A stretch of DNA of 64,000 nt from Mycoplana dimorpha (GTDB lineage Bacteria; Pseudomonadota; Alphaproteobacteria; Rhizobiales; Rhizobiaceae). The stretch covers positions 124,001 through 188,000 of the forward strand of contig NZ_PZZZ01000004.1 of the NCBI RefSeq assembly GCF_003046475.1. The letters run 5' to 3'. Positions 1-64,000 of the stretch are shown here, one piece after another. Position 1 is the first letter of the stretch. Every line of letters starts with the position of its first letter. Below the pieces are notes generated by a model. That model was not told where the DNA came from. It did not search any database and saw only the letters and a list, made by a program, of their open reading frames with translations. The position numbers and the translations under genes were made by a program.

Positions 1-458
1 CCGAGGATTTCGACCGGCCGGTCGATCGGCTCGATCAACTGTGCGGCGACGATCGGCGGATAGTAACTGCCCGGCGGCGTCTCCAGGCAGTACGGAAACC
101 CCTCACGGATACGTGCCATCGTCGTGGCATCGGCCCAGATCGGGATGCGGTCCCCGCGGTGCTGGACGAAACCACGAATGTCGTCGATGCCGTGAATGTG
201 GTCGGCATGCGCATGGGTATAGAGCACCGCGTCGATGTTCTGCACCTTGGCGGCGATCATCTGCTCGCGGAAGTCCGGGCCGGTGTCGATGACGACCGTC
301 GTCGTGCCGGACGGGCCGATCTGCTCGACCAGCAGGGCCGCCCGCGTGCGGCGGTTCTTCGGATTGCCGGGATCGCAGGCGCCCCATTCGCCGTTGATGC
401 GCGGTACGCCCGGCGACGAGCCGCAGCCGAGGACCGTGAAGCGCCGCGTGTAGGTCAC
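1..458 (-). CDS. MBL-fold metallo-hydrolase, C-terminus cut by window edge
   Basis: About 152 codons are visible and the gene runs off the left edge. The frame carries the metallo-beta-lactamase metal-binding motif THAHADHIHGID near residues 80-91, and a GCGSSPGVPR segment near the N-terminus typical of the PhnP/RNase Z-like phosphodiesterase branch. The likely start is a GTG at 458 whose GTGA overlaps the tatD stop, so it is probably co-translated with tatD. Members of this family usually hydrolyse cyclic phosphodiesters; the substrate here is not determinable. It is the last visible gene of the minus-strand tmk-holB-metG-tatD run. Confidence 0.8.
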   Translation of the reverse strand, partial: MTYTRRFTVLGCGSSPGVPRINGEWGACDPGNPKNRRTRAALLVEQIGPSGTTTVVIDTGPDFREQMIAAKVQNIDAVLYTHAHADHIHGIDDIRGFVQHRGDRIPIWADATTMARIREGFPYCLETPPGSYYPPIVAAQLIEPIDRPVEIL

Positions 459-1237
459 GAGACCCTCGGCATCTTCGAGAAGATCCGCAACGCGTTGTCG
501 GTCGTGATCCTCGCCATCTCGTCGGCCTCAATGCCCAACGTCTCGGCCAGGACCGCCGCCGTGTGCGCCACATAGGCCGGTTCGTTGCGCTTGCCGCGGT
601 AGGGCTTCGGCGCGAGATAGGGCGCATCCGTCTCGACCAGCATGCGGTCGGTGGGCACGGTCCTTGCGATCTGCCGCAGCTCCTCCGACTTCGGGAAGGT
701 CAGGATGCCGGAAAAGGAAACATAGCCGCCGAGCTCGACGCCGATGCGGGCGAGGTCCGCGCCGGAAGAGAAGCAGTGCAGCAGGAAGGGGAAGGCCCCC
801 TTCCCGGTCTCCTCGGTCAGGATCGCCGCCATGTCGTCGTCGGCCGAGCGGCTGTGGATGACGAGCGGCAGCCCGGTCTGCCGGGCCGCGGCGATGTGGG
901 TGCGCAGCCCCTGCGCCTGCGCCTCGCGCGGCGCATTGTCGTAGAAGTAGTCGAGCCCCGCCTCGCCGATCGCGACGACCTTTGGATGGGCGGAAAGCTG
1001 GACGAGTTCGTCCACCGTCACGTCCAGCTCCTCGTCCGCATTGTGCGGATGGGTACCCACCGAGCAGAACACGGTCGGATATTTCTCGGCGATCGCGAGG
1101 ATCGTCGGGAATTTCCTCACCCTTGTCGAGATCGTGACCATCTGTCCGACGCCGGCGGCATGCGCCCGGGCGACGATGTCGTCGCGCTCCGGGTCGAAAT
1201 CGGCGAAGTCCAGATGGCAGTGGGTGTCGATCAGCAT
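455..1237 (-). CDS. tatD: TatD family metal-dependent deoxyribonuclease
   Basis: A 260-residue protein of full family length. It shows the TatD hallmarks in order: the N-terminal THCHLD (HxH metal ligands), GEAGLDYFYD near residue 92, IHSR and HCFSS in the middle, and ETDAPYL near residue 203. TatD proteins are cytosolic 3'-5' exonucleases of the amidohydrolase fold, linked to DNA repair and turnover. The gene lies 11 bp after metG and overlaps the following MBL-fold gene by 4 bp, an arrangement common in Hyphomicrobiales. The start ATG gives MLIDTHCHLD, the usual N-terminus. Confidence 0.93.
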   Translation of the reverse strand: MLIDTHCHLDFADFDPERDDIVARAHAAGVGQMVTISTRVRKFPTILAIAEKYPTVFCSVGTHPHNADEELDVTVDELVQLSAHPKVVAIGEAGLDYFYDNAPREAQAQGLRTHIAAARQTGLPLVIHSRSADDDMAAILTEETGKGAFPFLLHCFSSGADLARIGVELGGYVSFSGILTFPKSEELRQIARTVPTDRMLVETDAPYLAPKPYRGKRNEPAYVAHTAAVLAETLGIEADEMARITTDNALRIFSKMPRVS

Positions 1238-1248
1238 CGCGGGTTCTC

Positions 1249-2796
1249 TCAGGCTTCCGGAGCGACGTAGCGCGGAAACACCGGCGCCGGCGCCTCCAGC
1301 GGCGTGCCGCTGACGAGCCGCCCCGCCTCCCCAAGGGCTGCGAAGTCGCGCTTGTCAGCCGGAGCGGCGACGAGATCGAGCAGCTTGGCGCCCGACGCGG
1401 GCATGAACGGCTGCAGCAGGATCGCGATCTGGCGCACCACCTCCGCCGTGACGTACAGCACCGTGCCCATCCGCTCCGGGTCCGTCTTCTTCAGCGCCCA
1501 CGGCGCCTCGCCGGCGAAATAGCGGTCGGCCTCGGACACGACCGCGATGATCGCCGTCAGCGCCCGGTGGATCATCAGCTTGCCCATCTCCTCGCGCGTG
1601 ATCGCATGCAGGGCATCGACCGATGCAAGCATGGCCCGATCGGCGTCGGTCAGCGGGCTGCAGGTCGGGATCCTTCCGTCGCAATTCTTGACGATCATCG
1701 ACAGCGAACGGCTGGCAAGATTGCCGATACCGTTGGCGAGATCGGAATTGATGCGCGTGGCGATCGCCTCCTCGCTGTAGCTGCCGTCCTGGCCGAACGA
1801 AACCTCGCGCAGCAGGAAGTAACGGACCTGATCAAGGCCGAAGTGCTCGACCAGGTTGGCCGGATCGACCACGTTGCCGATCGACTTCGACATCTTCTCG
1901 CCCTTGTTGAGCAGGAAGCCATGCGCGAAGACGCGCTTGGGCAGCGGCAGGCCCGCCGACATCAGGAAAGCCGGCCAGTAGACGGCGTGGAAGCGGATGA
2001 TGTCCTTGCCGATCATGTGGAGGTCGGCCGGCCAGTATTTCGCGCGCGGGCCGTTCGGATCGGTCAGGTTTCCGGTCGCGGTAATATAGTTGGTCAGCGC
2101 GTCGACCCAGACGTACATGACATGGGCCGGATCGTCCGGCACCTTGATGCCCCAGTCGAAGGTCGTGCGCGACACCGAAAGGTCCTTCAGCCCGGACTTG
2201 ACGAAGGAAACCACCTCATTTCGCCGCTCCGCCGGGCCGATGAAGTCAGGCTGCTCCTCGTACAGCTTCAGAAGCCGGTCCTGATAGTTCGACAGCCGGA
2301 AGAAGTAGCTTTCTTCCTCGACCCATTCGACGGGCGTGCCTTGCGGCCCATAGCGCACGCCGTCACGCAGCTCCGTCTCGTTCTCCTGGTAGTAGGCCTC
2401 GTCGCGTACCGAATACCAGCCGGAATAGCTGTCCTTGTAGATGTCACCGGCATCCGCCATGCGCTTCCAGATGATCCGGGAGGCCTCATGGTGGCGCGGT
2501 TCGGTGGTGCGGATGAAATCGTCGTTCGAGGCATTCAGCAGCACCGCCATCTTCTGGAATTCCGCGGTGTTGCGGTCGGCCAGCTCCTGGGCGCTGATTC
2601 CCTCATTGCGCGCGGTCTGCTGCATCTTCTGGCCGTGCTCGTCCGTGCCCGTTAGGAAAAACACGTCGCGTCCGTCCAGCCGCTGGAAGCGCGCCACCGC
2701 ATCGGTCGCGATCAACTCATAGGCGTGCCCGATGTGGGGCTTGCCGTTCGGATAGGCGATTGCCGTCGTGATGTAGAAGGGCGACGTGTCTGTCAT
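1249..2796 (-). CDS. metG: Methionyl-tRNA synthetase
   Basis: This 515-residue class I aminoacyl-tRNA synthetase charges tRNA-Met in the cytosol. The HIGH signature appears as PHIGH near residue 20, and the KMSKS loop as [11 protein letters not shown] near residue 300. The length fits the short MetG form without the C-terminal tRNA-binding (dimerisation) domain. A longer open frame extends upstream, but the ATG at 2796 giving [11 protein letters not shown] matches the normal N-terminus, so I chose it. It follows holB after a 126-bp gap and precedes tatD. Confidence 0.96.
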
Positions 2797-2922
2797 GTCG
2801 GAGCTGGCCTGTCTTGTCCTGTGTCGGTCGCAGCTATTAACGCATGGCGACCGCAAAGGGAAACAGCAAGTTTGCGCGCCTGCCATGCCCGCGCCGCGTG
2901 TTCGCCGCGTGAGGCGGCAGCC

Positions 2923-3957
2923 CTACCCTGCCGTGTGCGCTGCGATCTCGTCGAGCAACTCGATCACGGTCTGCTTGCGGTCGAGGTTATAGGCGGCGGC
3001 AATGCCGATTTTTTCGGTCAATGCCGAGGCAAGCCTCGCCATGCGCTCCGCCCGCACGATGTCGCCGCGCAATGCCGCCGCCTTTGCCTGGGCTGCGACA
3101 TGCTCGATCGCCTGGCTGCAGAAGAAATCGTAAAGCGTGTCTCCGTCCTTGGCCGCAAGGACGTCGGCGAGCTTGTGCACGTCCTTGCGCGAAGCCCCGG
3201 CCCCTTCAACGATCGTGCGAAATGCCTCGAGGATATCGAAGCCGCCGTAGTTGAGCAGCTTCAGCGCCGTCGCGACGCTGCCGCCGGCAGCCGCGAGAAC
3301 GCGGTCCGCCTGGGCGGGCGGCAGTGCAACGCCGAGACTGTCCAATGCCTGCGTCAGATCTTGCCCGGACAGCGGCGCGAGGCTGAGCGGCAGGCAGCGC
3401 GAGCGGATCGTCGGCAGCAGCTTGCCCGGCGCATGGGTCAGCACGAGGAAGAGCGCGTTGCGGGGCGGTTCCTCGAGGATCTTCAGGATGGCGTTGGCGG
3501 CGTTGCGGTTGAGGTCATCGGCCGGATCGATGATGACGATCCGCCAGTTGCCGGTCCCGGACGTCTGGGCAAAGAACTTGCCGGCCCGGCGCACCTCGTC
3601 GACTGTGATTGCCGCCCGCACCTTGCCGGTCTTCTCGTCGACGGGCCGGCTGAGGTGGAGAAGATTGTGCGAGGCGCCGGAGGCGATCTGCCGGACGAGT
3701 GGCGAATCCGGGTCCGGATCGGCCAGCGTCGCCGGCGCCGCCAGCGGATCGGGGTGGGTCAGCACATGATGTGCAAATCGAAAGGCGAGCGTCGCCTTGC
3801 CGATCCCTTCCGGCCCCTCGATCAGGATGGCGTGATGCCCCTTCCCGGAGCGATAGGACTGCGCCAGGAAGGCCTGGGCCGCATCATGACCAAAGAGCCT
3901 GGTCTGTTCCGCCGGGGCGACTGCACCGTCGAGCACGCCGGTTTGCTCGGTGCTCAC
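2923..3957 (-). CDS. holB: DNA polymerase III subunit delta'
   Basis: A 344-residue AAA+ clamp-loader subunit. Visible are the P-loop-like [15 protein letters not shown] near residue 48, the acidic [10 protein letters not shown] strand, and the sensor-type ILKILEEPP followed by [15 protein letters not shown]. It has no zinc-cluster cysteines, as is usual for delta'. The start is a GTG at 3957 whose GTGA overlaps the tmk stop; the same frame stays open far upstream inside tmk, so the overlap decides the start. The tmk-holB pair is conserved in bacteria. Confidence 0.94.
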
Positions 3958-4637
3958 GTGGCATCCTCCGGGGAGGACGAGCGGTCCGCTTTGTGCGACG
4001 GCAGCAAAGGCTCGACGATGGCGAGCACCTGCCGGGCAATTTCCTCGCGCGGCCGGCTCGCATCGACGACGCGGCAGCGTAGCGGTTCGCGATCCGCTAG
4101 GTCGAGAAACGCTTCCCGCCGCTTCTCGTGCGTCTGAAGCTCTTCCTTTTCGAAGCGATCCGGACCACCCTCCTCCGGGCCACCGATGGCGCGCTGTCGC
4201 GCCCGCTCCAGCCCCATTGATGCAGGCAGGTCGAGGATCAGCGTGCAATCCGGCATGACGCCGTTGACGGCAATGCGCTGCAGCCGCTCGATGAAGTCCG
4301 GCTCGAGGTTGCCGGTGATACCCTGGTAGACCCGCGAGGAATCGAGGAAACGGTCGCACAGCACGATCTTGCCAGCCTTCAGCGCCGGGCGGATCACCTC
4401 CTCGACATGGTCGCTGCGCGCTGCAGCGAAGAGCAGTGCTTCCATCCGAGTCCCGTAGCGTTCCGCAGCACCCGACAGAATGACGTGGCGCACCGCCTCG
4501 GCGCCGGGCGAGCCTCCGGGCTCGCGCGTCACGAGCACCTCCCGCCCGCGTTCCTGAAGTGCCGTGGCCAGCAACCGGATCTGGGTCGATTTGCCGGCGC
4601 CCTCGCCCCCCTCGAACGTTATGAACAAACCGGTCAA
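3954..4637 (-). CDS. tmk: Thymidylate kinase
   Basis: A 227-residue enzyme phosphorylating dTMP to dTDP. It carries the P-loop [12 protein letters not shown] at residues 8-19, the [11 protein letters not shown] substrate motif near 38, the DR(F) motif [13 protein letters not shown] near 95 and a lid region ending in [13 protein letters not shown]. The C-terminus is extended by a low-complexity polar tail. It is followed by holB with a 4-bp GTGA overlap, indicating translational coupling. Confidence 0.96.
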
Positions 4638-4788
4638 GCCAACTCAATCCAACTTCCGAATACCGGCGCGCCGGTACTTCTTCTGCGCTCGCCTCGAGGC
4701 GAGTCGGTCAACTAGTAACGCATAAACCGGAAAACCGAAAACGCATTCGCGGCAGCCACCCGGCACGAAAGTCGGCGATCCGCATCCT

Positions 4789-5952
4789 TTACAACCAGAA
4801 GAAAAGCAATTCCTGCAACGCATCCAGCGCCCGGCTGGATAGCGTGCCGACCTCGACTGCCGATGCGGTTTCGAGCGGCACTTCGCGCAGGAACCGGTCG
4901 CCGTTCCAAAGGCGCAGCACCCCAACCCTTTGTCCGGGCCCTACCGGCGCCCTCAGCGGCCAGGAATAGATCACTCGGGCGGCAAGCCGGTCCGTGTTGT
5001 CGATCGGCAGCAGCACGTCGACCTCTTTCGGCGTCACCAGCGGCACTCGGCCCGAACTGCCGCCGTAGACGCTCGCCTCGGCAACGACGTCGCCGGCCTT
5101 GAACAAGGTTTTCGACGTGAACGCCGTCATCCCCCAGTCGATGATGCGGCGGGCCTCGTCGAGCCTTTCCTTCTCGCTCGAAAGCCCGCTCATCGCCAGG
5201 TAGAGCCGGCGTCCGCCGCGCTCGACCGAGACGACGAGCCCGTAACCGGCATCTTCCGCAAAGCCCATGACGAGGCCGTCGGCGCCTATGTTCAATCCCA
5301 CCAGTGGATTGCGGTTGCGCTGCCTGATCCGGTTCCACTCGAATTCCGGCTCGGCATAGTAGCCATAGAGGTCGGGATAGCTCTGGTGCAGATGCCGCGC
5401 CAGCACCACCAGATCGTGCATGCTGACCTGATTGCCCGGCGCCGGCAGTCCGGTGGCGTTCTCAAAACGGGATTGGGTAAGCCCGAGCTGGCGGGCCTCA
5501 TCGTTCATCCGCACAGCGAACGCGCCTTCTGAACCGGACAACCCTTCGGCCAGGATGATGCAGGCGTCGTTGGCGGCTTGCACCGCCACGCCACGGATCA
5601 GGTCCTCGACCCGGATCCTCGAGTTCAGGGCGGCGAACATGGTGGCGGTGCGCGACGGCGCGCCGCCGGTGCGCCAGGCATGCTCGGAAACGGGATAGAG
5701 CGTCTCAAGTGTCGTCTCGCCGGTCCGCAATGCCTTGAACACGATGGCCAGGGTCATCGCCTTGGCCAGCGAGGCGGCGGTGACCGGCTCGTTCTCATTG
5801 CGTGCGAAAAGAACCGTGCCGGTCGCGCCGTCGACGAGATAGGCCTGCCTGGCCTTGGTGTCGAATGTCGCTGATGTTCGCGCCGGCTCTGCAGCGGCAG
5901 ACAGGGGCAGCAACAGGCAAAGAACGAGGATGGCGATCGAACGGATGGACAT
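4789..5952 (-). CDS. D-alanyl-D-alanine carboxypeptidase family protein with degenerate motifs
   Basis: A 387-residue S11/PBP5-type protein with a cleavable signal peptide (about residues 1-21, ending LSAAA). The SxxK motif is intact as SLAK (S61, K64). The second motif, normally SGN, reads AAN at 126-128. The third, normally KTG, reads VMG at 228-230 inside the otherwise typical GADGL..GF context. A C-terminal PBP5-like beta domain is present and the end is hydrophobic (LQELLFFWL), as in membrane-anchoring helices. The family trims peptidoglycan pentapeptides in the periplasm; with two of three motifs altered, this copy may be inactive or a penicillin-binding scaffold. It is next to rlpA, another peptidoglycan gene. 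Confidence 0.88.
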   Translation of the reverse strand: MSIRSIAILVLCLLLPLSAAAEPARTSATFDTKARQAYLVDGATGTVLFARNENEPVTAASLAKAMTLAIVFKALRTGETTLETLYPVSEHAWRTGGAPSRTATMFAALNSRIRVEDLIRGVAVQAANDACIILAEGLSGSEGAFAVRMNDEARQLGLTQSRFENATGLPAPGNQVSMHDLVVLARHLHQSYPDLYGYYAEPEFEWNRIRQRNRNPLVGLNIGADGLVMGFAEDAGYGLVVSVERGGRRLYLAMSGLSSEKERLDEARRIIDWGMTAFTSKTLFKAGDVVAEASVYGGSSGRVPLVTPKEVDVLLPIDNTDRLAARVIYSWPLRAPVGPGQRVGVLRLWNGDRFLREVPLETASAVEVGTLSSRALDALQELLFFWL

Positions 5953-6017
5953 GGAGACTCCGGCAGGCCGCCTACAGTCCTACACGCCGGCGGAAACGGC
6001 AAGCCATCTTCGGGCGT

Positions 6018-7028
6018 TCAGCCGCGGACGTCCGTAAGCTTGCTCAGCGAACCGTCACGGTGGAGGATCGCATCGAACGCCCCGACAGCCGAGACCGGTA
6101 CATCGGCCGTGTAAGCTGCCGCATAGTTCGGATCGATGCCGGGCACCGGAACGAAATCAGGCCGTTCGGTCGGCAACGGACCGATTTCGGGCAGCAGTGC
6201 GAACTGCTGCATGGCCGCCGCTGCCGCGCTTGCCGGCCGCGGCGCTGCCAGCGCGGTGATCGGGGCCGCATCGCCCGAGGCGTAGCTTCGCTCGGCAAAG
6301 GTCGGGATGGCCACTGGCAGAGCATCTGCGACCGGCGCCGCGGACGCGACCATCACCCCGGTAGCGATCTGTCCACCCGGGTCCACGGCCGGGGCGCGCG
6401 AGCCCTTCGGAATGTAGGAGGCCATCAGGTAGGGCATGTCGTGCCCGTCCATGCGGGCCTTTCCGGCATATTGAACGCGGACCTTGGCGGTCCCCTTGCC
6501 CTTGACCTCGAGCATTTCCGCCGCCTTGGAGGATAGATCTATGATGCGGCCGTCCGAGTACGGACCGCGATCGTTGACGCGCACCAGGATCGAGGCACCG
6601 TTTTCCAGGTTTGTCACGCGGGCGTAGCTCGGCAACGGGAAGGTCGGATGCGCGGCCGATAGGTGGTGGCGATCGTAGATTTCGCCATTGGCAGTGTAGC
6701 GACCGTGGAACGCCGACCCGTACCATGAGGCCAGGCCGACCTTGTCGTAGGCCTGATCCTCTTTCGGCTGATACCACTTGCCGCGGACCTGATAGGGCTG
6801 GCCGACCTGATAGCGGCCGCCACCCTTGGGCACCGGCTGCCCCTCCTTCACGACCCGCGGGCTGGCCTTCACGCCATACTCCGACTCGGCGAAATACTCC
6901 TTGCTGCGGCCGGCCCTGGCCTCATTCTTTCCGGTTGTGCCGCAGGCCGCCAGGCCCGCACACACCATCGGTACGGCAACAAGGCGCATCGCCCGAAGCG
7001 CGCCCGCCGATAAATTTCCGCAAGTCAT
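6018..7028 (-). CDS. rlpA: Septal ring lytic transglycosylase RlpA family lipoprotein
   Basis: About 336 residues with an N-terminal lipobox (AGLAAC followed by GTT), so it is probably an outer-membrane lipoprotein. The double-psi beta-barrel core is clear: GLASWYGSAFHGRYTANGE, then SYARVTNLENG and VRVNDRGPY with IIDLSSKAAEML. The C-terminal third is Ala/Pro-rich with no recognisable SPOR domain. The family cleaves glycan strands lacking stem peptides at the division septum. I chose the ATG at 7028; the ATG at 6989, giving a shorter leader, is possible. It lies upstream of the carboxypeptidase homologue on the same strand. Confidence 0.9.
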   Translation of the reverse strand: MTCGNLSAGALRAMRLVAVPMVCAGLAACGTTGKNEARAGRSKEYFAESEYGVKASPRVVKEGQPVPKGGGRYQVGQPYQVRGKWYQPKEDQAYDKVGLASWYGSAFHGRYTANGEIYDRHHLSAAHPTFPLPSYARVTNLENGASILVRVNDRGPYSDGRIIDLSSKAAEMLEVKGKGTAKVRVQYAGKARMDGHDMPYLMASYIPKGSRAPAVDPGGQIATGVMVASAAPVADALPVAIPTFAERSYASGDAAPITALAAPRPASAAAAAMQQFALLPEIGPLPTERPDFVPVPGIDPNYAAAYTADVPVSAVGAFDAILHRDGSLSKLTDVRG

Positions 7029-7337
7029 ATGTCCCACGCCGCTACATTCCACAGTCAATTTCCACGGAGGCGCTTTGCCACCGCATCCCCGACCCTACCG
7101 GCCGCCCGAAAACAGTTTGTTAATCAGGACGGCAAAATGGCGAAAATCGGAGTAGACATGCGCTTCCAGCCCGGTGGCGGCGCGATTTCTGGGGTTATGG
7201 TTTATGGATCGTGAATTTGAGGGGGCCGGATGCCCCATCGGCATGACGGCGCCGACGATCGTGTCCGCACGGGCTGCTGGGCACGACCCGTCTTTTGTGG
7301 GCGGTCTTATGGGCTTGCGTGGGACCGAGGAAGGACA
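7029..7337. other. Intergenic region between rlpA and HdeA-like gene
   Basis: I see no convincing gene here. Open frames on both strands have skewed, proline/arginine-rich translations typical of antisense reading. The region should hold the rlpA promoter (reading minus). A G-rich rc-Shine-Dalgarno-like stretch sits just above the rlpA start. Confidence 0.5.
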
Positions 7338-7379
7338 GCCGAGCCCGTCTCGGGGCTGCCACATGGTGGCGGGCTCGGC
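7338..7379 (-). terminator. Hairpin after the HdeA-like gene
   Basis: Perfect 10-bp inverted repeat: GCCGAGCCCG at 7338-7347 pairs with CGGGCTCGGC at 7370-7379 across a 22-nt loop, starting 8 nt past the stop of the minus-strand gene. No U-run follows, so intrinsic termination is uncertain; it may instead stabilise the transcript end. Confidence 0.4.
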
Positions 7380-7387
7380 CTCAGCTG

Positions 7388-7678
7388 TTAATGGCCCATC
7401 GCCTGGACTGCGTCGGTTAGTGTGGTCGAGGGATTGCTCTTGCAGTGCGCGACGATCTTCTCCGCGTTGGCATGCGCTTTCTCACTGTCCACCATCGGGT
7501 TATTGGCCTTGCCGTGAGCATAGCCGCTCATCCACATGGCGACGCCGAGCGTCCGAGCGGCGGGCATTTCGCTGACCTCTTTGCAGGTGATCTTCGACAT
7601 GTCTATTTCCTTCGCCAGTCCCTGCCCGGCCATGGCGATACCTGCAACGGCTAGTGCGATCGAAAAGAGGCGTTTCAT
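7388..7678 (-). CDS. HdeA/HdeB-like acid-stress periplasmic protein
   Basis: A 96-residue precursor with a signal peptide of about 22 residues (MKRLFSIALAVAGIAMAGQ, then LAKE). The mature part contains DMSKITCKEV and IVAHCKSNP, the two cysteines that form the single disulfide of the HdeA fold, plus the GYAHGK segment common in rhizobial members. HdeA proteins are periplasmic chaperones active at low pH. It stands alone between rlpA and the island. The start ATG at 7678 sits behind a GGAGACGG-like ribosome site. Confidence 0.85.
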   Translation of the reverse strand: MKRLFSIALAVAGIAMAGQGLAKEIDMSKITCKEVSEMPAARTLGVAMWMSGYAHGKANNPMVDSEKAHANAEKIVAHCKSNPSTTLTDAVQAMGH

Positions 7679-7882
7679 AGTCCGTCTCCTAAAGGGAACG
7701 CGCCCCTCATCGGGGGCAAGTGGTTGCATTTATTCGGGATTTTCTCTGGAAAGACTGCAACGCTGAACAACCGGATACCGCTCCAGTTCTAAGTTTCGCA
7801 ATCTCTAATAATAATAGCACAGCACTATTGCAGACGCTCTGAAAAATTCACGCCACGCGATAGATGTGATGCGTTCTCAATT

Positions 7883-7909
7883 GGCCGCCCCTCTCGGACC
7901 GATCTGCTC
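7883..7909 (+). repeat. Inverted repeat, left arm (27 bp)
   Basis: Pairs with 8009-8035 with 26 of 27 bases matching (single mismatch at the eighth base) across a 99-bp spacer. The right arm lies inside the capsid N-terminal fragment, so this arm is an inverted copy of capsid coding sequence. It probably marks a fold-back rearrangement at the island's left side. Confidence 0.8.
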
Positions 7910-7920
7910 GCCCGGAGCCC

Positions 7921-8106
7921 TCAATAAGCAACTGCTGGGGGGAGGAGCCCTGCAAGGACGTGTCGGTCGCGTAGCCACTGTTGTTTGACAGAGAGAGACG
8001 GCAGGGAAGAGCAGATCGGTCCGAGATGGGCGGCCTGGCGATAGCCGCGGACGTGGTTGCTGAGGACGGAATCGACGACGCGTGCGCGCGCTGCGTTCAT
8101 TGTCAT
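7921..8106 (-). pseudogene. Phage major capsid protein, N-terminal fragment (frameshifted)
   Basis: The frame begins at 8106, with its ATGA overlapping the stop of the Mor-like gene. It encodes a typical capsid N-terminus, ARVVDSVLSNHVRGYRQAAH. After about residue 30 the capsid-like reading continues in another frame (DLLFPAVSL, near 8015-7990), so a frameshift is likely. No capsid core follows; the frame ends at 7921. The matching C-terminal part lies on the opposite strand at 9097-9534. Assignment as capsid rests on my memory of related phage proteins for the N-terminus. Confidence 0.55.
8009..8035 (-). repeat. Inverted repeat, right arm (27 bp)
   Basis: Partner of 7883-7909. It covers codons for QAAHLGPIC in the capsid fragment, close to the point where the capsid reading frame is lost. 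Confidence 0.8.
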
Positions 8107-8588
8107 GGCTGGGGTCCTTGTGGTTGGGTAAGAGCTTGGGGAAGCGATGCCAGCAACTCGGCATCAGCGAGGTAGGTCTCCCGCCGTTTCGCCTCCATGC
8201 GGATGCTGGCATCGCGGCGGGCATGGTCTGCTTTGAGCAGGCCGCGCACCTGCACGTCCGTGCAGCGGACAGCGCGGCAAATCTGGTTCACGGTACGCCC
8301 ACGCGACCGCAGGTATCGGGCAGGAAATCCGTTGGCGAGCGGAACACGCACACTGCCGGGGCCGACACCGCTTTCGATTAGCTGCTGGGATGCGACGGGG
8401 CCAAGCACCGCCGCCACTTCGCTGGTACCGTTAGCGCGCTTGCGGCCAATGTAGATGTAGCTGCCGCCGAAGCGGATAAAGAAGCGGGCTGCTTTGTCCA
8501 CGCCGAGCGCCTTGACGTACGGCCAAAGTGCCGCGTCAATGCGCCCTGTAATCTCGTTTCCATTGCGGTCGGTCCATGTGATTTTCAT
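8103..8588 (-). CDS. Phage Mor-like / helix-turn-helix protein
   Basis: A 161-residue protein starting at the ATG at 8588 (a longer frame opens upstream). Its centre reads ARFFIRFGGSYIYIGRK, resembling the FGG-YIP part of Mu Mor/C activators. The C-terminal third has a helix-turn-helix-like GRTVNQICRAVRCTDVQVRGLL and a charged tail. Mor-type proteins activate middle or late phage transcription. It overlaps the capsid fragment by 4 bp. I regard the Mor link as plausible rather than proven. Confidence 0.55.
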   Translation of the reverse strand: MKITWTDRNGNEITGRIDAALWPYVKALGVDKAARFFIRFGGSYIYIGRKRANGTSEVAAVLGPVASQQLIESGVGPGSVRVPLANGFPARYLRSRGRTVNQICRAVRCTDVQVRGLLKADHARRDASIRMEAKRRETYLADAELLASLPQALTQPQGPQP

Positions 8589-9096
8589 GGATGACAGCAT
8601 AGGTTTGCGGCTGCGTCGAAACAGTCGCAAACCGTTGTGGGTGTTTGGAGGGGTGCCGGAATTTCAGGATATCCGGTTGCTCTTCGATTGATCCGAAAGA
8701 GCTTGGAAGGGCGGTAGGGCCTCGCAGGAACCCTACATAGCGATCCCGCCCGAAGGCGGTCCTACGGCAGCGAGAATATCACCGTGTCGCGCCCTGGCCT
8801 CGAATTATGCCCGACCTCGCCAGAAACACAAGGAAGCGATTTCGGGGCGCGGATGCTCCGCCAGTCGCGGCAAGCCCTAAAAACGCGCCTACGAGCTTTA
8901 AAAGGGCTTCAAAATCGCTGCGACCCGTCCATAGGGGTCTATGCCCGCGTTCAAGCTGCGGGCCTCTCAACTTTCGTCTGGTAGAACCTCAGCGCAGCAG
9001 CCGCCATCCGCTGGTAGGCTGCGCGGAACACATCGCACTCAAGCCGTGTGTCCACCGCCTGCAAGGCGAAGTGGATCGATGTGCGCTGCAGGCCGG
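8589..9096. other. Gene-poor junction within prophage remnant
   Basis: No intact gene is visible. On the minus strand a frame open from about 9131 down to a stop at 8951 ends in LECDVFRAAYQRMAAAALRF plus a short tail. It has ordinary amino-acid composition and could be the 3' end of a lost gene, but it lacks a clear start. The plus strand upstream of the capsid C-terminal fragment shows no capsid-like sequence in any frame, so the missing capsid middle is not here. Confidence 0.4.
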
Positions 9097-9534
9097 CAGC
9101 GCATCCGCAATTCCTGCGGCATCTATCCCAACAAGCTCATTCTCGGGCCGTTCGCCTATTCGGCGCTGAAGAACAACGACTTCATCGCCAGCCGCTTCCG
9201 CAACGTCGACCTGATCACCGCCGACCTGCTGGCCAAGCTGTTCGAACTGGACGAGGTTGTTGAAGGTCAGGCGATGGTCGCCAACGACAAAGGCGAGTTT
9301 GCGAACGTCTGGGGCAACTATGCCGTCCTCGCCTATGCGCCGAAGAACCCCGGTGGCGTCGAGGAGCCGAGCTTCGGCTACACCGATACCATGAAGGCAC
9401 ATCCCTTTGTGGAGCAGCCCTATTGGGAGGAGAACGTCAAGAGCTGGATCTACGGCGTGACCTATGAGCGCGCGCCGGTGCTTGCGGGCATGTCGGCCGG
9501 CTATCTGTTCATCAACCCGGCTGCGGAGGAATAG
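9097..9534 (+). pseudogene. Phage major capsid protein, C-terminal fragment
   Basis: About 145 residues match the C-terminal end of an HK97-like/Mu-like capsid: GIYPNKLILGP, the DLLAKLFELDEVV motif, and SWIYGVTYERAPVLAGMSAG before the stop. A full capsid of this type is about 300 residues, so half or more is missing at the 5' end; the in-frame sequence upstream is not capsid-like. A matching N-terminal fragment lies inverted at 7921-8106. The protease gene follows after 2 bp. Confidence 0.75.
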
Positions 9535-9536
9535 GC

Positions 9537-10410
9537 ATGCAGAGCATCCATCCTTCCGCGCCGGCCGGCACACCAGCAGCAGCGGCCAAACGCTGACCTT
9601 CACCGAACGCGACCTGGACGCCATCGCCGCGTCCTACGATCCGCGTACGCACGAAGCGCCTATTGTTGTCGGCCATCCGAAGACGGATGCTCCGGCCTAT
9701 GGCTGGATCGAAAGGGTTATTGCCAAGTCGGACGGCCTGCACGCGATTCCCCGGCAGGTCAATGCCGAGTTCTCGGAGCTCGTGCAGCAAGGCGCTTACA
9801 AGAAGGTCTCTGCCGCCTTCTATCCGGCCAACGCCGCGAACAACCCGAAGCCGGGCGCGCCATATCTGCGGCACGTCGGGTTCCTCGGAGCGGAGCCGCC
9901 GGCCGTGAAGGGGCTTAGCGCGGTCCAGTTCTCGGAGGGCGAAGCGCTGCTCTTTGCCGAGGAGGATATGATTGCCCTGCGCGAGCACAGCATCACGGCG
10001 CGCGAGCGGCAATATCGCCGCCGTGAAATCGAGGACACGTTTCGGAGAATCCAGAAGGAAGGGCGGTTGCCGATCGGTCTTCTGCCGGAACGCTGGCCTT
10101 TGCCGAAAGCCTTGGCAAATCCCAAAGCTTCGAGTTCTCCGAGGGTGACGACGGCGACAGCCTGACATTCAGCCAGGCCGAGTGGTTCCTTGATTTCCTC
10201 GCAAAGCTTCCGCAGCCAGTGGACACGCGAGAGCTTGCCGCCGCTGGCGAGTACTCGGAGGAGGGAGAGAGTTTCGCTTCCCCGGAAGGTTACACGGTCG
10301 ACTATCGTTCTGCCGAGATCGATCGGATCGCTCGCCAGCATATGAACCAGCACGGCGGCACCTATGCGGAAGCCGCCCGCTATGCCGAAACGCGCGTAAC
10401 GCGCACCTGA
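9537..10410 (+). pseudogene. Mu-like phage protease/scaffold (gpI-like), two frameshifts
   Basis: The body (about 9558-10085) reads TLTFTERDLDAIAASYDP, then APIVVGHPKTDAPAYGWI and KKVSAAFYP, which are hallmarks of the Mu I-type head maturation protease. The ATG at 9537 is in a different frame from this body, with the shift near 9550. A second shift occurs near 10088: the C-terminal scaffold part continues in another frame (TLAFAESLG, SLTFSQAEWFLDFLAKLP, ending ETRVTRT) to the TGA at 10408-10410. Repairing both would give about 290 residues. The gene is therefore decayed. Confidence 0.75.
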
Positions 10411-10424
10411 ACCCGGAGCATCCT

Positions 10425-10847
10425 ATGGGACAGCAGAGCATCCCCACTCTCAGCCTTACCTACCGCGCGTCCGGCGCGGTCTCACAGCGCCGCGCTGTCG
10501 GCTTAAACGGCGCGCAGGCGAGCGTCGCCGGTCAGAAGGTGCTCGGCGTCGCGCCGCGCCCTGCGGCCGATGGTGAGCACAGCGATGCCACCGTTGCCGG
10601 TACTGCCGTTATTGAAACCGGCGGCGCGTTTGCGATCGGCGCGAGCCTCGTCGTCGATACCCAGGGACGGGCGGTCGCGTCAACCGGCAAGCTGGCGATC
10701 GCAGCCGGTGCCACGCCCGTCACGTCGACCGCTGCCAATGGCAACACCGTGTTGACCGGGGGCGAGCTGCCGGAATTTGTCTTTGCCGATGCGCTGGAAC
10801 CGTCCAGCGCAGCCGGCGCATTTGTTGAAGTTCTCTTGCGGCGCTGA
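10425..10847 (+). CDS. DUF2190-like phage capsid decoration protein
   Basis: A 140-residue, Ala/Gly/Thr-rich protein without charged clusters. It carries the repeated beta-rich pattern (VLGVAPRPAADGEHSDA, TGKLAIAAGATPVTS, VLTGGELPEFVFADALEPS) typical of DUF2190 capsid-associated proteins encoded between protease and capsid genes. The frame is intact from ATG 10425 and is followed by a strong terminator. Function in virion decoration is inferred from the family and from the context. Confidence 0.65.
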   Translation: MGQQSIPTLSLTYRASGAVSQRRAVGLNGAQASVAGQKVLGVAPRPAADGEHSDATVAGTAVIETGGAFAIGASLVVDTQGRAVASTGKLAIAAGATPVTSTAANGNTVLTGGELPEFVFADALEPSSAAGAFVEVLLRR

Positions 10848-10898
10848 AGGTTCGTCGCAGAGAAGGCAGGCAAGGCCGGGGTTCACCATTGCCTGCCA

Positions 10899-10940
10899 AG
10901 CCCGGAGGCCACGACTTTAGCGGCCTCCGGGCTTTCTTTG
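10899..10940 (+). terminator. Rho-independent terminator after DUF2190 gene
   Basis: Perfect 12-bp stem (AGCCCGGAGGCC at 10899-10910 with GGCCTCCGGGCT at 10922-10933), 11-nt loop, then TTTCTTT. It closes the protease-DUF2190 block. Confidence 0.85.
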
Positions 10941-11038
10941 AGGACGGTATTGCCGTCTGCCCACCTTCAAGAATGCCGCGGGGTGCGGCGATCTCCCGAA
11001 CACTCGACTAGGTCGCGAAAGCGATATGGAGTCCTGCA

Positions 11039-11827
11039 ATGAGCCAAGCAACGAAATTTGGCGTTCCGCTATCTGGTCCGTGCACGCCGGCCGCGATGGC
11101 CGCCCGAATGGACGACAGCCTCATGGCGCTGCTGAGCGCGCATTCTGGTGCATCTCGGCCGTCCTATGCTGTGGCCGGGACGGTCTGGCTGGACACTGCA
11201 ACGGTCGGCCAACACAAGTACTATTGCTACGACGGCACGAGCGACCGGCTGCTCTACACCCTCGATACTGCCACCGGCGCCATCACCTTCGGCATCACTG
11301 ATGGCTGGTCTACGCAGCCCATCGGCGTCCCGATCCCGCTGCTCGACAATCTGGCCGGTGTCGCCGCTCCACCGAAGGACAAGGCCTATCGGTACGTCCG
11401 GCTTACAGCCGGGCTGACGGGCGCCGGCGGCTACAACGAGGGCCTGCTTACAGGCGAGACCGTCACCGGGACTGCTCCGCTGGTAGAGGCCAGCGCCGTC
11501 ATCAACCTGGCAGGAAGTACGATCAACGGCCGAACGATCGACCTCGTCAACACCTCGCGCCGGTTCCTCAGAGCTGGCAGCGCTGGGGTCGCTGAGGGAG
11601 ACGCGATGCAGAACATAACCGGTACCCTCGTCATGGGATCTGGCGTCCGCATTGCCGCCGGAACGGGGCCATTCCACACCACGTTTGACCCTATCTCGAA
11701 CGGCGCTGGGGGCGGCAGCAATGCCGGTGACCGAGCGATCAACTTCGACCTTTCCAAAGCCGCGCGCACAGCAACCGAAACCCGCCCGAAGAACCTAGGC
11801 GTCACCTATTACATGAGGGTCCTGTGA
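11039..11827 (+). CDS. Putative phage tail/structural protein
   Basis: A 262-residue protein with an intact frame and a GGAG ribosome site before ATG 11039. The N-terminal half contains AVAGTVWLDTATVGQHKYYC and WSTQPIGVPIPLLDN, patterns seen in phage tail-fibre or tail-tip proteins that begin with repetitive beta-rich domains. The C-terminal half is Gly/Thr/Ala-rich. I do not recognise a precise family. The next gene overlaps it by the stop/start. Confidence 0.45.
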   Translation: MSQATKFGVPLSGPCTPAAMAARMDDSLMALLSAHSGASRPSYAVAGTVWLDTATVGQHKYYCYDGTSDRLLYTLDTATGAITFGITDGWSTQPIGVPIPLLDNLAGVAAPPKDKAYRYVRLTAGLTGAGGYNEGLLTGETVTGTAPLVEASAVINLAGSTINGRTIDLVNTSRRFLRAGSAGVAEGDAMQNITGTLVMGSGVRIAAGTGPFHTTFDPISNGAGGGSNAGDRAINFDLSKAARTATETRPKNLGVTYYMRVL

Positions 11828-12369
11828 TGACCGCATACGCATTCGGAGGCGGGGTGTCCCGCGATGTCCGCACCAACGCGATCGAGATCACGGAACAGCA
11901 ATATCAGGACGGCATCGAGGGTATGCTGGCTGGCAAGCTCGTCACCATCAACGGCGGCTTTGCGGTCATCGATCCGCCGAAGCCGGAGCCCAGTCCGGAG
12001 CCGGAGCCGGAGCCCATCGATCTCACCGCCTATGCCCGCGACCTGTCCTGGCGGACGCGCGGGGACGGCACCACTATCAACGGCGTGCCGGTGCGGCTCG
12101 ATGACGGCAGCCTGTCGCTCATCAACGGCATGGTCGCGCTGGCCGAGCGCGACAGTGGGCGCGCGTTCCACTTCGACAGTGCGATCGGCACCGTGACGCT
12201 GACCGCCTCGCAGGCGATCGCGTTCGCGGAAGCCATCGGCGAGTGGGTGCAGCGCACCTTTGACCGTCGTGCCGACGTGCTGGCCGCCATCGGCACGGGG
12301 AATATTACCACCACTGCCCAGATCGATGCGGCCTTCGCAGACGTTACGGCGCCGTGGATAGTCGCATGA
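11827..12369 (+). CDS. DUF4376 domain phage protein
   Basis: About 180 residues. The N-terminal part has a proline/glutamate spacer (a PEPSPEPEPEPE-like run near residue 60). The C-terminal part contains DLSWRTRGDGTTINGVPV, followed by FHFDSA and ALAERDSG patterns, and ends in a helical RRADVLAAIGTG, as in DUF4376, a domain found at the end of phage tail-fibre operons. The start overlaps the upstream stop (GTGATGA at 11824-11830); GTG 11824 is an alternative. Exact role is unknown. Confidence 0.6.
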   Translation: MTAYAFGGGVSRDVRTNAIEITEQQYQDGIEGMLAGKLVTINGGFAVIDPPKPEPSPEPEPEPIDLTAYARDLSWRTRGDGTTINGVPVRLDDGSLSLINGMVALAERDSGRAFHFDSAIGTVTLTASQAIAFAEAIGEWVQRTFDRRADVLAAIGTGNITTTAQIDAAFADVTAPWIVA

Positions 12370-12448
12370 TCAACGTCAAGGATCTCGGATAGGTTTGAAT
12401 GACCGATAAGAGCGCTCAAAAGGGATTCGACATCGCACCGTCTCAGGC

Positions 12449-12735
12449 GTGGACTTGGTGACGATCCCCTTGAGCTGCTATGCCGAGCTGCTCGACCTGA
12501 AACGTCAATTGGCGGAACGAACCGTCAGTCACGGACAGTTGCTATCGCCCCTTCGCTCACGCATCGAACGCAATCCCGAGGTTGCGGTATTCTGGCTCAG
12601 AACTTTGGCCTGGAAAGCATGGAGCACCTGCTGCGGCGTTGTAGGCGACGATTTGGAGCGCCCAGGACGCCATCCCAGAGTGCAGCTTACAGGTACTGGA
12701 ACAAGCTTCGTGAAGAGGCTTCGGACGAGGCATAG
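12449..12735 (+). pseudogene. Small phage-type protein, frameshifted copy
   Basis: The frame opens with VTIPLSCYAELLDLKRQLAE and runs to ERNPEVAVF. From about 12590 the sensible reading moves to another frame: LAQNFGLESMEHLLRRCRRRFG, then YRYWNKLREEASDEA and a TAG at 12733-12735. Loss of one C in a TTCCTG at 12590-12593 explains the shift. A short ATG frame from 12399 reaches the same place in a third frame, so the true start is uncertain. It is a paralogue of the intact gene that follows. Confidence 0.6.
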
Positions 12736-12771
12736 AGGCAGGGTCTCAAACGCCCATTCATGGAGATTTAA

Positions 12772-13143
12772 ATGCCCCTCGAAGCACCTTCAAGCCTGCC
12801 TCAAAGAAGCATGGTATGCGATGAGGCGACGGTAACGATCCCCCATGCCGAGTATCTCGACCTTCGTGAGGATCGGCTATGTCTGGAGGCGTGGAAGGCA
12901 TGCGGGGTTCTGAATGAGGACAATAGCCTTGGCCTCTTCGCCCATGACGCGGAAGTTGCAATATTCATTGCTGTGCGGCGAGGCTTAATGACTGCGCGAG
13001 AGGTCGTCGCGGATATCGAGCGGCGATTTGGCGAGGAACGGAAGCCGCCTGTCGGTGAAATAAAGAGGTTCTGGCTGCGCTTTCAGAAATGCCTCATCCA
13101 GAACAGCAATGAAGCCCCGAAGAAGCCGCTACAGCCGGACTGA
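12772..13143 (+). CDS. Small hypothetical protein, paralogue of preceding pseudogene
   Basis: 123 residues from ATG 12772 behind a GGAG site. It shares with its broken neighbour a VTIP..EYLDL start, the motif EVAIFIAV (EVAVFLAQ in the neighbour), an RRRFG/ERRFG element and a final aromatic-Lys/Arg helix (RFWLRF versus YRYWNKL). The last element could be a short DNA-binding helix-turn-helix (VADIERRFGEERKPPVGEIK). I do not know the family; such pairs are common in prophage regions. Confidence 0.5.
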   Translation: MPLEAPSSLPQRSMVCDEATVTIPHAEYLDLREDRLCLEAWKACGVLNEDNSLGLFAHDAEVAIFIAVRRGLMTAREVVADIERRFGEERKPPVGEIKRFWLRFQKCLIQNSNEAPKKPLQPD

Positions 13144-13494
13144 TCAAAAAACGGTTTTTCCAGTTGCGTGTGTCAAAATTCCGATTTCGCGCGACAAGCT
13201 ACAGCCACCGGCGCACAGATTGGGCGCGGCCAAGGGCGGGTCAGCGCGTTGATCTGCAGAGCATTGGCGGAGGGAAAGGACTCTTCGACAAACTCGCTCG
13301 AAGTATGCCCCACATCGCGCTAGCACGCCTTCGTATTCGTAGGTGAATCTTCACTTTCGAGGAACTTCTCTTTTCAAGACGAGACGCGGCAAGCCTTCGG
13401 TTTTGTGGCTCCCGCCAGTATTACCTTGATAGTGTTTTCCGGCCACGCCTTCGTCGTGTCGCATTCCAACTTGCCAGGACGAAAGGACACGAAA
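13144..13494. other. Gene-poor stretch
   Basis: I see no supported gene or strong secondary structure. It probably holds the promoter of the AlpA-like gene and marks the seam between prophage remnant and defence genes. Confidence 0.4.
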
Positions 13495-13710
13495 ATGAAG
13501 GCAACATGCATGAACCAACTTGAACTGGCCGTGCGCTGGGGGATCAGCCATCGCACACTTGAGCGGTGGCGTTGGACCGGTGAAGGGCCGAAGTTCCTCA
13601 AGGTGGGCGGCCGGGTGGTCTATCGCCTATCCGATGTCGAGGAATACGAGCAGTCGATTGTCCGCTCCAGCACCTCCGACCCTGGCCAGGCTCAGCAAGC
13701 GGGCGTCTGA
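13495..13710 (+). CDS. AlpA/excisionase-type helix-turn-helix protein
   Basis: A 71-residue protein starting at ATG 13495, with GAAAGGA upstream. It contains a compact winged HTH: MNQLELAVRWGISHRTLERW, then GEGPKFLKVGGRVVYRLSDV. This is the MerR-type fold of AlpA regulators and phage excisionases. These proteins control integrase genes or excise mobile elements; no integrase is visible here. It sits between the prophage remnant and the BREX-like genes. Confidence 0.75.
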   Translation: MKATCMNQLELAVRWGISHRTLERWRWTGEGPKFLKVGGRVVYRLSDVEEYEQSIVRSSTSDPGQAQQAGV

Positions 13711-13833
13711 CCATAGCGCCGAGATGGCGGTTGGCCGAGGCGCAGCCGCCATTCCGCCCTCTCCCTTGCTTGCAGACCCTACCAATTTCGGTTGAAGCCG
13801 CACAGCTTCTCAGATAGCTTGATCGAAAATCTA

Positions 13834-13855
13834 GAAACTGGGTGCGCCTAGTTTC
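13834..13855. promoter_or_regulatory. Candidate operator of the WYL regulator
   Basis: Imperfect palindrome with 9 of 11 half-site bases symmetric: GAAACT-G-GG at one end and CC-T-AGTTTC at the other. It lies 27-48 bp before the brxR-like ATG, an appropriate place for autoregulation by a dimeric WYL protein. Position and symmetry are seen; binding is inferred. Confidence 0.55.
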
Positions 13856-13881
13856 AGGACGGATCATGTCACTGGGAGTGC

Positions 13882-14775
13882 ATGGTGGGAACAGAGAAGG
13901 CTGATCTTCGGTGGGGCGTCGAGCGTCGGCTCGAATTCATCGAGTTCCGCCTGTTTTGGGAGGGGCATGTGAATCGGGGCGATTTGATGGATGCGTTCGG
14001 TGTGTCGGTGAACCAGGCGTCCACCGACCTGAACCGCTACATCGGAATGGCTCCGGACAACATGGTCTACGACAAGAGCGCCCGGACCTACATCAGAGGC
14101 AGCGAGTTCGGTCCCCTGTTTTTGAAGCCGGATGCCAGCCGTTACCTTTCTCAGCTGCGTTCCGTCGCCGATGGCATCCTCGACCGCGCGGACGCCTGGA
14201 TTGGCCAGTTCCCTGCCTACGACGCCGCACCGACCCCCGTGCGGGGAGTCAATGCAAAGACCCTGCGGTCAGTGGTCGCCGCAATCCGGCGATCAGAGGC
14301 GATCGAGGTCAAGTATCAGTCGCTGTCCCGGCCGGAGCCGCGCTGGCTCTGGATTGCGCCACACGCGATCGGGTTCGACGGTTTCCGCTGGCACACACGG
14401 GCCTTCTGTCTCACCGATCAGAGCTTCAAGGATTTCCTGCTCTCGCGGATCATCGAGACCCGCGGCACCAAATCGAGCGAGGTAGATGCCGATGGCGACG
14501 CGGACTGGAACGAGCAGGTGACATTGGAGATCGGACCGCACCCAGAGCTGTCCGACACGCAGCAGAAAGTCATTGCCCTCGATTACGGGATGCGAGGCGG
14601 ACGGGCCAAGATTCCCGTGCGCAAGGCGCTTGTCTATTACGCGCTCAAGCGGCTGGGGCTGGACACCGACCCCACAGCGCGGCGCCCCCAAGACCAGCAA
14701 ATCGTGCTGCTTAACGCGGCCGAGCTCAGCATCAAGACTCAGGCCAGATCCGCCGGGTCTCGGATGGAGGGCTGA
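13882..14775 (+). CDS. brxR: WYL-domain transcriptional regulator (BrxR/CapW-like)
   Basis: 297 residues. An N-terminal winged helix spans about residues 10-75 (RLEFIEFRLFWEGHVNRGDL, then FGVSVNQASTDLNRY). A WYL domain spans about 125-200: IEVKYQSLSRPEPRWLWIAP and HAIGFDGFRWHTRAF, then a C-terminal dimerisation extension. This architecture matches BrxR/CapW repressors encoded at the head of BREX, CBASS and other phage-defence loci. The next gene, brxF, starts after 1 bp (TGAG-ATG), which supports a BREX role. The frame is intact and an inverted repeat precedes it. Confidence 0.85.
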   Translation: MVGTEKADLRWGVERRLEFIEFRLFWEGHVNRGDLMDAFGVSVNQASTDLNRYIGMAPDNMVYDKSARTYIRGSEFGPLFLKPDASRYLSQLRSVADGILDRADAWIGQFPAYDAAPTPVRGVNAKTLRSVVAAIRRSEAIEVKYQSLSRPEPRWLWIAPHAIGFDGFRWHTRAFCLTDQSFKDFLLSRIIETRGTKSSEVDADGDADWNEQVTLEIGPHPELSDTQQKVIALDYGMRGGRAKIPVRKALVYYALKRLGLDTDPTARRPQDQQIVLLNAAELSIKTQARSAGSRMEG

Positions 14776-14776
14776 G

Positions 14777-15235
14777 ATGATCGAGAAGCTGGATCAACTG
14801 GTCGAGGATATCGCGGGCCTGAACAGCAAGCTGATCCTGCTGATCGGGCCGCCACGATCAGGGAAAAGCAATCTCCTTGGGAAGTTGGCCGAGCGGCGGC
14901 AGGCGCGCGTCTTGAGCGTTGGCGCTGCCCTCGGTCGTGAACTGCTCACGGTGCCTGGCACCCGAAGACACCTACAGGCGGCTGATCGACTGAAAGAGCT
15001 CGCGGATGGATGTGCCAGTCAGGGGCTCTTGCTCCTTGATAACATCGAACTCCTGTTCGATCGGACACTTCAACTCAGCCCGCTAGATCTACTGAAGCGG
15101 CATGCTCACGCACGTCGCGTCGTTGCAGTGTGGCCAGGAGAGCTGCAGGAAGGCCGGCTTTCCTATGCCACGACAGGACATCCAGAACATCAGGACTACG
15201 GCATCGACGGCCTGGTCCCGTTCAAAATTCATTGA
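14777..15235 (+). CDS. brxF: BREX-3 P-loop protein BrxF
   Basis: 152 residues with a Walker A motif [14 protein letters not shown] near residues 24-37 and a Walker B-like [12 protein letters not shown] near residue 78. Size and motif layout fit BrxF, the small P-loop protein that opens type 3 BREX operons. A ribosome site (GGAGGG) lies before ATG 14777. The gene appears complete, unlike the BREX genes after it. The identification is supported by the following brxC start. Confidence 0.8.
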
Positions 15236-15249
15236 AGGGGGAACTCGGG

Positions 15250-15504
15250 ATGCCGATGCATTATGGCGATCTCATTCAGTTTGAACCGATCGAGTCGGTC
15301 ATTCAGCTTCTGGACGCCAATCGTCCGGATGAGGCCAAGAAGCTTGTTTCGACCTACGTCATTTCCGACGACATGGCCGAGCGGATCGCCAAGCAAATGA
15401 TCCCCCAGCTCTCGTTCGACGAGGCTGTAGACCACAAGGGCGTGCTGGTTGCGCCCCTTCGTCGTGCGCACGGAGAAGCGCGTCGCGATCGATGCCGAGG
15501 GTAA
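15250..15504 (+). pseudogene. brxC: BrxC (BREX P-loop ATPase), N-terminal fragment
   Basis: The first about 65 residues read like Brx[34 protein letters not shown] and DHKGVLV. The family normally continues immediately into a Walker A (GNYGTGKSH) and runs beyond 1000 residues. Here homology stops near 15446 and 18 unrelated residues follow before the stop at 15504. The sequence after 15449, in another frame, belongs to the helicase gene. An internal deletion therefore removed most of brxC, the usual methylase gene pglX, and the 5' part of the helicase. Confidence 0.8.
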
Positions 15505-17464
15505 GCCGCTCTTCAAACCGCGCATGACCCGCCTCCATCCGGTGGCATGGCAGGACCGCCACGCGAGCCAGCAGAAGCTCTACGAGGCCGTCACGGACTA
15601 TGTCCGCCACGGCTACAACCAGGCCATGGCCGCGAAGCAGCGGCACATCGGATTCCTGATGATCCTGATGCAACGGCTCGTCACATCCAGCACTGCCGCC
15701 ATTCGGGCCACCCTCGAAAAACGCCAAGCTTTGCTGGACCAGCCGCAGCTTCAACCGTCCTTGTTCGAGACAGCCGACGTTGACGAGTGGGCTGAGCTGG
15801 ACGGGCAGACCCAGGTGGATCTCGCCATCCAGACCAAGGGCTGGGAGATGGAAAAGGCCGAGGTGGACACGCTGCTCGACCTGGCCCGCGCCACCGAGGC
15901 GCAGGGGACGGACGCCAAGGCTGAGGCGCTCCTGGAGCTGATCTACAAGCTTCAGCAGGAGGAGAATGATCCTGAGCTGAAGGTGCTGGTCTTCACCGAG
16001 TTCGTGCCCACGCAGGCAATGCTTGCGGACTTCCTCGAAAGCCGTGGCTTCTCGGTCGCCACTTTGAACGGTAGCATGGATCTCGAAGCTCGCACTCGGG
16101 CGCAGCAATCATTCTCCCGAGATATTCGCATTCTGATCTCGACAGACGCTGGTGGCGAGGGTTTGAACCTCCAGTTCTGCCACGTCATCGTGAACTTCGA
16201 CATGCCGTGGAACCCTATGCGAGTCGAACAGCGCATCGGCCGCGTCGACCGTATCGGGCAGCCGCACGTCGTGCGCGCGATCAACTTCGTCCTAGAGGAC
16301 ACGGTCGAGCATCGCGTGCGCGAGGTTCTGGAAACGAAGCTCGCGGTCATCGCCGAAGAGTTCGGCGTGGACAAAGCCGCCGACGTAATGGACTCGGTCG
16401 AAGCAGAACCGCTGTTCGATGAGCTCTTCGTCCAAGGGCTTAAGAACCCAGACGCCATCGAAAGCGAATGCGACGCGGTTGTGTCGCAGCTTAGGTCGAC
16501 CATCGCCGAAAGCCGCAAGAGCAGCGAGCTCTTGTCGGATGGGCATCAGCTTGATGCAGACGATGCCCGCAAATGGAGAGACCACCCGGCGCAGTTCTGG
16601 CTGGAACGGGCAATCACGACCGGACTGCCCGCGCGCGGCGGGGATGCCGTTAGGGAAGCCGATGTTTGGCGGGTGCGTTGGGTGGACGGCAGCGAGTCGG
16701 CCAAGGTCTGCTTCGACGCGAGGACGGCCGAGGAGCGGCCCGATGTGGAATGGGTAACGCTTGAAGATCCCCGGGCTCGGGCAGTGATCAGCGATCTGCC
16801 GCGCTGCGTTTCGGGTCAACCGCTTCCTACCGTCCGGATTGCCGGCCTTCCGGAGAGTGTCCGGGGCGTATGGTCGCTGTGGGAGATTAGCCTGTCTGCC
16901 GATGATTTCAGCCGACGGCGCTTCCTGTCCGTCTTCGTGAACGACGAAGGGCGAGCCTTCCTGCCGACAGCAAAGCGGATCTGGGATCTTCTTCTGACGG
17001 AACGGGTCGAGAGTGTCGGAGCTGTCGCCGCCGCAGATGCAAACGGCTGCTTTGACCGCGCTAAGAATGCCGCTCTCACCCAAGGCGAACGCATCTTCGC
17101 GGAGATGGTGGAGGAGCACAGGGCCCTTATCCAGGAAGAGCGCGAACGCGCCAAGTACGCCTACGATGTCAGTGCTGGCACCGTTGTCTCGGGCGCATCG
17201 CAGAAGATTTCAACTCCGCGGTCGGCAAAGTCGACAAGGTCCGCACGGGGCTCCAGCCAAAGGCGGTTGAGTACCGTCCTGGTCTTTTTCTTCGCTGCTG
17301 GTCCGGAGTGTGATGACGCTAGAACCTCGTCGAGGTCATCGAGAGTGCTCCTACCAGCTCGAATGCGGAGGGCAAGCAAAGCCCAGTCCAGTTGGATGAA
17401 GCGGTCGAAACCTATTTGCGGCGACGAGGAGTTCATGATGCTGGTCTTTTTATGTTTATCTTGA
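15449..17464 (+). pseudogene. brxHII: BREX-3 SNF2-like helicase (BrxHII), C-terminal fragment
   Basis: Helicase coding is clear from 15449 to about 17166, with the superfamily 2 C-terminal motifs in order: VLVFTEFVPTQAML (motif IV region), GSMDLEARTRAQ, ILISTDAGGEGLNLQFC (motif V) and EQRIGRVDRIGQ (motif VI). The N-terminal ATPase half (motifs I-III) is absent, so it cannot hydrolyse ATP. Beyond 17166 the frame runs antisense through the brxA fragment and ends at 17464 by chance. Subfamily BrxHII is inferred from the BREX-3 neighbours. Confidence 0.8.
17161..17436 (-). pseudogene. BrxA-like, N-terminal fragment (inverted)
   Basis: A frame of 91 residues begins at ATG 17436, overlapping the pglZ stop as ATGA, the linkage expected for pglZ-brxA. 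It reads MNSSSPQIGFDRFIQLDWAL, then KTRTVLNRLWLEPRADLVDF and DRGVEIF, and stops at 17161. About 17165 is where the helicase frame on the other strand begins, so the gene is cut there. BrxA assignment rests mainly on position as the gene after pglZ in type 3 BREX; the sequence match is from memory. Confidence 0.5.
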
Positions 17465-18737
17465 TGAAGGGAACGATGAGTTCCTCAACGGAAATCCCCC
17501 CGTGCGCGACGATTTGATCTCCCTTTGGAACGAAGGCTCCCCGCGTGCCGGCGTATACCGGCAAGAAGTCTGGCGGTAGTCCAGAACTATTGAACCTAAA
17601 CGCATCGATTTCCGACGGCACAGATGCTGCCAGCGGTTCACTGCGATAGGTACGAACCCTTTCGCCTCTCAGCTCTGACACGACACCTTGGCTGAGACGG
17701 CCAATGCCTTCTGCGTCGACATTGCCGTGGTCCGCGGTGAGGTAGATTTGATACCCTTGCTCTGTGAGGAGCAAGAACAGCTTCTCGACGAAACCAGTTT
17801 CACACCACGTATTGATTTGCCCGGCGATACCTCGCTTTCCAAGCATCGCCCCGTGAACGATTTCATCGACCATATCGACGACTATGCCGGCAACCCTTGT
17901 TGCCGGCTTGGAGATGGCATCCTCCAGCTCAGCCAGCTGCTCCGTCCGCTTCAGGCCTTTCTGATAAACGATCTCTGGCTTGCGAAGGCCGTTCTCCTGC
18001 CAGAAGCGTGCCCAGAGAGACGGCTCCTGCGATGTAGTTTCGATCGAGTTCGAGAACTCACGGGGCTTTAGACCTGAAAAAAGAGCTTGTCGTGAGACGG
18101 AAGTGAGGGTGGGCAGCCATGCGAAGCACCCACCTTCTTCCGCTGAAAAGCCAGGTAGACGAGCCGCCAGGTGCTCTCGGATTTGGAACCACTGATCCAG
18201 TGCCAAGCCGTCGAACACAAGGAGCGCCACCCGTTCCTCGACTACATTTCGGCGCAGCGCCAGGTATCGCGGCACGTGATGAACCATCACTGGCCCTTTC
18301 GCCGCCGGGAGGGAGGGCAGATCCGCGTAATGCTGAACTAGCCAGCCCCTCAACCGCTCGTCAGCGTCGCGCTGCAGCTTGCAAAGTTGCTGCTGGATCG
18401 GCTCGGCGATCTCTGTGCTGAGACTATTGAAGCGCGAGATGACTTCGCCGAGCCGGCGGGCCAGTTCGACCCAGTCGCGATGCGTCGCGTTGGCATCAGG
18501 TAGGTCAGCGGCAATCCTCCTTACACCTTCGGATACAAGGTTACCGAGCGCATGGGGATCCTCAACCAGCCCCACCTTGACCCACTCCGGCAAGTCAGTC
18601 GGAGAGCCATGCGCCTGGACAGGCTGAAGAGCCCCTTCGAGGAACATCGTATCGACGATGACCCTGACGTCGGGATGCTCAAAAGGTACTGAAACCTCCG
18701 GCAATACCTCTGCGGGGTCGTCCGAGGTGCGTTCGCT
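17433..18737 (-). pseudogene. pglZ: PglZ (BREX phosphatase-like), 5'-truncated and inverted
   Basis: About 434 residues of the C-terminal part. Alkaline-phosphatase-superfamily motifs are intact: LLVFDGLALDQW, PTLTSVSRQALFSG, YLTADHGNVDAEG and the family-typical VAHGGISVEELIVPF near the end. The N-terminal 200 or so residues are missing: above 18737 the frame runs antisense through a serine recombinase gene. Orientation is opposite to brxF-brxC, whereas all genes of a type 3 BREX operon normally face one way. No promoter of its own is evident. Confidence 0.85.
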
Positions 18738-19052
18738 GTGGACATGGTCGAGGATGCCGTCGTCGGCGAAATCCGCCGCATGATCCGCGCACCCGAAGTC
18801 GCGGCGCGAACCATAAAGGCTCTTCGCGACGAGAGCTCGACCGTCGATGAGAAGGCGGTCGTCCAGGCGCTTGGCGAGTTCGATCAGCTCTGGGCGGCGC
18901 TCTATCCGGCGGAGCAGACCCGCATCGTCCAGCTGCTGGTCGAACGGGTGACCGTCGGCGAAGACGGCATCGCCGTCGATCTGCGCCATGAGGGGCTGGG
19001 CTCGGTCCTGCGGGACATGATGGCCACCCGCCAGACGGAGGCCCACGCATGA
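18738..19052 (+). pseudogene. Serine recombinase, C-terminal fragment
   Basis: About 104 residues reading VEDAVVGEIRRMIRAPEVAA, then FDQLWAALYPAEQTRIVQLL and VERVTVGEDG. This is the C-terminal coiled-coil/recombinase region of alphaproteobacterial large serine recombinases. The catalytic resolvase domain and the zinc ribbon are missing, because the sequence upstream is the antisense of pglZ. The stop overlaps the next gene as ATGA. An intact parent would be a site-specific integrase for a mobile element. Confidence 0.75.
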
Positions 19053-19444
19053 CCGACTCGACGAACACCATCCGCGTCGTCATCCCCCTGACGATCCGCA
19101 AACGCAATGGGCGGACGAAGATCCTCCCGCCCGACGAGGTGACAGTCCGGGACGGCCGGTCGCAAGACCCTCATGTGCTGCGCGCCATTGCCCGCGCCTG
19201 GAGCTGGCGGCGGCAACTGGAAACGGGCGCCGCTTCCACGATCCAGGACATCGCTGCGGCCGAGAAGGTCTCCGACCGGTTCGTCAGCCGAATGATGCGG
19301 CTCGCCTATCTGTCGCCCGAGGTGCTCGATCACCTCGTCATCAGGCGCGTGCCGCCGGCGCTTTCGCTGAACGACCTCGTTGCGGTTGCCGAACGGCCGT
19401 GGGCGGAGCAGATGGAACTCGTTACCGGATCATCGTTGGATTAA
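19049..19444 (+). CDS. Small recombinase-associated HTH-like protein
   Basis: 131 residues from the ATG overlapping the recombinase stop. It has an N-terminal RVVIPLTIRKRNGRTKILPP segment and a helix-turn-helix-like STIQDIAAAEKVSDRFVSRM followed by LAYLSPEVL. A gene of this size and pattern is commonly found directly downstream of serine recombinases in alphaproteobacterial mobile elements. Its function is unknown, probably DNA binding. The frame appears complete. Confidence 0.65.
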   Translation: MTDSTNTIRVVIPLTIRKRNGRTKILPPDEVTVRDGRSQDPHVLRAIARAWSWRRQLETGAASTIQDIAAAEKVSDRFVSRMMRLAYLSPEVLDHLVIRRVPPALSLNDLVAVAERPWAEQMELVTGSSLD

Positions 19445-19563
19445 AGCAGCTTAGGTGCCATCATGCTTTCGGGGGTACGATCGCAGCAGGTTCGCTTTGC
19501 TCTGTTTGGGTCGCGCGGACAAGCAACAGAGAGTTTGGGTCGGCGCTCAGGAGGCCCGTAGTC

Positions 19564-20670
19564 TTGGACATCGATACCTTCTTCGCTAATGTCAGAAAGC
19601 TGGCTACCTTCGCCAACGAGGCCAATGCTGCCATTCATGAAATGATAGAAAGTCCAGGCCGGTACGCCTCGATTGTCAATCCGTCTGTACAATTCAGGGA
19701 AACCCTTCTTTCCGGCGAAGAAGAGAATGATCTCAGCTGTTATCTGGCGATCGGCTTTTTCGCAGGCCGGTTACGTCGAGCACGTCTCGCCAGCTTCGCA
19801 ATGACGTTCGATGTGCAGCACGAGGCCACTCGCCTGAGACTGCGGGCGCAATGTGAGCCCTATAGCCAGACACAGCTGCTCTTTCAGAATGTGCCGTCGC
19901 TGTTCGAGCGCATCCGTCGCAAGAAAGGCGGTAGCCAGGACTATGAACTCATTGATCTGGGGGCGGTCCGATCTGTGTCAGGAAGCGAGGTTTATCAAGC
20001 TGGAAACGGCTTCACAAAGCTCTGTCCGTTCCTCAGTCCAGGCATTGTCAACTGGGTACAGAAGCAGTGGCCTTCGGCGCCAACCTATGTTCGGCTCGAC
20101 GCCAATGCCTACTTCGGCGACCAACCAGTTCAGTTGCTGACTGAAGCCACATTAGTACCCGCAAACCCGCGATGGCTGCCTGATTTCAGCCTTCGCAAGG
20201 GGATGAAGGACTTTGCCGCCTACGAGCTTCAGAACCGGCCAGTTTCAGAAGGACATGCCGAATATTGGGACTATCATGTTCGACATCTGCGCCGGCTGGA
20301 AGTCCACGTTCAGCGCCGCGAGGACAACTATCTCTCGATGCTGATAGAGGAACTGCCCAGGGCCGACGATCCGAATGGACTGATGGTCGGACGCTGTATT
20401 CATCTCGACACCCACGATCCGGCGTTCACGCCTCTCGGTGAGGTTGAGATGCAGCACCTCGATTTGGCTATCAACGTATACGCCGGAGAAGACCGGCAGA
20501 AACGTTTTGGGCAGAGCCTTCAGCATGGCAAAGTGCAGGACGCTACGTTTCGAACGCACCTTCTTCGCATTGAGGGGATACCCTTTGTATCGGTTTTCGC
20601 CTTCTGCGAAATGTTTCTGGAGTCGAAAATCCTTCTCAGCGAATGGCTGAACGAGCTGGTGGCACCTTGA
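19564..20670 (+). CDS. Hypothetical protein of the island, unknown function
   Basis: 368 residues. I chose a TTG start at 19564 because a strong AGGAGG site lies at 19549-19554, nine bases upstream; the frame is open further upstream to 19399 without a better start. The protein has no signal peptide or membrane segment and no motif I recognise. It is a mixed alpha/beta sequence with aromatic-rich stretches (EYWDYHVRHLRRLEVHVQRR, LLRIEGIPFVSVFAFCEMF). Composition looks like genuine coding. Its place between a recombinase unit and tRNA-Ser makes it mobile-element cargo, possibly defence. Confidence 0.7.
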   Translation: MDIDTFFANVRKLATFANEANAAIHEMIESPGRYASIVNPSVQFRETLLSGEEENDLSCYLAIGFFAGRLRRARLASFAMTFDVQHEATRLRLRAQCEPYSQTQLLFQNVPSLFERIRRKKGGSQDYELIDLGAVRSVSGSEVYQAGNGFTKLCPFLSPGIVNWVQKQWPSAPTYVRLDANAYFGDQPVQLLTEATLVPANPRWLPDFSLRKGMKDFAAYELQNRPVSEGHAEYWDYHVRHLRRLEVHVQRREDNYLSMLIEELPRADDPNGLMVGRCIHLDTHDPAFTPLGEVEMQHLDLAINVYAGEDRQKRFGQSLQHGKVQDATFRTHLLRIEGIPFVSVFAFCEMFLESKILLSEWLNELVAP

Positions 20671-21020
20671 GCACCGGGTTGGGCGGGCGAGGCATGGCTT
20701 TGTAGATCGAAGGTGATCCGTGTAGTCGCGATCAGGCCACGTCTGCCACTGCGATCCCCAGTATCGGCAAGTGGTCCGTTGCGTGGCCTTTCGCCTCAAA
20801 ACGCCTACCGCGTGTTCCCCGGCGGCCACGCCAACCGGAAGAACGCCCGCTGAATGCATTGTCGAGCGAACTGCGAAACCCGTTGGAAACGCTGGCGTTC
20901 ACGAAGCCGAACCGGGCCGGACGAGGTTCGGTCGGTTAGAGACGGAGGGCTGTTCAGAGACAGAAATTCGGCGCGGGGCCAGTCTCCGAGGTTCGGGCGT
21001 CTCCGCTAAACGCCTTCGAA
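20671..21020. other. Gene-poor stretch before tRNA-Ser
   Basis: No supported gene. Open frames here are interrupted or arginine/proline-skewed. I looked for a duplicated tRNA 3' end that could mark an attachment site and saw none in this stretch. Confidence 0.45.
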
Positions 21021-21052
21021 ACAAAAAGGAAAAGGCCCCCAACGGGAGCCTC
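21021..21052 (-). terminator. Terminator downstream of tRNA-Ser
   Basis: Read on the minus strand: AGGCTCCC, a 3-base loop, GGGGGCCT, then TTTTCCTTTTTG. This is a compact GC stem followed by a U-rich tail, about 24 bp past the tRNA 3' end. Confidence 0.75.
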
Positions 21053-21075
21053 ATCTCGGGTTCGCTACAAGATAA

Positions 21076-21165
21076 TGGCGGAAGAGGTGGGATTCGAACC
21101 CACGGTACGGTTGCCCGCACGCCGGTTTTCAAGACCGGTTCCTTAAACCACTCGGACACTCTTCC
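21076..21165 (-). tRNA. tRNA-Ser (anticodon UGA)
   Basis: 90 nt including an encoded CCA. The acceptor arm GGAAGAG pairs with CTCTTCC; the anticodon stem CCGGT/ACCGG encloses loop CTTGAAA with anticodon TGA (complement at 21129-21131); a long serine-type variable arm and the T-loop GGTTCGAATCC are present. The accessory island ends at its 3' side (lower coordinates), the usual position for elements integrated in tRNA genes. Confidence 0.97.
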
Positions 21166-21323
21166 ATAACGCCGAAACCGGTCGGAATTGCGCGACCAGC
21201 CCGTCGGCGCTTTATAGCTGTTCGCGACCTGGCGTCAACACGACAGCGGGCTGCGTTGGTCTCTCAAATAGTGCACTGCACCGCCCGTCACTCCCGATCG
21301 TTCGCAAATATTATCCACTTGCG

Positions 21324-21338
21324 GAACACATGTGGAAC
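21324..21338. promoter_or_regulatory. SOS box (LexA operator) of lexA
   Basis: GAAC, seven bases, GAAC: the reverse complement of the alphaproteobacterial LexA site GTTC-N7-GTTC. It lies about 48 bp before the lexA start, consistent with autorepression. Confidence 0.85.
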
Positions 21339-21349
21339 AGATAGTGTCC

Positions 21350-21364
21350 GTTCTGGATTTGTTT
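21350..21364. promoter_or_regulatory. Second, near-consensus LexA site
   Basis: GTTC, seven bases, GTTT: one base from consensus, in the opposite orientation and 11 bp after the first site. It may allow tighter or cooperative LexA control. Confidence 0.5.
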
Positions 21365-21385
21365 CACGATTCTGGATGGCGCGCC

Positions 21386-22102
21386 ATGCTGACCCGCAAG
21401 CAACAGGAACTGCTTCTATTCATCCATGAACGGATGAAGGAGACCGGCATTCCGCCCTCCTTTGACGAGATGAAGGACGCGCTCGACCTGGCGTCGAAAT
21501 CCGGCATCCACCGTCTCATAACGGCACTCGAGGAACGCGGCTTCATTCGCCGTCTGCCGAACCGGGCCCGTGCGCTCGAGGTCATCAAGCTGCCGGAGGC
21601 CTATTCGCCGAGCCTCAAGGGGCGGCGCGGTTTCTCGCCTTCTGTGATCGAGGGCAGCCTCGGCAAGCCCACCCCTGCCCCCGCCGCAGCGACCCGGGCC
21701 GCCTCCGGGGCCGACGGCTCGGTGAACGTTCCCGTGATGGGCCGCATCGCCGCCGGTGTGCCCATCTCGGCCATCCAGAACAACACCCACGACATTTCCG
21801 TACCCATGGAGATCCTGGGCAGCGGTGAACACTATGCGCTGGAAGTTAAGGGTGATTCGATGATCGAGGCCGGCATTCTGGACGGCGACACGGTGATCAT
21901 CCGCAACGGCAATACCGCCAACCCCGGCGACATCGTCGTCGCCCTGGTCGACGACGAGGAGGCGACGCTGAAGCGCTTTAGGCGCAAGGGCGCCTCGATC
22001 GCGCTGGAGGCGGCCAACCCGGCCTATGAGACCCGCATCTTCGGCCCCGACCGGGTCAAGGTGCAGGGCAAGCTGGTTGGCCTCATTCGGCGTTATCAAT
22101 GA
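21386..22102 (+). CDS. lexA: LexA repressor / self-cleaving peptidase
   Basis: 238 residues. The N-terminal winged helix ([29 protein letters not shown]) binds SOS boxes. The cleavage Ala-Gly is in [10 protein letters not shown], the catalytic Ser in [10 protein letters not shown] and the Lys in [12 protein letters not shown] chose ATG 21386 (LTRKQ start) rather than a longer frame beginning at 21332, which would place the SOS box inside coding. RecA filaments trigger autocleavage and derepression. Its 3' end overlaps convergent comEC by 20 bp. Confidence 0.96.
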
Positions 22103-24617
22103 TTTCCGGGAACTGTGGATCGGCGAAGCTGTCGGTGCGCCAGTCGTAGAGCCGATGGCGCGCCCATGGCCGGTCCAGCGTGTCGACAGCCTTGGTGATT
22201 CTGTAGCCGGTCCCATCCGGTGGTCCGTCTGCCTTTCCTGGCGCGATCTCCAGCGCTCCGGTGCGGCGCAGGGTGGCGGCCGTGATCAGTCTCGCACCCG
22301 AGCGGCAGGAATTTCGGTTGATGAACTGCGGCGCAACGACGAAGTCGGCGCTGTCGCAGGCGATCCCCAGATAAGCCGGGTCATCGAGTGTGACGACGCG
22401 CCAGCCCGCCGATGTGACCGCCGCGCACCATTGTTTGCGACGGCAGACGAAGCGCTTTTCCCCGGCCGATGCCGACAAGGCGGCTTGGAGTTCGCCAGGT
22501 TCCTGCGCAGTGAAGGCCAGCGATGCCGCCGGGGCGCCGGTTGGAGGCCTCGGTTCTCCCGTGCGCGACAATTGGATTCGACGCTGCGGTGTGTCGGACT
22601 GGGACTCGCTGGTTTCAGCCGCTGGCGCCTTCCGGACGCGTCGGTCGTCGTTTGCTTCGAGGAATACCGGCGGCCGGTGCACGTCGACCCGCAGCGCACG
22701 CCGCCATTGGTCGTAGAGGAAATCGGGCGGCCGGGTGCGGTTGCTGGCGGCCTGCCCGTCTGCGAGCATGGCGACGAAGCGGCCGTCTTCGGAGATGAGC
22801 AGCTGCGGTGATGTCGCCGGCTGGGCGAGATAGGAGAGCGCCGCCCCGCCGACGATTGGCAGCAGGGCAATCAGCGCGAGGCGTGTGCGAAACAGGCAGG
22901 CGAGCCCGCCGCCCACCGCAATGAACGCAAAGGCGATTGGCGGCAGCCGTCCGGTCGTCACCTCCCCGCCCCAGCCCGACACCCAGGTGGCCATTTCGAT
23001 CATCCAGCTGATCGCCCGCCCCATGACAGCCAGCGGCAGGCCGTCGAGGCCGAGCGGCATCAGCAGCATCGCGATGACGGCCATCGGCATGACGAGGATG
23101 GAGATGATCGGCATCGCCAGCAGGTTGCCGGCAAGGCCATAGGCCGGAATTCGGTGAAAATGCCCGATCGAGTAGACGAGCGTCGCCACGCCGCCGATCA
23201 ATGATGAAAGAAGCAGGCCGCCGAGGAAGCTGGAAAAAGCGCCGAAGAGCCGCCGGCCGCCGATTGCGGCGGGTCGTCGCGAAACCGGCCTGTCGCGCCA
23301 GATCGCGTAGCCGGCGACAAGTCCCAACGTGGCAGCGTAGGACATCTGGAAGCCAGGGCCGGTCACGGTCGAGGGGGTGACTGCCAGGATGACGATCGCC
23401 GACAAGGCGATATTGCGCCTGCTGATGGCCGCACGGTCGAACAGGACGGCGATCAGCATCACGACGATCATCAGCCAGGATCGGATCGCCGAGACCGCGC
23501 CGCCGGAGATCAGGATATACAGCGTGACCGTGATCAGGCCGCCGACTGCGGCGATTTTCTTGACGGGAAAGCGTTCGGCGACACCCGGCACGATCGATAG
23601 GAGAAGACGCGCACCGACGAGAAGGGTTCCGGCGGCGAGCACCATGTTCAGGCCGGAGATCGCCAGAATGTGCGCGAGGCCCGCCTGCCGGAGCGCCTCC
23701 ATCGTGCCGGGACTTATGCCGCGCTGTTCGCCGGTTATGAGGGCCGCGGCGATAGCACCGGCGTCGCCGCCGATTCGGGCGCGGATGTGCTCGGTGAGCG
23801 CGGCACGCCAGCCGGCAATAATCCTTGCAACCACGGCCGGCCAAGCCTGGCCCGCACCGGCGTCATCCAGTTCCCGCCTCGTCGGCGCGCCGTAAAAGAA
23901 CCCGATCGCGCCGGTGCCAGCGACATAGGCATCGAAGGCGAAGTCATTGAGCCCCGGCAGCGCCGGCCCCGATGGCGGATTCAGACGGGCCCGCCCGGTG
24001 ATCCCCTCGCCGATCGCAATCGGTGCATGGTCGCCGCGCGCAAGCAGGTTCACCGTTTCAGGTGGCCGTCGCAACGCAGGGTCGAGCGTCGAACGCACCT
24101 CGATCCTGTATCGTATCCGGCCCCGATCGTCGGCTTCGCGGCTCAACACGCGCCCATCGATCGTGGTGGTCACCGGGCGATCGAGCATGAGCGTCGAAAG
24201 CCTGTGGCTTTCGAATGCTGCCAGCACCATGCCGAGAACGAACAGGAACACGGCGCGCGTCGTGTAGCCCGGCAAGTCCCGCCGATGCCGCCAGACCCAG
24301 GCGCCACCGCCGCTGACCAGCACAACCGCCATCAGCGCCAGCAGCGATGGTTCGCGGTCCAGTTCGAACCACGCCCAACTGCCACACCCCATGAAGACCG
24401 GCACGAAAAGAAGTCCGATGCCGTGATCGCGTTCGCTCTGCCAAGCGGCCGATACACTTGAGCGGGCGCCGGGCCGCACGCGGACCAGCCCTTTAACGCC
24501 AGCCGCAAACGTGCCGAGCATCGGCCGGCGCACGGGGGGTGAGCCCGCAGCCGCCCCCGTTGCGCGCTCCACACGCAGGGCGGGACTGTCGAGTTTGGTG
24601 GCGCTCCCCTCCTCCAT
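22083..24617 (-). CDS. comEC: ComEC/Rec2-family DNA uptake channel protein
   Basis: About 844 residues. A hydrophobic N-terminus leads to a DUF4131-like domain, then the Competence domain with the signature [13 protein letters not shown] near residue 320 and a run of transmembrane helices to about residue 610. A C-terminal metallo-beta-lactamase-like region follows, but its HxHxDH metal motif is not visible, so the nuclease part looks degenerate. The family transports single-stranded DNA across the inner membrane. I chose ATG 24617 (GGGGA upstream); ATG 24647 is possible. Its last 20 bp overlap the lexA 3' end. Confidence 0.9.
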
Positions 24618-24874
24618 GGCGATGTCCCCGGCCGCCGATCCACGCATACTGCAACTTGTGATTACCGAATTCAATCACAAGGCGGTGAAGGGCCTTCTCC
24701 TGCCGGAGAAAGAATGCCCCCTCCACATTTGTTTTTACTCGCCCATAGGTTGCTTGCAACTGCCGTTGAAGAGTAGATATTGCCAAGCCGGGTCGCCGGA
24801 TTTTGCATCGCACAATGTGGCTCTCGTCTGGGCTTGGCGGGGCGTCGCGGAAGGGCAGCAAAGCGGCACGATAC

Positions 24875-24888
24875 GGCACAGCTGTGCC
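24875..24888. promoter_or_regulatory. 14-bp palindrome in the gltA leader
   Basis: Perfect palindrome GGCACAGCTGTGCC, 24 bp upstream of the gltA start. It could be a protein operator or a leader hairpin; no regulator can be named from sequence. Confidence 0.4.
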
Positions 24889-24912
24889 ACCATACGGACA
24901 ATGGAGATCGTC

Positions 24913-26202
24913 ATGACGGGAAAAAGCGCGGATGTCACGGTTGGTGACAAGAAGGTGGAATTGCCCTTGCGAACCGGATCGATCGGTCCGTCGGTGATCG
25001 ACATCGGGACCCTCTACAAGCAGACCGGCACTTTCACCTATGACCCTGGCTTCACCTCGACGGCTTCGTGCGAATCCAGGATCACCTACATCGATGGCGA
25101 CGAGGGTGTCCTGCTGCACCGCGGCTATCCGATCGAGCAGCTCGCCGAACACGGCGACTTCCTCGAGGTCTGCTACCTGCTTCTCTATGGCGAGCTGCCG
25201 ACCAAGGCCCAGAAGGACGATTTCGACTATCGCGTCACGCACCACACGATGGTGCACGAGCAGATGTCGCGCTTCTTCACCGGCTTCCGTCGCGACGCGC
25301 ACCCGATGGCGGTGATGTGCGGCTGCGTCGGCGCGCTGTCGGCGTTCTATCACGACTCGACCGACATCACCGATCCGCACCAGCGCATGGTCGCCTCGCT
25401 GCGAATGATCGCCAAGATGCCGACGATCGCGGCCATGGCCTACAAGTACCACATCGGCCAACCCTTCGTTTATCCGAAGAACGACCTCGACTACGCCTCG
25501 AACTTCCTGCGCATGTGCTTTGCGGTTCCTTGCGAGGAATATGTCGTCAATCCGGTACTGGCGCGTGCCATGGACCGCATCTTCATCCTGCACGCCGACC
25601 ATGAGCAGAACGCCTCGACGTCGACGGTGCGCCTGGCCGGCTCGTCCGGCGCCAATCCGTTCGCCTGCATCGCGGCCGGCATCGCGTGCCTGTGGGGGCC
25701 GGCACATGGCGGCGCCAACGAAGCAGCGCTCAACATGCTGGCCGAGATCGGCACGCCCGATCGCATTCCGGAATATGTCGCCCGCGCCAAGGACAAGAAC
25801 GATCCGTTCCGTCTGATGGGCTTCGGCCACCGCGTCTACAAGAACTACGATCCGCGCGCCCGCATCATGCAGAAGACGACGCACGAGGTTCTCGGCGAGC
25901 TCGGCGTCAAGGACGATCCGATGCTGGAAGTGGCAATGGAACTGGAGCGCATCGCGCTGACCGACGAATACTTCATCGAGAAGAAGCTGTACCCCAACAT
26001 CGACTTCTACTCCGGTATCACTCTCAAGGCGCTGGGCTTCCCTACCACCATGTTCACCGTGCTGTTCGCTCTTGCGCGCACGGTCGGCTGGATCGCCCAG
26101 TGGAACGAAATGATCGAAGATCCGGAACAGCGCATCGGCCGTCCGCGTCAGCTCTACATCGGCGAGCCGAAACGCGACTACGTTCCCGTTTCCAAGCGCT
26201 GA
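24913..26202 (+). CDS. gltA: Citrate synthase (type II, hexameric)
   Basis: 429 residues, the usual length of proteobacterial GltA. Catalytic residues are in view: [10 protein letters not shown] (His near 269), [11 protein letters not shown] (His near 309) and the [14 protein letters not shown] segment; the catalytic Asp lies in YPNIDFYSG. It condenses acetyl-CoA and oxaloacetate to open the TCA cycle. ATG 24913 has GGAG six bases upstream; an in-frame ATG at 24901 is less well placed. A terminator lies past the stop. Confidence 0.97.
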
Positions 26203-26268
26203 ATCGGCAAGCGTCTCCCGAAGGACCCGAAGAGCGGTTTTCGGGAGACGTTCAGGAGAACAAGAAGA

Positions 26269-26294
26269 AGCCCGGTCAGATGCCGGGCTTTTTT
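26269..26294 (+). terminator. gltA terminator, overlapping lpxB 3' end
   Basis: AGCCCGG, 7-nt loop, CCGGGCT followed by a T-run. Its right arm and T-run are also the last codons and stop of convergent lpxB. Confidence 0.9.
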
Positions 26295-27457
26295 CTTTCC
26301 AGGAGATCGACGATGACACCGGCCGCCTTGTCGCCGGGGGCGCGTTCGTCCTGCATGCGGGCGTGGACGAGATCAAATCCCTCCAGCATCGCCCGCCGCT
26401 GGATCGTGTCGTGGGACAGGCGCACCGCCCATCTGGCCAGGCTCCCCGGGCGGACCACCTCGTTGAGATATTCAGGGATCACGGCATAGTCCGCGATCAG
26501 GTTCGGCAGCGCGGCGGTCCAGGTCCTGATCTTCCGGGTCATCAGCCGGGCGATCCAGTCGAGCTTGTAGCAGGAGACCACCGGCACCCGCGCCAGCCCT
26601 AGTTCCAGCAGCACGGTCCCGGATGCCGCGATCGCGACGTCCGCGGCCTGGAAGGCGCGCCACTTGTCGTTCGGAGAGACCGTCACCTCCGGCACGACGG
26701 GCCAGTCCGCAACCATCTGTCGGACCAGGTTCTCCTGTCGCGGCACCGTGGGAAGCCGGAACGAGAACGGGACGTTGCCGGCGCATAGCTCGTCCACGAC
26801 CTCTCGGTAGACCGGCAAGAGCCGCGTGATCTCACCCCGACGGGACCCCGGCAACAACAGGCAGGTGCGCGCCGTCGCCGTCCCGAGCTGGGGCGCCGGC
26901 CTGGCGATCTGGGCGTCGCGGACCGAGGCGACGTGCGGATCGCTCGCCAGCCTGTGCCCGACATAGGTGGTCGGCGGTCCCTGCAGGCGTTCCATCACCT
27001 CCGGCTCGAACGGCAACACAGCAAGCACATGATCGACATAGCTGCGCATGCGCGGCGCGCGCTCTTCCTTCCAGGCCCAGACGCTCGGGCAGACATAGTT
27101 CACGATCGGCAGATCGGGCAGATGCTGCCGGACGGCGCGGGCGACGCGATGGGTGAAATCCGGGCTGTCGATAATCACGAGGAGGTCCGGCCTGGCTGCG
27201 ACGATTGCAGCCGCCGTCTGCCGGATGCGGGCGACGAGCTTAGGCAGCTTCGCCAGCACCTGCGAGAAGCCCATGATCGACAGTTCGGAATAATCGAACA
27301 GCGAGGCAAGCCCCTGCGCCTGCAGCGCCTCGCCGCCGACGCCGACCAGGACGATGCCGTCCGGCAGCCGGGGACGCAGCGCAGCGACCAGATCAGCGCC
27401 CAGAAGATCGCCGGACACTTCGCCGGCGACCAGGGCAAGCTTGAGTGGACGGCTCAT
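26276..27457 (-). CDS. lpxB: Lipid A disaccharide synthase
   Basis: 393 residues, family GT19. Typical features: LALVAGEVSGDLLGADL at the N-terminus, GVGGEALQAQGL, SPDFTHRVARAVR, YVCPSVWAWKEER and the LLPGSRRGEI nucleotide-binding region. It joins lipid X and UDP-2,3-diacylglucosamine on the cytosolic face of the inner membrane. ATG 27457 overlaps the lpxI stop as ATGA, so the pair is translationally coupled; a long upstream open frame is read-through of the same strand. Confidence 0.96.
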   Translation of the reverse strand: MSRPLKLALVAGEVSGDLLGADLVAALRPRLPDGIVLVGVGGEALQAQGLASLFDYSELSIMGFSQVLAKLPKLVARIRQTAAAIVAARPDLLVIIDSPDFTHRVARAVRQHLPDLPIVNYVCPSVWAWKEERAPRMRSYVDHVLAVLPFEPEVMERLQGPPTTYVGHRLASDPHVASVRDAQIARPAPQLGTATARTCLLLPGSRRGEITRLLPVYREVVDELCAGNVPFSFRLPTVPRQENLVRQMVADWPVVPEVTVSPNDKWRAFQAADVAIAASGTVLLELGLARVPVVSCYKLDWIARLMTRKIRTWTAALPNLIADYAVIPEYLNEVVRPGSLARWAVRLSHDTIQRRAMLEGFDLVHARMQDERAPGDKAAGVIVDLLERKKPGI

Positions 27458-28332
27458 CGGTATCCCTCCGATCTGCGCGGCAGGATGCCGGTAATGAACA
27501 ATCCGGCGCGATCGGCCTCTTCCACCATCCGACGGCGATCGAGGACCAGCGACCGCCCTGCCTCGCTGGCGATACCCGCCAGTCCGGCAGCCTGGGCCCA
27601 GTGCACCGTGTCGACACCGATGGCGGGCAGATCGGCGCGGCTGTCCTGACCGGGCTTGCACAGTTTCACCAGAACGCCCTTGCGTCGGCTGGAAATCCGC
27701 CCCTGGCGGCGCAGCTCGGCGACACGCTCGAGCATCTGGTCGGTCCCTTCGGCCCCTTCCAGCGCGATCACCCGCCCACCAACTGCGACGGCGCCCTGCC
27801 CCACATCGAGAGAGCCGAGAGCAAGGGCAGCGGCGCAACCGGCCGCGATATCCTGCATCGCTTCCGCATCCGGGGTCACCTTGCCGATCACCCCTTCGGT
27901 CGCCAAGAGCTCCGGGGCGATCTCATCGGCTCCGACGACGCGCACGCCGTTCGCCTCGATCAGCCGGATCACCATTCTAAGCACGGCATCGTCACCGCCC
28001 ATCAACAGCGTGCGCACCACCGCGGGGAGCCCCAGCAGCGTGCGCAGCGTCGGGCGAATGTCGCGCCACTCAGGCCTGCGTCGGACAGCACCCGATAGCA
28101 CGGCGCGGTCGATACCCTCGCGTTCGAAGGCCCGGCTCATGGCGGCATAATCCCCGACGCCGATACGGATATGGTCGAACGCCGACCAGTCCTGATCGGC
28201 CTCATCGGTCAGCGCCAGAATGTAGGGGTTTTCCCCATGGCTGCGGGCCGCCTGCGCCACATGGAACGGCAGTAGTCCGCTGCCGGCGATGATGGCCAGC
28301 CGCTTCCCGTTGTCAGGCCGGCCGCTCGCCAT
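27454..28332 (-). CDS. lpxI: UDP-2,3-diacylglucosamine pyrophosphatase LpxI
   Basis: 292 residues with the DUF1009 pattern: AIIAGSGLLPFHVAQAA near the N-terminus, AVLSGAVRRRPEW, VVGADEIAPELL, and GKVTPD and KLCKPGQDSRADLPAIG in the catalytic C-terminal half. LpxI replaces LpxH in alphaproteobacteria and makes lipid X from UDP-diacylglucosamine. Start ATG 28332 is 5 bp after lpxA; the stop overlaps lpxB. Confidence 0.95.
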   Translation of the reverse strand: MASGRPDNGKRLAIIAGSGLLPFHVAQAARSHGENPYILALTDEADQDWSAFDHIRIGVGDYAAMSRAFEREGIDRAVLSGAVRRRPEWRDIRPTLRTLLGLPAVVRTLLMGGDDAVLRMVIRLIEANGVRVVGADEIAPELLATEGVIGKVTPDAEAMQDIAAGCAAALALGSLDVGQGAVAVGGRVIALEGAEGTDQMLERVAELRRQGRISSRRKGVLVKLCKPGQDSRADLPAIGVDTVHWAQAAGLAGIASEAGRSLVLDRRRMVEEADRAGLFITGILPRRSEGYR

Positions 28333-28337
28333 GCGGG

Positions 28338-29147
28338 TCAGCCCTTGTTGCGGTTCGGCGAGGAGAGCGCGCGGTCGCTGTCGCTGGCGATGAAATCGAG
28401 AATGTGCATCACCGGGGCGCAATCCAGGTACTCGCCGCGGATTGCTGCAGCATTCGACCGGATCGAGCCTTCGCCCTCGAAAATCTGCTTGTAGGCGCGG
28501 CGGACCCGATGAATCGTCGGCTTGTCCATGCCGGCGCGCGACATGCCGACCACGTTCAGGCCGCCGAGGATGCCCGGGTTGCCGTTCAGCATGCCGTAGG
28601 GAATGACGTCATAGGAAACGGCGGAAAGGCCGCCGACAAAGGCCTGTCGGCCGACGCGGGTGAACTGATGGACCGCCGAACCGCCGCCGAGAATGGCGCG
28701 GTCCTCGAGCGTCACATGTCCCGCCAGCATGACGTTGTTCGACAGGATCACATTGTTGCCGACGATGCAGTCGTGGGCGATGTGCGAATAGGCAAGGAAC
28801 AGGTTGCCGTCCCCGACGACCGTCTTGCCGCCGCCGTCGGTCGTACCGGTGTTCATCGTGACGCCTTCGCGAATCGTGTTGCGCTCGCCGATAGTGAGCG
28901 TCGTCTCCTCGCCGCCATGATGGATGCTCTGCGGATCGCCGCCGATCACCGCCGATGGGAAAATGCGCGTCCCACGGCCCACCGTGGTGCGGCCGGTGAC
29001 CACCACATGGCTAAGCAGTTCGACATCATCCCCTAAAACGACTTTCGGCCCCACATGGCAGAAGGGGCCGATAACGACATTCTCCCCGATCACCGCCCCG
29101 TCTTCGATGACGGATAGCGGATGGATCCTGGCACTGGCTGCAATCAT
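28338..29147 (-). CDS. lpxA: UDP-N-acetylglucosamine acyltransferase
   Basis: 269 residues of left-handed beta-helix hexapeptide repeats ([20 protein letters not shown] and others). The catalytic His lies in [14 protein letters not shown] and is followed by a helical C-terminus. It transfers a 3-hydroxyacyl chain to UDP-GlcNAc, the first lipid A step. It starts 2 bp after the fabZ stop. Confidence 0.97.
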
Positions 29148-29149
29148 AT

Positions 29150-29617
29150 TCAGGCGTCTTCCTTTTTCACGATCATGGCGCCGATATCAGCTTCGGCGAC
29201 AAGTTGCCCATCAACTTTTGCATCGCAGTGAAACTTCCAGATATTGCCGCGCTGCTTCTGCTTGACGACGTGGTACTCGACCCGGTCGCCCGGCACCACC
29301 GGCTTTCGGAAGCGGGCGTTGTCGATCGTCATGAAGTAGACGAGGTTGGAACCGGAGCCGGTCTTGCGGGCGCAGATCGCCCCCGCCGTCTGAGCCATGC
29401 CCTCGATCAGCAGAACGCCCGGCATGATCGGCTGATCGGGGAAGTGGCCGGTGAACTGGGGCTCATTGACGGTGACGTTCTTGATACCGACGGCGGAGTT
29501 GTCGCCATCGATATCGACGATCTTGTCGACCAGCAGGAAAGGATAGCGATGTGGCAGAAGCGTCAGGATTTCCTTCAGTTCCGCAATGCCCAAGACCTGC
29601 CTGGTTTCCTCGCTCAT
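29150..29617 (-). CDS. fabZ: 3-hydroxyacyl-ACP dehydratase FabZ
   Basis: 155 residues. The hot-dog fold active site shows His in [14 protein letters not shown] and Glu in [26 protein letters not shown] lies between them. It dehydrates 3-hydroxyacyl-ACP and so competes with LpxA/LpxD for substrate, which explains its place in the lpx cluster. Its ATG overlaps the lpxD stop by 4 bp. Confidence 0.97.
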
Positions 29618-30678
29618 TCCTTGTCACCCCTTTTGCTGTTCTTGTTGGTCCCGCGCATCGTTATTTCTGCAACGTCGCGCAGGAAGTCGCGCATGGGACG
29701 TGCAGGGATGCCGCCGTACCGTTCGCCTGCCGGAATGTCCGCCACAACGCCGCTCATCGCGGCGATCTGAACGCCGTCTCCGATGGTGATGTGGCCGTTG
29801 AGGCCAGCCGCCCCGCCGATCATCACGCCGTCGCCGACGGTCGTGCTTCCCGCGATGCCAACCTTGCTGACGATGCCGCAGTGGCGGCCGATGCGGACGT
29901 TATGGCCAATCTGGACCTGGTTGTCGATCTTGGTGCCCTCGCCGATCACCGTATCGTCCATCGTGCCGCGATCGATCGTGGTGTTTGCGCCGATCTCGAC
30001 GTCGTCCTGGATGATGACGCGGCCGACCTGGACAATCTTGATCATCCCGCCCTTCGGGCTCGGCCCGTATCCGAAGCCGTCCTGGCCGATGCAGGCGCCG
30101 GGGTGCAGGATCACACGGTTGCCGAGCAGCGCACACTGGACCTTGGCACCAGCGGATATGGTGCAGTCGCGCCCGATCTTTACCCCCTGCCCGAGCACGA
30201 CACCCGGACCGATGCGGGTGCCTTCGCCGATCTCGACATTGGCACCGATCACAGCGGTCGGTTCGATCACCACCCCCGCCTCCAGGCGCGCGGTCGGATC
30301 GACATAGGCCAGCGGGGAAATGCCGGACAACTCGGAGGTCGTCAGCGCCGGGCGCATGGCAGACGGCTGCAGGATCTCCCCGGCAAGCGCGAAGGCCATA
30401 TGGGCCCGCGACGTCTGCAACACGGCGATGTGCGGCGGAACGATGGCGGCGATCGCCTTGTCGCACAGGATGGCCGTCGCGCGACAGGTGTCGAGGTCTG
30501 CTCTGCTCTTCCGCGAAAGCATGTAGCAGATGTCGCCGTCCTTCGCCCGGTAGACCGGCGAAACGTTGCGAATGAGCCGCGAGGCGGCCGAACCGTCGAG
30601 CAGTTCGGCCCCGAGACGCTCCGCTAGGTCTCCCAGGCGGATGCCGTCATGCGGCGGAAAGAACCAGTTTTGCTCCAT
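29614..30678 (-). CDS. lpxD: UDP-3-O-acylglucosamine N-acyltransferase
   Basis: 354 residues: an N-terminal uridine-binding domain, then hexapeptide repeats ([17 protein letters not shown]) and the catalytic His in [16 protein letters not shown] 30678 gives the usual MEQNWFFPP start with GGAG nine bases upstream; ATG 30684 is an alternative. A 49-bp gap separates it from bamA upstream, a conserved order. Confidence 0.96.
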
Positions 30679-30727
30679 CAGCATGGACTCCAGAACGGTT
30701 GTTCTTCGCAGTTCTGGACTGCCGGGA

Positions 30728-33088
30728 TCAGAAGTTCGACGAGATACCGAACTTGAACCGCTGCTCCTGGTCAAAGTCTTCCTTCAGGACCGGGATCGCG
30801 TAGTCGACGCGCAGCGGTCCGAACGGCGACGACCAGATCAGGCTTGCGCCGAGCGACGCGCGCCACTCCATGCTCGTGCCGTTCACGGGGCTACCGCTCA
30901 GGTCGACCTTGTTTCCATAAAGCGTGCCCGCATCGGCAAACAGGGCGCCACGGAAGCCCGCGTCACGCGGCACGAACGGCAACGGGAACGACGTCTCGGC
31001 AGAAACGGTGAAGTAGGTCGTGCCGCCGATCTGGTCGCCGTTGGTCATCCGCGGCCCGATGCCGCCGCTCTCGAAGCCACGCAGGTCGTTGGCGTTGAGC
31101 TGGAACTGGTCGAAAACATGCAGGTCGCCGCTGGTCGGCAGCATGTATCCGGCACCGGCAGTCAGGCTGCCGATGATGTCGGCGTCTTCCATCAAGGTGC
31201 GGAAGTAACGCGCCTTGCCGTAGATCTTGTAGAAGTCGGAATCGCCGCCGAGACCCGCGAATTCCTGCGTGAAGGTCGCATAGATGCCATCACGCGGCAG
31301 CTTGCGGTCGTCAAGCGTGTCGTAGGTCATCGACTGGGAAATCGAAGAACGCACCCAGGGGCTGCCGTTGATCGCGTCCCAGTAGGGCTGCGAGATCTTG
31401 CGCTCAGACGGCGGCTTGGCGAGATCGGCGGTCTGATCGACGCTCGTGCTGTAGTCATACTTGGCGTAATTGTAGCGCAACGTCGTGGACAGCGCCTCGG
31501 TGATCGGCGCCGTCACCCGCAGCGTGACGCCTTGCGAGTCGACGTTGTAGAAATCCTCCGAGTCATCCTCGTTGCGGAAGATGTCGAAACCGGCCGCCAG
31601 TCGATAGCCGAGGAAATACGGCTCGGTGAACGACAGGCTGTAGTTGCGCGAATCGCTCCCGCCGCCGGCCGCAATCCGGATGTACTGGCCACGCCCGAGG
31701 AAGTTCCTCTCCTCGATGGAGGCCTCGAGCTTGAAGCCGCCGTCGCTGCCGGTGGTGTAGCCGGCGCCCACGCCGAACGTGCCGGTGGACTGGTCCTGCA
31801 CGTCAACGATCAGGATGACGCGGTCCGAAGCAGTGCCCGGTGCCGTGGTGATGTTTACGGTGGAGAAGAAGCCCAGCGCCTCAAGGCGGCGCTTGGCGCT
31901 GCTGATGACTTCCTGGTTGAAGGCATCGCCCTCGCTGATGTCGAACTCGCGGCGGATGACGTAATCGCGCGTGCGGGTGTTGCCGCGGATTTCGATGCGC
32001 TCGACATAGGCCCGCTCGCCCTGGTCGACCAGATAGTCGACGGCAATCGTGTGGTTGGCAAAGTCGCGGTTGCCGCGCGGGGTGACACGGGCGAACGGAT
32101 ATCCCTGGGCAGCCACCACCTTCGAGATATCGGACATCGAATCCTGAACGTCGTTGGCGCGGTATACCTCGCCAGCACGGGACTTGATAAGCCCCTTGAG
32201 CTCCTCGGCATTGATGCCCTCGACGGTCGATTCGACGGTGATGTCGCCGAACTTGTAGCGTTCGCCTTCTTCGACCGTGAACGTCAGGGTGTACTCGTTG
32301 GTGGTCTCGTCGAGAACGGCATCCGACGACACGATCCGGAAGTCCGCATAGCCGCGATTGAAGTAGAACTGGCGCAGCGCCTCTTCGTCGGCGCGCATCT
32401 TCATCTCGTCATAGACGTCCTTGCGGGTCAGGAACGAGAGCGGGCCGGACTTCTTGGTGTTGATGACCGAGCGGAGCCGGCCGTCGCTGTAGGCGTTGTT
32501 GCCGACGAAGTTGACCTGGGAGATCTTGGTGCGATCGCCTTCATTGATGACGAAAGCGAGGTTCACGCGACCATTGCCGACGTCATAGGTCTGCGTCGTG
32601 ACGGTCGCATCGCTGCGGCCGATCGCGGCGTAGGCTTCCTTGATCGCCTGGATGTCGGCCTCGATCGTGGTTTCGCTATACGGACCGAGCGACTGGGAGC
32701 GCACGATGGCCGCAAGCTTGTCGTCCTTGATCTTGCGGTTACCGTTGAAAACGACCTGGTTGATCAAGCGGTTCTCGTCGACGACGACGACGAGCGTGCT
32801 GCCGGACACGCTGATGCGCACATCGGAAAAATAGCCGGTGGCAAACAGGCGGCGCACCGAGGCATCGATATCGGTATTGCTGAAGCTCTTGCCGGGCTGG
32901 ATCGTGAGGTTTGCACGCACCGTTTCGGGGCTGACGCGATTTGCGCCGCGGACTTCGACGCGCTGGATTACGGCGGCTTCTGCTGCGCTCACGGTAACGA
33001 GCGAGACGGCTGCTCCACCAGCCACCACCATGCTCGTTGAAAGGGCGACGGCGGACACCGCGTTCAAAAATCTTGAACCAGCTTTCAT
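30728..33088 (-). CDS. bamA: Outer membrane protein assembly factor BamA
   Basis: 786 residues. A signal peptide of about 36 residues (ending VSAAEA) is followed by five POTRA domains (first [20 protein letters not shown]) to about residue 430. The C-terminal beta-barrel includes the L6 motif region ([10 protein letters not shown]) and ends KFGISSNF with a terminal Phe, the barrel signal. It folds and inserts outer-membrane proteins. I chose ATG 33088 because it begins the signal peptide; the frame is open upstream. Confidence 0.96.
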
Positions 33089-33304
33089 TTCACAACTTAC
33101 CTTTGTTTCAATGTCTCGCGGAGAGCAGAACCCGATTCCGGCAACGCTGCCGTTTGTAACCGCTTCTGCCATACAAGCAAGCGCGGCCGTTAAATTCTGT
33201 TTACTTCGAATCGCACCGTGGCCCTTCGGCCACTAAAAGCTTTCATTTACGGTAAACAGCACCTTAGCGCCTACCCCTCCGTGTCACTGGCGTACCTGGC
33301 GGCA

Positions 33305-34438
33305 CTATCCAAGCCTTCCAAATGTATCATTCCAGGTCGCAAACACCGTCAGCATCAGGATCAGCGCCATCCCGATGCGGAAGGCGATTTCCTGCGTCCT
33401 CGGGCCGATCGGTTTGCCCCGTACAGCTTCAATCGCATAGAACATCAAATGGCCACCATCAAGTACCGGCACCGGCATAAGGTTCAATAGTCCAATGGAA
33501 ACAGACAGTACGGCGGCGAGTTGCAGCAACGCGGCCACCCCGATCGATGCCATTTGCCCGGACACTTGCGCCACCCGGATCGGTCCGCCGATCTGGTCGG
33601 CCTTCATGCGGCCGGTTACCACATTGGCGAGATAGTCGAACGTTCCGCTCACCACATACCAGCTCTGCAGGGCGCCCTGCTCCAGCGCCTCCAGCGGTCC
33701 GTAATGGACGACGCGGAAATTGCCGGTTGCCTCCGTCGTGACGATGCCGATGACGCCGACTTCCATCCGGTTGCCGAACTGGTCGGTCAGTTCCGTCTTC
33801 TGGGGGACCATGCGCAGGTCCTGCTCGACGCCGTGGCGCCGGATCGTCACGACGATCGGCGTCTCGGGGCGCACGCTGACATAGCGGCGCACGTCCTCGA
33901 ACGTCCGCACCGGCTCGCCATCGATGGCAACGAGCAGGTCGCCGGGCTGGATGCCGGCGGTGGCTGCGGCACTCGATTCGCGTACTTCGGCTACGACCGG
34001 GTCGGCGACCGGGCGGCCGTAGAGGGCAAACGCCACGCTGAAGATGGCGATCGCCAGAATGAAGTTCGCGATCGGCCCGGCCGCCACGGTGACTGCGCGC
34101 TTCCACAGGGCCGCGCCCAGAAAGGTGCGGGCCCGCTCGGCTTCCGGCAGGCGATTGAACTTCTCGTAGTCGGGCGTTGAGGCGGCGTCCTCGTCGCCGA
34201 GGAATTTCACGTAGCCGCCAAGCGGAATTGCCGACAGTTTCCATCGCGTGCCGCGGCGGTCGGTGAAGCCGGCGATCTCCGGACCGAACCCGACGGAGAA
34301 CGCCGTAATCCCGATCCCGGACCACCGGCCGGCGAGATAGTGCCCCATCTCATGCACGAACACGATCAGCGTCAGCACGACGAGGAACGGAATGATCGTC
34401 CCTGTGAGAAGCCCGAAGGCCTGGTGCAGCAGTTCCAT
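33305..34438 (-). CDS. rseP: RIP metalloprotease RseP
   Basis: 377 residues. Zinc motif FVHEMGHYLAGR lies in the first transmembrane segment near residue 29, the PDZ domain is around 135-215 (AATAGIQPGDLLVAIDGEPV), and the LDGGH motif with a final membrane helix is near 325. It is an inner-membrane site-2 protease that releases anti-sigma factors. The gene lies between cdsA and bamA, a conserved order. Confidence 0.95.
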   Translation of the reverse strand: MELLHQAFGLLTGTIIPFLVVLTLIVFVHEMGHYLAGRWSGIGITAFSVGFGPEIAGFTDRRGTRWKLSAIPLGGYVKFLGDEDAASTPDYEKFNRLPEAERARTFLGAALWKRAVTVAAGPIANFILAIAIFSVAFALYGRPVADPVVAEVRESSAAATAGIQPGDLLVAIDGEPVRTFEDVRRYVSVRPETPIVVTIRRHGVEQDLRMVPQKTELTDQFGNRMEVGVIGIVTTEATGNFRVVHYGPLEALEQGALQSWYVVSGTFDYLANVVTGRMKADQIGGPIRVAQVSGQMASIGVAALLQLAAVLSVSIGLLNLMPVPVLDGGHLMFYAIEAVRGKPIGPRTQEIAFRIGMALILMLTVFATWNDTFGRLG

Positions 34439-34465
34439 GGTCCCGTGGCCTCCTTGGCTGGCGGG

Positions 34466-35296
34466 TCAAAGGCCGAGAAGAAAGGCGCCGGTCGAGGCGA
34501 CCGTCCGCTGGCCGTGAGTCGCGGCCAACCCCAACAGGAACGCCGCGAAACAGGCGAAAACAAGACCGTCGACGCGGTCCATGACACCCCCGTGGCCGGG
34601 AATGAGGCGACTGGAATCCTTCACGCCGAAGCGACGCTTGATGAACGATTCGAACAGGTCGCCGACCTGGCTGAAGACCGACAGGACGAATGCGACGACC
34701 GGCACCCACAGGCCCGGGGACGGAAAGAAAAGCAAGTAGACTCCGCAGCCTGCGACTACAGCCGCAACTGCGCCGCCGATCGCTCCGGACCACGTCTTGC
34801 CCGGCGAGATCGCCGGCGCCAGCTTCGGCCCGCCGATCGCCCGCCCGACGAAATAGGCCAGGATGTCGGTAGCCCACACCACCGCGAAGACGAACAACAT
34901 GGCGATCAGCCCGGTGGCGTCGTCGGCGCGGATGGAGGCAAGCGAAAGTGCCGTCAGGCCGGCATAGGCGATCCCGCCCGGCAGCCAGAAACTTCGCCGG
35001 GACCAGAGCGCGTGCAGCAACGACAGAATGCTGGCGACGGCGACGGTCACGAGCGCCAGTTCGCCTTCGCCGAGAACGATCATGCCGCCGGCTATTGCGG
35101 TGATCGCCCAGCCGAAGGCGTTGCCGCGGAAATCCACCTCTACCAGCCGCGTGATCGTCGACCATTCGTAGTACACGAGCATGGCAATCAGGACGGACAG
35201 CAGGCGGAACGGCAAGCCGCCAACCCAGGTGGCGGCCAGCACGATCACGGCGAGGACAAGCCCGGAGGCGATGCGAAGGCGAAGCTCGCTGCTCAT
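34466..35296 (-). CDS. cdsA: Phosphatidate cytidylyltransferase
   Basis: 276 residues with about eight hydrophobic segments and the CdsA signature SQVGDLFESFIKRRFGVKDS followed by GHGGVMDRVD near residue 235. It makes CDP-diacylglycerol for phospholipid synthesis in the inner membrane. The start overlaps the uppS stop by one base (TGATG), indicating coupling. Confidence 0.95.
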   Translation of the reverse strand: MSSELRLRIASGLVLAVIVLAATWVGGLPFRLLSVLIAMLVYYEWSTITRLVEVDFRGNAFGWAITAIAGGMIVLGEGELALVTVAVASILSLLHALWSRRSFWLPGGIAYAGLTALSLASIRADDATGLIAMLFVFAVVWATDILAYFVGRAIGGPKLAPAISPGKTWSGAIGGAVAAVVAGCGVYLLFFPSPGLWVPVVAFVLSVFSQVGDLFESFIKRRFGVKDSSRLIPGHGGVMDRVDGLVFACFAAFLLGLAATHGQRTVASTGAFLLGL

Positions 35297-36039
35297 CAGG
35301 AGCCAACCGCCAGCGTGGCCGCCGGGACGCCGCCGAACCGGCGCTCACGCCCGGCATAGGCCGCAAGCGCAGCAAGGAACGTCGCGCGGGTGAAGTCGGG
35401 CCAGAAATCGGGAATAAACATCAGCTCCGCATATGCCGCCTGCCAAAGCAGGAAATTGGACAGCCGCTCCTCGCCGCTTGTCCGGATGATCAGGTCGGGA
35501 TCGGGAATTCCGGCCGTGTCCAGGCGCGCCGAGATCAGATCCGGCGAAACGTCCGCCGGATGCAGCAGCCCGGCGGCGACGTCGCCTGCGATCGAGCGCA
35601 TCGCCCGGGCGATCTCGTCGCGCGAGCCGTAGTTGAAGGCGATGACCAGCGTTATCGCCGTGTTGTCGCGCGTCCGCTCCTCAGCTTCGAGCAGCAACGG
35701 CAGAATGTCGCTGCGCAGGTTCGTGCGATCGCCGATGACGCGGATGCGGACATTTTCCCTGTGCAGGCTGTCGAGGTCGCGGCGGATGAAGGTCTTGAGA
35801 AGCCCCATCAGGTCGCTGACCTCGCTCTCCGGCCTGCTCCAGTTTTCGGAGGAGAAGGCAAACAGCGTAAGGTAGCCGATACCCGCCTCGGCCGCGGTAC
35901 GAACCGCTTCGCGCACGGCCTCCACCCCCTTGCGGTGGCCCATGCTGCGCGGCAGGCCGCGAACATTGGCCCAGCGCCCGTTGCCATCCATGATGATGGC
36001 AACGTGGTTGGGGATGTTGTTCATAGCATGCTGCGTCAT
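35296..36039 (-). CDS. uppS: Undecaprenyl diphosphate synthase
   Basis: 247 residues. The catalytic aspartate motif [10 protein letters not shown] is near residue 21, followed by [20 protein letters not shown] and the C-terminal [19 protein letters not shown]. It builds the C55 carrier lipid for peptidoglycan and O-antigen. ATG 36039 (MTQHAMNN) and ATG 36024 are both possible; I kept the longer. Confidence 0.95.
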
Positions 36040-36082
36040 CAGCGATCCGTGCGAGAAAACGGGAAACCAGGCCGGCCTGCGG

Positions 36083-36643
36083 CTAGACCTGCATGATTTC
36101 CTTTTCCTTCTCGGCAAGCAAGCGATCGACCTCGGAAATCATCTCGTCGGTCATTTTCTGGACTTTCTCCGACTGGCTGCGGCTGACATCCTGTCCGATA
36201 TCGCCGTCCTTCTCGGCTTTCTTAAGGTCGTCCATGCCGTCGCGGCGCACATGGCGAATCGCCACCTTGGCCTTTTCGGCATAGTCGTGGGCGAGCTTGG
36301 CCAGCGAGCGGCGGCGCTCCTCGTTCAGCTCCGGAAGCGGGATGCGCAGGTTCTGGCCGTCGATGATCGGGTTCAGCCCGAGATTGGACTCGCGGATCGC
36401 CCGGTCGACGGCGTTGACCATCGACTTGTCCCAGACGGAGACGGCCAGCATGCGCGGCTCGGGCACGGTGATGTTCGCCACCTGGTTCAGCGGCATGCGC
36501 GACCCGTAGGCTTCGACCGTCACCGGATCGAGGACGTTGGCCGAGGCTCGGCCGGTACGCAGCGAGGCGACATCGTGCTTGAACGCGGAAATGGCGCCGT
36601 CCATGCGGCGCTTCAGTTCCTTCAGGTCGACACCTTCACTCAT
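36083..36643 (-). CDS. frr: Ribosome recycling factor
   Basis: 186 residues, standard length. It shows [21 protein letters not shown], the [16 protein letters not shown] region, [11 protein letters not shown] and the long helical end. It splits post-termination ribosomes with EF-G. It lies between pyrH and uppS as in most alphaproteobacteria. Confidence 0.97.
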
Positions 36644-36700
36644 GGTATGGAACTCCTGGCAGTTGAGAAACGATACACCCGCGGGCGCCGTTTTCGGAAA

Positions 36701-37423
36701 TTAGTTGTCGGACACGATGGTACCGCGGCCGCCACCGGTCAATATCTGCGCGAACCCGCCCTTCTCGTGGATCGAGAAGACGACGATCGGGATCGAATTT
36801 TCACGCGCCAGCGCCACTGCGGCCACATCCATCACCGCAAGACCTTTCTCAAGGACCTCGTTGTGCGTCAAGCGCTCGAATCGCGTCGCATCGGGAAACT
36901 TCTTGGGGTCCGCAGAGTAGATGCCGTCGACCTGGGTTCCCTTGAAGATTGCCTCGGCGCCGATTTCGGCGGCCCGCAGGGCTGCGGCGGAATCGGTGGT
37001 GAAGAACGGATTGCCCGTACCGCCGGCGAAGATCACCACGCGCCCCTGCGCAAGGTGGTGAAGGGTCGCACGCTGCGAAAAGCTTTCGCAGATCTCCGGC
37101 ATCGCGATTGCCGAAAGGACGACGGTGTCGATGTCGAGCTTGCGCAGTGAGGTGGCCAGTGCCAGCGCGTTGATCACGGTGGCGAGCATGCCCATGTGGT
37201 CGCCCGTCACCCGGTCGCCGCCCTTGGAGGCGACCGCGACGCCGCGGAAGATGTTGCCGCCGCCGACCACCACGCCGACCTCGACCCCGAGCGCCCGCGC
37301 TTCGGCGATGTCGCCGGCCATTCGGTCGGCGACGGCGACGTCGATGCCGAACCCTTGCGAGCCCATCAGCGCCTCACCCGATGCCTTCAGCAGAACGCGT
37401 TTGTAGAGAGGTTTGGCGGACAT
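36701..37423 (-). CDS. pyrH: UMP kinase
   Basis: 240 residues of the amino-acid kinase fold: KRVLLKASGEALMGSQGFGID, GVVVGGGNIFRG, GTGNPFFTTDSAAALRA and ARENSIPIVVFSI. It converts UMP to UDP, acting as a hexamer. ATG 37423 (MSAKPLYKR) is preferred over an upstream in-frame start. It lies downstream of tsf. Confidence 0.96.
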   Translation of the reverse strand: MSAKPLYKRVLLKASGEALMGSQGFGIDVAVADRMAGDIAEARALGVEVGVVVGGGNIFRGVAVASKGGDRVTGDHMGMLATVINALALATSLRKLDIDTVVLSAIAMPEICESFSQRATLHHLAQGRVVIFAGGTGNPFFTTDSAAALRAAEIGAEAIFKGTQVDGIYSADPKKFPDATRFERLTHNEVLEKGLAVMDVAAVALARENSIPIVVFSIHEKGGFAQILTGGGRGTIVSDN

Positions 37424-37544
37424 TGGCGCTCCTGGGCTGGTTGTTCTGGACGTCACGGCGAAGCGGAGGCTGCTGCTATGCGCCAGGCCGCATGCCGCGG
37501 CGCTGTCAGAGGCTGGCGCGTTTCGCCGTCAGCCGGATACACGA

Positions 37545-37572
37545 AGGGCACCGCGTTGTCACGCGATGCCCT
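37545..37572 (-). terminator. Hairpin between tsf and pyrH
   Basis: A 12-bp stem with two mismatches (AGGGCACCGCGT / ACGCGATGCCCT) and a 4-nt loop, 27 bp past the tsf stop. No minus-strand U-run follows, so it may attenuate or stabilise rather than terminate. Confidence 0.35.
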
Positions 37573-37599
37573 CGGTTTTTCCCGGATCGGGTAAAGAAA

Positions 37600-38523
37600 T
37601 CAGCCCTTGGCGGCAGCCGCGACTTCGGCTGCGAAGTCCGATTCTTCCTTCTCGACGCCTTCGCCGAGCAGGAGGCGGGCCATGCCGGTAACTTCGATCG
37701 GCGCGCCGGCGGCCTTCTCGGCATCCTTGATCGCCTGACCGACGGTGATCTCCGGGTTGATGACGAACGCCTGGGACAGCAGCGCGACCTCCTCGAAGAA
37801 CTTGCGCATGCGGCCTTCGACCATCTTCTCGATGATCTTGTCCGGCTTGCCCGAGGCGCGGGACTGCTCGATGAAGACGTTGCGCTCGCGTTCGGCAACA
37901 GCCGCATCGACTTCTTCGGCGCGGATCGCCAGCGGGTTCGTCGCAGCGATGTGCATGGCGACCTGACGGCCGATAGCGTTCAGCGCTTCCTTGTCGCCGG
38001 TCGATTTCAGCGCGACGAGCACGCCGAGCTTGCCGATACCGTCGCCGGCAGCGTTGTGGATGTAGGTTGCAACTACGCCGTCTTCGACCGTCAGCAGTGC
38101 CGAACGGCGAAGCGTCATGTTCTCACCGATGGTGGCGATCGCGTCCTTGATCGTGTCTTCGACGGACTTGCCGGTCGCCGGATATGCGGCCTTGGCAATC
38201 GCCTCGACGCTGCCGTCGGTGCTCAGTGCCACGTTGGCGACGCCGCGGACGAGATCCTGGAAGGCCTCGTTACGGGCGACGAAGTCGGTCTCCGAGTTGA
38301 TCTCGACGGCCACGGCCCTGACGCCGCCGCTGACGATGGCGACCAGGCCTTCGGCAGCCGTGCGGCCCGACTTCTTGTCGGCCTTGGCGATGCCCTTGGC
38401 GCGCAGCCAGTCGATCGCCGCTTCCATGTCGCCGTTGGTCTCAGCAAGCGCCTTCTTGCAATCCATCATGCCTGCGCCGGACTTCTCGCGCAGTTCCTTC
38501 ACCATTGCTGCAGTGATTTCCAT
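37600..38523 (-). CDS. tsf: Elongation factor Ts
   Basis: 307 residues: N-terminal UBA-like domain ([20 protein letters not shown]), the [11 protein letters not shown] signature near residue 80, and the C-terminal dimerisation region. It exchanges nucleotide on EF-Tu. ATG 38523 gives the normal [13 protein letters not shown] start. It follows rpsB after a 282-bp gap that contains a hairpin. Confidence 0.97.
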
Positions 38524-38728
38524 CGTCTCGCCTCTTCGCGGTTTCTGCGCCTCGCGCCGGCCGCTCACTTAAGAGCCGTACCGTTGCGATGCGCGATTTC
38601 ATTTCGTTCGGCGCCTTATGCCGCGGGGGGCATCCACCGTGGCGGCAGCCAATTCATTGCGCGTTACAGGATGATGACAGGCCGGCTCGCCAGCGGCAAC
38701 GCCGTCCGCATTCCCGTCGCAAAAGCGA

Positions 38729-38764
38729 CAAGGCCGTTCGACCTTCCGGCGAGAAACGGCCTTG
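38729..38764 (-). terminator. Stem-loop between rpsB and tsf
   Basis: Perfect 10-bp arms CAAGGCCGTT / AACGGCCTTG with a 16-nt loop, 41 bp past the rpsB stop, followed on the minus strand by TCGCTTTT. Probably a partial terminator or processing site that sets the S2:EF-Ts ratio. Confidence 0.55.
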
Positions 38765-38805
38765 TCCGATCAATACCTAGGACGATGTTTCGCGCCCTGC
38801 CCTGC

Positions 38806-39570
38806 TCAGGCTTCGGCCTCGTTCAGTGCCGGCTCGACCGGAACTTCGGCGGAGGCGCCGATGTCACGGCCCGAAGCGCCCTGCTGGCGGGCGATGCCGT
38901 CGATGGCGGCACGGGCGACCAGATCGCAGTAGAGTGCGATGGCGCGCGACGCATCGTCGTTGCCCGGGATCGGATAGTCGATCGGATCCGGATCGCAGTT
39001 GCTGTCGATGATGGCGACGACCGGGATGCCGAGACGCTTGGCTTCCTGGATCGCGATCGACTCCTTGTTGGTGTCGATGATGAACATCAGGTCGGGCGTG
39101 CCGCCCATGTCCTTGATGCCGCCGAGAGCCTTGTCCAGCTTTTCGCGCTCGCGCTCGAGGTTCAGGCGTTCCTTCTTGGTGAAGCCGGAGGCTTCCGAGG
39201 CCAGGATGTCGTCGAGCTTGCGAAGCCGCTGGATCGAGTTGGAGATCGTCTTCCAGTTGGTCAGCATGCCGCCGAGCCAGCGGGCATTGACGTAGTACTG
39301 GGCCGAACGCTTGGCGGCGTCGGCGATGATTTCCGATGCCTGGCGCTTGGTGCCGACGAAGAGGACGCGGCCGCCGCCGGCCACGGTGTCGCTGATGACC
39401 TGCAGCGCGCGGTTGAGCAGCGGCACGGTCTGGGCGAGGTCGATGATGTGGACGTTGCTGCGGTCGCCGAAGATGTACGGCTTCATCTTCGGGTTCCAGC
39501 GGTGGGTCTGGTGGCCGAAGTGAACACCAGCTTCCAGAAGCTGGCGCATGCTGAAATCGGGCAATGCCAT
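38806..39570 (-). CDS. rpsB: 30S ribosomal protein S2
   Basis: 254 residues: [20 protein letters not shown] at the N-terminus, [27 protein letters not shown] and PDLMFIID. The C-terminus is slightly extended and acidic. First gene of the rpsB-tsf-pyrH-frr run. Confidence 0.97.
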
Positions 39571-39773
39571 GCCTTATTCTCCTTTTCCGGTTGAACCTCC
39601 GCAAGGCGAACAGCAGAACCCATCGGCCCTGCCACCGGCGGAACGCACCGGATTTCTCCCGGACGCCCCATGCCTCACGTGTGGAATGCGGTGGCCTTAA
39701 CCGCAGTCGCCCCCGAAATCAAGACCGGCCCGGCGAAAAAGCCGAAACGCCGCAGCGGGCGGCAGGTCCAGGG

Positions 39774-40601
39774 CTACTTGCACTCGGTGCTCTTGAAGAC
39801 CTCGAGATTGGCCAGCTTGCCGGTCAGCACGAAGTCGCCGTAGTCCATGGTCAGATCGCGCGTGATGCCGTTCTCGTAGAGCTTGAACGACATCCTGTAG
39901 ACCGGCAGGGCGTCGCCTTTCGCCACATCGTCGTAATAGGCGATGGTGACCGGCCAATAGGCCTGCTTCGCGAAGGATCCGGCCTGGGCCGCGTCAACGT
40001 CTCCGGCCTCGGGCATCTGCCTGTTGCCGAGCACGGTGGTCGTCATCAGCGTCTTGTCTCCGGAATCGGAGCCGTCGAAGATTCGCGCCTCGAAGAACCG
40101 CTCGCCCTTTCGGGCGCGGTCGATCACCTCCAGCATGTGTTCGGTCGGGAAGATGCTTTCCGCCAGTTCCACCGCCTTCGGGTCGGGCGAGGTCAGCTCC
40201 ACATTGACGCCCTTCTTGTCGTCGCGTGCGCTGCCGCGGACTTCCTTGTCCAACTTGTCATCGGTGAAGGAACGGGTGAGGAAGCGGAAACTCTTGTTCC
40301 TCAGGTCCTCATAGGTCGTCGTCTGTTGGTCGGTCACCCGCGTCTCTTCCCCGGTGTTGACCTGGGTGACGAAGCGGAAGCTCACGGTGTAGCCGTCGCA
40401 AGGATTGCCGTTGAATTCGTAAACCATGCGCCCGTACATGCCCGCAATGCCGGACCGTTCGGAGGCATCCTTCAGTTGCAGGTCGTAGACGGCGCGATGC
40501 GGTGCGAGGCCGACCGCCGTGGCCGCGGAAACGGGACCGGGCAGCAGCGCCGCCAGGCATGTCGCGGCGGAAAGGGCCGGGACAAAGGTTGAGCGAAACA
40601 T
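39774..40601 (-). CDS. eipB: Cell envelope integrity protein EipB (DUF1849)
   Basis: 275 residues with a signal peptide (about 26 residues, ending GPVSA). The mature protein shows the DUF1849 pattern APHRAVYDLQLKDASERSGI at its start, YEFNGNPCDGYTVSFRF, and a C-terminal cysteine (ECK) that pairs with the first cysteine as a disulfide in Brucella EipB. The family is a periplasmic beta-spiral protein needed for envelope integrity in alphaproteobacteria. Confidence 0.9.
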   Translation of the reverse strand: MFRSTFVPALSAATCLAALLPGPVSAATAVGLAPHRAVYDLQLKDASERSGIAGMYGRMVYEFNGNPCDGYTVSFRFVTQVNTGEETRVTDQQTTTYEDLRNKSFRFLTRSFTDDKLDKEVRGSARDDKKGVNVELTSPDPKAVELAESIFPTEHMLEVIDRARKGERFFEARIFDGSDSGDKTLMTTTVLGNRQMPEAGDVDAAQAGSFAKQAYWPVTIAYYDDVAKGDALPVYRMSFKLYENGITRDLTMDYGDFVLTGKLANLEVFKSTECK

Positions 40602-40768
40602 CCGTTTCCTCCTGTTGAACTCCGCCTAGATGTTATAAGAACAGTTCCGGCAAGAGCGAGGCGTCAGAGCCTCTGCATGCCCTATTATAGCAGGAAACTC
40701 AATCGAGGCAGCCTTGCACGACACCGGCATGCCGCGCTGAAACGCAGAATTCGCATGGGGAGAGAAGA

Positions 40769-41236
40769 ATGTCCGCTGAAATCGAGAACCGGGTAAAGGA
40801 ACTGGGCTACACGATCCCGACGGCCGCCGCTCCGGCCGCCAACTACGTGCCCTACGTGATCAGCGGCTCGATCCTGCACATATCCGGCCAGCTGCCGATC
40901 GATGGCGGCAAGATCGCCGTCACCGGCCATCTCGGCAATGACGTCGACGTTGCAACCGGCCAGAAGGCGGCCGAGCTGTGCGCCATCAACCTTCTGGCCC
41001 AAGCCAAGGCGGCGCTCGGCGGCGACCTGTCCCGCATCCGTCGGATCATAAAGATCAACGGCTTCGTGGCTTCCGTTCCCACTTTTGTCGAACAGCACCT
41101 CGTCATCAACGGGGCCTCCAACCTGCTCGTCGCTGCGCTTGGCGAGCCCGGCAAGCATGCCCGCGCTGCGGTCGGCATGGCAGCACTGCCGCTGAATGCC
41201 GCCGTCGAGATCGACGCCATCATGGAAATCGCCTGA
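40769..41236 (+). CDS. RidA family protein
   Basis: 155 residues of the YjgF/RidA fold. SGSILHISGQLPIDGGKIAVTG and a C-terminal segment GEPGKHARAAVGMAALPLNA carry the usual conserved Gly and Arg. Family members hydrolyse reactive enamines/imines; this longer subgroup is less well characterised. The stop overlaps the next start (TGATG). Confidence 0.9.
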   Translation: MSAEIENRVKELGYTIPTAAAPAANYVPYVISGSILHISGQLPIDGGKIAVTGHLGNDVDVATGQKAAELCAINLLAQAKAALGGDLSRIRRIIKINGFVASVPTFVEQHLVINGASNLLVAALGEPGKHARAAVGMAALPLNAAVEIDAIMEIA

Positions 41237-41967
41237 TGCCGCGCCATGACCTCCGGTGGCTGACCGAACGGCCGATTGCCCATCGCGGCCTGCATGATTT
41301 GAACCGCACGGTCTGGGAGAACACGCTGACCGCATTCTCCCGGGCGGTAGACGCCGGCTATGCGATCGAATGCGACCTGCAATACGCGGCCGACGGCGTA
41401 CCGGTCGTGTTCCACGACGACCAGCTGGAGCGCTTGTGCGCGATCACCGGCGACGTGCGGGCGAAGACCTCGGTCGAGCTCGGCATGCTTTCGGTCGGCG
41501 GCACAGCCGACAAGGTGCCGACGCTGACGCAGATGCTCAAGCTCGTCGGCGGGCGGGTCCCGCTCGTCATCGAACTGAAGGGCCGGGCCGGGGATGACGA
41601 CGGCTTCGCCGCCAGCGTCCTCGAGGCGGTCGAGGCCTATGACGGCCCGGTGGCGCTGATGAGCTTCGATCATTGGCTACTGAAGGAGCTCAAGGAACTC
41701 GGCTCGCCCCGGCCGGTCGGCCTTACGGCGGAGGGGACCGATCCGGAGACCTTTTTCGTCCACGAGGAAGCCATGCAGCTCGGCCTCGACTTCATCTCCT
41801 ATCACTACGCTCACCTGCCCAATCCGTTCATCACCAAGGAGCGGCAGGCCGGGATCCCGGTGATCACCTGGACCGTCCGCGACCAGGACGGGATCGACAG
41901 AACCCGCGAGGAAGCCGACCAGATGACGTTCGAGGGATTCGACCCGCGAGAACCCGTGGTCGCCTGA
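41236..41967 (+). CDS. Glycerophosphodiester phosphodiesterase
   Basis: 243 residues. GDPD motifs: IAHRGLHD with the catalytic His near residue 15, ENTLTAF, IECDLQYAADGVPVVFHDDQLER (His and acidic metal ligands) and a C-terminal ITWTVRDQDGI. It has no signal peptide and is probably cytosolic. It releases glycerol-3-phosphate from phospholipid head groups. Coupled to ridA and followed 2 bp later by the PF04339 gene. Confidence 0.92.
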   Translation: MPRHDLRWLTERPIAHRGLHDLNRTVWENTLTAFSRAVDAGYAIECDLQYAADGVPVVFHDDQLERLCAITGDVRAKTSVELGMLSVGGTADKVPTLTQMLKLVGGRVPLVIELKGRAGDDDGFAASVLEAVEAYDGPVALMSFDHWLLKELKELGSPRPVGLTAEGTDPETFFVHEEAMQLGLDFISYHYAHLPNPFITKERQAGIPVITWTVRDQDGIDRTREEADQMTFEGFDPREPVVA

Positions 41968-41969
41968 CG

Positions 41970-43166
41970 ATGACCGACGCCTGCCGGATACGCGTCATCC
42001 AGAGTTTCGCCGAAATCGCGGCGGAACACTGGGCGGGGCTTGCCGGCGCCTCGCGCGGCGGCCCCGGAACGCCTTACAATCCCTTCGTCAGCCATGCCTT
42101 CCTGTCGTCGCTGGAGGAATCCGACTCGGCGACGCCGCAAACCGGCTGGCTCGGCCAGCACCTGCTGCTTGAACAGGAGGACGGCACGCTGCTTGGCGCG
42201 GTGCCAGCTTACGTGAAGAACCACAGCCGCGGTGAATACGTCTTCGATTACGGCTGGGCGGAGGCGTTCCAGCGCGCCGGCGGCCGGTACTATCCCAAGC
42301 TTCAGGCGTCGGTGCCCTTCACGCCGGCAACCGGACCGAGACTGCTGCACCGCCATGGTCTCGATCCGGCCCCGGTCCGGCAGGCGCTGGCCGCCGGCCT
42401 ACGAGAACTGACGCTCCGACACGACCTGTCGTCTGCGCACGTGACGTTCCTGCCGGAGGACGAACTGCCCGCCCTGCAGGCCGCGGGCTTCCTGCATCGC
42501 ACGGACCAGCAGTTCCATTTCATCAATGCAGGCTATCGCTCGCACGACGAATTCCTCGAGACGCTCGCCTCCCGCAAGCGCAAGGCGCTGCGCAAGGAGC
42601 GGCGCGCGGCACTGGAAAACGGCATCGAGATCGACTGGCTGACCGGCGGCGACCTCACCGAGGATATCTGGGACCAGTTCTTCGCCTTCTATATGGACAC
42701 CGGCGGGCGCAAGTGGGGGCGTCCCTATCTGACGCGCCGCTTCTATTCCCTGGTCGGCGAACGCATGGCCGACGACATCCTGCTGGTGATGGCGAGGCGC
42801 GCCGGCCGCTACATCGCCGGCGCCATCAACTTCATCGGCGAAGACGCGCTGTACGGCCGCCACTGGGGCTGCGTCGAGGACCACCCCTTCCTGCATTTCG
42901 AGGTCTGCTACCACCAGGCGATCGATTTTGCGATCGACCGCGGCCTGAAGCGCGTCGAGGCCGGCGCCCAGGGCGAGCATAAGCTGGCACGCGGCTACAT
43001 GCCGATCACGACCCATTCGGCGCACTATCTCGCCCATCCGGGCCTGCGCCGGGCCGTCGCCGACTACCTCGAGCGGGAGCGCCGCGACGTCGCCGAGGCC
43101 GGTGAGTGGCTTGCCGAACACGGCCCGTTCCGCAAGACCGGCGCGCCGCCGCGCGGCAACGATTGA
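41970..43166 (+). CDS. PF04339 (FemAB/GNAT-like) family protein
   Basis: 398 residues. Family features: NPFVSHAFLSSLEESDS near the N-terminus, RKRKALRKERRAALENGI in the middle, and GRHWGCVEDHPFLHFEVCYH, then GAQGEHKLARGYMP. It resembles a double-GNAT transferase often annotated as a peptidoglycan-related protein; biochemical function is unproved. In the ridA-gdpD-HIT operon. Confidence 0.85.
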   Translation: MTDACRIRVIQSFAEIAAEHWAGLAGASRGGPGTPYNPFVSHAFLSSLEESDSATPQTGWLGQHLLLEQEDGTLLGAVPAYVKNHSRGEYVFDYGWAEAFQRAGGRYYPKLQASVPFTPATGPRLLHRHGLDPAPVRQALAAGLRELTLRHDLSSAHVTFLPEDELPALQAAGFLHRTDQQFHFINAGYRSHDEFLETLASRKRKALRKERRAALENGIEIDWLTGGDLTEDIWDQFFAFYMDTGGRKWGRPYLTRRFYSLVGERMADDILLVMARRAGRYIAGAINFIGEDALYGRHWGCVEDHPFLHFEVCYHQAIDFAIDRGLKRVEAGAQGEHKLARGYMPITTHSAHYLAHPGLRRAVADYLERERRDVAEAGEWLAEHGPFRKTGAPPRGND

Positions 43167-43204
43167 CAGACACGGCCGACGAGCCGGACCCAAGGAGACT
43201 GCAA

Positions 43205-43630
43205 ATGACGAGTTACGACCCCGGGAACATCTTCGCCAAGATCCTGCGCGGCGAGATCCCCGCGCACAAGATCTACGAGGACGACGACGCTTTCGCCTTC
43301 ATGGACGTGATGCCGCAGGGAACCGGCCACACCCTGGTCATCCCAAAGGTACCGTCACGCAACATCCTCGATGCGGACCCTGCGACGCTGTCGCGGCTGA
43401 TGCCGGTGGTGCAGAAGATCGCGATCGCGGCCAAGGAGGCGTTCGAGGCCGACGGGGTGACGGTGATCCAGTTCAACGAGCCGGCGTCCGGCCAGACGAT
43501 CTACCACCTGCATTTCCACGTCATCCCCCGGTTCGAGGGCGTGCCGCTCAAGCCGCACTCCGGCACCATGGAGGACCAGGAGATCCTCGCCGCCAATGCG
43601 CGCAAGATGCGCGACGCGCTGGCCGCCTGA
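43205..43630 (+). CDS. HIT family protein
   Basis: 141 residues starting at ATG 43205 (GGAGACTGCAA upstream). The histidine triad HLHFHVIPRF is near residue 100 and NIFAKILRGEIPAHKIYEDD at the N-terminus. It is a nucleotide hydrolase/transferase, probably acting on AMP-linked substrates. Last gene of the plus-strand group. Confidence 0.93.
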   Translation: MTSYDPGNIFAKILRGEIPAHKIYEDDDAFAFMDVMPQGTGHTLVIPKVPSRNILDADPATLSRLMPVVQKIAIAAKEAFEADGVTVIQFNEPASGQTIYHLHFHVIPRFEGVPLKPHSGTMEDQEILAANARKMRDALAA

Positions 43631-43661
43631 AGCCGACATGAAAAACCGTACTCCTTGGCGC

Positions 43662-44003
43662 TCAGGCGCCGAGGAGCGACAGGCCGCCGGCCAGGAAGGC
43701 GATCGCCGCGACGATGCCGTAAAGCTGCCTGCGACCGCTGGCGAAAAATGCAAGTGCGCCAATAGCGACTGCGGCCAGTCTCAGCCACAGCGGCGATGCC
43801 TGGAGAGTGCCGGTCGGATAGACGATCAGCTTGGCAATCACGGCCGCCACGAGCGCGGTCGCCACTGCCTTGACCCAGTTCAGCATTTCGGAGTCTTCGT
43901 CGAGCCTGTTGCCGGCCAGCACGCCCAGCCAGCGCCAGATGTCGGTCGCCAGCCAACCGGCGATGCCGATGAAGACATAGGGCCAAAGGCCTTCGAAACT
44001 CAT
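43662..44003 (-). CDS. azlD: AzlD-like branched-chain amino acid exporter subunit
   Basis: 113 residues with four hydrophobic helices; typical of AzlD, the small partner of AzlC. ATG 44003 overlaps the azlC stop (ATGA), so the two are co-translated. The pair exports branched-chain amino acids or related compounds; substrate unknown here. Confidence 0.8.
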   Translation of the reverse strand: MSFEGLWPYVFIGIAGWLATDIWRWLGVLAGNRLDEDSEMLNWVKAVATALVAAVIAKLIVYPTGTLQASPLWLRLAAVAIGALAFFASGRRQLYGIVAAIAFLAGGLSLLGA

Positions 44004-44746
44004 GCGGAACCCCCTGCCCGCGCCGACCGCCACCGGCGCTCGGCCGCCCAGGCGACCGTGCCGCCGACGAGCCCGGCAAGCAGGATGTCGAACTCCAGCG
44101 CAAGCTCGTGGAAGACAATACCGAGCACGAGGCCGATTCCCAGCGCCCAGTGGATCACGCGGTGGCGCGCCGAAATCCAGAGCGACGTCAGGAAGTAGAC
44201 CGGGGTCAGAAAGAACAGGCAGCCGGCGACGACCGGCGGCATCTGCGTCACCAGATTGTAGGCGATGCCGACGAGCAGGATGTTCACCGTCGTCAGCGTT
44301 ACTCCAAAGCCTGCGAAAAAGGCCGCCCGCCGTTCGCGCGGTACCGACGAGATGCGCTCCGTGGCAAACACCCATGCGGTGATCGCCACGAAATGCGACA
44401 GGATCAGCAGCAGCCAGGTCGGCGTGGTGCGCGCCCGCAGTTCGGGCACGAGCGAGGCGACCATCGGCATCATCCGCACCGAGGACAGGGATACGGCGAC
44501 GAACGCGGCCAGGAGGTTGGCGCCGGACAGCATGCTGCCGACCAGGATGACCTTGGCGGGCAGCGCCCAGACGATGCCGGTCATGAACATGACCTGCCCG
44601 ACCGGCACGCCGGCTTCCGCCGTGAAAGCGGCGAAACCGACGAAGGAAAGCATCAGGATCACCGCCGGAACGCTCCAGATGCCGCACATGCCTTGAACGA
44701 ACCAGTAGCGGTTCGTTTTCTCGCTTAGCCGCACCTCGGCATCCAT
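44000..44746 (-). CDS. azlC: AzlC family branched-chain amino acid exporter subunit
   Basis: 248 residues with about six or seven membrane helices. It begins with a polar tail, then the GVPVGQVMFMTG loop and AKVILVGSMLSGANLLAAFV, as in AzlC permeases. Forms the exporter with azlD downstream. No regulator gene is adjacent. Confidence 0.85.
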   Translation of the reverse strand: MDAEVRLSEKTNRYWFVQGMCGIWSVPAVILMLSFVGFAAFTAEAGVPVGQVMFMTGIVWALPAKVILVGSMLSGANLLAAFVAVSLSSVRMMPMVASLVPELRARTTPTWLLLILSHFVAITAWVFATERISSVPRERRAAFFAGFGVTLTTVNILLVGIAYNLVTQMPPVVAGCLFFLTPVYFLTSLWISARHRVIHWALGIGLVLGIVFHELALEFDILLAGLVGGTVAWAAERRWRSARAGGSA

Positions 44747-44770
44747 TCACGCATTCCTATCCTGCACATG

Positions 44771-44798
44771 AAAATGCCGGGCGATCGCCCGCCCGGCA
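44771..44798 (-). terminator. clpA terminator
   Basis: Nine-bp arms (TGCCGGGCG/CGCCCGGCA), 6-nt loop, then TTTTC on the minus strand; 20 bp beyond the clpA stop. Confidence 0.75.
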
Positions 44799-44817
44799 CC
44801 AGTCGTCCTTTATTGCG

Positions 44818-47310
44818 TCACCGCTTCCGCGGCACTTTCGGCACCGCACTGCCCTTCCGGGTCGGCGGAGTTGGCTGATCTGGCTCGCCAGCCTTGCCGG
44901 ACTTGCCGCGCGCCGGGGTCTCCGCGGCAACGGTCTCCTTGGCCTTCCGGGGCTTCGCCGCCTTGCGCGCCTGTGCCGGGATTTCGGCCTTCGGCCTGAT
45001 CGGCGCGGTTTCCGGAACGGCGTCGAGCAGGATGCCCTTGCTTCCGTCTTCCTTCACGCCGACCGACACACGCACGACGCCGCCCTTCTTGAGTTTGCCG
45101 AAAAGGATTTCGTCGGCGAGCTTCTTCTTGATGTTCTCCTGGATGACGCGCGCCAGCGGCCGGGCGCCCATTCTCTCGTCATAACCCTTGTCGGCCAGCC
45201 ATGCGATCGCCTCCGGCTGAAGTTCGAAGGTGACGTTGCGTTCGGCAAGCTGCGTCTCGAGCTGCATGACGAATTTCTGGACGACCTGGTGGATGACCGG
45301 CGTGGGCAGCGAGGCGAACGGGATGATCGCATCCAGGCGGTTGCGGAACTCCGGCGTGAACAGCCGGTTGATCGCCTCCATATCGTCGCCCTCGCGCTTG
45401 GACGAGCCGAAGCCGATGGCGGCCTTGGCCATGTCCGAGGCGCCCGCGTTCGTCGTCATGATCAGGATGACGTTGCGGAAGTCGACCTTCTTCCCGTTGT
45501 GGTCTGTCAGCGAGCCGTGATCCATGACCTGCAGCAGGATGTTGAAGAGGTCCGGATGGGCCTTCTCGATCTCGTCCAGCAGCAGCACGCAATGCGGATG
45601 CTGGTCGACGCCGTCGGTCAACAGCCCGCCCTGATCAAAGCCCACATAGCCGGGAGGCGCACCGATCAGGCGCGAGACCGTGTGACGCTCCATGTATTCC
45701 GACATGTCGAAGCGCAACAGTTCCACGCCGAGCGAGGCGGCAAGCTGCTTGGCCACTTCCGTCTTGCCGACGCCCGTCGGGCCCGAGAACAGATAGCAGC
45801 CGATCGGCTTGTTGGGTTCGCGCAAGCCTGCACGGGCCAGCTTGATCGCCGAGGCAAGCGCCTCGATCGCCAGGTCCTGGCCGTAGACGACCGTGCGAAG
45901 TTCCTTGTCGAGGTTGGCAAGAACCGCCTCGTCGTCCTTGGAGACCGACTTTGGCGGAATGCGCGCCATCGTGGCGATCGTTGCCTCGATCTCTCTTTCG
46001 GTGATCAGCTTGCGACGCTTGCCGGCCGGCAGCAGCATCTGCGCGGCACCTGTCTCGTCGATCACGTCGATGGCCTTGTCCGGCAGCTTGCGGTCGTTGA
46101 TGTAGCGCGCCGACAGCTCGACGGCCGACTTGATCGCCTCGTTCGAGTATTTCAGCTTGTGGTAGTCCTCGAAATAGGGCTTCAGCCCCTTCATGATCTC
46201 GATCGTGTCGTCGATCGTCGGCTCGTTGACGTCGATCTTCTGGAAGCGGCGGACGAGCGCCCGGTCCTTCTCGAAGAACTGGCGGTATTCCTTGTAGGTG
46301 GTCGAGCCGATGCAGCGGATCGCCCCGCTGGACAGCGCCGGCTTCAACAGGTTCGAGGCATCCATCGCGCCACCGGAGGTAGCACCGGCGCCGATGACGG
46401 TGTGGATCTCGTCGATGAACAGCACCGCGCCCGGATAGTCCTCGAGTTCCTTGACGACCTGCTTGAGGCGCTCCTCGAAATCGCCGCGATAGCGGGTGCC
46501 GGCGAGCAGCGTCCCCATGTCCAGCGAGAAGATCGTCGCGTCCTGCAGTGCCTCCGGCACCTTCTTCTCGACGATGCGCTTGGCCAGCCCTTCGGCGATC
46601 GCCGTCTTGCCGACGCCGGGATCGCCGACATAAAGCGGATTGTTCTTGGAGCGGCGGCAGAGCACCTGAATGGTGCGGTTGACCTCGGCATGTCGGCCGA
46701 TCAGCGGATCGATCTTGCCGTTCCGGGCCTTCTCGTTGAGATTGATGCAATAGGCGCTGAGGGCATCCTGCTTCTTGGCACCGTCTTCCTGCTCGCCCTG
46801 TTGGCGTGGCTGCTTCTGCTCGTTCTCATTTTCGTCAGCACCCCGCACCGTTCGCGCCTCGGAGGAGCCGGGCCGCTTTGCGATGCCGTGCGAGATGAAG
46901 TTCACCGCGTCGTAGCGGGTCATCTCCTGCTCTTGCAGGAAATAGGCGGCGTGGCTCTCGCGCTCGGCGAAGATCGCCACCAGCACGTTGGCGCCGGTCA
47001 CCTCTTCGCGACCGGACGACTGCACGTGGATGACGGCGCGCTGGATGACCCGCTGGAAGCCGGAGGTCGGCTTGGAATCCTCTTCGTAGCCGGTCACAAG
47101 GTTGGCGAGGTCGTTGTCGACGTAATCGGTGACCGTCTTGCGCAATGCTGCGAGGTTGACGTTGCAGGCGCCCATCACGGCCGCCGCGTCGGCATCGTCT
47201 ATCAGCGCCAGCAACAAGTGTTCCAGCGTTGCATATTCGTGGTGGCGCTCGTTGGCGTACGTCAGTGCCTGGTGAAGCGCTTTCTCAAGACTGGTCGAAA
47301 AAGTTGGCAC
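44818..47310 (-). CDS. clpA: ATP-dependent Clp protease ATP-binding subunit ClpA
   Basis: 830 residues. N-terminal Clp repeat domain (ALTYANERHHEYATLEHLLL), first AAA+ module with Walker A GDPGVGKTAIAEGLA near residue 220, second with GPTGVGKTEVAKQLA near 505, and an IGF-type loop (IGFGSSKREG) for ClpP docking. The C-terminus is extended by a Lys/Ala/Pro-rich tail of about 70 residues. Unfolds substrates for ClpP. Preceded by its adaptor clpS at 9 bp. Confidence 0.97.
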   Translation of the reverse strand: MPTFSTSLEKALHQALTYANERHHEYATLEHLLLALIDDADAAAVMGACNVNLAALRKTVTDYVDNDLANLVTGYEEDSKPTSGFQRVIQRAVIHVQSSGREEVTGANVLVAIFAERESHAAYFLQEQEMTRYDAVNFISHGIAKRPGSSEARTVRGADENENEQKQPRQQGEQEDGAKKQDALSAYCINLNEKARNGKIDPLIGRHAEVNRTIQVLCRRSKNNPLYVGDPGVGKTAIAEGLAKRIVEKKVPEALQDATIFSLDMGTLLAGTRYRGDFEERLKQVVKELEDYPGAVLFIDEIHTVIGAGATSGGAMDASNLLKPALSSGAIRCIGSTTYKEYRQFFEKDRALVRRFQKIDVNEPTIDDTIEIMKGLKPYFEDYHKLKYSNEAIKSAVELSARYINDRKLPDKAIDVIDETGAAQMLLPAGKRRKLITEREIEATIATMARIPPKSVSKDDEAVLANLDKELRTVVYGQDLAIEALASAIKLARAGLREPNKPIGCYLFSGPTGVGKTEVAKQLAASLGVELLRFDMSEYMERHTVSRLIGAPPGYVGFDQGGLLTDGVDQHPHCVLLLDEIEKAHPDLFNILLQVMDHGSLTDHNGKKVDFRNVILIMTTNAGASDMAKAAIGFGSSKREGDDMEAINRLFTPEFRNRLDAIIPFASLPTPVIHQVVQKFVMQLETQLAERNVTFELQPEAIAWLADKGYDERMGARPLARVIQENIKKKLADEILFGKLKKGGVVRVSVGVKEDGSKGILLDAVPETAPIRPKAEIPAQARKAAKPRKAKETVAAETPARGKSGKAGEPDQPTPPTRKGSAVPKVPRKR

Positions 47311-47319
47311 GTTCTTTCC

Positions 47320-47700
47320 TCATTTCTTTTCCATGACACACTGGAGCGGATGCTGGTGCTGGCGGGAGAAATCCATCACCTGTGTCACTTTGGTTTCGGC
47401 AACCTCGTAGGTGAAAATACCGCACTCACCCACGCCATGATTGTGCACATGCAGCATGATACGGGTCGCCGCCTCGCGGTCCTTCTGGAGGAAACGTTCC
47501 AGGATATGGATCACGAACTCCATCGGCGTGTAGTCATCATTGAGAAGCAGCACCCGATAGAGGCTTGGCTTCTTGATCTTCGGCTTCGTCCGGGCAATGA
47601 CCGAAGTGCCGCGGCCCGGACTGTCGCCGTTTCCTTCATTGCCCTGCAACCGGACCGGTGTCGCATTCATTTCCAGTTCATTCTCCGTGAGCGCGGCCAT
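47320..47700 (-). CDS. clpS: ClpS adaptor protein
   Basis: 126 residues (ATG 47670 would give 116). Core motifs: [20 protein letters not shown] and the ML.VH..G motif in [17 protein letters not shown]; ends with [11 protein letters not shown]. It delivers N-degron substrates to ClpA. The rhizobial N-terminal extension is polar. Confidence 0.95.
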
Positions 47701-47859
47701 CCTGGGGCGGAGCCGCGGCGGCGATGAGTGCCGTCGTCAGATCTACATAATCTAGTGGTTTCCTCGCAGATTTTAAGGCCCCCGCTTCGTCCTGCAAGGA
47801 TAATCGACCCTTCCCGAAAGGAAAGCCGGCAATTTGTCCGGAACCCGTAGCGCGCAAAT

Positions 47860-47892
47860 GAAAAAGCCGGCGGCACTCGCGCACCGCCGGCT
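47860..47892 (-). terminator. Phasin gene terminator
   Basis: AGCCGGCGG / CCGCCGGCT stem with a 10-nt loop and TTTTTC tail on the minus strand, 23 bp past the phasin stop. Confidence 0.85.
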
Positions 47893-47914
47893 CGAAAGTA
47901 ACAGAAACGGACGA

Positions 47915-48268
47915 TCAGGCAGCTGCGGCGGCCTTGGCCGGAGCCGCCGCTCTGGCAACGGGAGCCTCGTAGGACTTGTAGGTTCCCGTCGCGAGATCGG
48001 AATACATTTCGCCGATCTTCATCGCTTCCGCAACGTAGGCCTCACAGGCATTCTTCACATAGGAGGCCTGTAGCTCGATCACCGCTTCAAGGCTTCCAGC
48101 GCTCGTGAGCCGCTCGAAGTGGGCGACACTCTCTTCGTAGGACTTCTTGGAATAGTCAGCGGCCTCGGTGGCGATCGCCTGCATGCCCTTGGCCAGCGAG
48201 GAATAGCTATTCAGCATGGTGTCCATCGCCTCCTGGCCCTTCTTGTTGGCCTCATCGAAACTGAACAT
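47915..48268 (-). CDS. Phasin family protein
   Basis: 117 residues, mostly helical: SFDEANKKGQEAMDTMLNSY, AADYSKKSYEESVAHFERL, then LEAVIELQASYVKNACEAYV, ending in an Ala-rich tail. Phasins coat polyhydroxyalkanoate granules. ATG 48268 is preferred because GGAG lies eight bases upstream. It has its own strong terminator, so likely monocistronic. Confidence 0.88.
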   Translation of the reverse strand: MFSFDEANKKGQEAMDTMLNSYSSLAKGMQAIATEAADYSKKSYEESVAHFERLTSAGSLEAVIELQASYVKNACEAYVAEAMKIGEMYSDLATGTYKSYEAPVARAAAPAKAAAAA

Positions 48269-48438
48269 GTAACTGCTCCTTCGTTCCACCCGGATGCGGC
48301 ACGTTATATGCGGTGCACAATGAAGTCAATGAAATGCCGCATCGCAACAATACCGAGCATTCGCAACTGCTTGATGACGCCCCGCTGTTGAAGACGACCC
48401 GGCTGCACCGGGCTCTCTAGCGCCGCAGGAACGATGGA

Positions 48439-48642
48439 TCACAGGTCGATGTCGAGGATCGCCATCGAAAAATTGTAGGACAGTTCGCCGTCCTCGTCGT
48501 CGCGGAACACGACGCCCAGGAACTCGTCGGCCAGGTAGACCTCGGCGGACTCGTCCTTGCGCGGACGCGCCTTGACGACCATGTCCTTGTTGAAGTTGCG
48601 CTTGAAGTAGGCCTCAAGCTTCCGGATCTCTTCGGGCTTCAC
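48439..48642 (-). CDS. DUF3126 family protein
   Basis: 67 residues if translation starts at the GTG at 48642 (VKPEEIRKLEAYFKRNF, GGAG upstream). The family is small, conserved in alphaproteobacteria and of unknown function; the C-terminal half is a beta-rich EVYLADEFLGVVFRDDEDGE. A longer in-frame start at 48684 is unlikely. Confidence 0.8.
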   Translation of the reverse strand: MKPEEIRKLEAYFKRNFNKDMVVKARPRKDESAEVYLADEFLGVVFRDDEDGELSYNFSMAILDIDL

Positions 48643-48735
48643 GATGGTGTCTCCGTATGGGTTCGATCTGGCCGCTTCTCGCACCTGCGCCCGAAGCTGT
48701 AAACCCGCGAACCGACGTCGTTCTCGGTTTTCCGC

Positions 48736-49569
48736 TCAGATGTCGAAGCCGGCGCCGTGCAGGATCTGGTCCATCGCCCGCGACGGCTCGGAGCAGCCGG
48801 CCTCGCCGACGACCTTGGCCGGCACGCCGGCGACGGTCGTTTTCGGCGGCACATCCTTCAGCACCACGGAACCGGCGGCAATCCGCGAGCAATGCCCGAT
48901 ATGGATGTTGCCAAGGATCTTCGCACCGGCCCCGATCAGAACGCCGTTGTCGATCTTCGGATGACGGTCGCCTCCCTCCTTGCCGGTGCCGCCGAGCGTC
49001 ACATTGTGCAGGATCGACACGTTGTCGCCGATCACGGCGGTTTCGCCGACGACAAGGCCCGTCGCATGATCGAGGAAGATCCCCTTGCCGATGCGGGCTG
49101 CCGGATTGATGTCGGTCTGGAAGACGCTGGATGACCGGCTCTGGAGGTACAGCGCAAAATCCCGTCTGCCGTTCAGGTAGAGCCAATGCGCCAGTCGGTG
49201 GGTCTGGATCGCGTGGAAGCCCTTGAAATAAAGCACGGCCTCGATGAAACGGATGCAGGCCGGATCGCGGTCATACACGGCCTGGATGTCGACGCGCAGC
49301 ATCGGACCCCACTCCGGGGAAGCTGCCTGCATCTCCTCGAAGGTCTGGCGAAGAAGGTTCGCCTGCAGGTCGGGATGATCGAGGCGTTCGCACACCCGGT
49401 GGATGACCGCCGCCTCGAGGGAGGGCTGGTTGATGACCGTCGAATAGAGGAAGGCTGCAAGCAGCGGATCCTCTTTCGCTGCGGCGCGTGCCTCCTGCTG
49501 CAGGCTGTCCCAGATCGGGTCCATCGCCTTGAGCTTTTCGTCCGCGCGTTTCTCGCTGGTGGCGACCAT
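48736..49569 (-). CDS. cysE: Serine O-acetyltransferase
   Basis: 277 residues. An N-terminal helical domain is followed by left-handed beta-helix repeats with the active-site His in FLDHATGLVVGETAVIGD; the C-terminus has GVPAKVVGEAG and a tail ending GFDI, whose terminal Ile is the residue that binds O-acetylserine sulfhydrylase in CysE proteins. It makes O-acetylserine for cysteine. ATG 49569 is chosen over a longer frame. Confidence 0.95.
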   Translation of the reverse strand: MVATSEKRADEKLKAMDPIWDSLQQEARAAAKEDPLLAAFLYSTVINQPSLEAAVIHRVCERLDHPDLQANLLRQTFEEMQAASPEWGPMLRVDIQAVYDRDPACIRFIEAVLYFKGFHAIQTHRLAHWLYLNGRRDFALYLQSRSSSVFQTDINPAARIGKGIFLDHATGLVVGETAVIGDNVSILHNVTLGGTGKEGGDRHPKIDNGVLIGAGAKILGNIHIGHCSRIAAGSVVLKDVPPKTTVAGVPAKVVGEAGCSEPSRAMDQILHGAGFDI

Positions 49570-49685
49570 CGCCGTACTCCCTTCTCGATCCTCGTCATTA
49601 TATAGTGCAAACGCCTCCCGGGCGAAATGCATCATCGCGTGCTCTGCCCCCGAGCGGCCGGCCGGTTTTGATGCCAAGCGCCGCA

Positions 49686-50471
49686 CTACCGCTGGTCAAT
49701 CTCCGCGTAGAACTCGAGGACCGCCTTTTTGAACACCTTGTCTCCGACGGCCAGCATATGGTCGCGCCCGGGGATGTCGATAGCACGCGCATTCGGCATG
49801 AGTGCGGCAAGCGCCTGCGCGGAGCCGGCGATGTCGTCCTTGGTGCCGACCGCGACGAGGGCCGGCTGGTCGATGCGTGCCATGTCGGCCGGCGAAAGCA
49901 GATCGCGCGAGGTCATGATGCAGGCGGCAAGGGCCCGGCGGTCCGATTTCGTCTGTTCGGCAAAAGCGCGGAACATGCTCCCGCGCTCATGGCTGACGTC
50001 CTCGAGCGAGGGGGCCAGCAGGGCATCGGCGATCGGGTCCCAATCCCCTACCCCGTCCACCATGCCGCTGCCGAGGCCGCCGAACACCACCGAGCGGACG
50101 CGGTGCGGATGGGCAAGCGCCATGAAGGCGGTAATGCGCGCACCCATGGAATACCCCATCACGTGCGCCTCGGATATGCCGAGGTGACTGAGCAGGGCCG
50201 CCGCATCCGCGGCCATTTGCGGCGGATGGTAGAGCGCCGGATCGTGCGGCTTGTCGCTCGCGCCGTGACCGCGATTGTCGATGCCGATCACGCGATAGCC
50301 GGCCTCGCCAATCGTCTTCAACCAGCCGGGATTGACCCAGTTGACGGTGGCGCTCGACGCGAATCCGTGGATCAGTAGCACCGGCGCGCCGGATGGGTCG
50401 CCCTCGTCGAAATAGGCGAGTTCCAGGCCGTCGTGACGAAACCGGGAAAAAGAGGGAGGATTGAGGTTCAT
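49686..50471 (-). CDS. Alpha/beta hydrolase
   Basis: 261 residues. Oxyanion region LLIHGFASS near residue 33, nucleophile elbow GYSMGA near 107 (Ser), and late Asp and His in GTKDDIAG and GRDHMLAV. Substrate unknown. Intact ATG at 50471; an open frame extends upstream. It neighbours cysE but faces the same way with a 116-bp gap. Confidence 0.9.
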   Translation of the reverse strand: MNLNPPSFSRFRHDGLELAYFDEGDPSGAPVLLIHGFASSATVNWVNPGWLKTIGEAGYRVIGIDNRGHGASDKPHDPALYHPPQMAADAAALLSHLGISEAHVMGYSMGARITAFMALAHPHRVRSVVFGGLGSGMVDGVGDWDPIADALLAPSLEDVSHERGSMFRAFAEQTKSDRRALAACIMTSRDLLSPADMARIDQPALVAVGTKDDIAGSAQALAALMPNARAIDIPGRDHMLAVGDKVFKKAVLEFYAEIDQR

Positions 50472-50643
50472 CGCGCGCCTCTGCCATTTGATCAAAGCGG
50501 CCCGCTCATAGACCGCTTTTGCCGCCGTGGAAACGTTTAGCGGCACTATTTGTCGAACTTTGCCGCGCTTTTGCCGCTACACTTTTTCGGGCAAGCCCTA
50601 TATGGTCCGGCGCAAAATCGACCTTCGACTTCGGAGTACCCCT

Positions 50644-50889
50644 ATGGCCGGCCACAGCATTCCCCACTTCCAGAACGACGGCGGACATTCCGTGATCGAG
50701 ATCGGCGTCAAGGAATTCATGTGCGTCGGCGCCTCCGTTCCCTTCGACCACCCGCACATCTTCATCGACATGGGCGACGACAACGAGAAGGTCTGCGGCT
50801 ACTGCTCGACGCTGTACCGCTACAATCCGACGCTCAAGCCGCATCAGACGAATCCGGTCGGCTGCACCTTCGCCAATCAGGTGGCCTGA
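50644..50889 (+). CDS. Small zinc-finger protein (NDUFS6-like)
   Basis: 81 residues starting at ATG 50644. It has conserved Cys/His: HPHIFIDMGDDNEKVCGYCS, with a CxxC, after an earlier CVG. This is the zinc-binding signature shared with the complex I accessory subunit NDUFS6 and common in alphaproteobacteria. Function in bacteria is uncertain, possibly complex I assembly. Confidence 0.85.
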   Translation: MAGHSIPHFQNDGGHSVIEIGVKEFMCVGASVPFDHPHIFIDMGDDNEKVCGYCSTLYRYNPTLKPHQTNPVGCTFANQVA

Positions 50890-50915
50890 TCGATGTGCTC
50901 TGCGGCGTCGCGGCG

Positions 50916-52082
50916 ATGACCGTGCGAACGGTCGCAATCGTCGGCGCCGGTATCGCCGGCTTGGCGGCGGCGCTGTGCCTCGCCCGCAAGGGCATCAAGG
51001 TCCACCTGTTCGAGCAGGCCGACCGCCTCGAAGAGGTCGGCGCCGGCCTGCAACTGTCGCCGAACGCCACCACCGTCCTCGCCACGCTCGGCCTCCTCTC
51101 CGCCCTTGAAGCCCAATGGCTCGAGCCTGATCGCGTCGTGCTCGCGTCAGGCCGGACGTTGAAACCCCTGACGGCCGTCCCGGTCGGTGTCGATGCGCGA
51201 CGACGCTGGCACTTTCCATACGGCGTACTGCATCGGGCCACCCTGCAGAACGTCCTTCTCGATGCCGTGCGGGCCGACCCGCTTATAAGTCTCGATCTCG
51301 GGAAACGGATCGATCGGTATGATGGCGCAGCATTGGCCGCTGCCATAGCAGCGCAGCTGGACCTGACGATCGCCGCCGATGGCGTCTGGTCGACGATGCG
51401 CACCGCCGTGCCGGGAGCAGCCCCGGCCCGCTTCAGCGGCTACATCGCGTGGCGCTTTTCGGTGCCGTTCGCAAGCGCCCCTCATTTTCTTGACGCCCGT
51501 TGCGTCACCGCCTGGGTCGGTCCCTCGGCCCATCTCGTTGCCTACCCGCTACTCGAGGCCAAGGCGTTCAATCTGGTCGCCATCCACCAGGGACCGGCGG
51601 GCCGGCACGACTGGTCGACGCCCCCCGCAGCGGCGGGCGCTGCTCTGCGGGTCGAAGCCTTCTCGGGCTGGAATGAAGCGATCGTGGCGCTCCTGCGCAA
51701 TGCCGACGCGCCGCTGGCCTGGCCGCTCTACGAATGCGGGGATGGACGCTGGTTCGACGGCAACGGCCTGATCCTGATCGGCGATGCCGCCCACGCGACC
51801 ACGCCCTTTGCCGCGCAGGGAGCCGCCATGGCGATCGAGGATGCCGCCGAACTCGCCGCCGCGGTGGCAGGCGCTGCCGATGCGAACATCGCGCTGGCCG
51901 CCTTCGAGACCGCCCGGCGCAAGCGGTTGCGCCGGGTCCGGGCCCGCGCCGACTTCAACCGCTTCGCCTACCACGCCCGTGGGCCGATCGCGCTGGCGCG
52001 CGACGCGGTGCTGGCGCTGCGCAGCCAGGCAAGCCTGGCCGCCGATTTCGACTGGCTCTACGGCTATCGCCCGGCCATCTGA
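50916..52082 (+). CDS. FAD-dependent monooxygenase
   Basis: 388 residues. FAD motif VAIVGAGIAGLAAALCLA near residue 6, GAGLQLSPNA, and the second FAD motif LILIGDAAHATTPFAAQGAA near 285, as in p-hydroxybenzoate hydroxylase/salicylate hydroxylase relatives. Substrate not determinable. It lies 26 bp after the zinc-finger gene. Confidence 0.9.
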   Translation: MTVRTVAIVGAGIAGLAAALCLARKGIKVHLFEQADRLEEVGAGLQLSPNATTVLATLGLLSALEAQWLEPDRVVLASGRTLKPLTAVPVGVDARRRWHFPYGVLHRATLQNVLLDAVRADPLISLDLGKRIDRYDGAALAAAIAAQLDLTIAADGVWSTMRTAVPGAAPARFSGYIAWRFSVPFASAPHFLDARCVTAWVGPSAHLVAYPLLEAKAFNLVAIHQGPAGRHDWSTPPAAAGAALRVEAFSGWNEAIVALLRNADAPLAWPLYECGDGRWFDGNGLILIGDAAHATTPFAAQGAAMAIEDAAELAAAVAGAADANIALAAFETARRKRLRRVRARADFNRFAYHARGPIALARDAVLALRSQASLAADFDWLYGYRPAI

Positions 52083-52148
52083 AGCCGCGATGCCGCGGCT
52101 TCTGCTTCTCGCTATCTCTGGGCAGGCGCAAGCGTCCGAGCCGGACCG

Positions 52149-53339
52149 TCAGACAGCGGCCGCCGCGGCCAGTCCGCGTTCGATGTCGGCCCGGATATCG
52201 GCAATGTCCTCGAGCCCAATCTGCAGGCGCAGCACCGGACCTTCCTTCGGGGCCGTGCAGACCGTGCGGTCGTTGAGGTTGACGTGCACCGCCAGGCTCT
52301 CGTAGCCGCCCCAGGAGTAGCCGAGGCCGAAGATGCGCAGAGCGTCCAGGAAGGCGTGCGCTTTTGCGCGGAAACGGTCCGGGCTGCCGGCATCGAGCAC
52401 GATGGAAAAGATGCCGCTGGAGCCCTTGAAGTCGCGCTTCCAGAGCGCATGGCCGGGAAAGCTCGGCAGCGCCGGGTGCAGCACGCGCGTGACGCCGTCC
52501 ATCCCCTCCAGCCATTCGGCGAGCCGCAACGCCGTTTCCTGATGGCGCTCCAGCCGCACGCCCATCGTCCGCAGGCCGCGCAGGATCTGGTACGAATCAT
52601 CCGGCGAGCCGCAGATCCCGAGCGCGAAATTGCCCTCCCAGAGCTGCGGCCAGTGGGCGGCATTGGCCGAGGCGGTGCCGAACAGGACGTCGGAGTGGCC
52701 GGCCGGGTATTTCGTCGCCGCGTGGATGGAGATGTCGACGCCGTGGTCGAGCGGCTTGAAGTAGAGCGGCGTCGCCCACGTGTTGTCCATCGTGACGATC
52801 GCCCCGCCCTTGTGGGCCGCATCGGCGATCGCGCGAATATCCTGCATCTCGAAGGTGTTGGAGCCGGGCGCCTCGGTGTGGACGAGCTTCGTGTTCGGCT
52901 TCATCAGCCGGGCGATGTCGGCGCCTGCGGCCGGATCGTAATACTCGACCGTAACGCCCAGCCGGCGGAGCATCGTGTCGCAGAAGTGGCGGGTGGGGCT
53001 GTAGACCGAATCGACCACCAGCGCGTGGTCGCCGGCCGACAGGAAGGCCAGGAACGGCACGGTGACGGCCGCCAGCCCCGACGGCAGCAGGATCGTTCCG
53101 GCCGATCCCTCCAGTTCATTGATGGCGTCGCAGAGCGCATCCGTGGTCGGCGTCCCGCGGGTGCCGTAGCTGTATTTCTGGGCCCGCTTCTCCATCGTCT
53201 CGGCGTTGGGAAACAGCACGGTCGAGGCATGAACCACCGGCGGATTGACGAAGCCGTAAAACTCCGCGGGATCGTTTCCAATATGGGCAAGGCGGGTATT
53301 GTCGCCCGCATCGGCGAGCACTGCTGCTTTGTCGTTCAT
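52149..53339 (-). CDS. metC: Cystathionine beta-lyase
   Basis: 396 residues of the Cys/Met PLP family. The PLP lysine lies in SIHAATKYPAGHSD near residue 210; YSYGTRGTPTTDAL and TEAPGSNTFEMQDI are family motifs. Cleaves cystathionine to homocysteine. It sits divergently beside aapJ, as in Rhizobium and Sinorhizobium. Confidence 0.93.
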   Translation of the reverse strand: MNDKAAVLADAGDNTRLAHIGNDPAEFYGFVNPPVVHASTVLFPNAETMEKRAQKYSYGTRGTPTTDALCDAINELEGSAGTILLPSGLAAVTVPFLAFLSAGDHALVVDSVYSPTRHFCDTMLRRLGVTVEYYDPAAGADIARLMKPNTKLVHTEAPGSNTFEMQDIRAIADAAHKGGAIVTMDNTWATPLYFKPLDHGVDISIHAATKYPAGHSDVLFGTASANAAHWPQLWEGNFALGICGSPDDSYQILRGLRTMGVRLERHQETALRLAEWLEGMDGVTRVLHPALPSFPGHALWKRDFKGSSGIFSIVLDAGSPDRFRAKAHAFLDALRIFGLGYSWGGYESLAVHVNLNDRTVCTAPKEGPVLRLQIGLEDIADIRADIERGLAAAAAV

Positions 53340-53707
53340 CGCTTACTTTCCGGGGGTTTTATGCATCGAATGAATCCGGATTAGTCGGCCCGCCGGTTTC
53401 CGCGGTCAAGACAAAATTCCTGAAGAACCCATCACGCAACGCTGACGTGTGGCAATCGGCGCGCTGCCCGGCGGGAAGTTCTCCAATGAGAAAACGTTTG
53501 TTGGCGCATGATTCTTCAAGGCTTTTCCGAACTGTACCGAACAATTGAACGGGGTTGTCGGAAAATCGGCGGTCTCTCTTGACCATGCGGCTTTTTGAGC
53601 ATGAGATAGCTTAACTCGCCCCGGGAGGGTGGCGGGTGCCGCGGCGCTTCCGCAAGACGCCGACGCCGGGCAAACAACAGAATGACAATGAACAAAGGTT
53701 GTTGAAC
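53340..53707. promoter_or_regulatory. Divergent promoter region, metC / aapJ
   Basis: 368 bp between divergent genes; must contain both promoters. I see no confident sigma-54 or operator motif, and no further gene. Confidence 0.5.
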
Positions 53708-54736
53708 ATGGCAAAAACAATCGTGGCAGCCCTCGTCGGCGCTGCCGTCATGGGGATTGGCGCCTCGGCCGCTCAGGCCGACACGCTTTCAGACGTAAAG
53801 GCAAAAGGTTTCGTACAGTGCGGCGTGAACGGTTCGAATCTGGCCGGCTTCGGCGCGCAGGATTCGGCCGGGAACTGGGCCGGACTCGACATCGATCTTT
53901 GCAAGGCCGTTGCGGCCGCGATCTTCGGTGATGCGACCAAGGTGAAATACACCCCGCTCTCCGCCAAGGATCGCTTCCCCGCGCTGCAGTCCGGCGAAAT
54001 CGACATGCTGGCGCGCAACACGACCTGGAGCACCAGCCGCGATTCGCAGCTCGGCTTCGACTTCCGCGCCGTCACCTACTATGACGGCCAGGGCTTCATG
54101 GTGAAGAAGGAACTCGGCGTCAAGTCGGCGCTGGAGCTGAATGGTGCTTCCGTCTGCGTACAGTCCGGCACCACCACCGAACTGAACCTCGCCGACTACT
54201 TCCGCTCCCACAACATGGAGTTCAAGCCGGTCGTATTCGAAGCGCAGGACGAAGCGGACGCCGCCTACAACGCCGGCCGCTGCGACGCCTACACGACCGA
54301 CGCCTCGGGCCTCTACTCTATCCGTCTTAAGATGACCAACCCGGACGACCACATGGTTCTGCCGGAGATCATCTCCAAGGAGCCGCTCGGTGCGGCGGTC
54401 CGCCAGAACGATTCGAAGTGGCTCGACGTCGTCAGCTGGTCGCATTACGCGCTCGTCGCCGCCGAGGAATTCGGCATCACGCAGGCCAACGTCGAGGAAA
54501 TGAAGAAGTCCGACAACCCGGACATCAAGCGCTTCCTCGGTGAAGAGGCCGATTCGACCATCGGCGCCGACCTTGGCCTGCCCTCCGACTGGGCCGTGCA
54601 GATCATCAAGGCAGTCGGCAACTACGGCGAATCCTTCGAGCGCAACGTCGGCCAGGGGTCACCCCTCAAGATCGACCGCGGCCTGAACGCGCTGTGGAAC
54701 AAGGGCGGCCTGCAGTACGCGCCGCCGATCCGTTGA
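53708..54736 (+). CDS. aapJ: General L-amino acid ABC transporter substrate-binding protein
   Basis: 342 residues. Signal peptide MAKTIVAALVGAAVMGIGAS, cut after AQA. The mature protein has the family-3 solute-binding motifs FVQCGVNGSNLAGFG, LDIDLCKAVAAAIFGD and the Cys-containing CVQSGTTTELNLADYF. It binds amino acids in the periplasm for AapQMP. ATG 53708 chosen for the signal peptide. A hairpin follows. Confidence 0.95.
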   Translation: MAKTIVAALVGAAVMGIGASAAQADTLSDVKAKGFVQCGVNGSNLAGFGAQDSAGNWAGLDIDLCKAVAAAIFGDATKVKYTPLSAKDRFPALQSGEIDMLARNTTWSTSRDSQLGFDFRAVTYYDGQGFMVKKELGVKSALELNGASVCVQSGTTTELNLADYFRSHNMEFKPVVFEAQDEADAAYNAGRCDAYTTDASGLYSIRLKMTNPDDHMVLPEIISKEPLGAAVRQNDSKWLDVVSWSHYALVAAEEFGITQANVEEMKKSDNPDIKRFLGEEADSTIGADLGLPSDWAVQIIKAVGNYGESFERNVGQGSPLKIDRGLNALWNKGGLQYAPPIR

Positions 54737-54760
54737 GACGGAATGCCGATTGACTGACGG

Positions 54761-54780
54761 GAGGGCGGCCAGCCGCCCTC
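54761..54780 (+). terminator. Intercistronic hairpin aapJ-aapQ
   Basis: GAGGGCGGC-CA-GCCGCCCTC, a perfect 9-bp stem with a 2-nt loop, 25 bp past aapJ. Typical of structures that favour expression of the binding protein over the permeases. Confidence 0.65.
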
Positions 54781-54830
54781 CTCACCTGAACGCCCGGAAA
54801 AAAGGGCGAACACAATGATAGGGGTACTAA

Positions 54831-56039
54831 ATGGCTGTTGCGGACGCCCGAACCGGGTCCGGCGATCCTCCGAAGGTATCGCTCCTCTACAATCCTGCGC
54901 TGAGAAGCTATGTCTACCAGGCGGCAACACTGATCCTGATCGTCTGGGTGATCTGGTACGCTTGGAGCAACGCGGCGCAGAACCTCGCCCGCGCCAACAT
55001 GACCACCGGCTTCGGCTTCCTCAACAGCCGCGCCGGATTCGACATCGCCCAGAGCCTGATCGCCTATAGCGCCGATTCGACCTATTTCCGGGCGCTGCAG
55101 GTCAGCCTCGTGAACACACTCGTCGTTGCCGCCTGCGGCATCGTCACCGCAACGATCGTGGGGCTTCTCATCGGCATCGGCCGCCTGTCGCCCAACTGGC
55201 TCGTATCGCGGCTTTGCACGGTCTATGTCGAGATCTTCCGCAACATCCCGCCGCTCCTCGTCATCTTCTTCTGGTACCTGGGCGTGCTTGCCCTGCTGCC
55301 GTCGATCCGCAGCATCTTCCAGCACGTGAAGGACAACCCGAACGCGGTGTTTTTCATTTCCAACCGCGGCATCTACATGCCCGCCCCGATCTTCGGCGAA
55401 GGCTTCGGCTACGTGATCGCCGCTTTCGGCGTCGGTGTCGTGGCCGCGATCGCCTACACGGCCTGGGCCAATGCGCGGCAGCGCGCCACGGGCCAGCGCC
55501 CGCCGGTGCTGAACGTCAATCTTGCACTCGTCCTGCTGCTGCCGCTCGTCGTCTTCGCCCTGCTCGGCCGGCCGCTGTCCTTCGACTACCCGATCCCCGG
55601 CTCCTTCAACATGCGCGGCGGGATGGTCGTCGCACCGGAATTCCTCGCCCTCTATCTGGCGCTCTCGCTCTACACCGCCGCCTTCATCGCGGAGATCGTG
55701 CGCGCCGGCATCCGGGGCGTGCCGCAGGGCCAGAGCGAGGCATCCTATGCGTTGGGGCTGCGAGCCGGACTGGCGACCAGGCTGGTCGTGCTGCCGCAGG
55801 CGCTGCGGATCATCATTCCGCCGCTCACCTCACAATATCTCAACCTCATCAAGAACTCTTCGCTTGCCGTTGCGGTCGGCTATGCCGACCTTGTCGCGGT
55901 CGGCGGCACCATCCTCAACCAGTCCGGACACTCCGTCGAAATCATTGCGATCTGGATGATGGTATACGTCACGATCAGCCTCGTCACCTCGCTGTTCATG
56001 AACTGGTTCAACGCCAAGATGGCACTGGTGGAGCGCTGA
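54831..56039 (+). CDS. aapQ: General L-amino acid ABC transporter permease AapQ
   Basis: 402 residues, an HisM-type permease with a long central insertion. [16 protein letters not shown] lies in the first half; the EAA-type loop [20 protein letters not shown] and [14 protein letters not shown] are in the C-terminal half. Next gene starts one base after its stop. Confidence 0.94.
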
Positions 56040-56040
56040 G

Positions 56041-57192
56041 ATGACCGAGATTTCCTTCGTCCGCGACCGGTTTCTGACCGCCGAGAAGCCGCCGGTTTCC
56101 GAATCCACCGCACTCGGGTGGATCCACAGGAACCTGTTCGCCTCCTGGACCGACGGGGCGCTGACCTTGATCGCGATCGCCGCGATCGTGTACTTCCTGC
56201 CGCCAGCAATCGACTGGCTGTTCCTCTCCGCCGTCTGGTCCGGACCGGACCGCAGCGTCTGCCTCACCGTCGACCAGGGCGGCTTGTTGCCAAGCGGCTG
56301 GAGCGGCGCCTGCTGGGCCTATGTCAATGACCGCTTCATCCAGTTCATGTTCGGCTCCTATCCGCGCGACCAGCTCTGGCGGCCGCTTCTCGTTGTCGCG
56401 ATGTTCGTGGCGCTCCTCATCCCGATGCTGTTGCCGAAGGTGCCGCGCAAGGGGCTGAACGCCATCCTGCTGCTCATCGCCTTTCCGATCGTCGCCTACG
56501 TACTGCTGCTGGGCGGCTATTTCGGCCTGTCGCACGTCGAGACGCCGCTCTGGGGCGGCCTGATGGTCACGCTGATCCTGTCCTTCGTGGGTATTGCCAT
56601 ATCGCTGCCGGCCGGCATTCTCCTCGCACTCGGGCGCCGCTCGAAGATGCCGATCGTCAGGACGTTCGCGATCACCTTCATCGAACTCATTCGCGGTGTT
56701 CCGTTGATCACCGTGCTGTTCATGGCGAGCGTGCTGCTGCCGCTCTTCCTTCAGCCCGGCAACAATATCGACAAGTTCCTGCGTGCGCTCATCGGCGTCT
56801 CGATCTTCGCCTCGGCCTACATGGCCGAGGTGATCCGTGGCGGGCTGCAGGCGATTCCGAAGGGCCAGTACGAGGCCGCCGATGCGCTCGGTCTCAACTA
56901 TTTCCAGAAGATGACCTTCGTCGTGCTGCCGCAGGCGATCAAGCTCGTCATCCCGGGCATCGTCAACACATTCATCGGCATGTTCAAGGATACCTCGCTT
57001 GTGACGATCATTTCGATGTACGACCTGCTCGGAATCGTCAAGGCGAGCTTCGGAGACAGCGGCTGGATCACGCCGGTGACCCCGTTGACGGGTCTAATCT
57101 TCGCAGGCTTCGTGTTCTGGCTTTTCTGCTTCGGCATGTCGCGCTATTCAGCATTCGTGGAACGCCGGCTCGACACGAGCCACACGAGATAA
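56041..57192 (+). CDS. aapM: General L-amino acid ABC transporter permease AapM
   Basis: 383 residues with N-terminal membrane segments and a C-terminal HisQ-like domain: [20 protein letters not shown], then EAA loop [20 protein letters not shown]. Pairs with AapQ in the inner membrane. Confidence 0.94.
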
Positions 57193-57210
57193 TTCAGGGG
57201 GAATACATCG

Positions 57211-57981
57211 ATGGCAAATCTAGCCAAGAAATTGACGGTTTCGGCCACGGACGTGGCCGTGGACATCGTCAACATGAACAAGTGGTACGGCGACTTCCAC
57301 GTGCTGCGCGACATCAACCTGAGGGTGATGAAGGGCGAGCGAATCGTCATCGCCGGGCCGTCCGGTTCGGGCAAATCCACGATGATCCGCTGCATCAACC
57401 GGCTGGAAGAGCACCAGAAGGGGCAGATCATCGTCGACGGCATCGAGCTCACCAACGATCTGAAGAAGATCGATGAGGTGCGCCGCGAGGTCGGCATGGT
57501 GTTCCAGCACTTCAACCTCTTCCCGCATCTGACCATCCTGGAGAACTGCACGCTTGCGCCGATCTGGGTGCGCAAGATGCCGAAGAAGGAAGCCGAGAAG
57601 GTCGCGATGCACTATCTCGAGCGCGTCAAGATCCCCGAGCAGGCCCACAAATACCCGGGCCAGCTGTCCGGCGGTCAGCAGCAGCGCGTCGCCATCGCGC
57701 GCTCGCTGTGCATGAAGCCGAAGATCATGCTGTTCGATGAGCCGACCTCGGCGCTCGATCCGGAAATGGTCAAGGAAGTGCTCGACACCATGGTGTCGCT
57801 CGCCGAGGAAGGCATGACCATGCTCTGCGTCACCCATGAGATGGGTTTCGCCCGACAGGTCGCCAATCGCGTGATCTTCATGGACCAAGGCCAGATCGTC
57901 GAACAGAACGACCCGCACAACTTCTTCGACAATCCGCAGCACGAGCGCACCAAGCTGTTCCTCAGCCAGATCCTGCACTGA
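57211..57981 (+). CDS. aapP: General L-amino acid ABC transporter ATPase AapP
   Basis: 256 residues. Walker [10 protein letters not shown] near 48, Q-loop [11 protein letters not shown], signature [15 protein letters not shown] near 160, Walker [15 protein letters not shown] and H-loop VTHEMGFA. Energises uptake of a broad range of L-amino acids. Followed by a strong terminator. Confidence 0.96.
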
Positions 57982-58004
57982 ACTTGAACGGCAAGCCGAA
58001 TGCA

Positions 58005-58035
58005 GCGGGCGGGTCCCTGACCCGCCCGCTTTTTG
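58005..58035 (+). terminator. aap operon terminator
   Basis: GCGGGCGGGTC / GACCCGCCCGC, 11-bp perfect stem with a 3-nt loop, then TTTTTG; 24 bp past aapP. Confidence 0.95.
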
Positions 58036-58166
58036 TTGCCTCCGCGTTCGCCCGCGCGTCCGCGTCGCATTGTCCTCTCCATGGAACCGGCCACAGATTA
58101 CGTTGACTTTCTGGCCTTGCGCGATACGCTTCGTTTCTCGGCGTTCGAAGATGGAGGGCTGTTCTA

Positions 58167-61100
58167 ATGAACATGGAACTCTCTCGGCGCGGCTTTCTGA
58201 AGCTGGCCGGAACGGGAGTTGCAGCGACATCACTCGGTGCAATGGGGTTTGGCGAGGCTGAGGCGGCCGAAATCGCGCATGTCCGGCCCTTCAAGCTGAC
58301 CACCACCACCGAGACGCGCAACACCTGCCCCTATTGTTCCGTCGCCTGCGGCATCATCATGTATTCGAAGGGCGACCTTCGGAAAGGGGAGACCGCCGAC
58401 ATCGTCCACATCGAGGGCGACGCGGATCATCCCACCAACCGCGGGACGCTCTGCCCCAAGGGCGCGGCGCTCAAGGACTTCGTGAAGTCCCCCACCCGCC
58501 TCCAGTACCCGATGCACCGCAAGCCGGGCTCCGACAAGTTCGAGCGAATCTCCTGGGAGGATGCCTTCGATCGCATCGCCCGGCTGATGAAGGACGACCG
58601 CGACGCCAATTTCGTGGCGACGAATGCTGCGGGCGTTCCGGTCAACCGCTGGACGACGGTCGGCCTGCTTGCCGCGTCCGCGACGACGAACGAGACGGCC
58701 TGGGCGACGTTCAAGTTTGCCAAGGCCCTGGGAATGGTCGGTTTCGACAATCAGGCGCGCGTCTGACACGGCCCCACGGTGTCCAGTTTGGGCCCGACTT
58801 TTGGCCGTGGAGCGATGACGAACTCCTGGACCGACATCAAGAACACCGACCTCGTCGTCGTGATGGGCGGCAATGCGGCCGAAGCCCATCCCTGCGGATT
58901 CAAATGGGTAACCGAGGCGAAGGCGAACCGCGGCGCCAGGCTGATCGTCGTCGATCCGCGCTATACGCGCACGGCTTCGGTTTCGGACCTCTACGCCCCC
59001 ATCCGCCAGGGAACCGACATCGCGTTCCTGAACGGCGTGATGAGGTACTGCATCGACAACGACAAGGTACAGTGGGAGTACGTGAAGGCGTTCACGAACG
59101 CCTCCTACCTCGTCAAGGACGGCTTCGGCTACAAGGACGGCCTGTTCACCGGCTACGATGCGGAAAAGCGCGACTATGACCGGTCGACCTGGGACTATGT
59201 GATCGGCGACGACGGCTTTGTCGTAACCGACCCGACACTGCAGAACCCGCGCTGCGTGTGGAACCTGCTGAAGGAGCACCTCGCCCCCTACACGCCCGAC
59301 ATGGTGGAACGGATCTGCGGCACCCCAAAGGACAAGTTCCTGAAGGTCGCCGGGATGATCTCGGAATGCTCGTCGCCGACCAAGACGATGACGTCGATGT
59401 ATGCGCTCGGCTGGACCCAGCACTCCAAGGGTTCGCAGAACATCCGCGGCATGGCCATGCTGCAGCTCATCCTCGGCAACATCGGGGTGCGCGGCGGCGG
59501 CATGAATGCGCTTCGCGGCCATTCCAACATCCAGGGCCTGACCGACCTCGGCCTGATGTCGCACCTGCTGACCGGCTACCTGACGATGCCGACGGAAAAG
59601 GAGGTCGACTTCGCGACCTACATGTCGACGCGCCAGTTCAAGCCGCTGCGTCCCGGCCAGACGAGCTACTGGCAGAACTACAAGAAATTCATGGTCTCCT
59701 TCCAGAAGGCCATGTGGGGCGACGCCGCCCGCGCCGACAACGACTGGGCCTTCAACTACCTCTCCAAGCTGGACGTGCCGTCCTACGACGTGCTGCGGGT
59801 GTTCGAACTGATGTATGACGGCAAGGTCAACGGCTACATCTGCCAGGGCTTCAATCCGCTGCTGGCCTTCCCCAACCGGGCGAAGAACACCAAGGCGCTG
59901 TCGAACCTCAAGTGGCTCGTCACCCTGGATCCGCTCGACACCGAGACGTCACGGTTCTGGGAAAACCACGGCGACTTCAACCCGGTCGACACCGCATCAA
60001 TCCAGACCGAGGTGTTCCAGCTGCCGACGACCTGCTTTGCCGAGGACGACGGCTCGCTGACCAATTCCGGCCGGTGGCTGCAATGGCACTGGGCGGGCGG
60101 GACGCCGCCCGGCGAAGCGAAGCACGACACCTATACGATCGCCCAGTTGTTCCTGCGATTGCGGGACCTGTATCGCAAGGAAGGCGGCGCCTTCCCCGAT
60201 CCGATCGTCAACCTGTCATGGGAGTATGCCGATCCGAACAATCCGACTCCTGAGGAACTGGCCAAGGAGATCAACGGTCGCGCGCTGAGCGATCTCACGG
60301 ACCCTGCCGACCCGACCAAGGTCCTGGTCGCGGCCGGCAAGCAGGTGACAAACTTCTCGCAACTGCGCGACGACGGCTCGACCATGTGCGGCTGCTGGAT
60401 CTATTCCGGCAACTTCAACGAGCAGGGCAACAACATGGCCCGGCGCGACAATCATGATCCAGACGACACCGGCGCCTATCTCGGCTGGACGTTCGCCTGG
60501 CCGCTCAACCGGCGCACGCTCTACAATCGCGCTTCGGCCGATTTGCAAGGCAAGCCCTGGGATCCGTCGCGCAAGCTGCTCGAGTGGGACGGCTCGAAAT
60601 GGACGGGTTACGACGTCCCGGACATTGCCCCGACGGCCAAGCCGGACGAAGTCGGTCCGTTCATCATGAACCAGGAGGGCACAGCCCGCCTGTTCGCGCG
60701 CGGATTGATGCGTGACGGGCCGTTCCCTGCCCACATGGAGCCGTTCGAATCCCCGGTCGCCAACGTCTTCAATCCGAAGATGCGCGGCAATCCGGTGGCG
60801 CGGGTGTTCGAGACCGACGTGGCGCAGCTCGGCACGTCGGACGAATTCCCCTATGCGGGGACCTCCTACCGCCTGACCGAGCACTTTCACTTCTGGACGA
60901 AGCACAACCGGGTGAACTCGGCGCTTCAGCCGGAATTCTTCGTGGAGATCTCGGAGGAACTGGCGAAGGAGAAGAACATCGACAACGGCGGCTGGGTACG
61001 CGTCTGGTCGAAGCGTGGCGAGGTGAAAGCCAAGGCCATGGTGACGAAGCGCATCCGCCCTCTGACCTGCGACGGAAAGACGGTCCATATTGTCGGGGTG

Positions 61101-61262
61101 CCGCTGCACTGGGGCTTCACCGGCTCGGCCAAGAAGGGTTTCGGCCCCAATTCGCTCGCAGCCTTTGTCGGTGATGCCAATATCGAGACGCCCGAATCGA
61201 AGGCGTTCCTCGTCAACATCGAGCCTTCGACTGCACCCAAGGACAGGGGGGCAAGCGCATGA
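58167..61262 (+). CDS. fdnG: Formate dehydrogenase alpha subunit, selenocysteine-containing
   Basis: One 1031-residue protein interrupted by an in-frame TGA at 58764-58766 (codon 200). Around it the reading is DNQARV, stop, [20 protein letters not shown], exactly the selenocysteine site context of E. coli FdnG/FdoG (RV-Sec-HGPTV). Twin-arginine signal SRRGFLK at residues 6-12; 4Fe-4S ligands C54, C57, C61 and C96; molybdopterin domains follow. It oxidises formate at the periplasmic face and passes electrons to FdnH. Gene callers will split it at 58766. The selA start in the same operon supports recoding. Confidence 0.97.
58764..58805 (+). promoter_or_regulatory. UGA selenocysteine codon and candidate bacterial SECIS
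   Basis: Immediately after the UGA, GGCCC (58770-58774) can pair with GGGCC (58790-58794). In the loop a smaller ACGG / CC-A-GU stem with a bulged A encloses UGU. Position matches bacterial SECIS elements, which SelB binds. The exact fold is uncertain; an alternative GACAC/GUGUC stem also exists. Confidence 0.7.
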
Positions 61263-62242
61263 TGGACAGTCCTCGTACGGCCGTCAGCAATCCGCCGGTG
61301 CAGCCGATGGAGACGAACCTCACGCAGAAGGATCTGATCCGCCGCTCTGCCACCAGTGAATTGCCGCCCCCCGAGCGGCAGCTGACGCCCGTCGCCAAGC
61401 TGATCGACGTGTCGAAATGCATTGGCTGCAAGGCCTGCCAGTCGGCTTGCGTCGAGTGGAACGACACCAACCCGGAGATCGGCGAGAATGTCGGCTCCTA
61501 TGTCAACCCGCATGACCTCACCGAGGACATGTTCACGCTCATGCGCTTCACCGAGTGGGTCAATCCGGAAACGGACAATCTGGAATGGCTGATCCGCAAG
61601 GACGGCTGCATGCATTGCGCCGATCCGGGCTGTCTCAAGGCCTGCCCGGCACCCGGCGCGATCGTGCAGTATTCGAACGGCATCGTTGATTTCATTCACG
61701 AGAACTGCATCGGCTGCGGCTATTGCATCAAGGGATGCCCGTTCAACATCCCGCGCATCTCCAAGGTGGACCACACTGCCTACAAATGCACCCTCTGCTC
61801 CGACCGGGTGGCCGTCGGTCAGGGCCCGGCCTGTGCCAAGGCCTGTCCGACCCAGGCGATCGTGTTCGGCACCAAGGAAGACATGAAGAAGCATGCGGAC
61901 GACCGCATTACCGATCTCAAGTCGCGCGGCTATGCGAACGCCGGTCTCTACGACCCGCCAGGCGTGGGCGGCACCCACGTCATGTACGTGCTTCATCACA
62001 ACGACAAGCCGCACATCTATTCCGATCTGCCTGATCACCCGAAGATTTCCGGTGTCGTCCAGACCTGGAAGGGTGTGACGAAGTATACCGGTCTCGCTGC
62101 CATGGGGCTTGTCGCCGTCGGCGCGGTGCTCCACGGGATCTTCGGCAGGGCGAACCGCGTGCAGCCTGAAGACGAGGCTAACGCGGAAAGGCTGGTCGAT
62201 AGCGCAGAGACGCGCGGGAGGACGCCTGATGACCCCGGCTAG
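61259..62242 (+). CDS. fdnH: Formate dehydrogenase beta subunit (iron-sulfur)
   Basis: 327 residues with sets of ferredoxin-type cysteines: [42 protein letters not shown] and [17 protein letters not shown], giving four 4Fe-4S clusters. A single membrane helix is near residue 285. Start overlaps the fdnG stop (ATGA). Passes electrons from FdnG to FdnI. Confidence 0.95.
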
Positions 62243-62915
62243 CGACATTCAATCGGAGGACACGATCCATCGCGGGCCGCCGGTGACCGTCAACCGCTAC
62301 GGGCCGGCCAAGCGCGTCAATCACTGGATCACGGCCACCAGCCTGATCCTGCTGGCGCTGTCCGGCCTTGCGATGTTTCACCCCTCGCTGTTTTTCCTCA
62401 CCGGCTTGTTCGGCGGCGGGCAGAACACCCGGATGCTGCATCCCTGGATCGGCGTGGTGCTGTTCTTCAGCTTCTACGTCTTCTTTTTCCAACTCTGGCG
62501 GGCCAACATATTCAACAGGGCGGACATGGAGTGGTTCATGGGCGTTCGCGACGTGATTGGCGGCAACGAGGAACGGCTGCCAGAGATGGGCAAATACAAC
62601 GCCGGCCAGAAGGTGATCTTCTGGTCGATGGCCATCCTCATCGTAATTCTGATCGCAACCGGCGTCATCATCTGGGATCAGTACTTTCATAGTTACACGT
62701 CGATCCAGACAAACCGCATTGCCGTGCTGATCCATGCCATAGCCGCAGCGGTCATCATCTGCGTGTTCATCGTGCACGTCTATGCGGCATTCTGGACGCG
62801 CGGCACGCTGCGCGCCATGACGCGCGGCTCGGTCACCGGCGGATGGGCCTGGCGGCACCATCGCAAATGGCTCAGGGAACTGGCTGGACGCGGACGGATC
62901 GATCCGGCAGAGTAA
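62229..62915 (+). CDS. fdnI: Formate dehydrogenase gamma subunit (cytochrome b)
   Basis: 228 residues, four hydrophobic helices, with heme-ligand-type histidines ([35 protein letters not shown]). Starts 14 bp before the fdnH stop. Anchors the complex and reduces quinone. Confidence 0.93.
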
Positions 62916-62953
62916 GGTGGCAATAGCAGTGGCCGGTCGGCCCGCGAGGTGTG

Positions 62954-63874
62954 ATGTCCGGATCCCGTCTAGAGCCCGATCCGTCGATGGTCGGGGGAGT
63001 TCCCAAGGCCCTCTTTGCCTTGATGCCTGACCCGTCACGCCTCTTCAAGGTTCGCGCCGATCGCTTGGAGGTGCTCGCCGACGGCAGCCGGCTGGGACCT
63101 TACCTCCGTTTCCTGGCGGCGATTGTGCGCATCCAGGGCGAACTTGCATCCACTCTGCCCGAGCTTCCGCCGATCGACCCAGAGCAACTCGCGCGGGCCC
63201 GGGCGAACGCCATGCCGCCGATCGATCGTTCAGCAATGGCGACATCGCCGGATTTTCGGCAGATGCTCGACCAGTTCTTAAATGCAGCCGACGCACTGGA
63301 GAAGCCTGATGCCGCGGCCGAGGCGCTGGCGCAGGTCCGCGGCGCCGACGAGGAAACACTTGCCTGGCTGATCGGCAACGTTATCAGCGACGACCTGCCG
63401 GGCGACAGCCTTGCCCATCACCTGTACATTGCCGCCGCGGTCCAGGTCCACGCCGCGCGCATCGCGGCCGGGCTTGACGGAGGCCGGCTGGTGCCGATCC
63501 GCATCGGCGTCTGTCCCGCCTGCGGCGGCAAGCCGGTCGCTTCCATGGTGGTCGGCTTTCAGCCCGCCGAAGGCGTGCGCTATGCCTGCTGCTCCTGCTG
63601 CGCCACGATGTGGAACGAGGTTCGCATCAAATGTCTGGCCTGCGGTTCCACCAAGGGCATCGGCTATCGGGCGGTCGAGACCGGCGACGAAGAGGCTACC
63701 GTCAAGGCCGAAGTCTGCGACAGCTGCCACAGCTGGGTGAAGATCCTCTACCAGAACAAGAATCCTTCCATCGAGGCCGTGGCCGATGATGTCGCGAGCC
63801 TCGGGCTCGATCTCTTGATGAAGGATACCGAATACAGGCGGGCGGGCTTCGACCCATTCATGATGGGGTATTGA
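62954..63874 (+). CDS. fdhE: Formate dehydrogenase accessory protein FdhE
   Basis: 306 residues with four CxxC-type motifs in the second half: VCPACGG, CCSCCATMW, KCLACGST and EVCDSCHSW, the iron-binding rubredoxin-like set of FdhE. Required for activation of Tat-exported formate dehydrogenase. ATG 62954; GTG 62951 is adjacent. Next gene starts 4 bp after its stop. Confidence 0.95.
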   Translation: MSGSRLEPDPSMVGGVPKALFALMPDPSRLFKVRADRLEVLADGSRLGPYLRFLAAIVRIQGELASTLPELPPIDPEQLARARANAMPPIDRSAMATSPDFRQMLDQFLNAADALEKPDAAAEALAQVRGADEETLAWLIGNVISDDLPGDSLAHHLYIAAAVQVHAARIAAGLDGGRLVPIRIGVCPACGGKPVASMVVGFQPAEGVRYACCSCCATMWNEVRIKCLACGSTKGIGYRAVETGDEEATVKAEVCDSCHSWVKILYQNKNPSIEAVADDVASLGLDLLMKDTEYRRAGFDPFMMGY

Positions 63875-63878
63875 TGCG

Positions 63879-64000
63879 ATGTCGGGACCTGCCGCGCTGC
63901 GCGCCCTGCCCTCGGTCGACCAGATGCTGAAAGCTGCGTCCGTTTCACCGCTCGTCGAACGCCACGGGAGGGTGGTGGTGACAAACGAACTGCGTGCGGT
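63879..64000 (+). CDS. selA: Selenocysteine synthase SelA, N-terminus only
   Basis: 40 codons before the window edge: ALRALPSVDQMLKAASVSPL, VERHGRVVVTNELRAV, the typical SelA start. ATG 63879 is used; an ATG at 63874 (overlapping the fdhE stop) is in a frame without SelA similarity. SelA converts seryl- to selenocysteyl-tRNA(Sec), needed for fdnG. selB and selC should follow outside. Confidence 0.9.
   Translation, partial: MSGPAALRALPSVDQMLKAASVSPLVERHGRVVVTNELRA

Follow-up and report, generated by a model that had tools for sequence, protein, structure and literature searches.

Only brxR and brxF are whole in the BREX locus at positions 13882–18737 of the Mycoplana dimorpha DNA analyzed here (64,000 nucleotides, referred to as the window), and the question is whether such a locus works, is maintained in a reduced form, or is dead. 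The evidence makes it very probable that a BREX type 3 operon, formerly the cargo of an island integrated at tRNA-Ser, was inactivated here recently.

The brxR gene (13882–14775, + strand) encodes a full-length WYL-domain regulator (PF13280, 36 bits; cut-off, 22) and is followed by a full-length brxF (14777–15235, +; NF033453, 179 bits; cut-off, 50); both are read through across 13882–15235. Next, brxC (15250–15501, +) is reduced to codons 1–67 and an out-of-frame tail running to a stop (PF19557 positions 1–65 of 1238, 106 bits; cut-off, 23). The brxHII fragment (15452–17168, +) matches positions 304–879 of 933 of the PADLOC BrxHI/BrxHII profile (849 bits), lacking approximately 300 N-terminal residues and the C-terminal end. 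Two inverted pieces follow: the first ~89 codons of brxA (17169–17436, − strand; PADLOC BrxA positions 1–94 of 251, 49 bits), a short piece with no match in Pfam or NCBIfam, and the C-terminal part of pglZ without its start (17433 to ~18740, −; NF033449, 475 bits; cut-off, 250; PF08665). When the complete operon of Gellertiella hungarica (L023) was used as a DNA query against the 4.59-Mb assembly and 40 of the 94 first-look candidates were scored, only the three known pieces were recovered, and pglX was not found. The preliminary description had named the intact brxR and brxF, the brxC N-terminus with a helicase piece, the brxA N-terminus and pglZ C-terminus on the opposite strand, and the missing pglX, all as belonging to BREX; each of these was borne out, with clear family scores for all named pieces.

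Type 3 BREX has six core components, and BrxF is a BrxB-like, inactive ATPase relative, as given in an excerpt of PMC12839542. In the window, BrxF and a PglZ of the BREX-3 kind (C-terminal part only) are present, and the BrxC, PglXI, BrxHII, PglZ, and BrxA expected to be complete and in one direction are fragments or absent, two of them inverted. By its sequence, the locus is a remnant and not a working member. For comparison, the brxHII fragment was scanned over genome contigs, and 80 of 196 confirmed loci were kept. The gene order that the preliminary description had given as established for BREX-3 (brxF, brxC, pglXI, brxHII, pglZ, and brxA in one direction) was found complete in 43 of the 80; 27 were cut by the locus end, and 10 were otherwise incomplete. 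Among these ten, L068 and L080 had internal brxC-to-pglX deletions and kept brxF; L041, L046, L050, L056, L062, L074, and L086 had little or no brxC in the stretch retrieved; and L082 is probably cut by its contig end. The loci were picked by brxHII and are too few and too biased to give a rule on which gene is lost first. Across 385 genomes of the class, BrxF-family hits at or above the cut-off were obtained in 5, including that of the window.

The breakpoint mapping against a related complete locus that had been proposed in the preliminary description was performed with L023, and three joints were located (15451, 17168/17169, and ~18740). The window resembles L023 in the family of each piece and in the order before the rearrangement, and differs from it in the truncation of brxC, brxHII, pglZ, and brxA, the absence of pglX, and the inversion of the brxA–pglZ piece. 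As L023 shares 90–93% nucleotide identity with the window, having diverged by 7–10%, the joints could be placed to within a base or two. Window 14775–15451 corresponds to L023 1212–1888 (90% identity), 15452–17168 to 10004–11720 (93%; the alignment row of the brxHII piece starts at window 15440 and L023 9993, with gaps), and 17169 to ~18740 to L023 from 14154 downwards (93%). The first joint, at 15451, marks a deletion of ~8.1 kb from brxC codon 68 into brxHII with 2 bp shared (TG). The second, at 17168/17169, is a blunt inversion joint. At the third, the similarity to pglZ stops near 18740 and that to a serine recombinase starts at 18743. Compared with L023, the locus has lost 11721–12579, which holds the end of brxHII and the start of pglZ, as well as the end of brxA; compared with L138 and L139, it has also lost the N-terminus of the recombinase.

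The earlier view that a complete locus was broken by at least one deletion and at least one inversion is thus supported, the comparison with L023 giving one 8.1-kb deletion and one inversion with loss on both sides. Relative to L023, the deletion has fused brxHII out of frame to brxC after codon 67. Another rearrangement has left the pglZ–brxA piece inverted and joined to the last ~102 codons of the recombinase, with no recombinase N-terminus, brxHII end, pglZ start, or brxA end. One inversion and two deletions would suffice, and template switching could equally explain the joints. As read from the joints, the rearrangement struck both the defence cargo and the recombinase. BREX defence and methylation would be gone, and the island would no longer be mobile by that serine recombinase.

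The damage appears to be young. No internal stops were observed in the fragments, and departures at columns conserved in at least 95% of homologues were limited to 2 of 324 in BrxHII, 1 of 126 in PglZ, 0 of 23 in BrxA, and 0 of 41 in BrxC. In comparisons of the window with 11 selected loci, dN/dS was calculated where defined (L023, L007, L008, L009, L011, L013, L014, L016, L018, and L020, with L137 for brxR); it was 0.05–0.16 for brxR (nine loci), 0.07–0.23 for brxF, 0.04–0.08 for brxHII, and 0.06–0.19 for pglZ. The pglZ value between the window and L023 (0.19) was above most other pairs (0.06–0.12), which counts against a recent inactivation. The changes assigned to the window branch and to the Gellertiella branch were, respectively, S 13.5 N 6.5 and S 10.8 N 8.2 for brxHII (not assigned, S 68 N 9), S 8 N 7 and S 12.5 N 15.5 for pglZ (S 36 N 13), S 5 N 1 and S 14.5 N 16.5 for brxF (S 16 N 11), and S 2 N 0 and S 1 N 0 for brxA (S 14 N 3). 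Many changes were not assignable; among those that were, amino-acid changes were not in excess on the branch leading to the window. As the dead fragments have neither relaxed constraint nor stops, the break is considered to be recent.

BrxR matched solved structures over nearly its full length, with CapW (7tb6, 230 bits, E 2.4e-67, residues 6–282) scoring above the Acinetobacter BrxR (7t8k, 159 bits, E 1.3e-45, residues 14–258). Compared with 15 homologues, it departs at 2 of 129 conserved columns, one of which is Leu156, where 15 of 15 have Arg, as do the close copies in L137 and L198. A 22-bp palindrome upstream of the gene (13834–13855), which we propose as the BrxR operator, was the only match in the window with up to two mismatches (0.01 expected). 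Its exact pattern likewise lies before the WYL gene of L137 and of L198, but none of the 80 BREX-3 loci contains it. A related motif was seen by eye near −48 upstream of most of 15 WYL genes, L013 and L024 being without it. No sigma-70-like promoter was found in 13700–15300 by a consensus scan, which counts against the proposed reading; brxR–brxF may still be expressed, as the preliminary description had supposed. According to excerpts of two reports, the BrxR of Escherichia fergusonii binds to inverted repeats that precede its own gene, and known defence systems are found close to 48% of BrxR homologues (PMC9122601); in Acinetobacter the deletion of brxR was toxic, while a stop codon in it had little effect (PMC9122589). 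The window protein is like the BrxR/CapW WYL repressors of these excerpts in length, WYL domain, upstream palindrome, and relatives beside several kinds of defence, and differs in its higher CapW score and in Leu156 replacing a conserved Arg. By way of the palindrome, BrxR may still keep both its own promoter and brxF repressed.

In a rival reading, the remnant is maintained, and BrxR and BrxF, or BrxR alone, are still useful, for example by repressing incoming islands with the same operator. Both genes are whole, BrxF shows no departure at the 39 columns that are conserved at ≥90% among 54 homologues, and the exact operator pattern is common to two islands with other cargo. However, after so recent a break, frames would be expected to stay whole even if selection were absent, and since the dead fragments are equally clean, the whole brxR and brxF are no evidence of present selection; the Leu in place of an Arg shared by 15 of 15 homologues also speaks against it. 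Maintenance is thus considered improbable, and a recent inactivation is preferred.

In another rival reading, the joints are assembly errors and the strain has a complete BREX-3 operon. In its favour, the assembly is a draft of 22 contigs, and identical joints were found in no other genome searched. The joints were crossed in 0 of the 80 relative loci and had no listed match in 296 other family genomes (two candidates scored per genome); a 36-base pattern over the first joint was absent from the viral contigs, and no match was obtained in the phage collection. The joints are thus apparently private to the M. dimorpha genome, within everything searched. The profiles for DUF6079 (BrxC) and PglZ each found one place in the assembly. 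Simple misassembly is argued against because the assembly, whose completeness is rated at 100% and contamination at 0.4%, did not yield the missing operon parts, and three separate wrong joints would be required. An assembly error, which the preliminary description had allowed for, is therefore very unlikely, as judged from the assembly alone.

The recombinase piece beyond the third joint (18743–19052, +) comprises the last ~102 codons of a serine recombinase (91–97% at the amino-acid level to L087, L139, and L138), whose 498-residue frames in L138 and L139 contain Resolvase and Recombinase domains. It is followed by a gene for a 131-residue recombinase-associated protein with a ParB-like helix-turn-helix (19049–19444, +; phrog_14161 'recombinase'; TIGR00180 below cut-off). 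This truncated recombinase and the island had been overlooked in the preliminary description. Phase variation of BREX genes is known, and the inverted operon segment adjoins a serine recombinase gene, but a programmed, phase-variable inversion is extremely unlikely, being already contradicted by a blunt joint with sequence lost on both sides and by the absence, from the window gene, of the region coding for the Resolvase domain in relatives.

The inactivated operon lies between two copies of a short repeat. At the left end (13265–13271, +), TGGCGGA is followed by GGGAAAGGACTC; in L142, L197, and L198, TGGCGGAGGG is found at this position, and in L137 and L138 the boundary reads TTGGAGGG, with TGGCGGAGGG 244 bp further out. 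At the right end (21076–21082, +), TGGCGGA coincides with the 3′ CCA end of tRNA-Ser(tga) (21076–21165, −). As TGGCGGA occurs seven times on the same strand of the window, the argument is carried by the positions and not by the repeat alone; no long repeat of the tRNA-Ser stretch occurs anywhere else in the window. The right-end pattern (up to two mismatches) was found in 5 of 394 family genomes, including that of the window. The same right end lies beside tRNA-Ser in L139, L223, and L224, is without a tRNA in L225, and is joined to the left end in L138; at the right end in Paracoccus pBEN (L087), ARAGORN finds no tRNA. In genome G771 (L198 and L223), the same two ends enclose other cargo, the left one near C12:69430 and the right one, ~22.8 kb away, at C12:46619, where tRNA-Ser(tga) lies. 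The right-end pattern was found in 0 of 6 same-genus genomes, and the right end was not next to tRNA-Ser in G001, G002, G004, and G005. In G001, G004, and G005, the match to window 6915–7043 lies 1.3–1.9 kb from tRNA-Ser(tga), and a prophage remnant (8941–12369) accounts for part of the difference in distance.

The recombinase was not found in either retrieved stretch of G771, which has a frame-broken copy of the 131-residue gene ~3 kb inside its right end, and in L138 the right end separates it from the header, that is, the front end described below; a serine recombinase between the same two ends was thus found in neither. Header and recombinase are on different contigs in G230, and Gellertiella has the header and no recombinase match in the family-genome search (two candidates scored per genome). 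Both between one pair of ends were seen only in the window, which counts against a uniform backbone.

The header contains an excisionase-like HTH_17 gene (13495–13710, +; PF12728, 35 bits; cut-off, 27; phrog_66 'excisionase and transcriptional regulator', 31 bits). Similarity to five relatives starts at 13262–13269 in each; it continues through the WYL gene to about 14714–14720 in L137 and L198 and stops at 13658–13851 in L138, L142, and L197. The cargo behind it is a DUF499/Hma system in L137, a DISARM-like set of DrmMII, a DrmD-type helicase, and DrmMI in L138, a type II restriction enzyme and methylase in L142, type I restriction genes in L197, and type III restriction with a DrmD-like helicase in L198. 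An HTH_17 match at E 1e-8 or better was found in 100 of 394 family genomes, including that of the window, and among the matches listed the five relatives with at least 116 bits (76–97% identity) each run on into defence genes. A further 19 relatives, next in the list (≤99 bits, 54–73% identity), were set apart from the header family. Eighteen of these loci were retrieved (all except G072:C4), and one protein from each of nine of the eighteen was scanned; eight of the nine gave phage DNA-metabolism genes and one (L214) an integrase.

Integrative defence islands linked to tRNA genes end at a tRNA 3′ end and have a recombinase gene and defence cargo, and the window island is like them in all three. 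It is unlike such islands in general in its fixed left end before unrelated defence systems, of which no description was found in a limited literature search. We tentatively suggest a family of tRNA-Ser islands in which a fixed front end (attachment repeat, phage-derived HTH_17 gene, and sometimes WYL repressor and operator) might serve as a loading dock for unrelated defence systems, the cargo being exchanged just behind the header. Here, the rearrangement would have disarmed the cargo and frozen the island; related islands that arrive later could come under the control of the surviving repressor in trans.

The decay of BREX-3 is itself ordinary; what merits further study is the island with exchangeable cargo. 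Mapped to within a base or two, the loss of this BREX operon is tied to an island family in which a similar front end precedes BREX-3, DISARM-like, DUF499/Hma, and restriction systems, with an identical operator pattern in three of its islands. Whether several defence systems share one regulator, and how their genes are swapped as cargo, thereby become testable questions.

The BREX type 3 operons of L007-L018 and of the complete Gellertiella hungarica locus (L023) appear mosaic. When the proteins of L007-L018 were compared with those of L023, identities were 55-62% for pglX (where present) and 85-95% for brxC; relative to the window, L007-L010 were 91-95% identical in brxHII and 74-78% identical in pglZ-brxA. 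An internal deletion from brxC to pglX, with brxF kept, was observed in two further BREX-3 loci (L080, 8068-9070; L068, 5740-9062).

For the 423-aa frame at 19399-20670, no family match was retrieved from Pfam, NCBIfam, PADLOC, or PHROGs. To the left of the island, a prophage remnant (8941-12369) comprised a major head protein fragment, a head protease, and scaffold-like and tail fibre genes, and a 123-aa frame at 12772-13143 gave a weak hit (E 7.7e-4) to a family of phage RecBCD inhibitors.

The left end of the island (13262-14720), which includes an HTH_17 gene, also stands before five other defence cargoes in relatives (L138, L137, L142, L197, and L198). Among these, the DUF499/Hma genes of Gellertiella are close to a 738-aa frame (L137, 15103-17319) that resembles, by eye, the N-terminus of Cas9. 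The WYL gene and its proposed operator likewise belong to the common left end in two of the five relatives.
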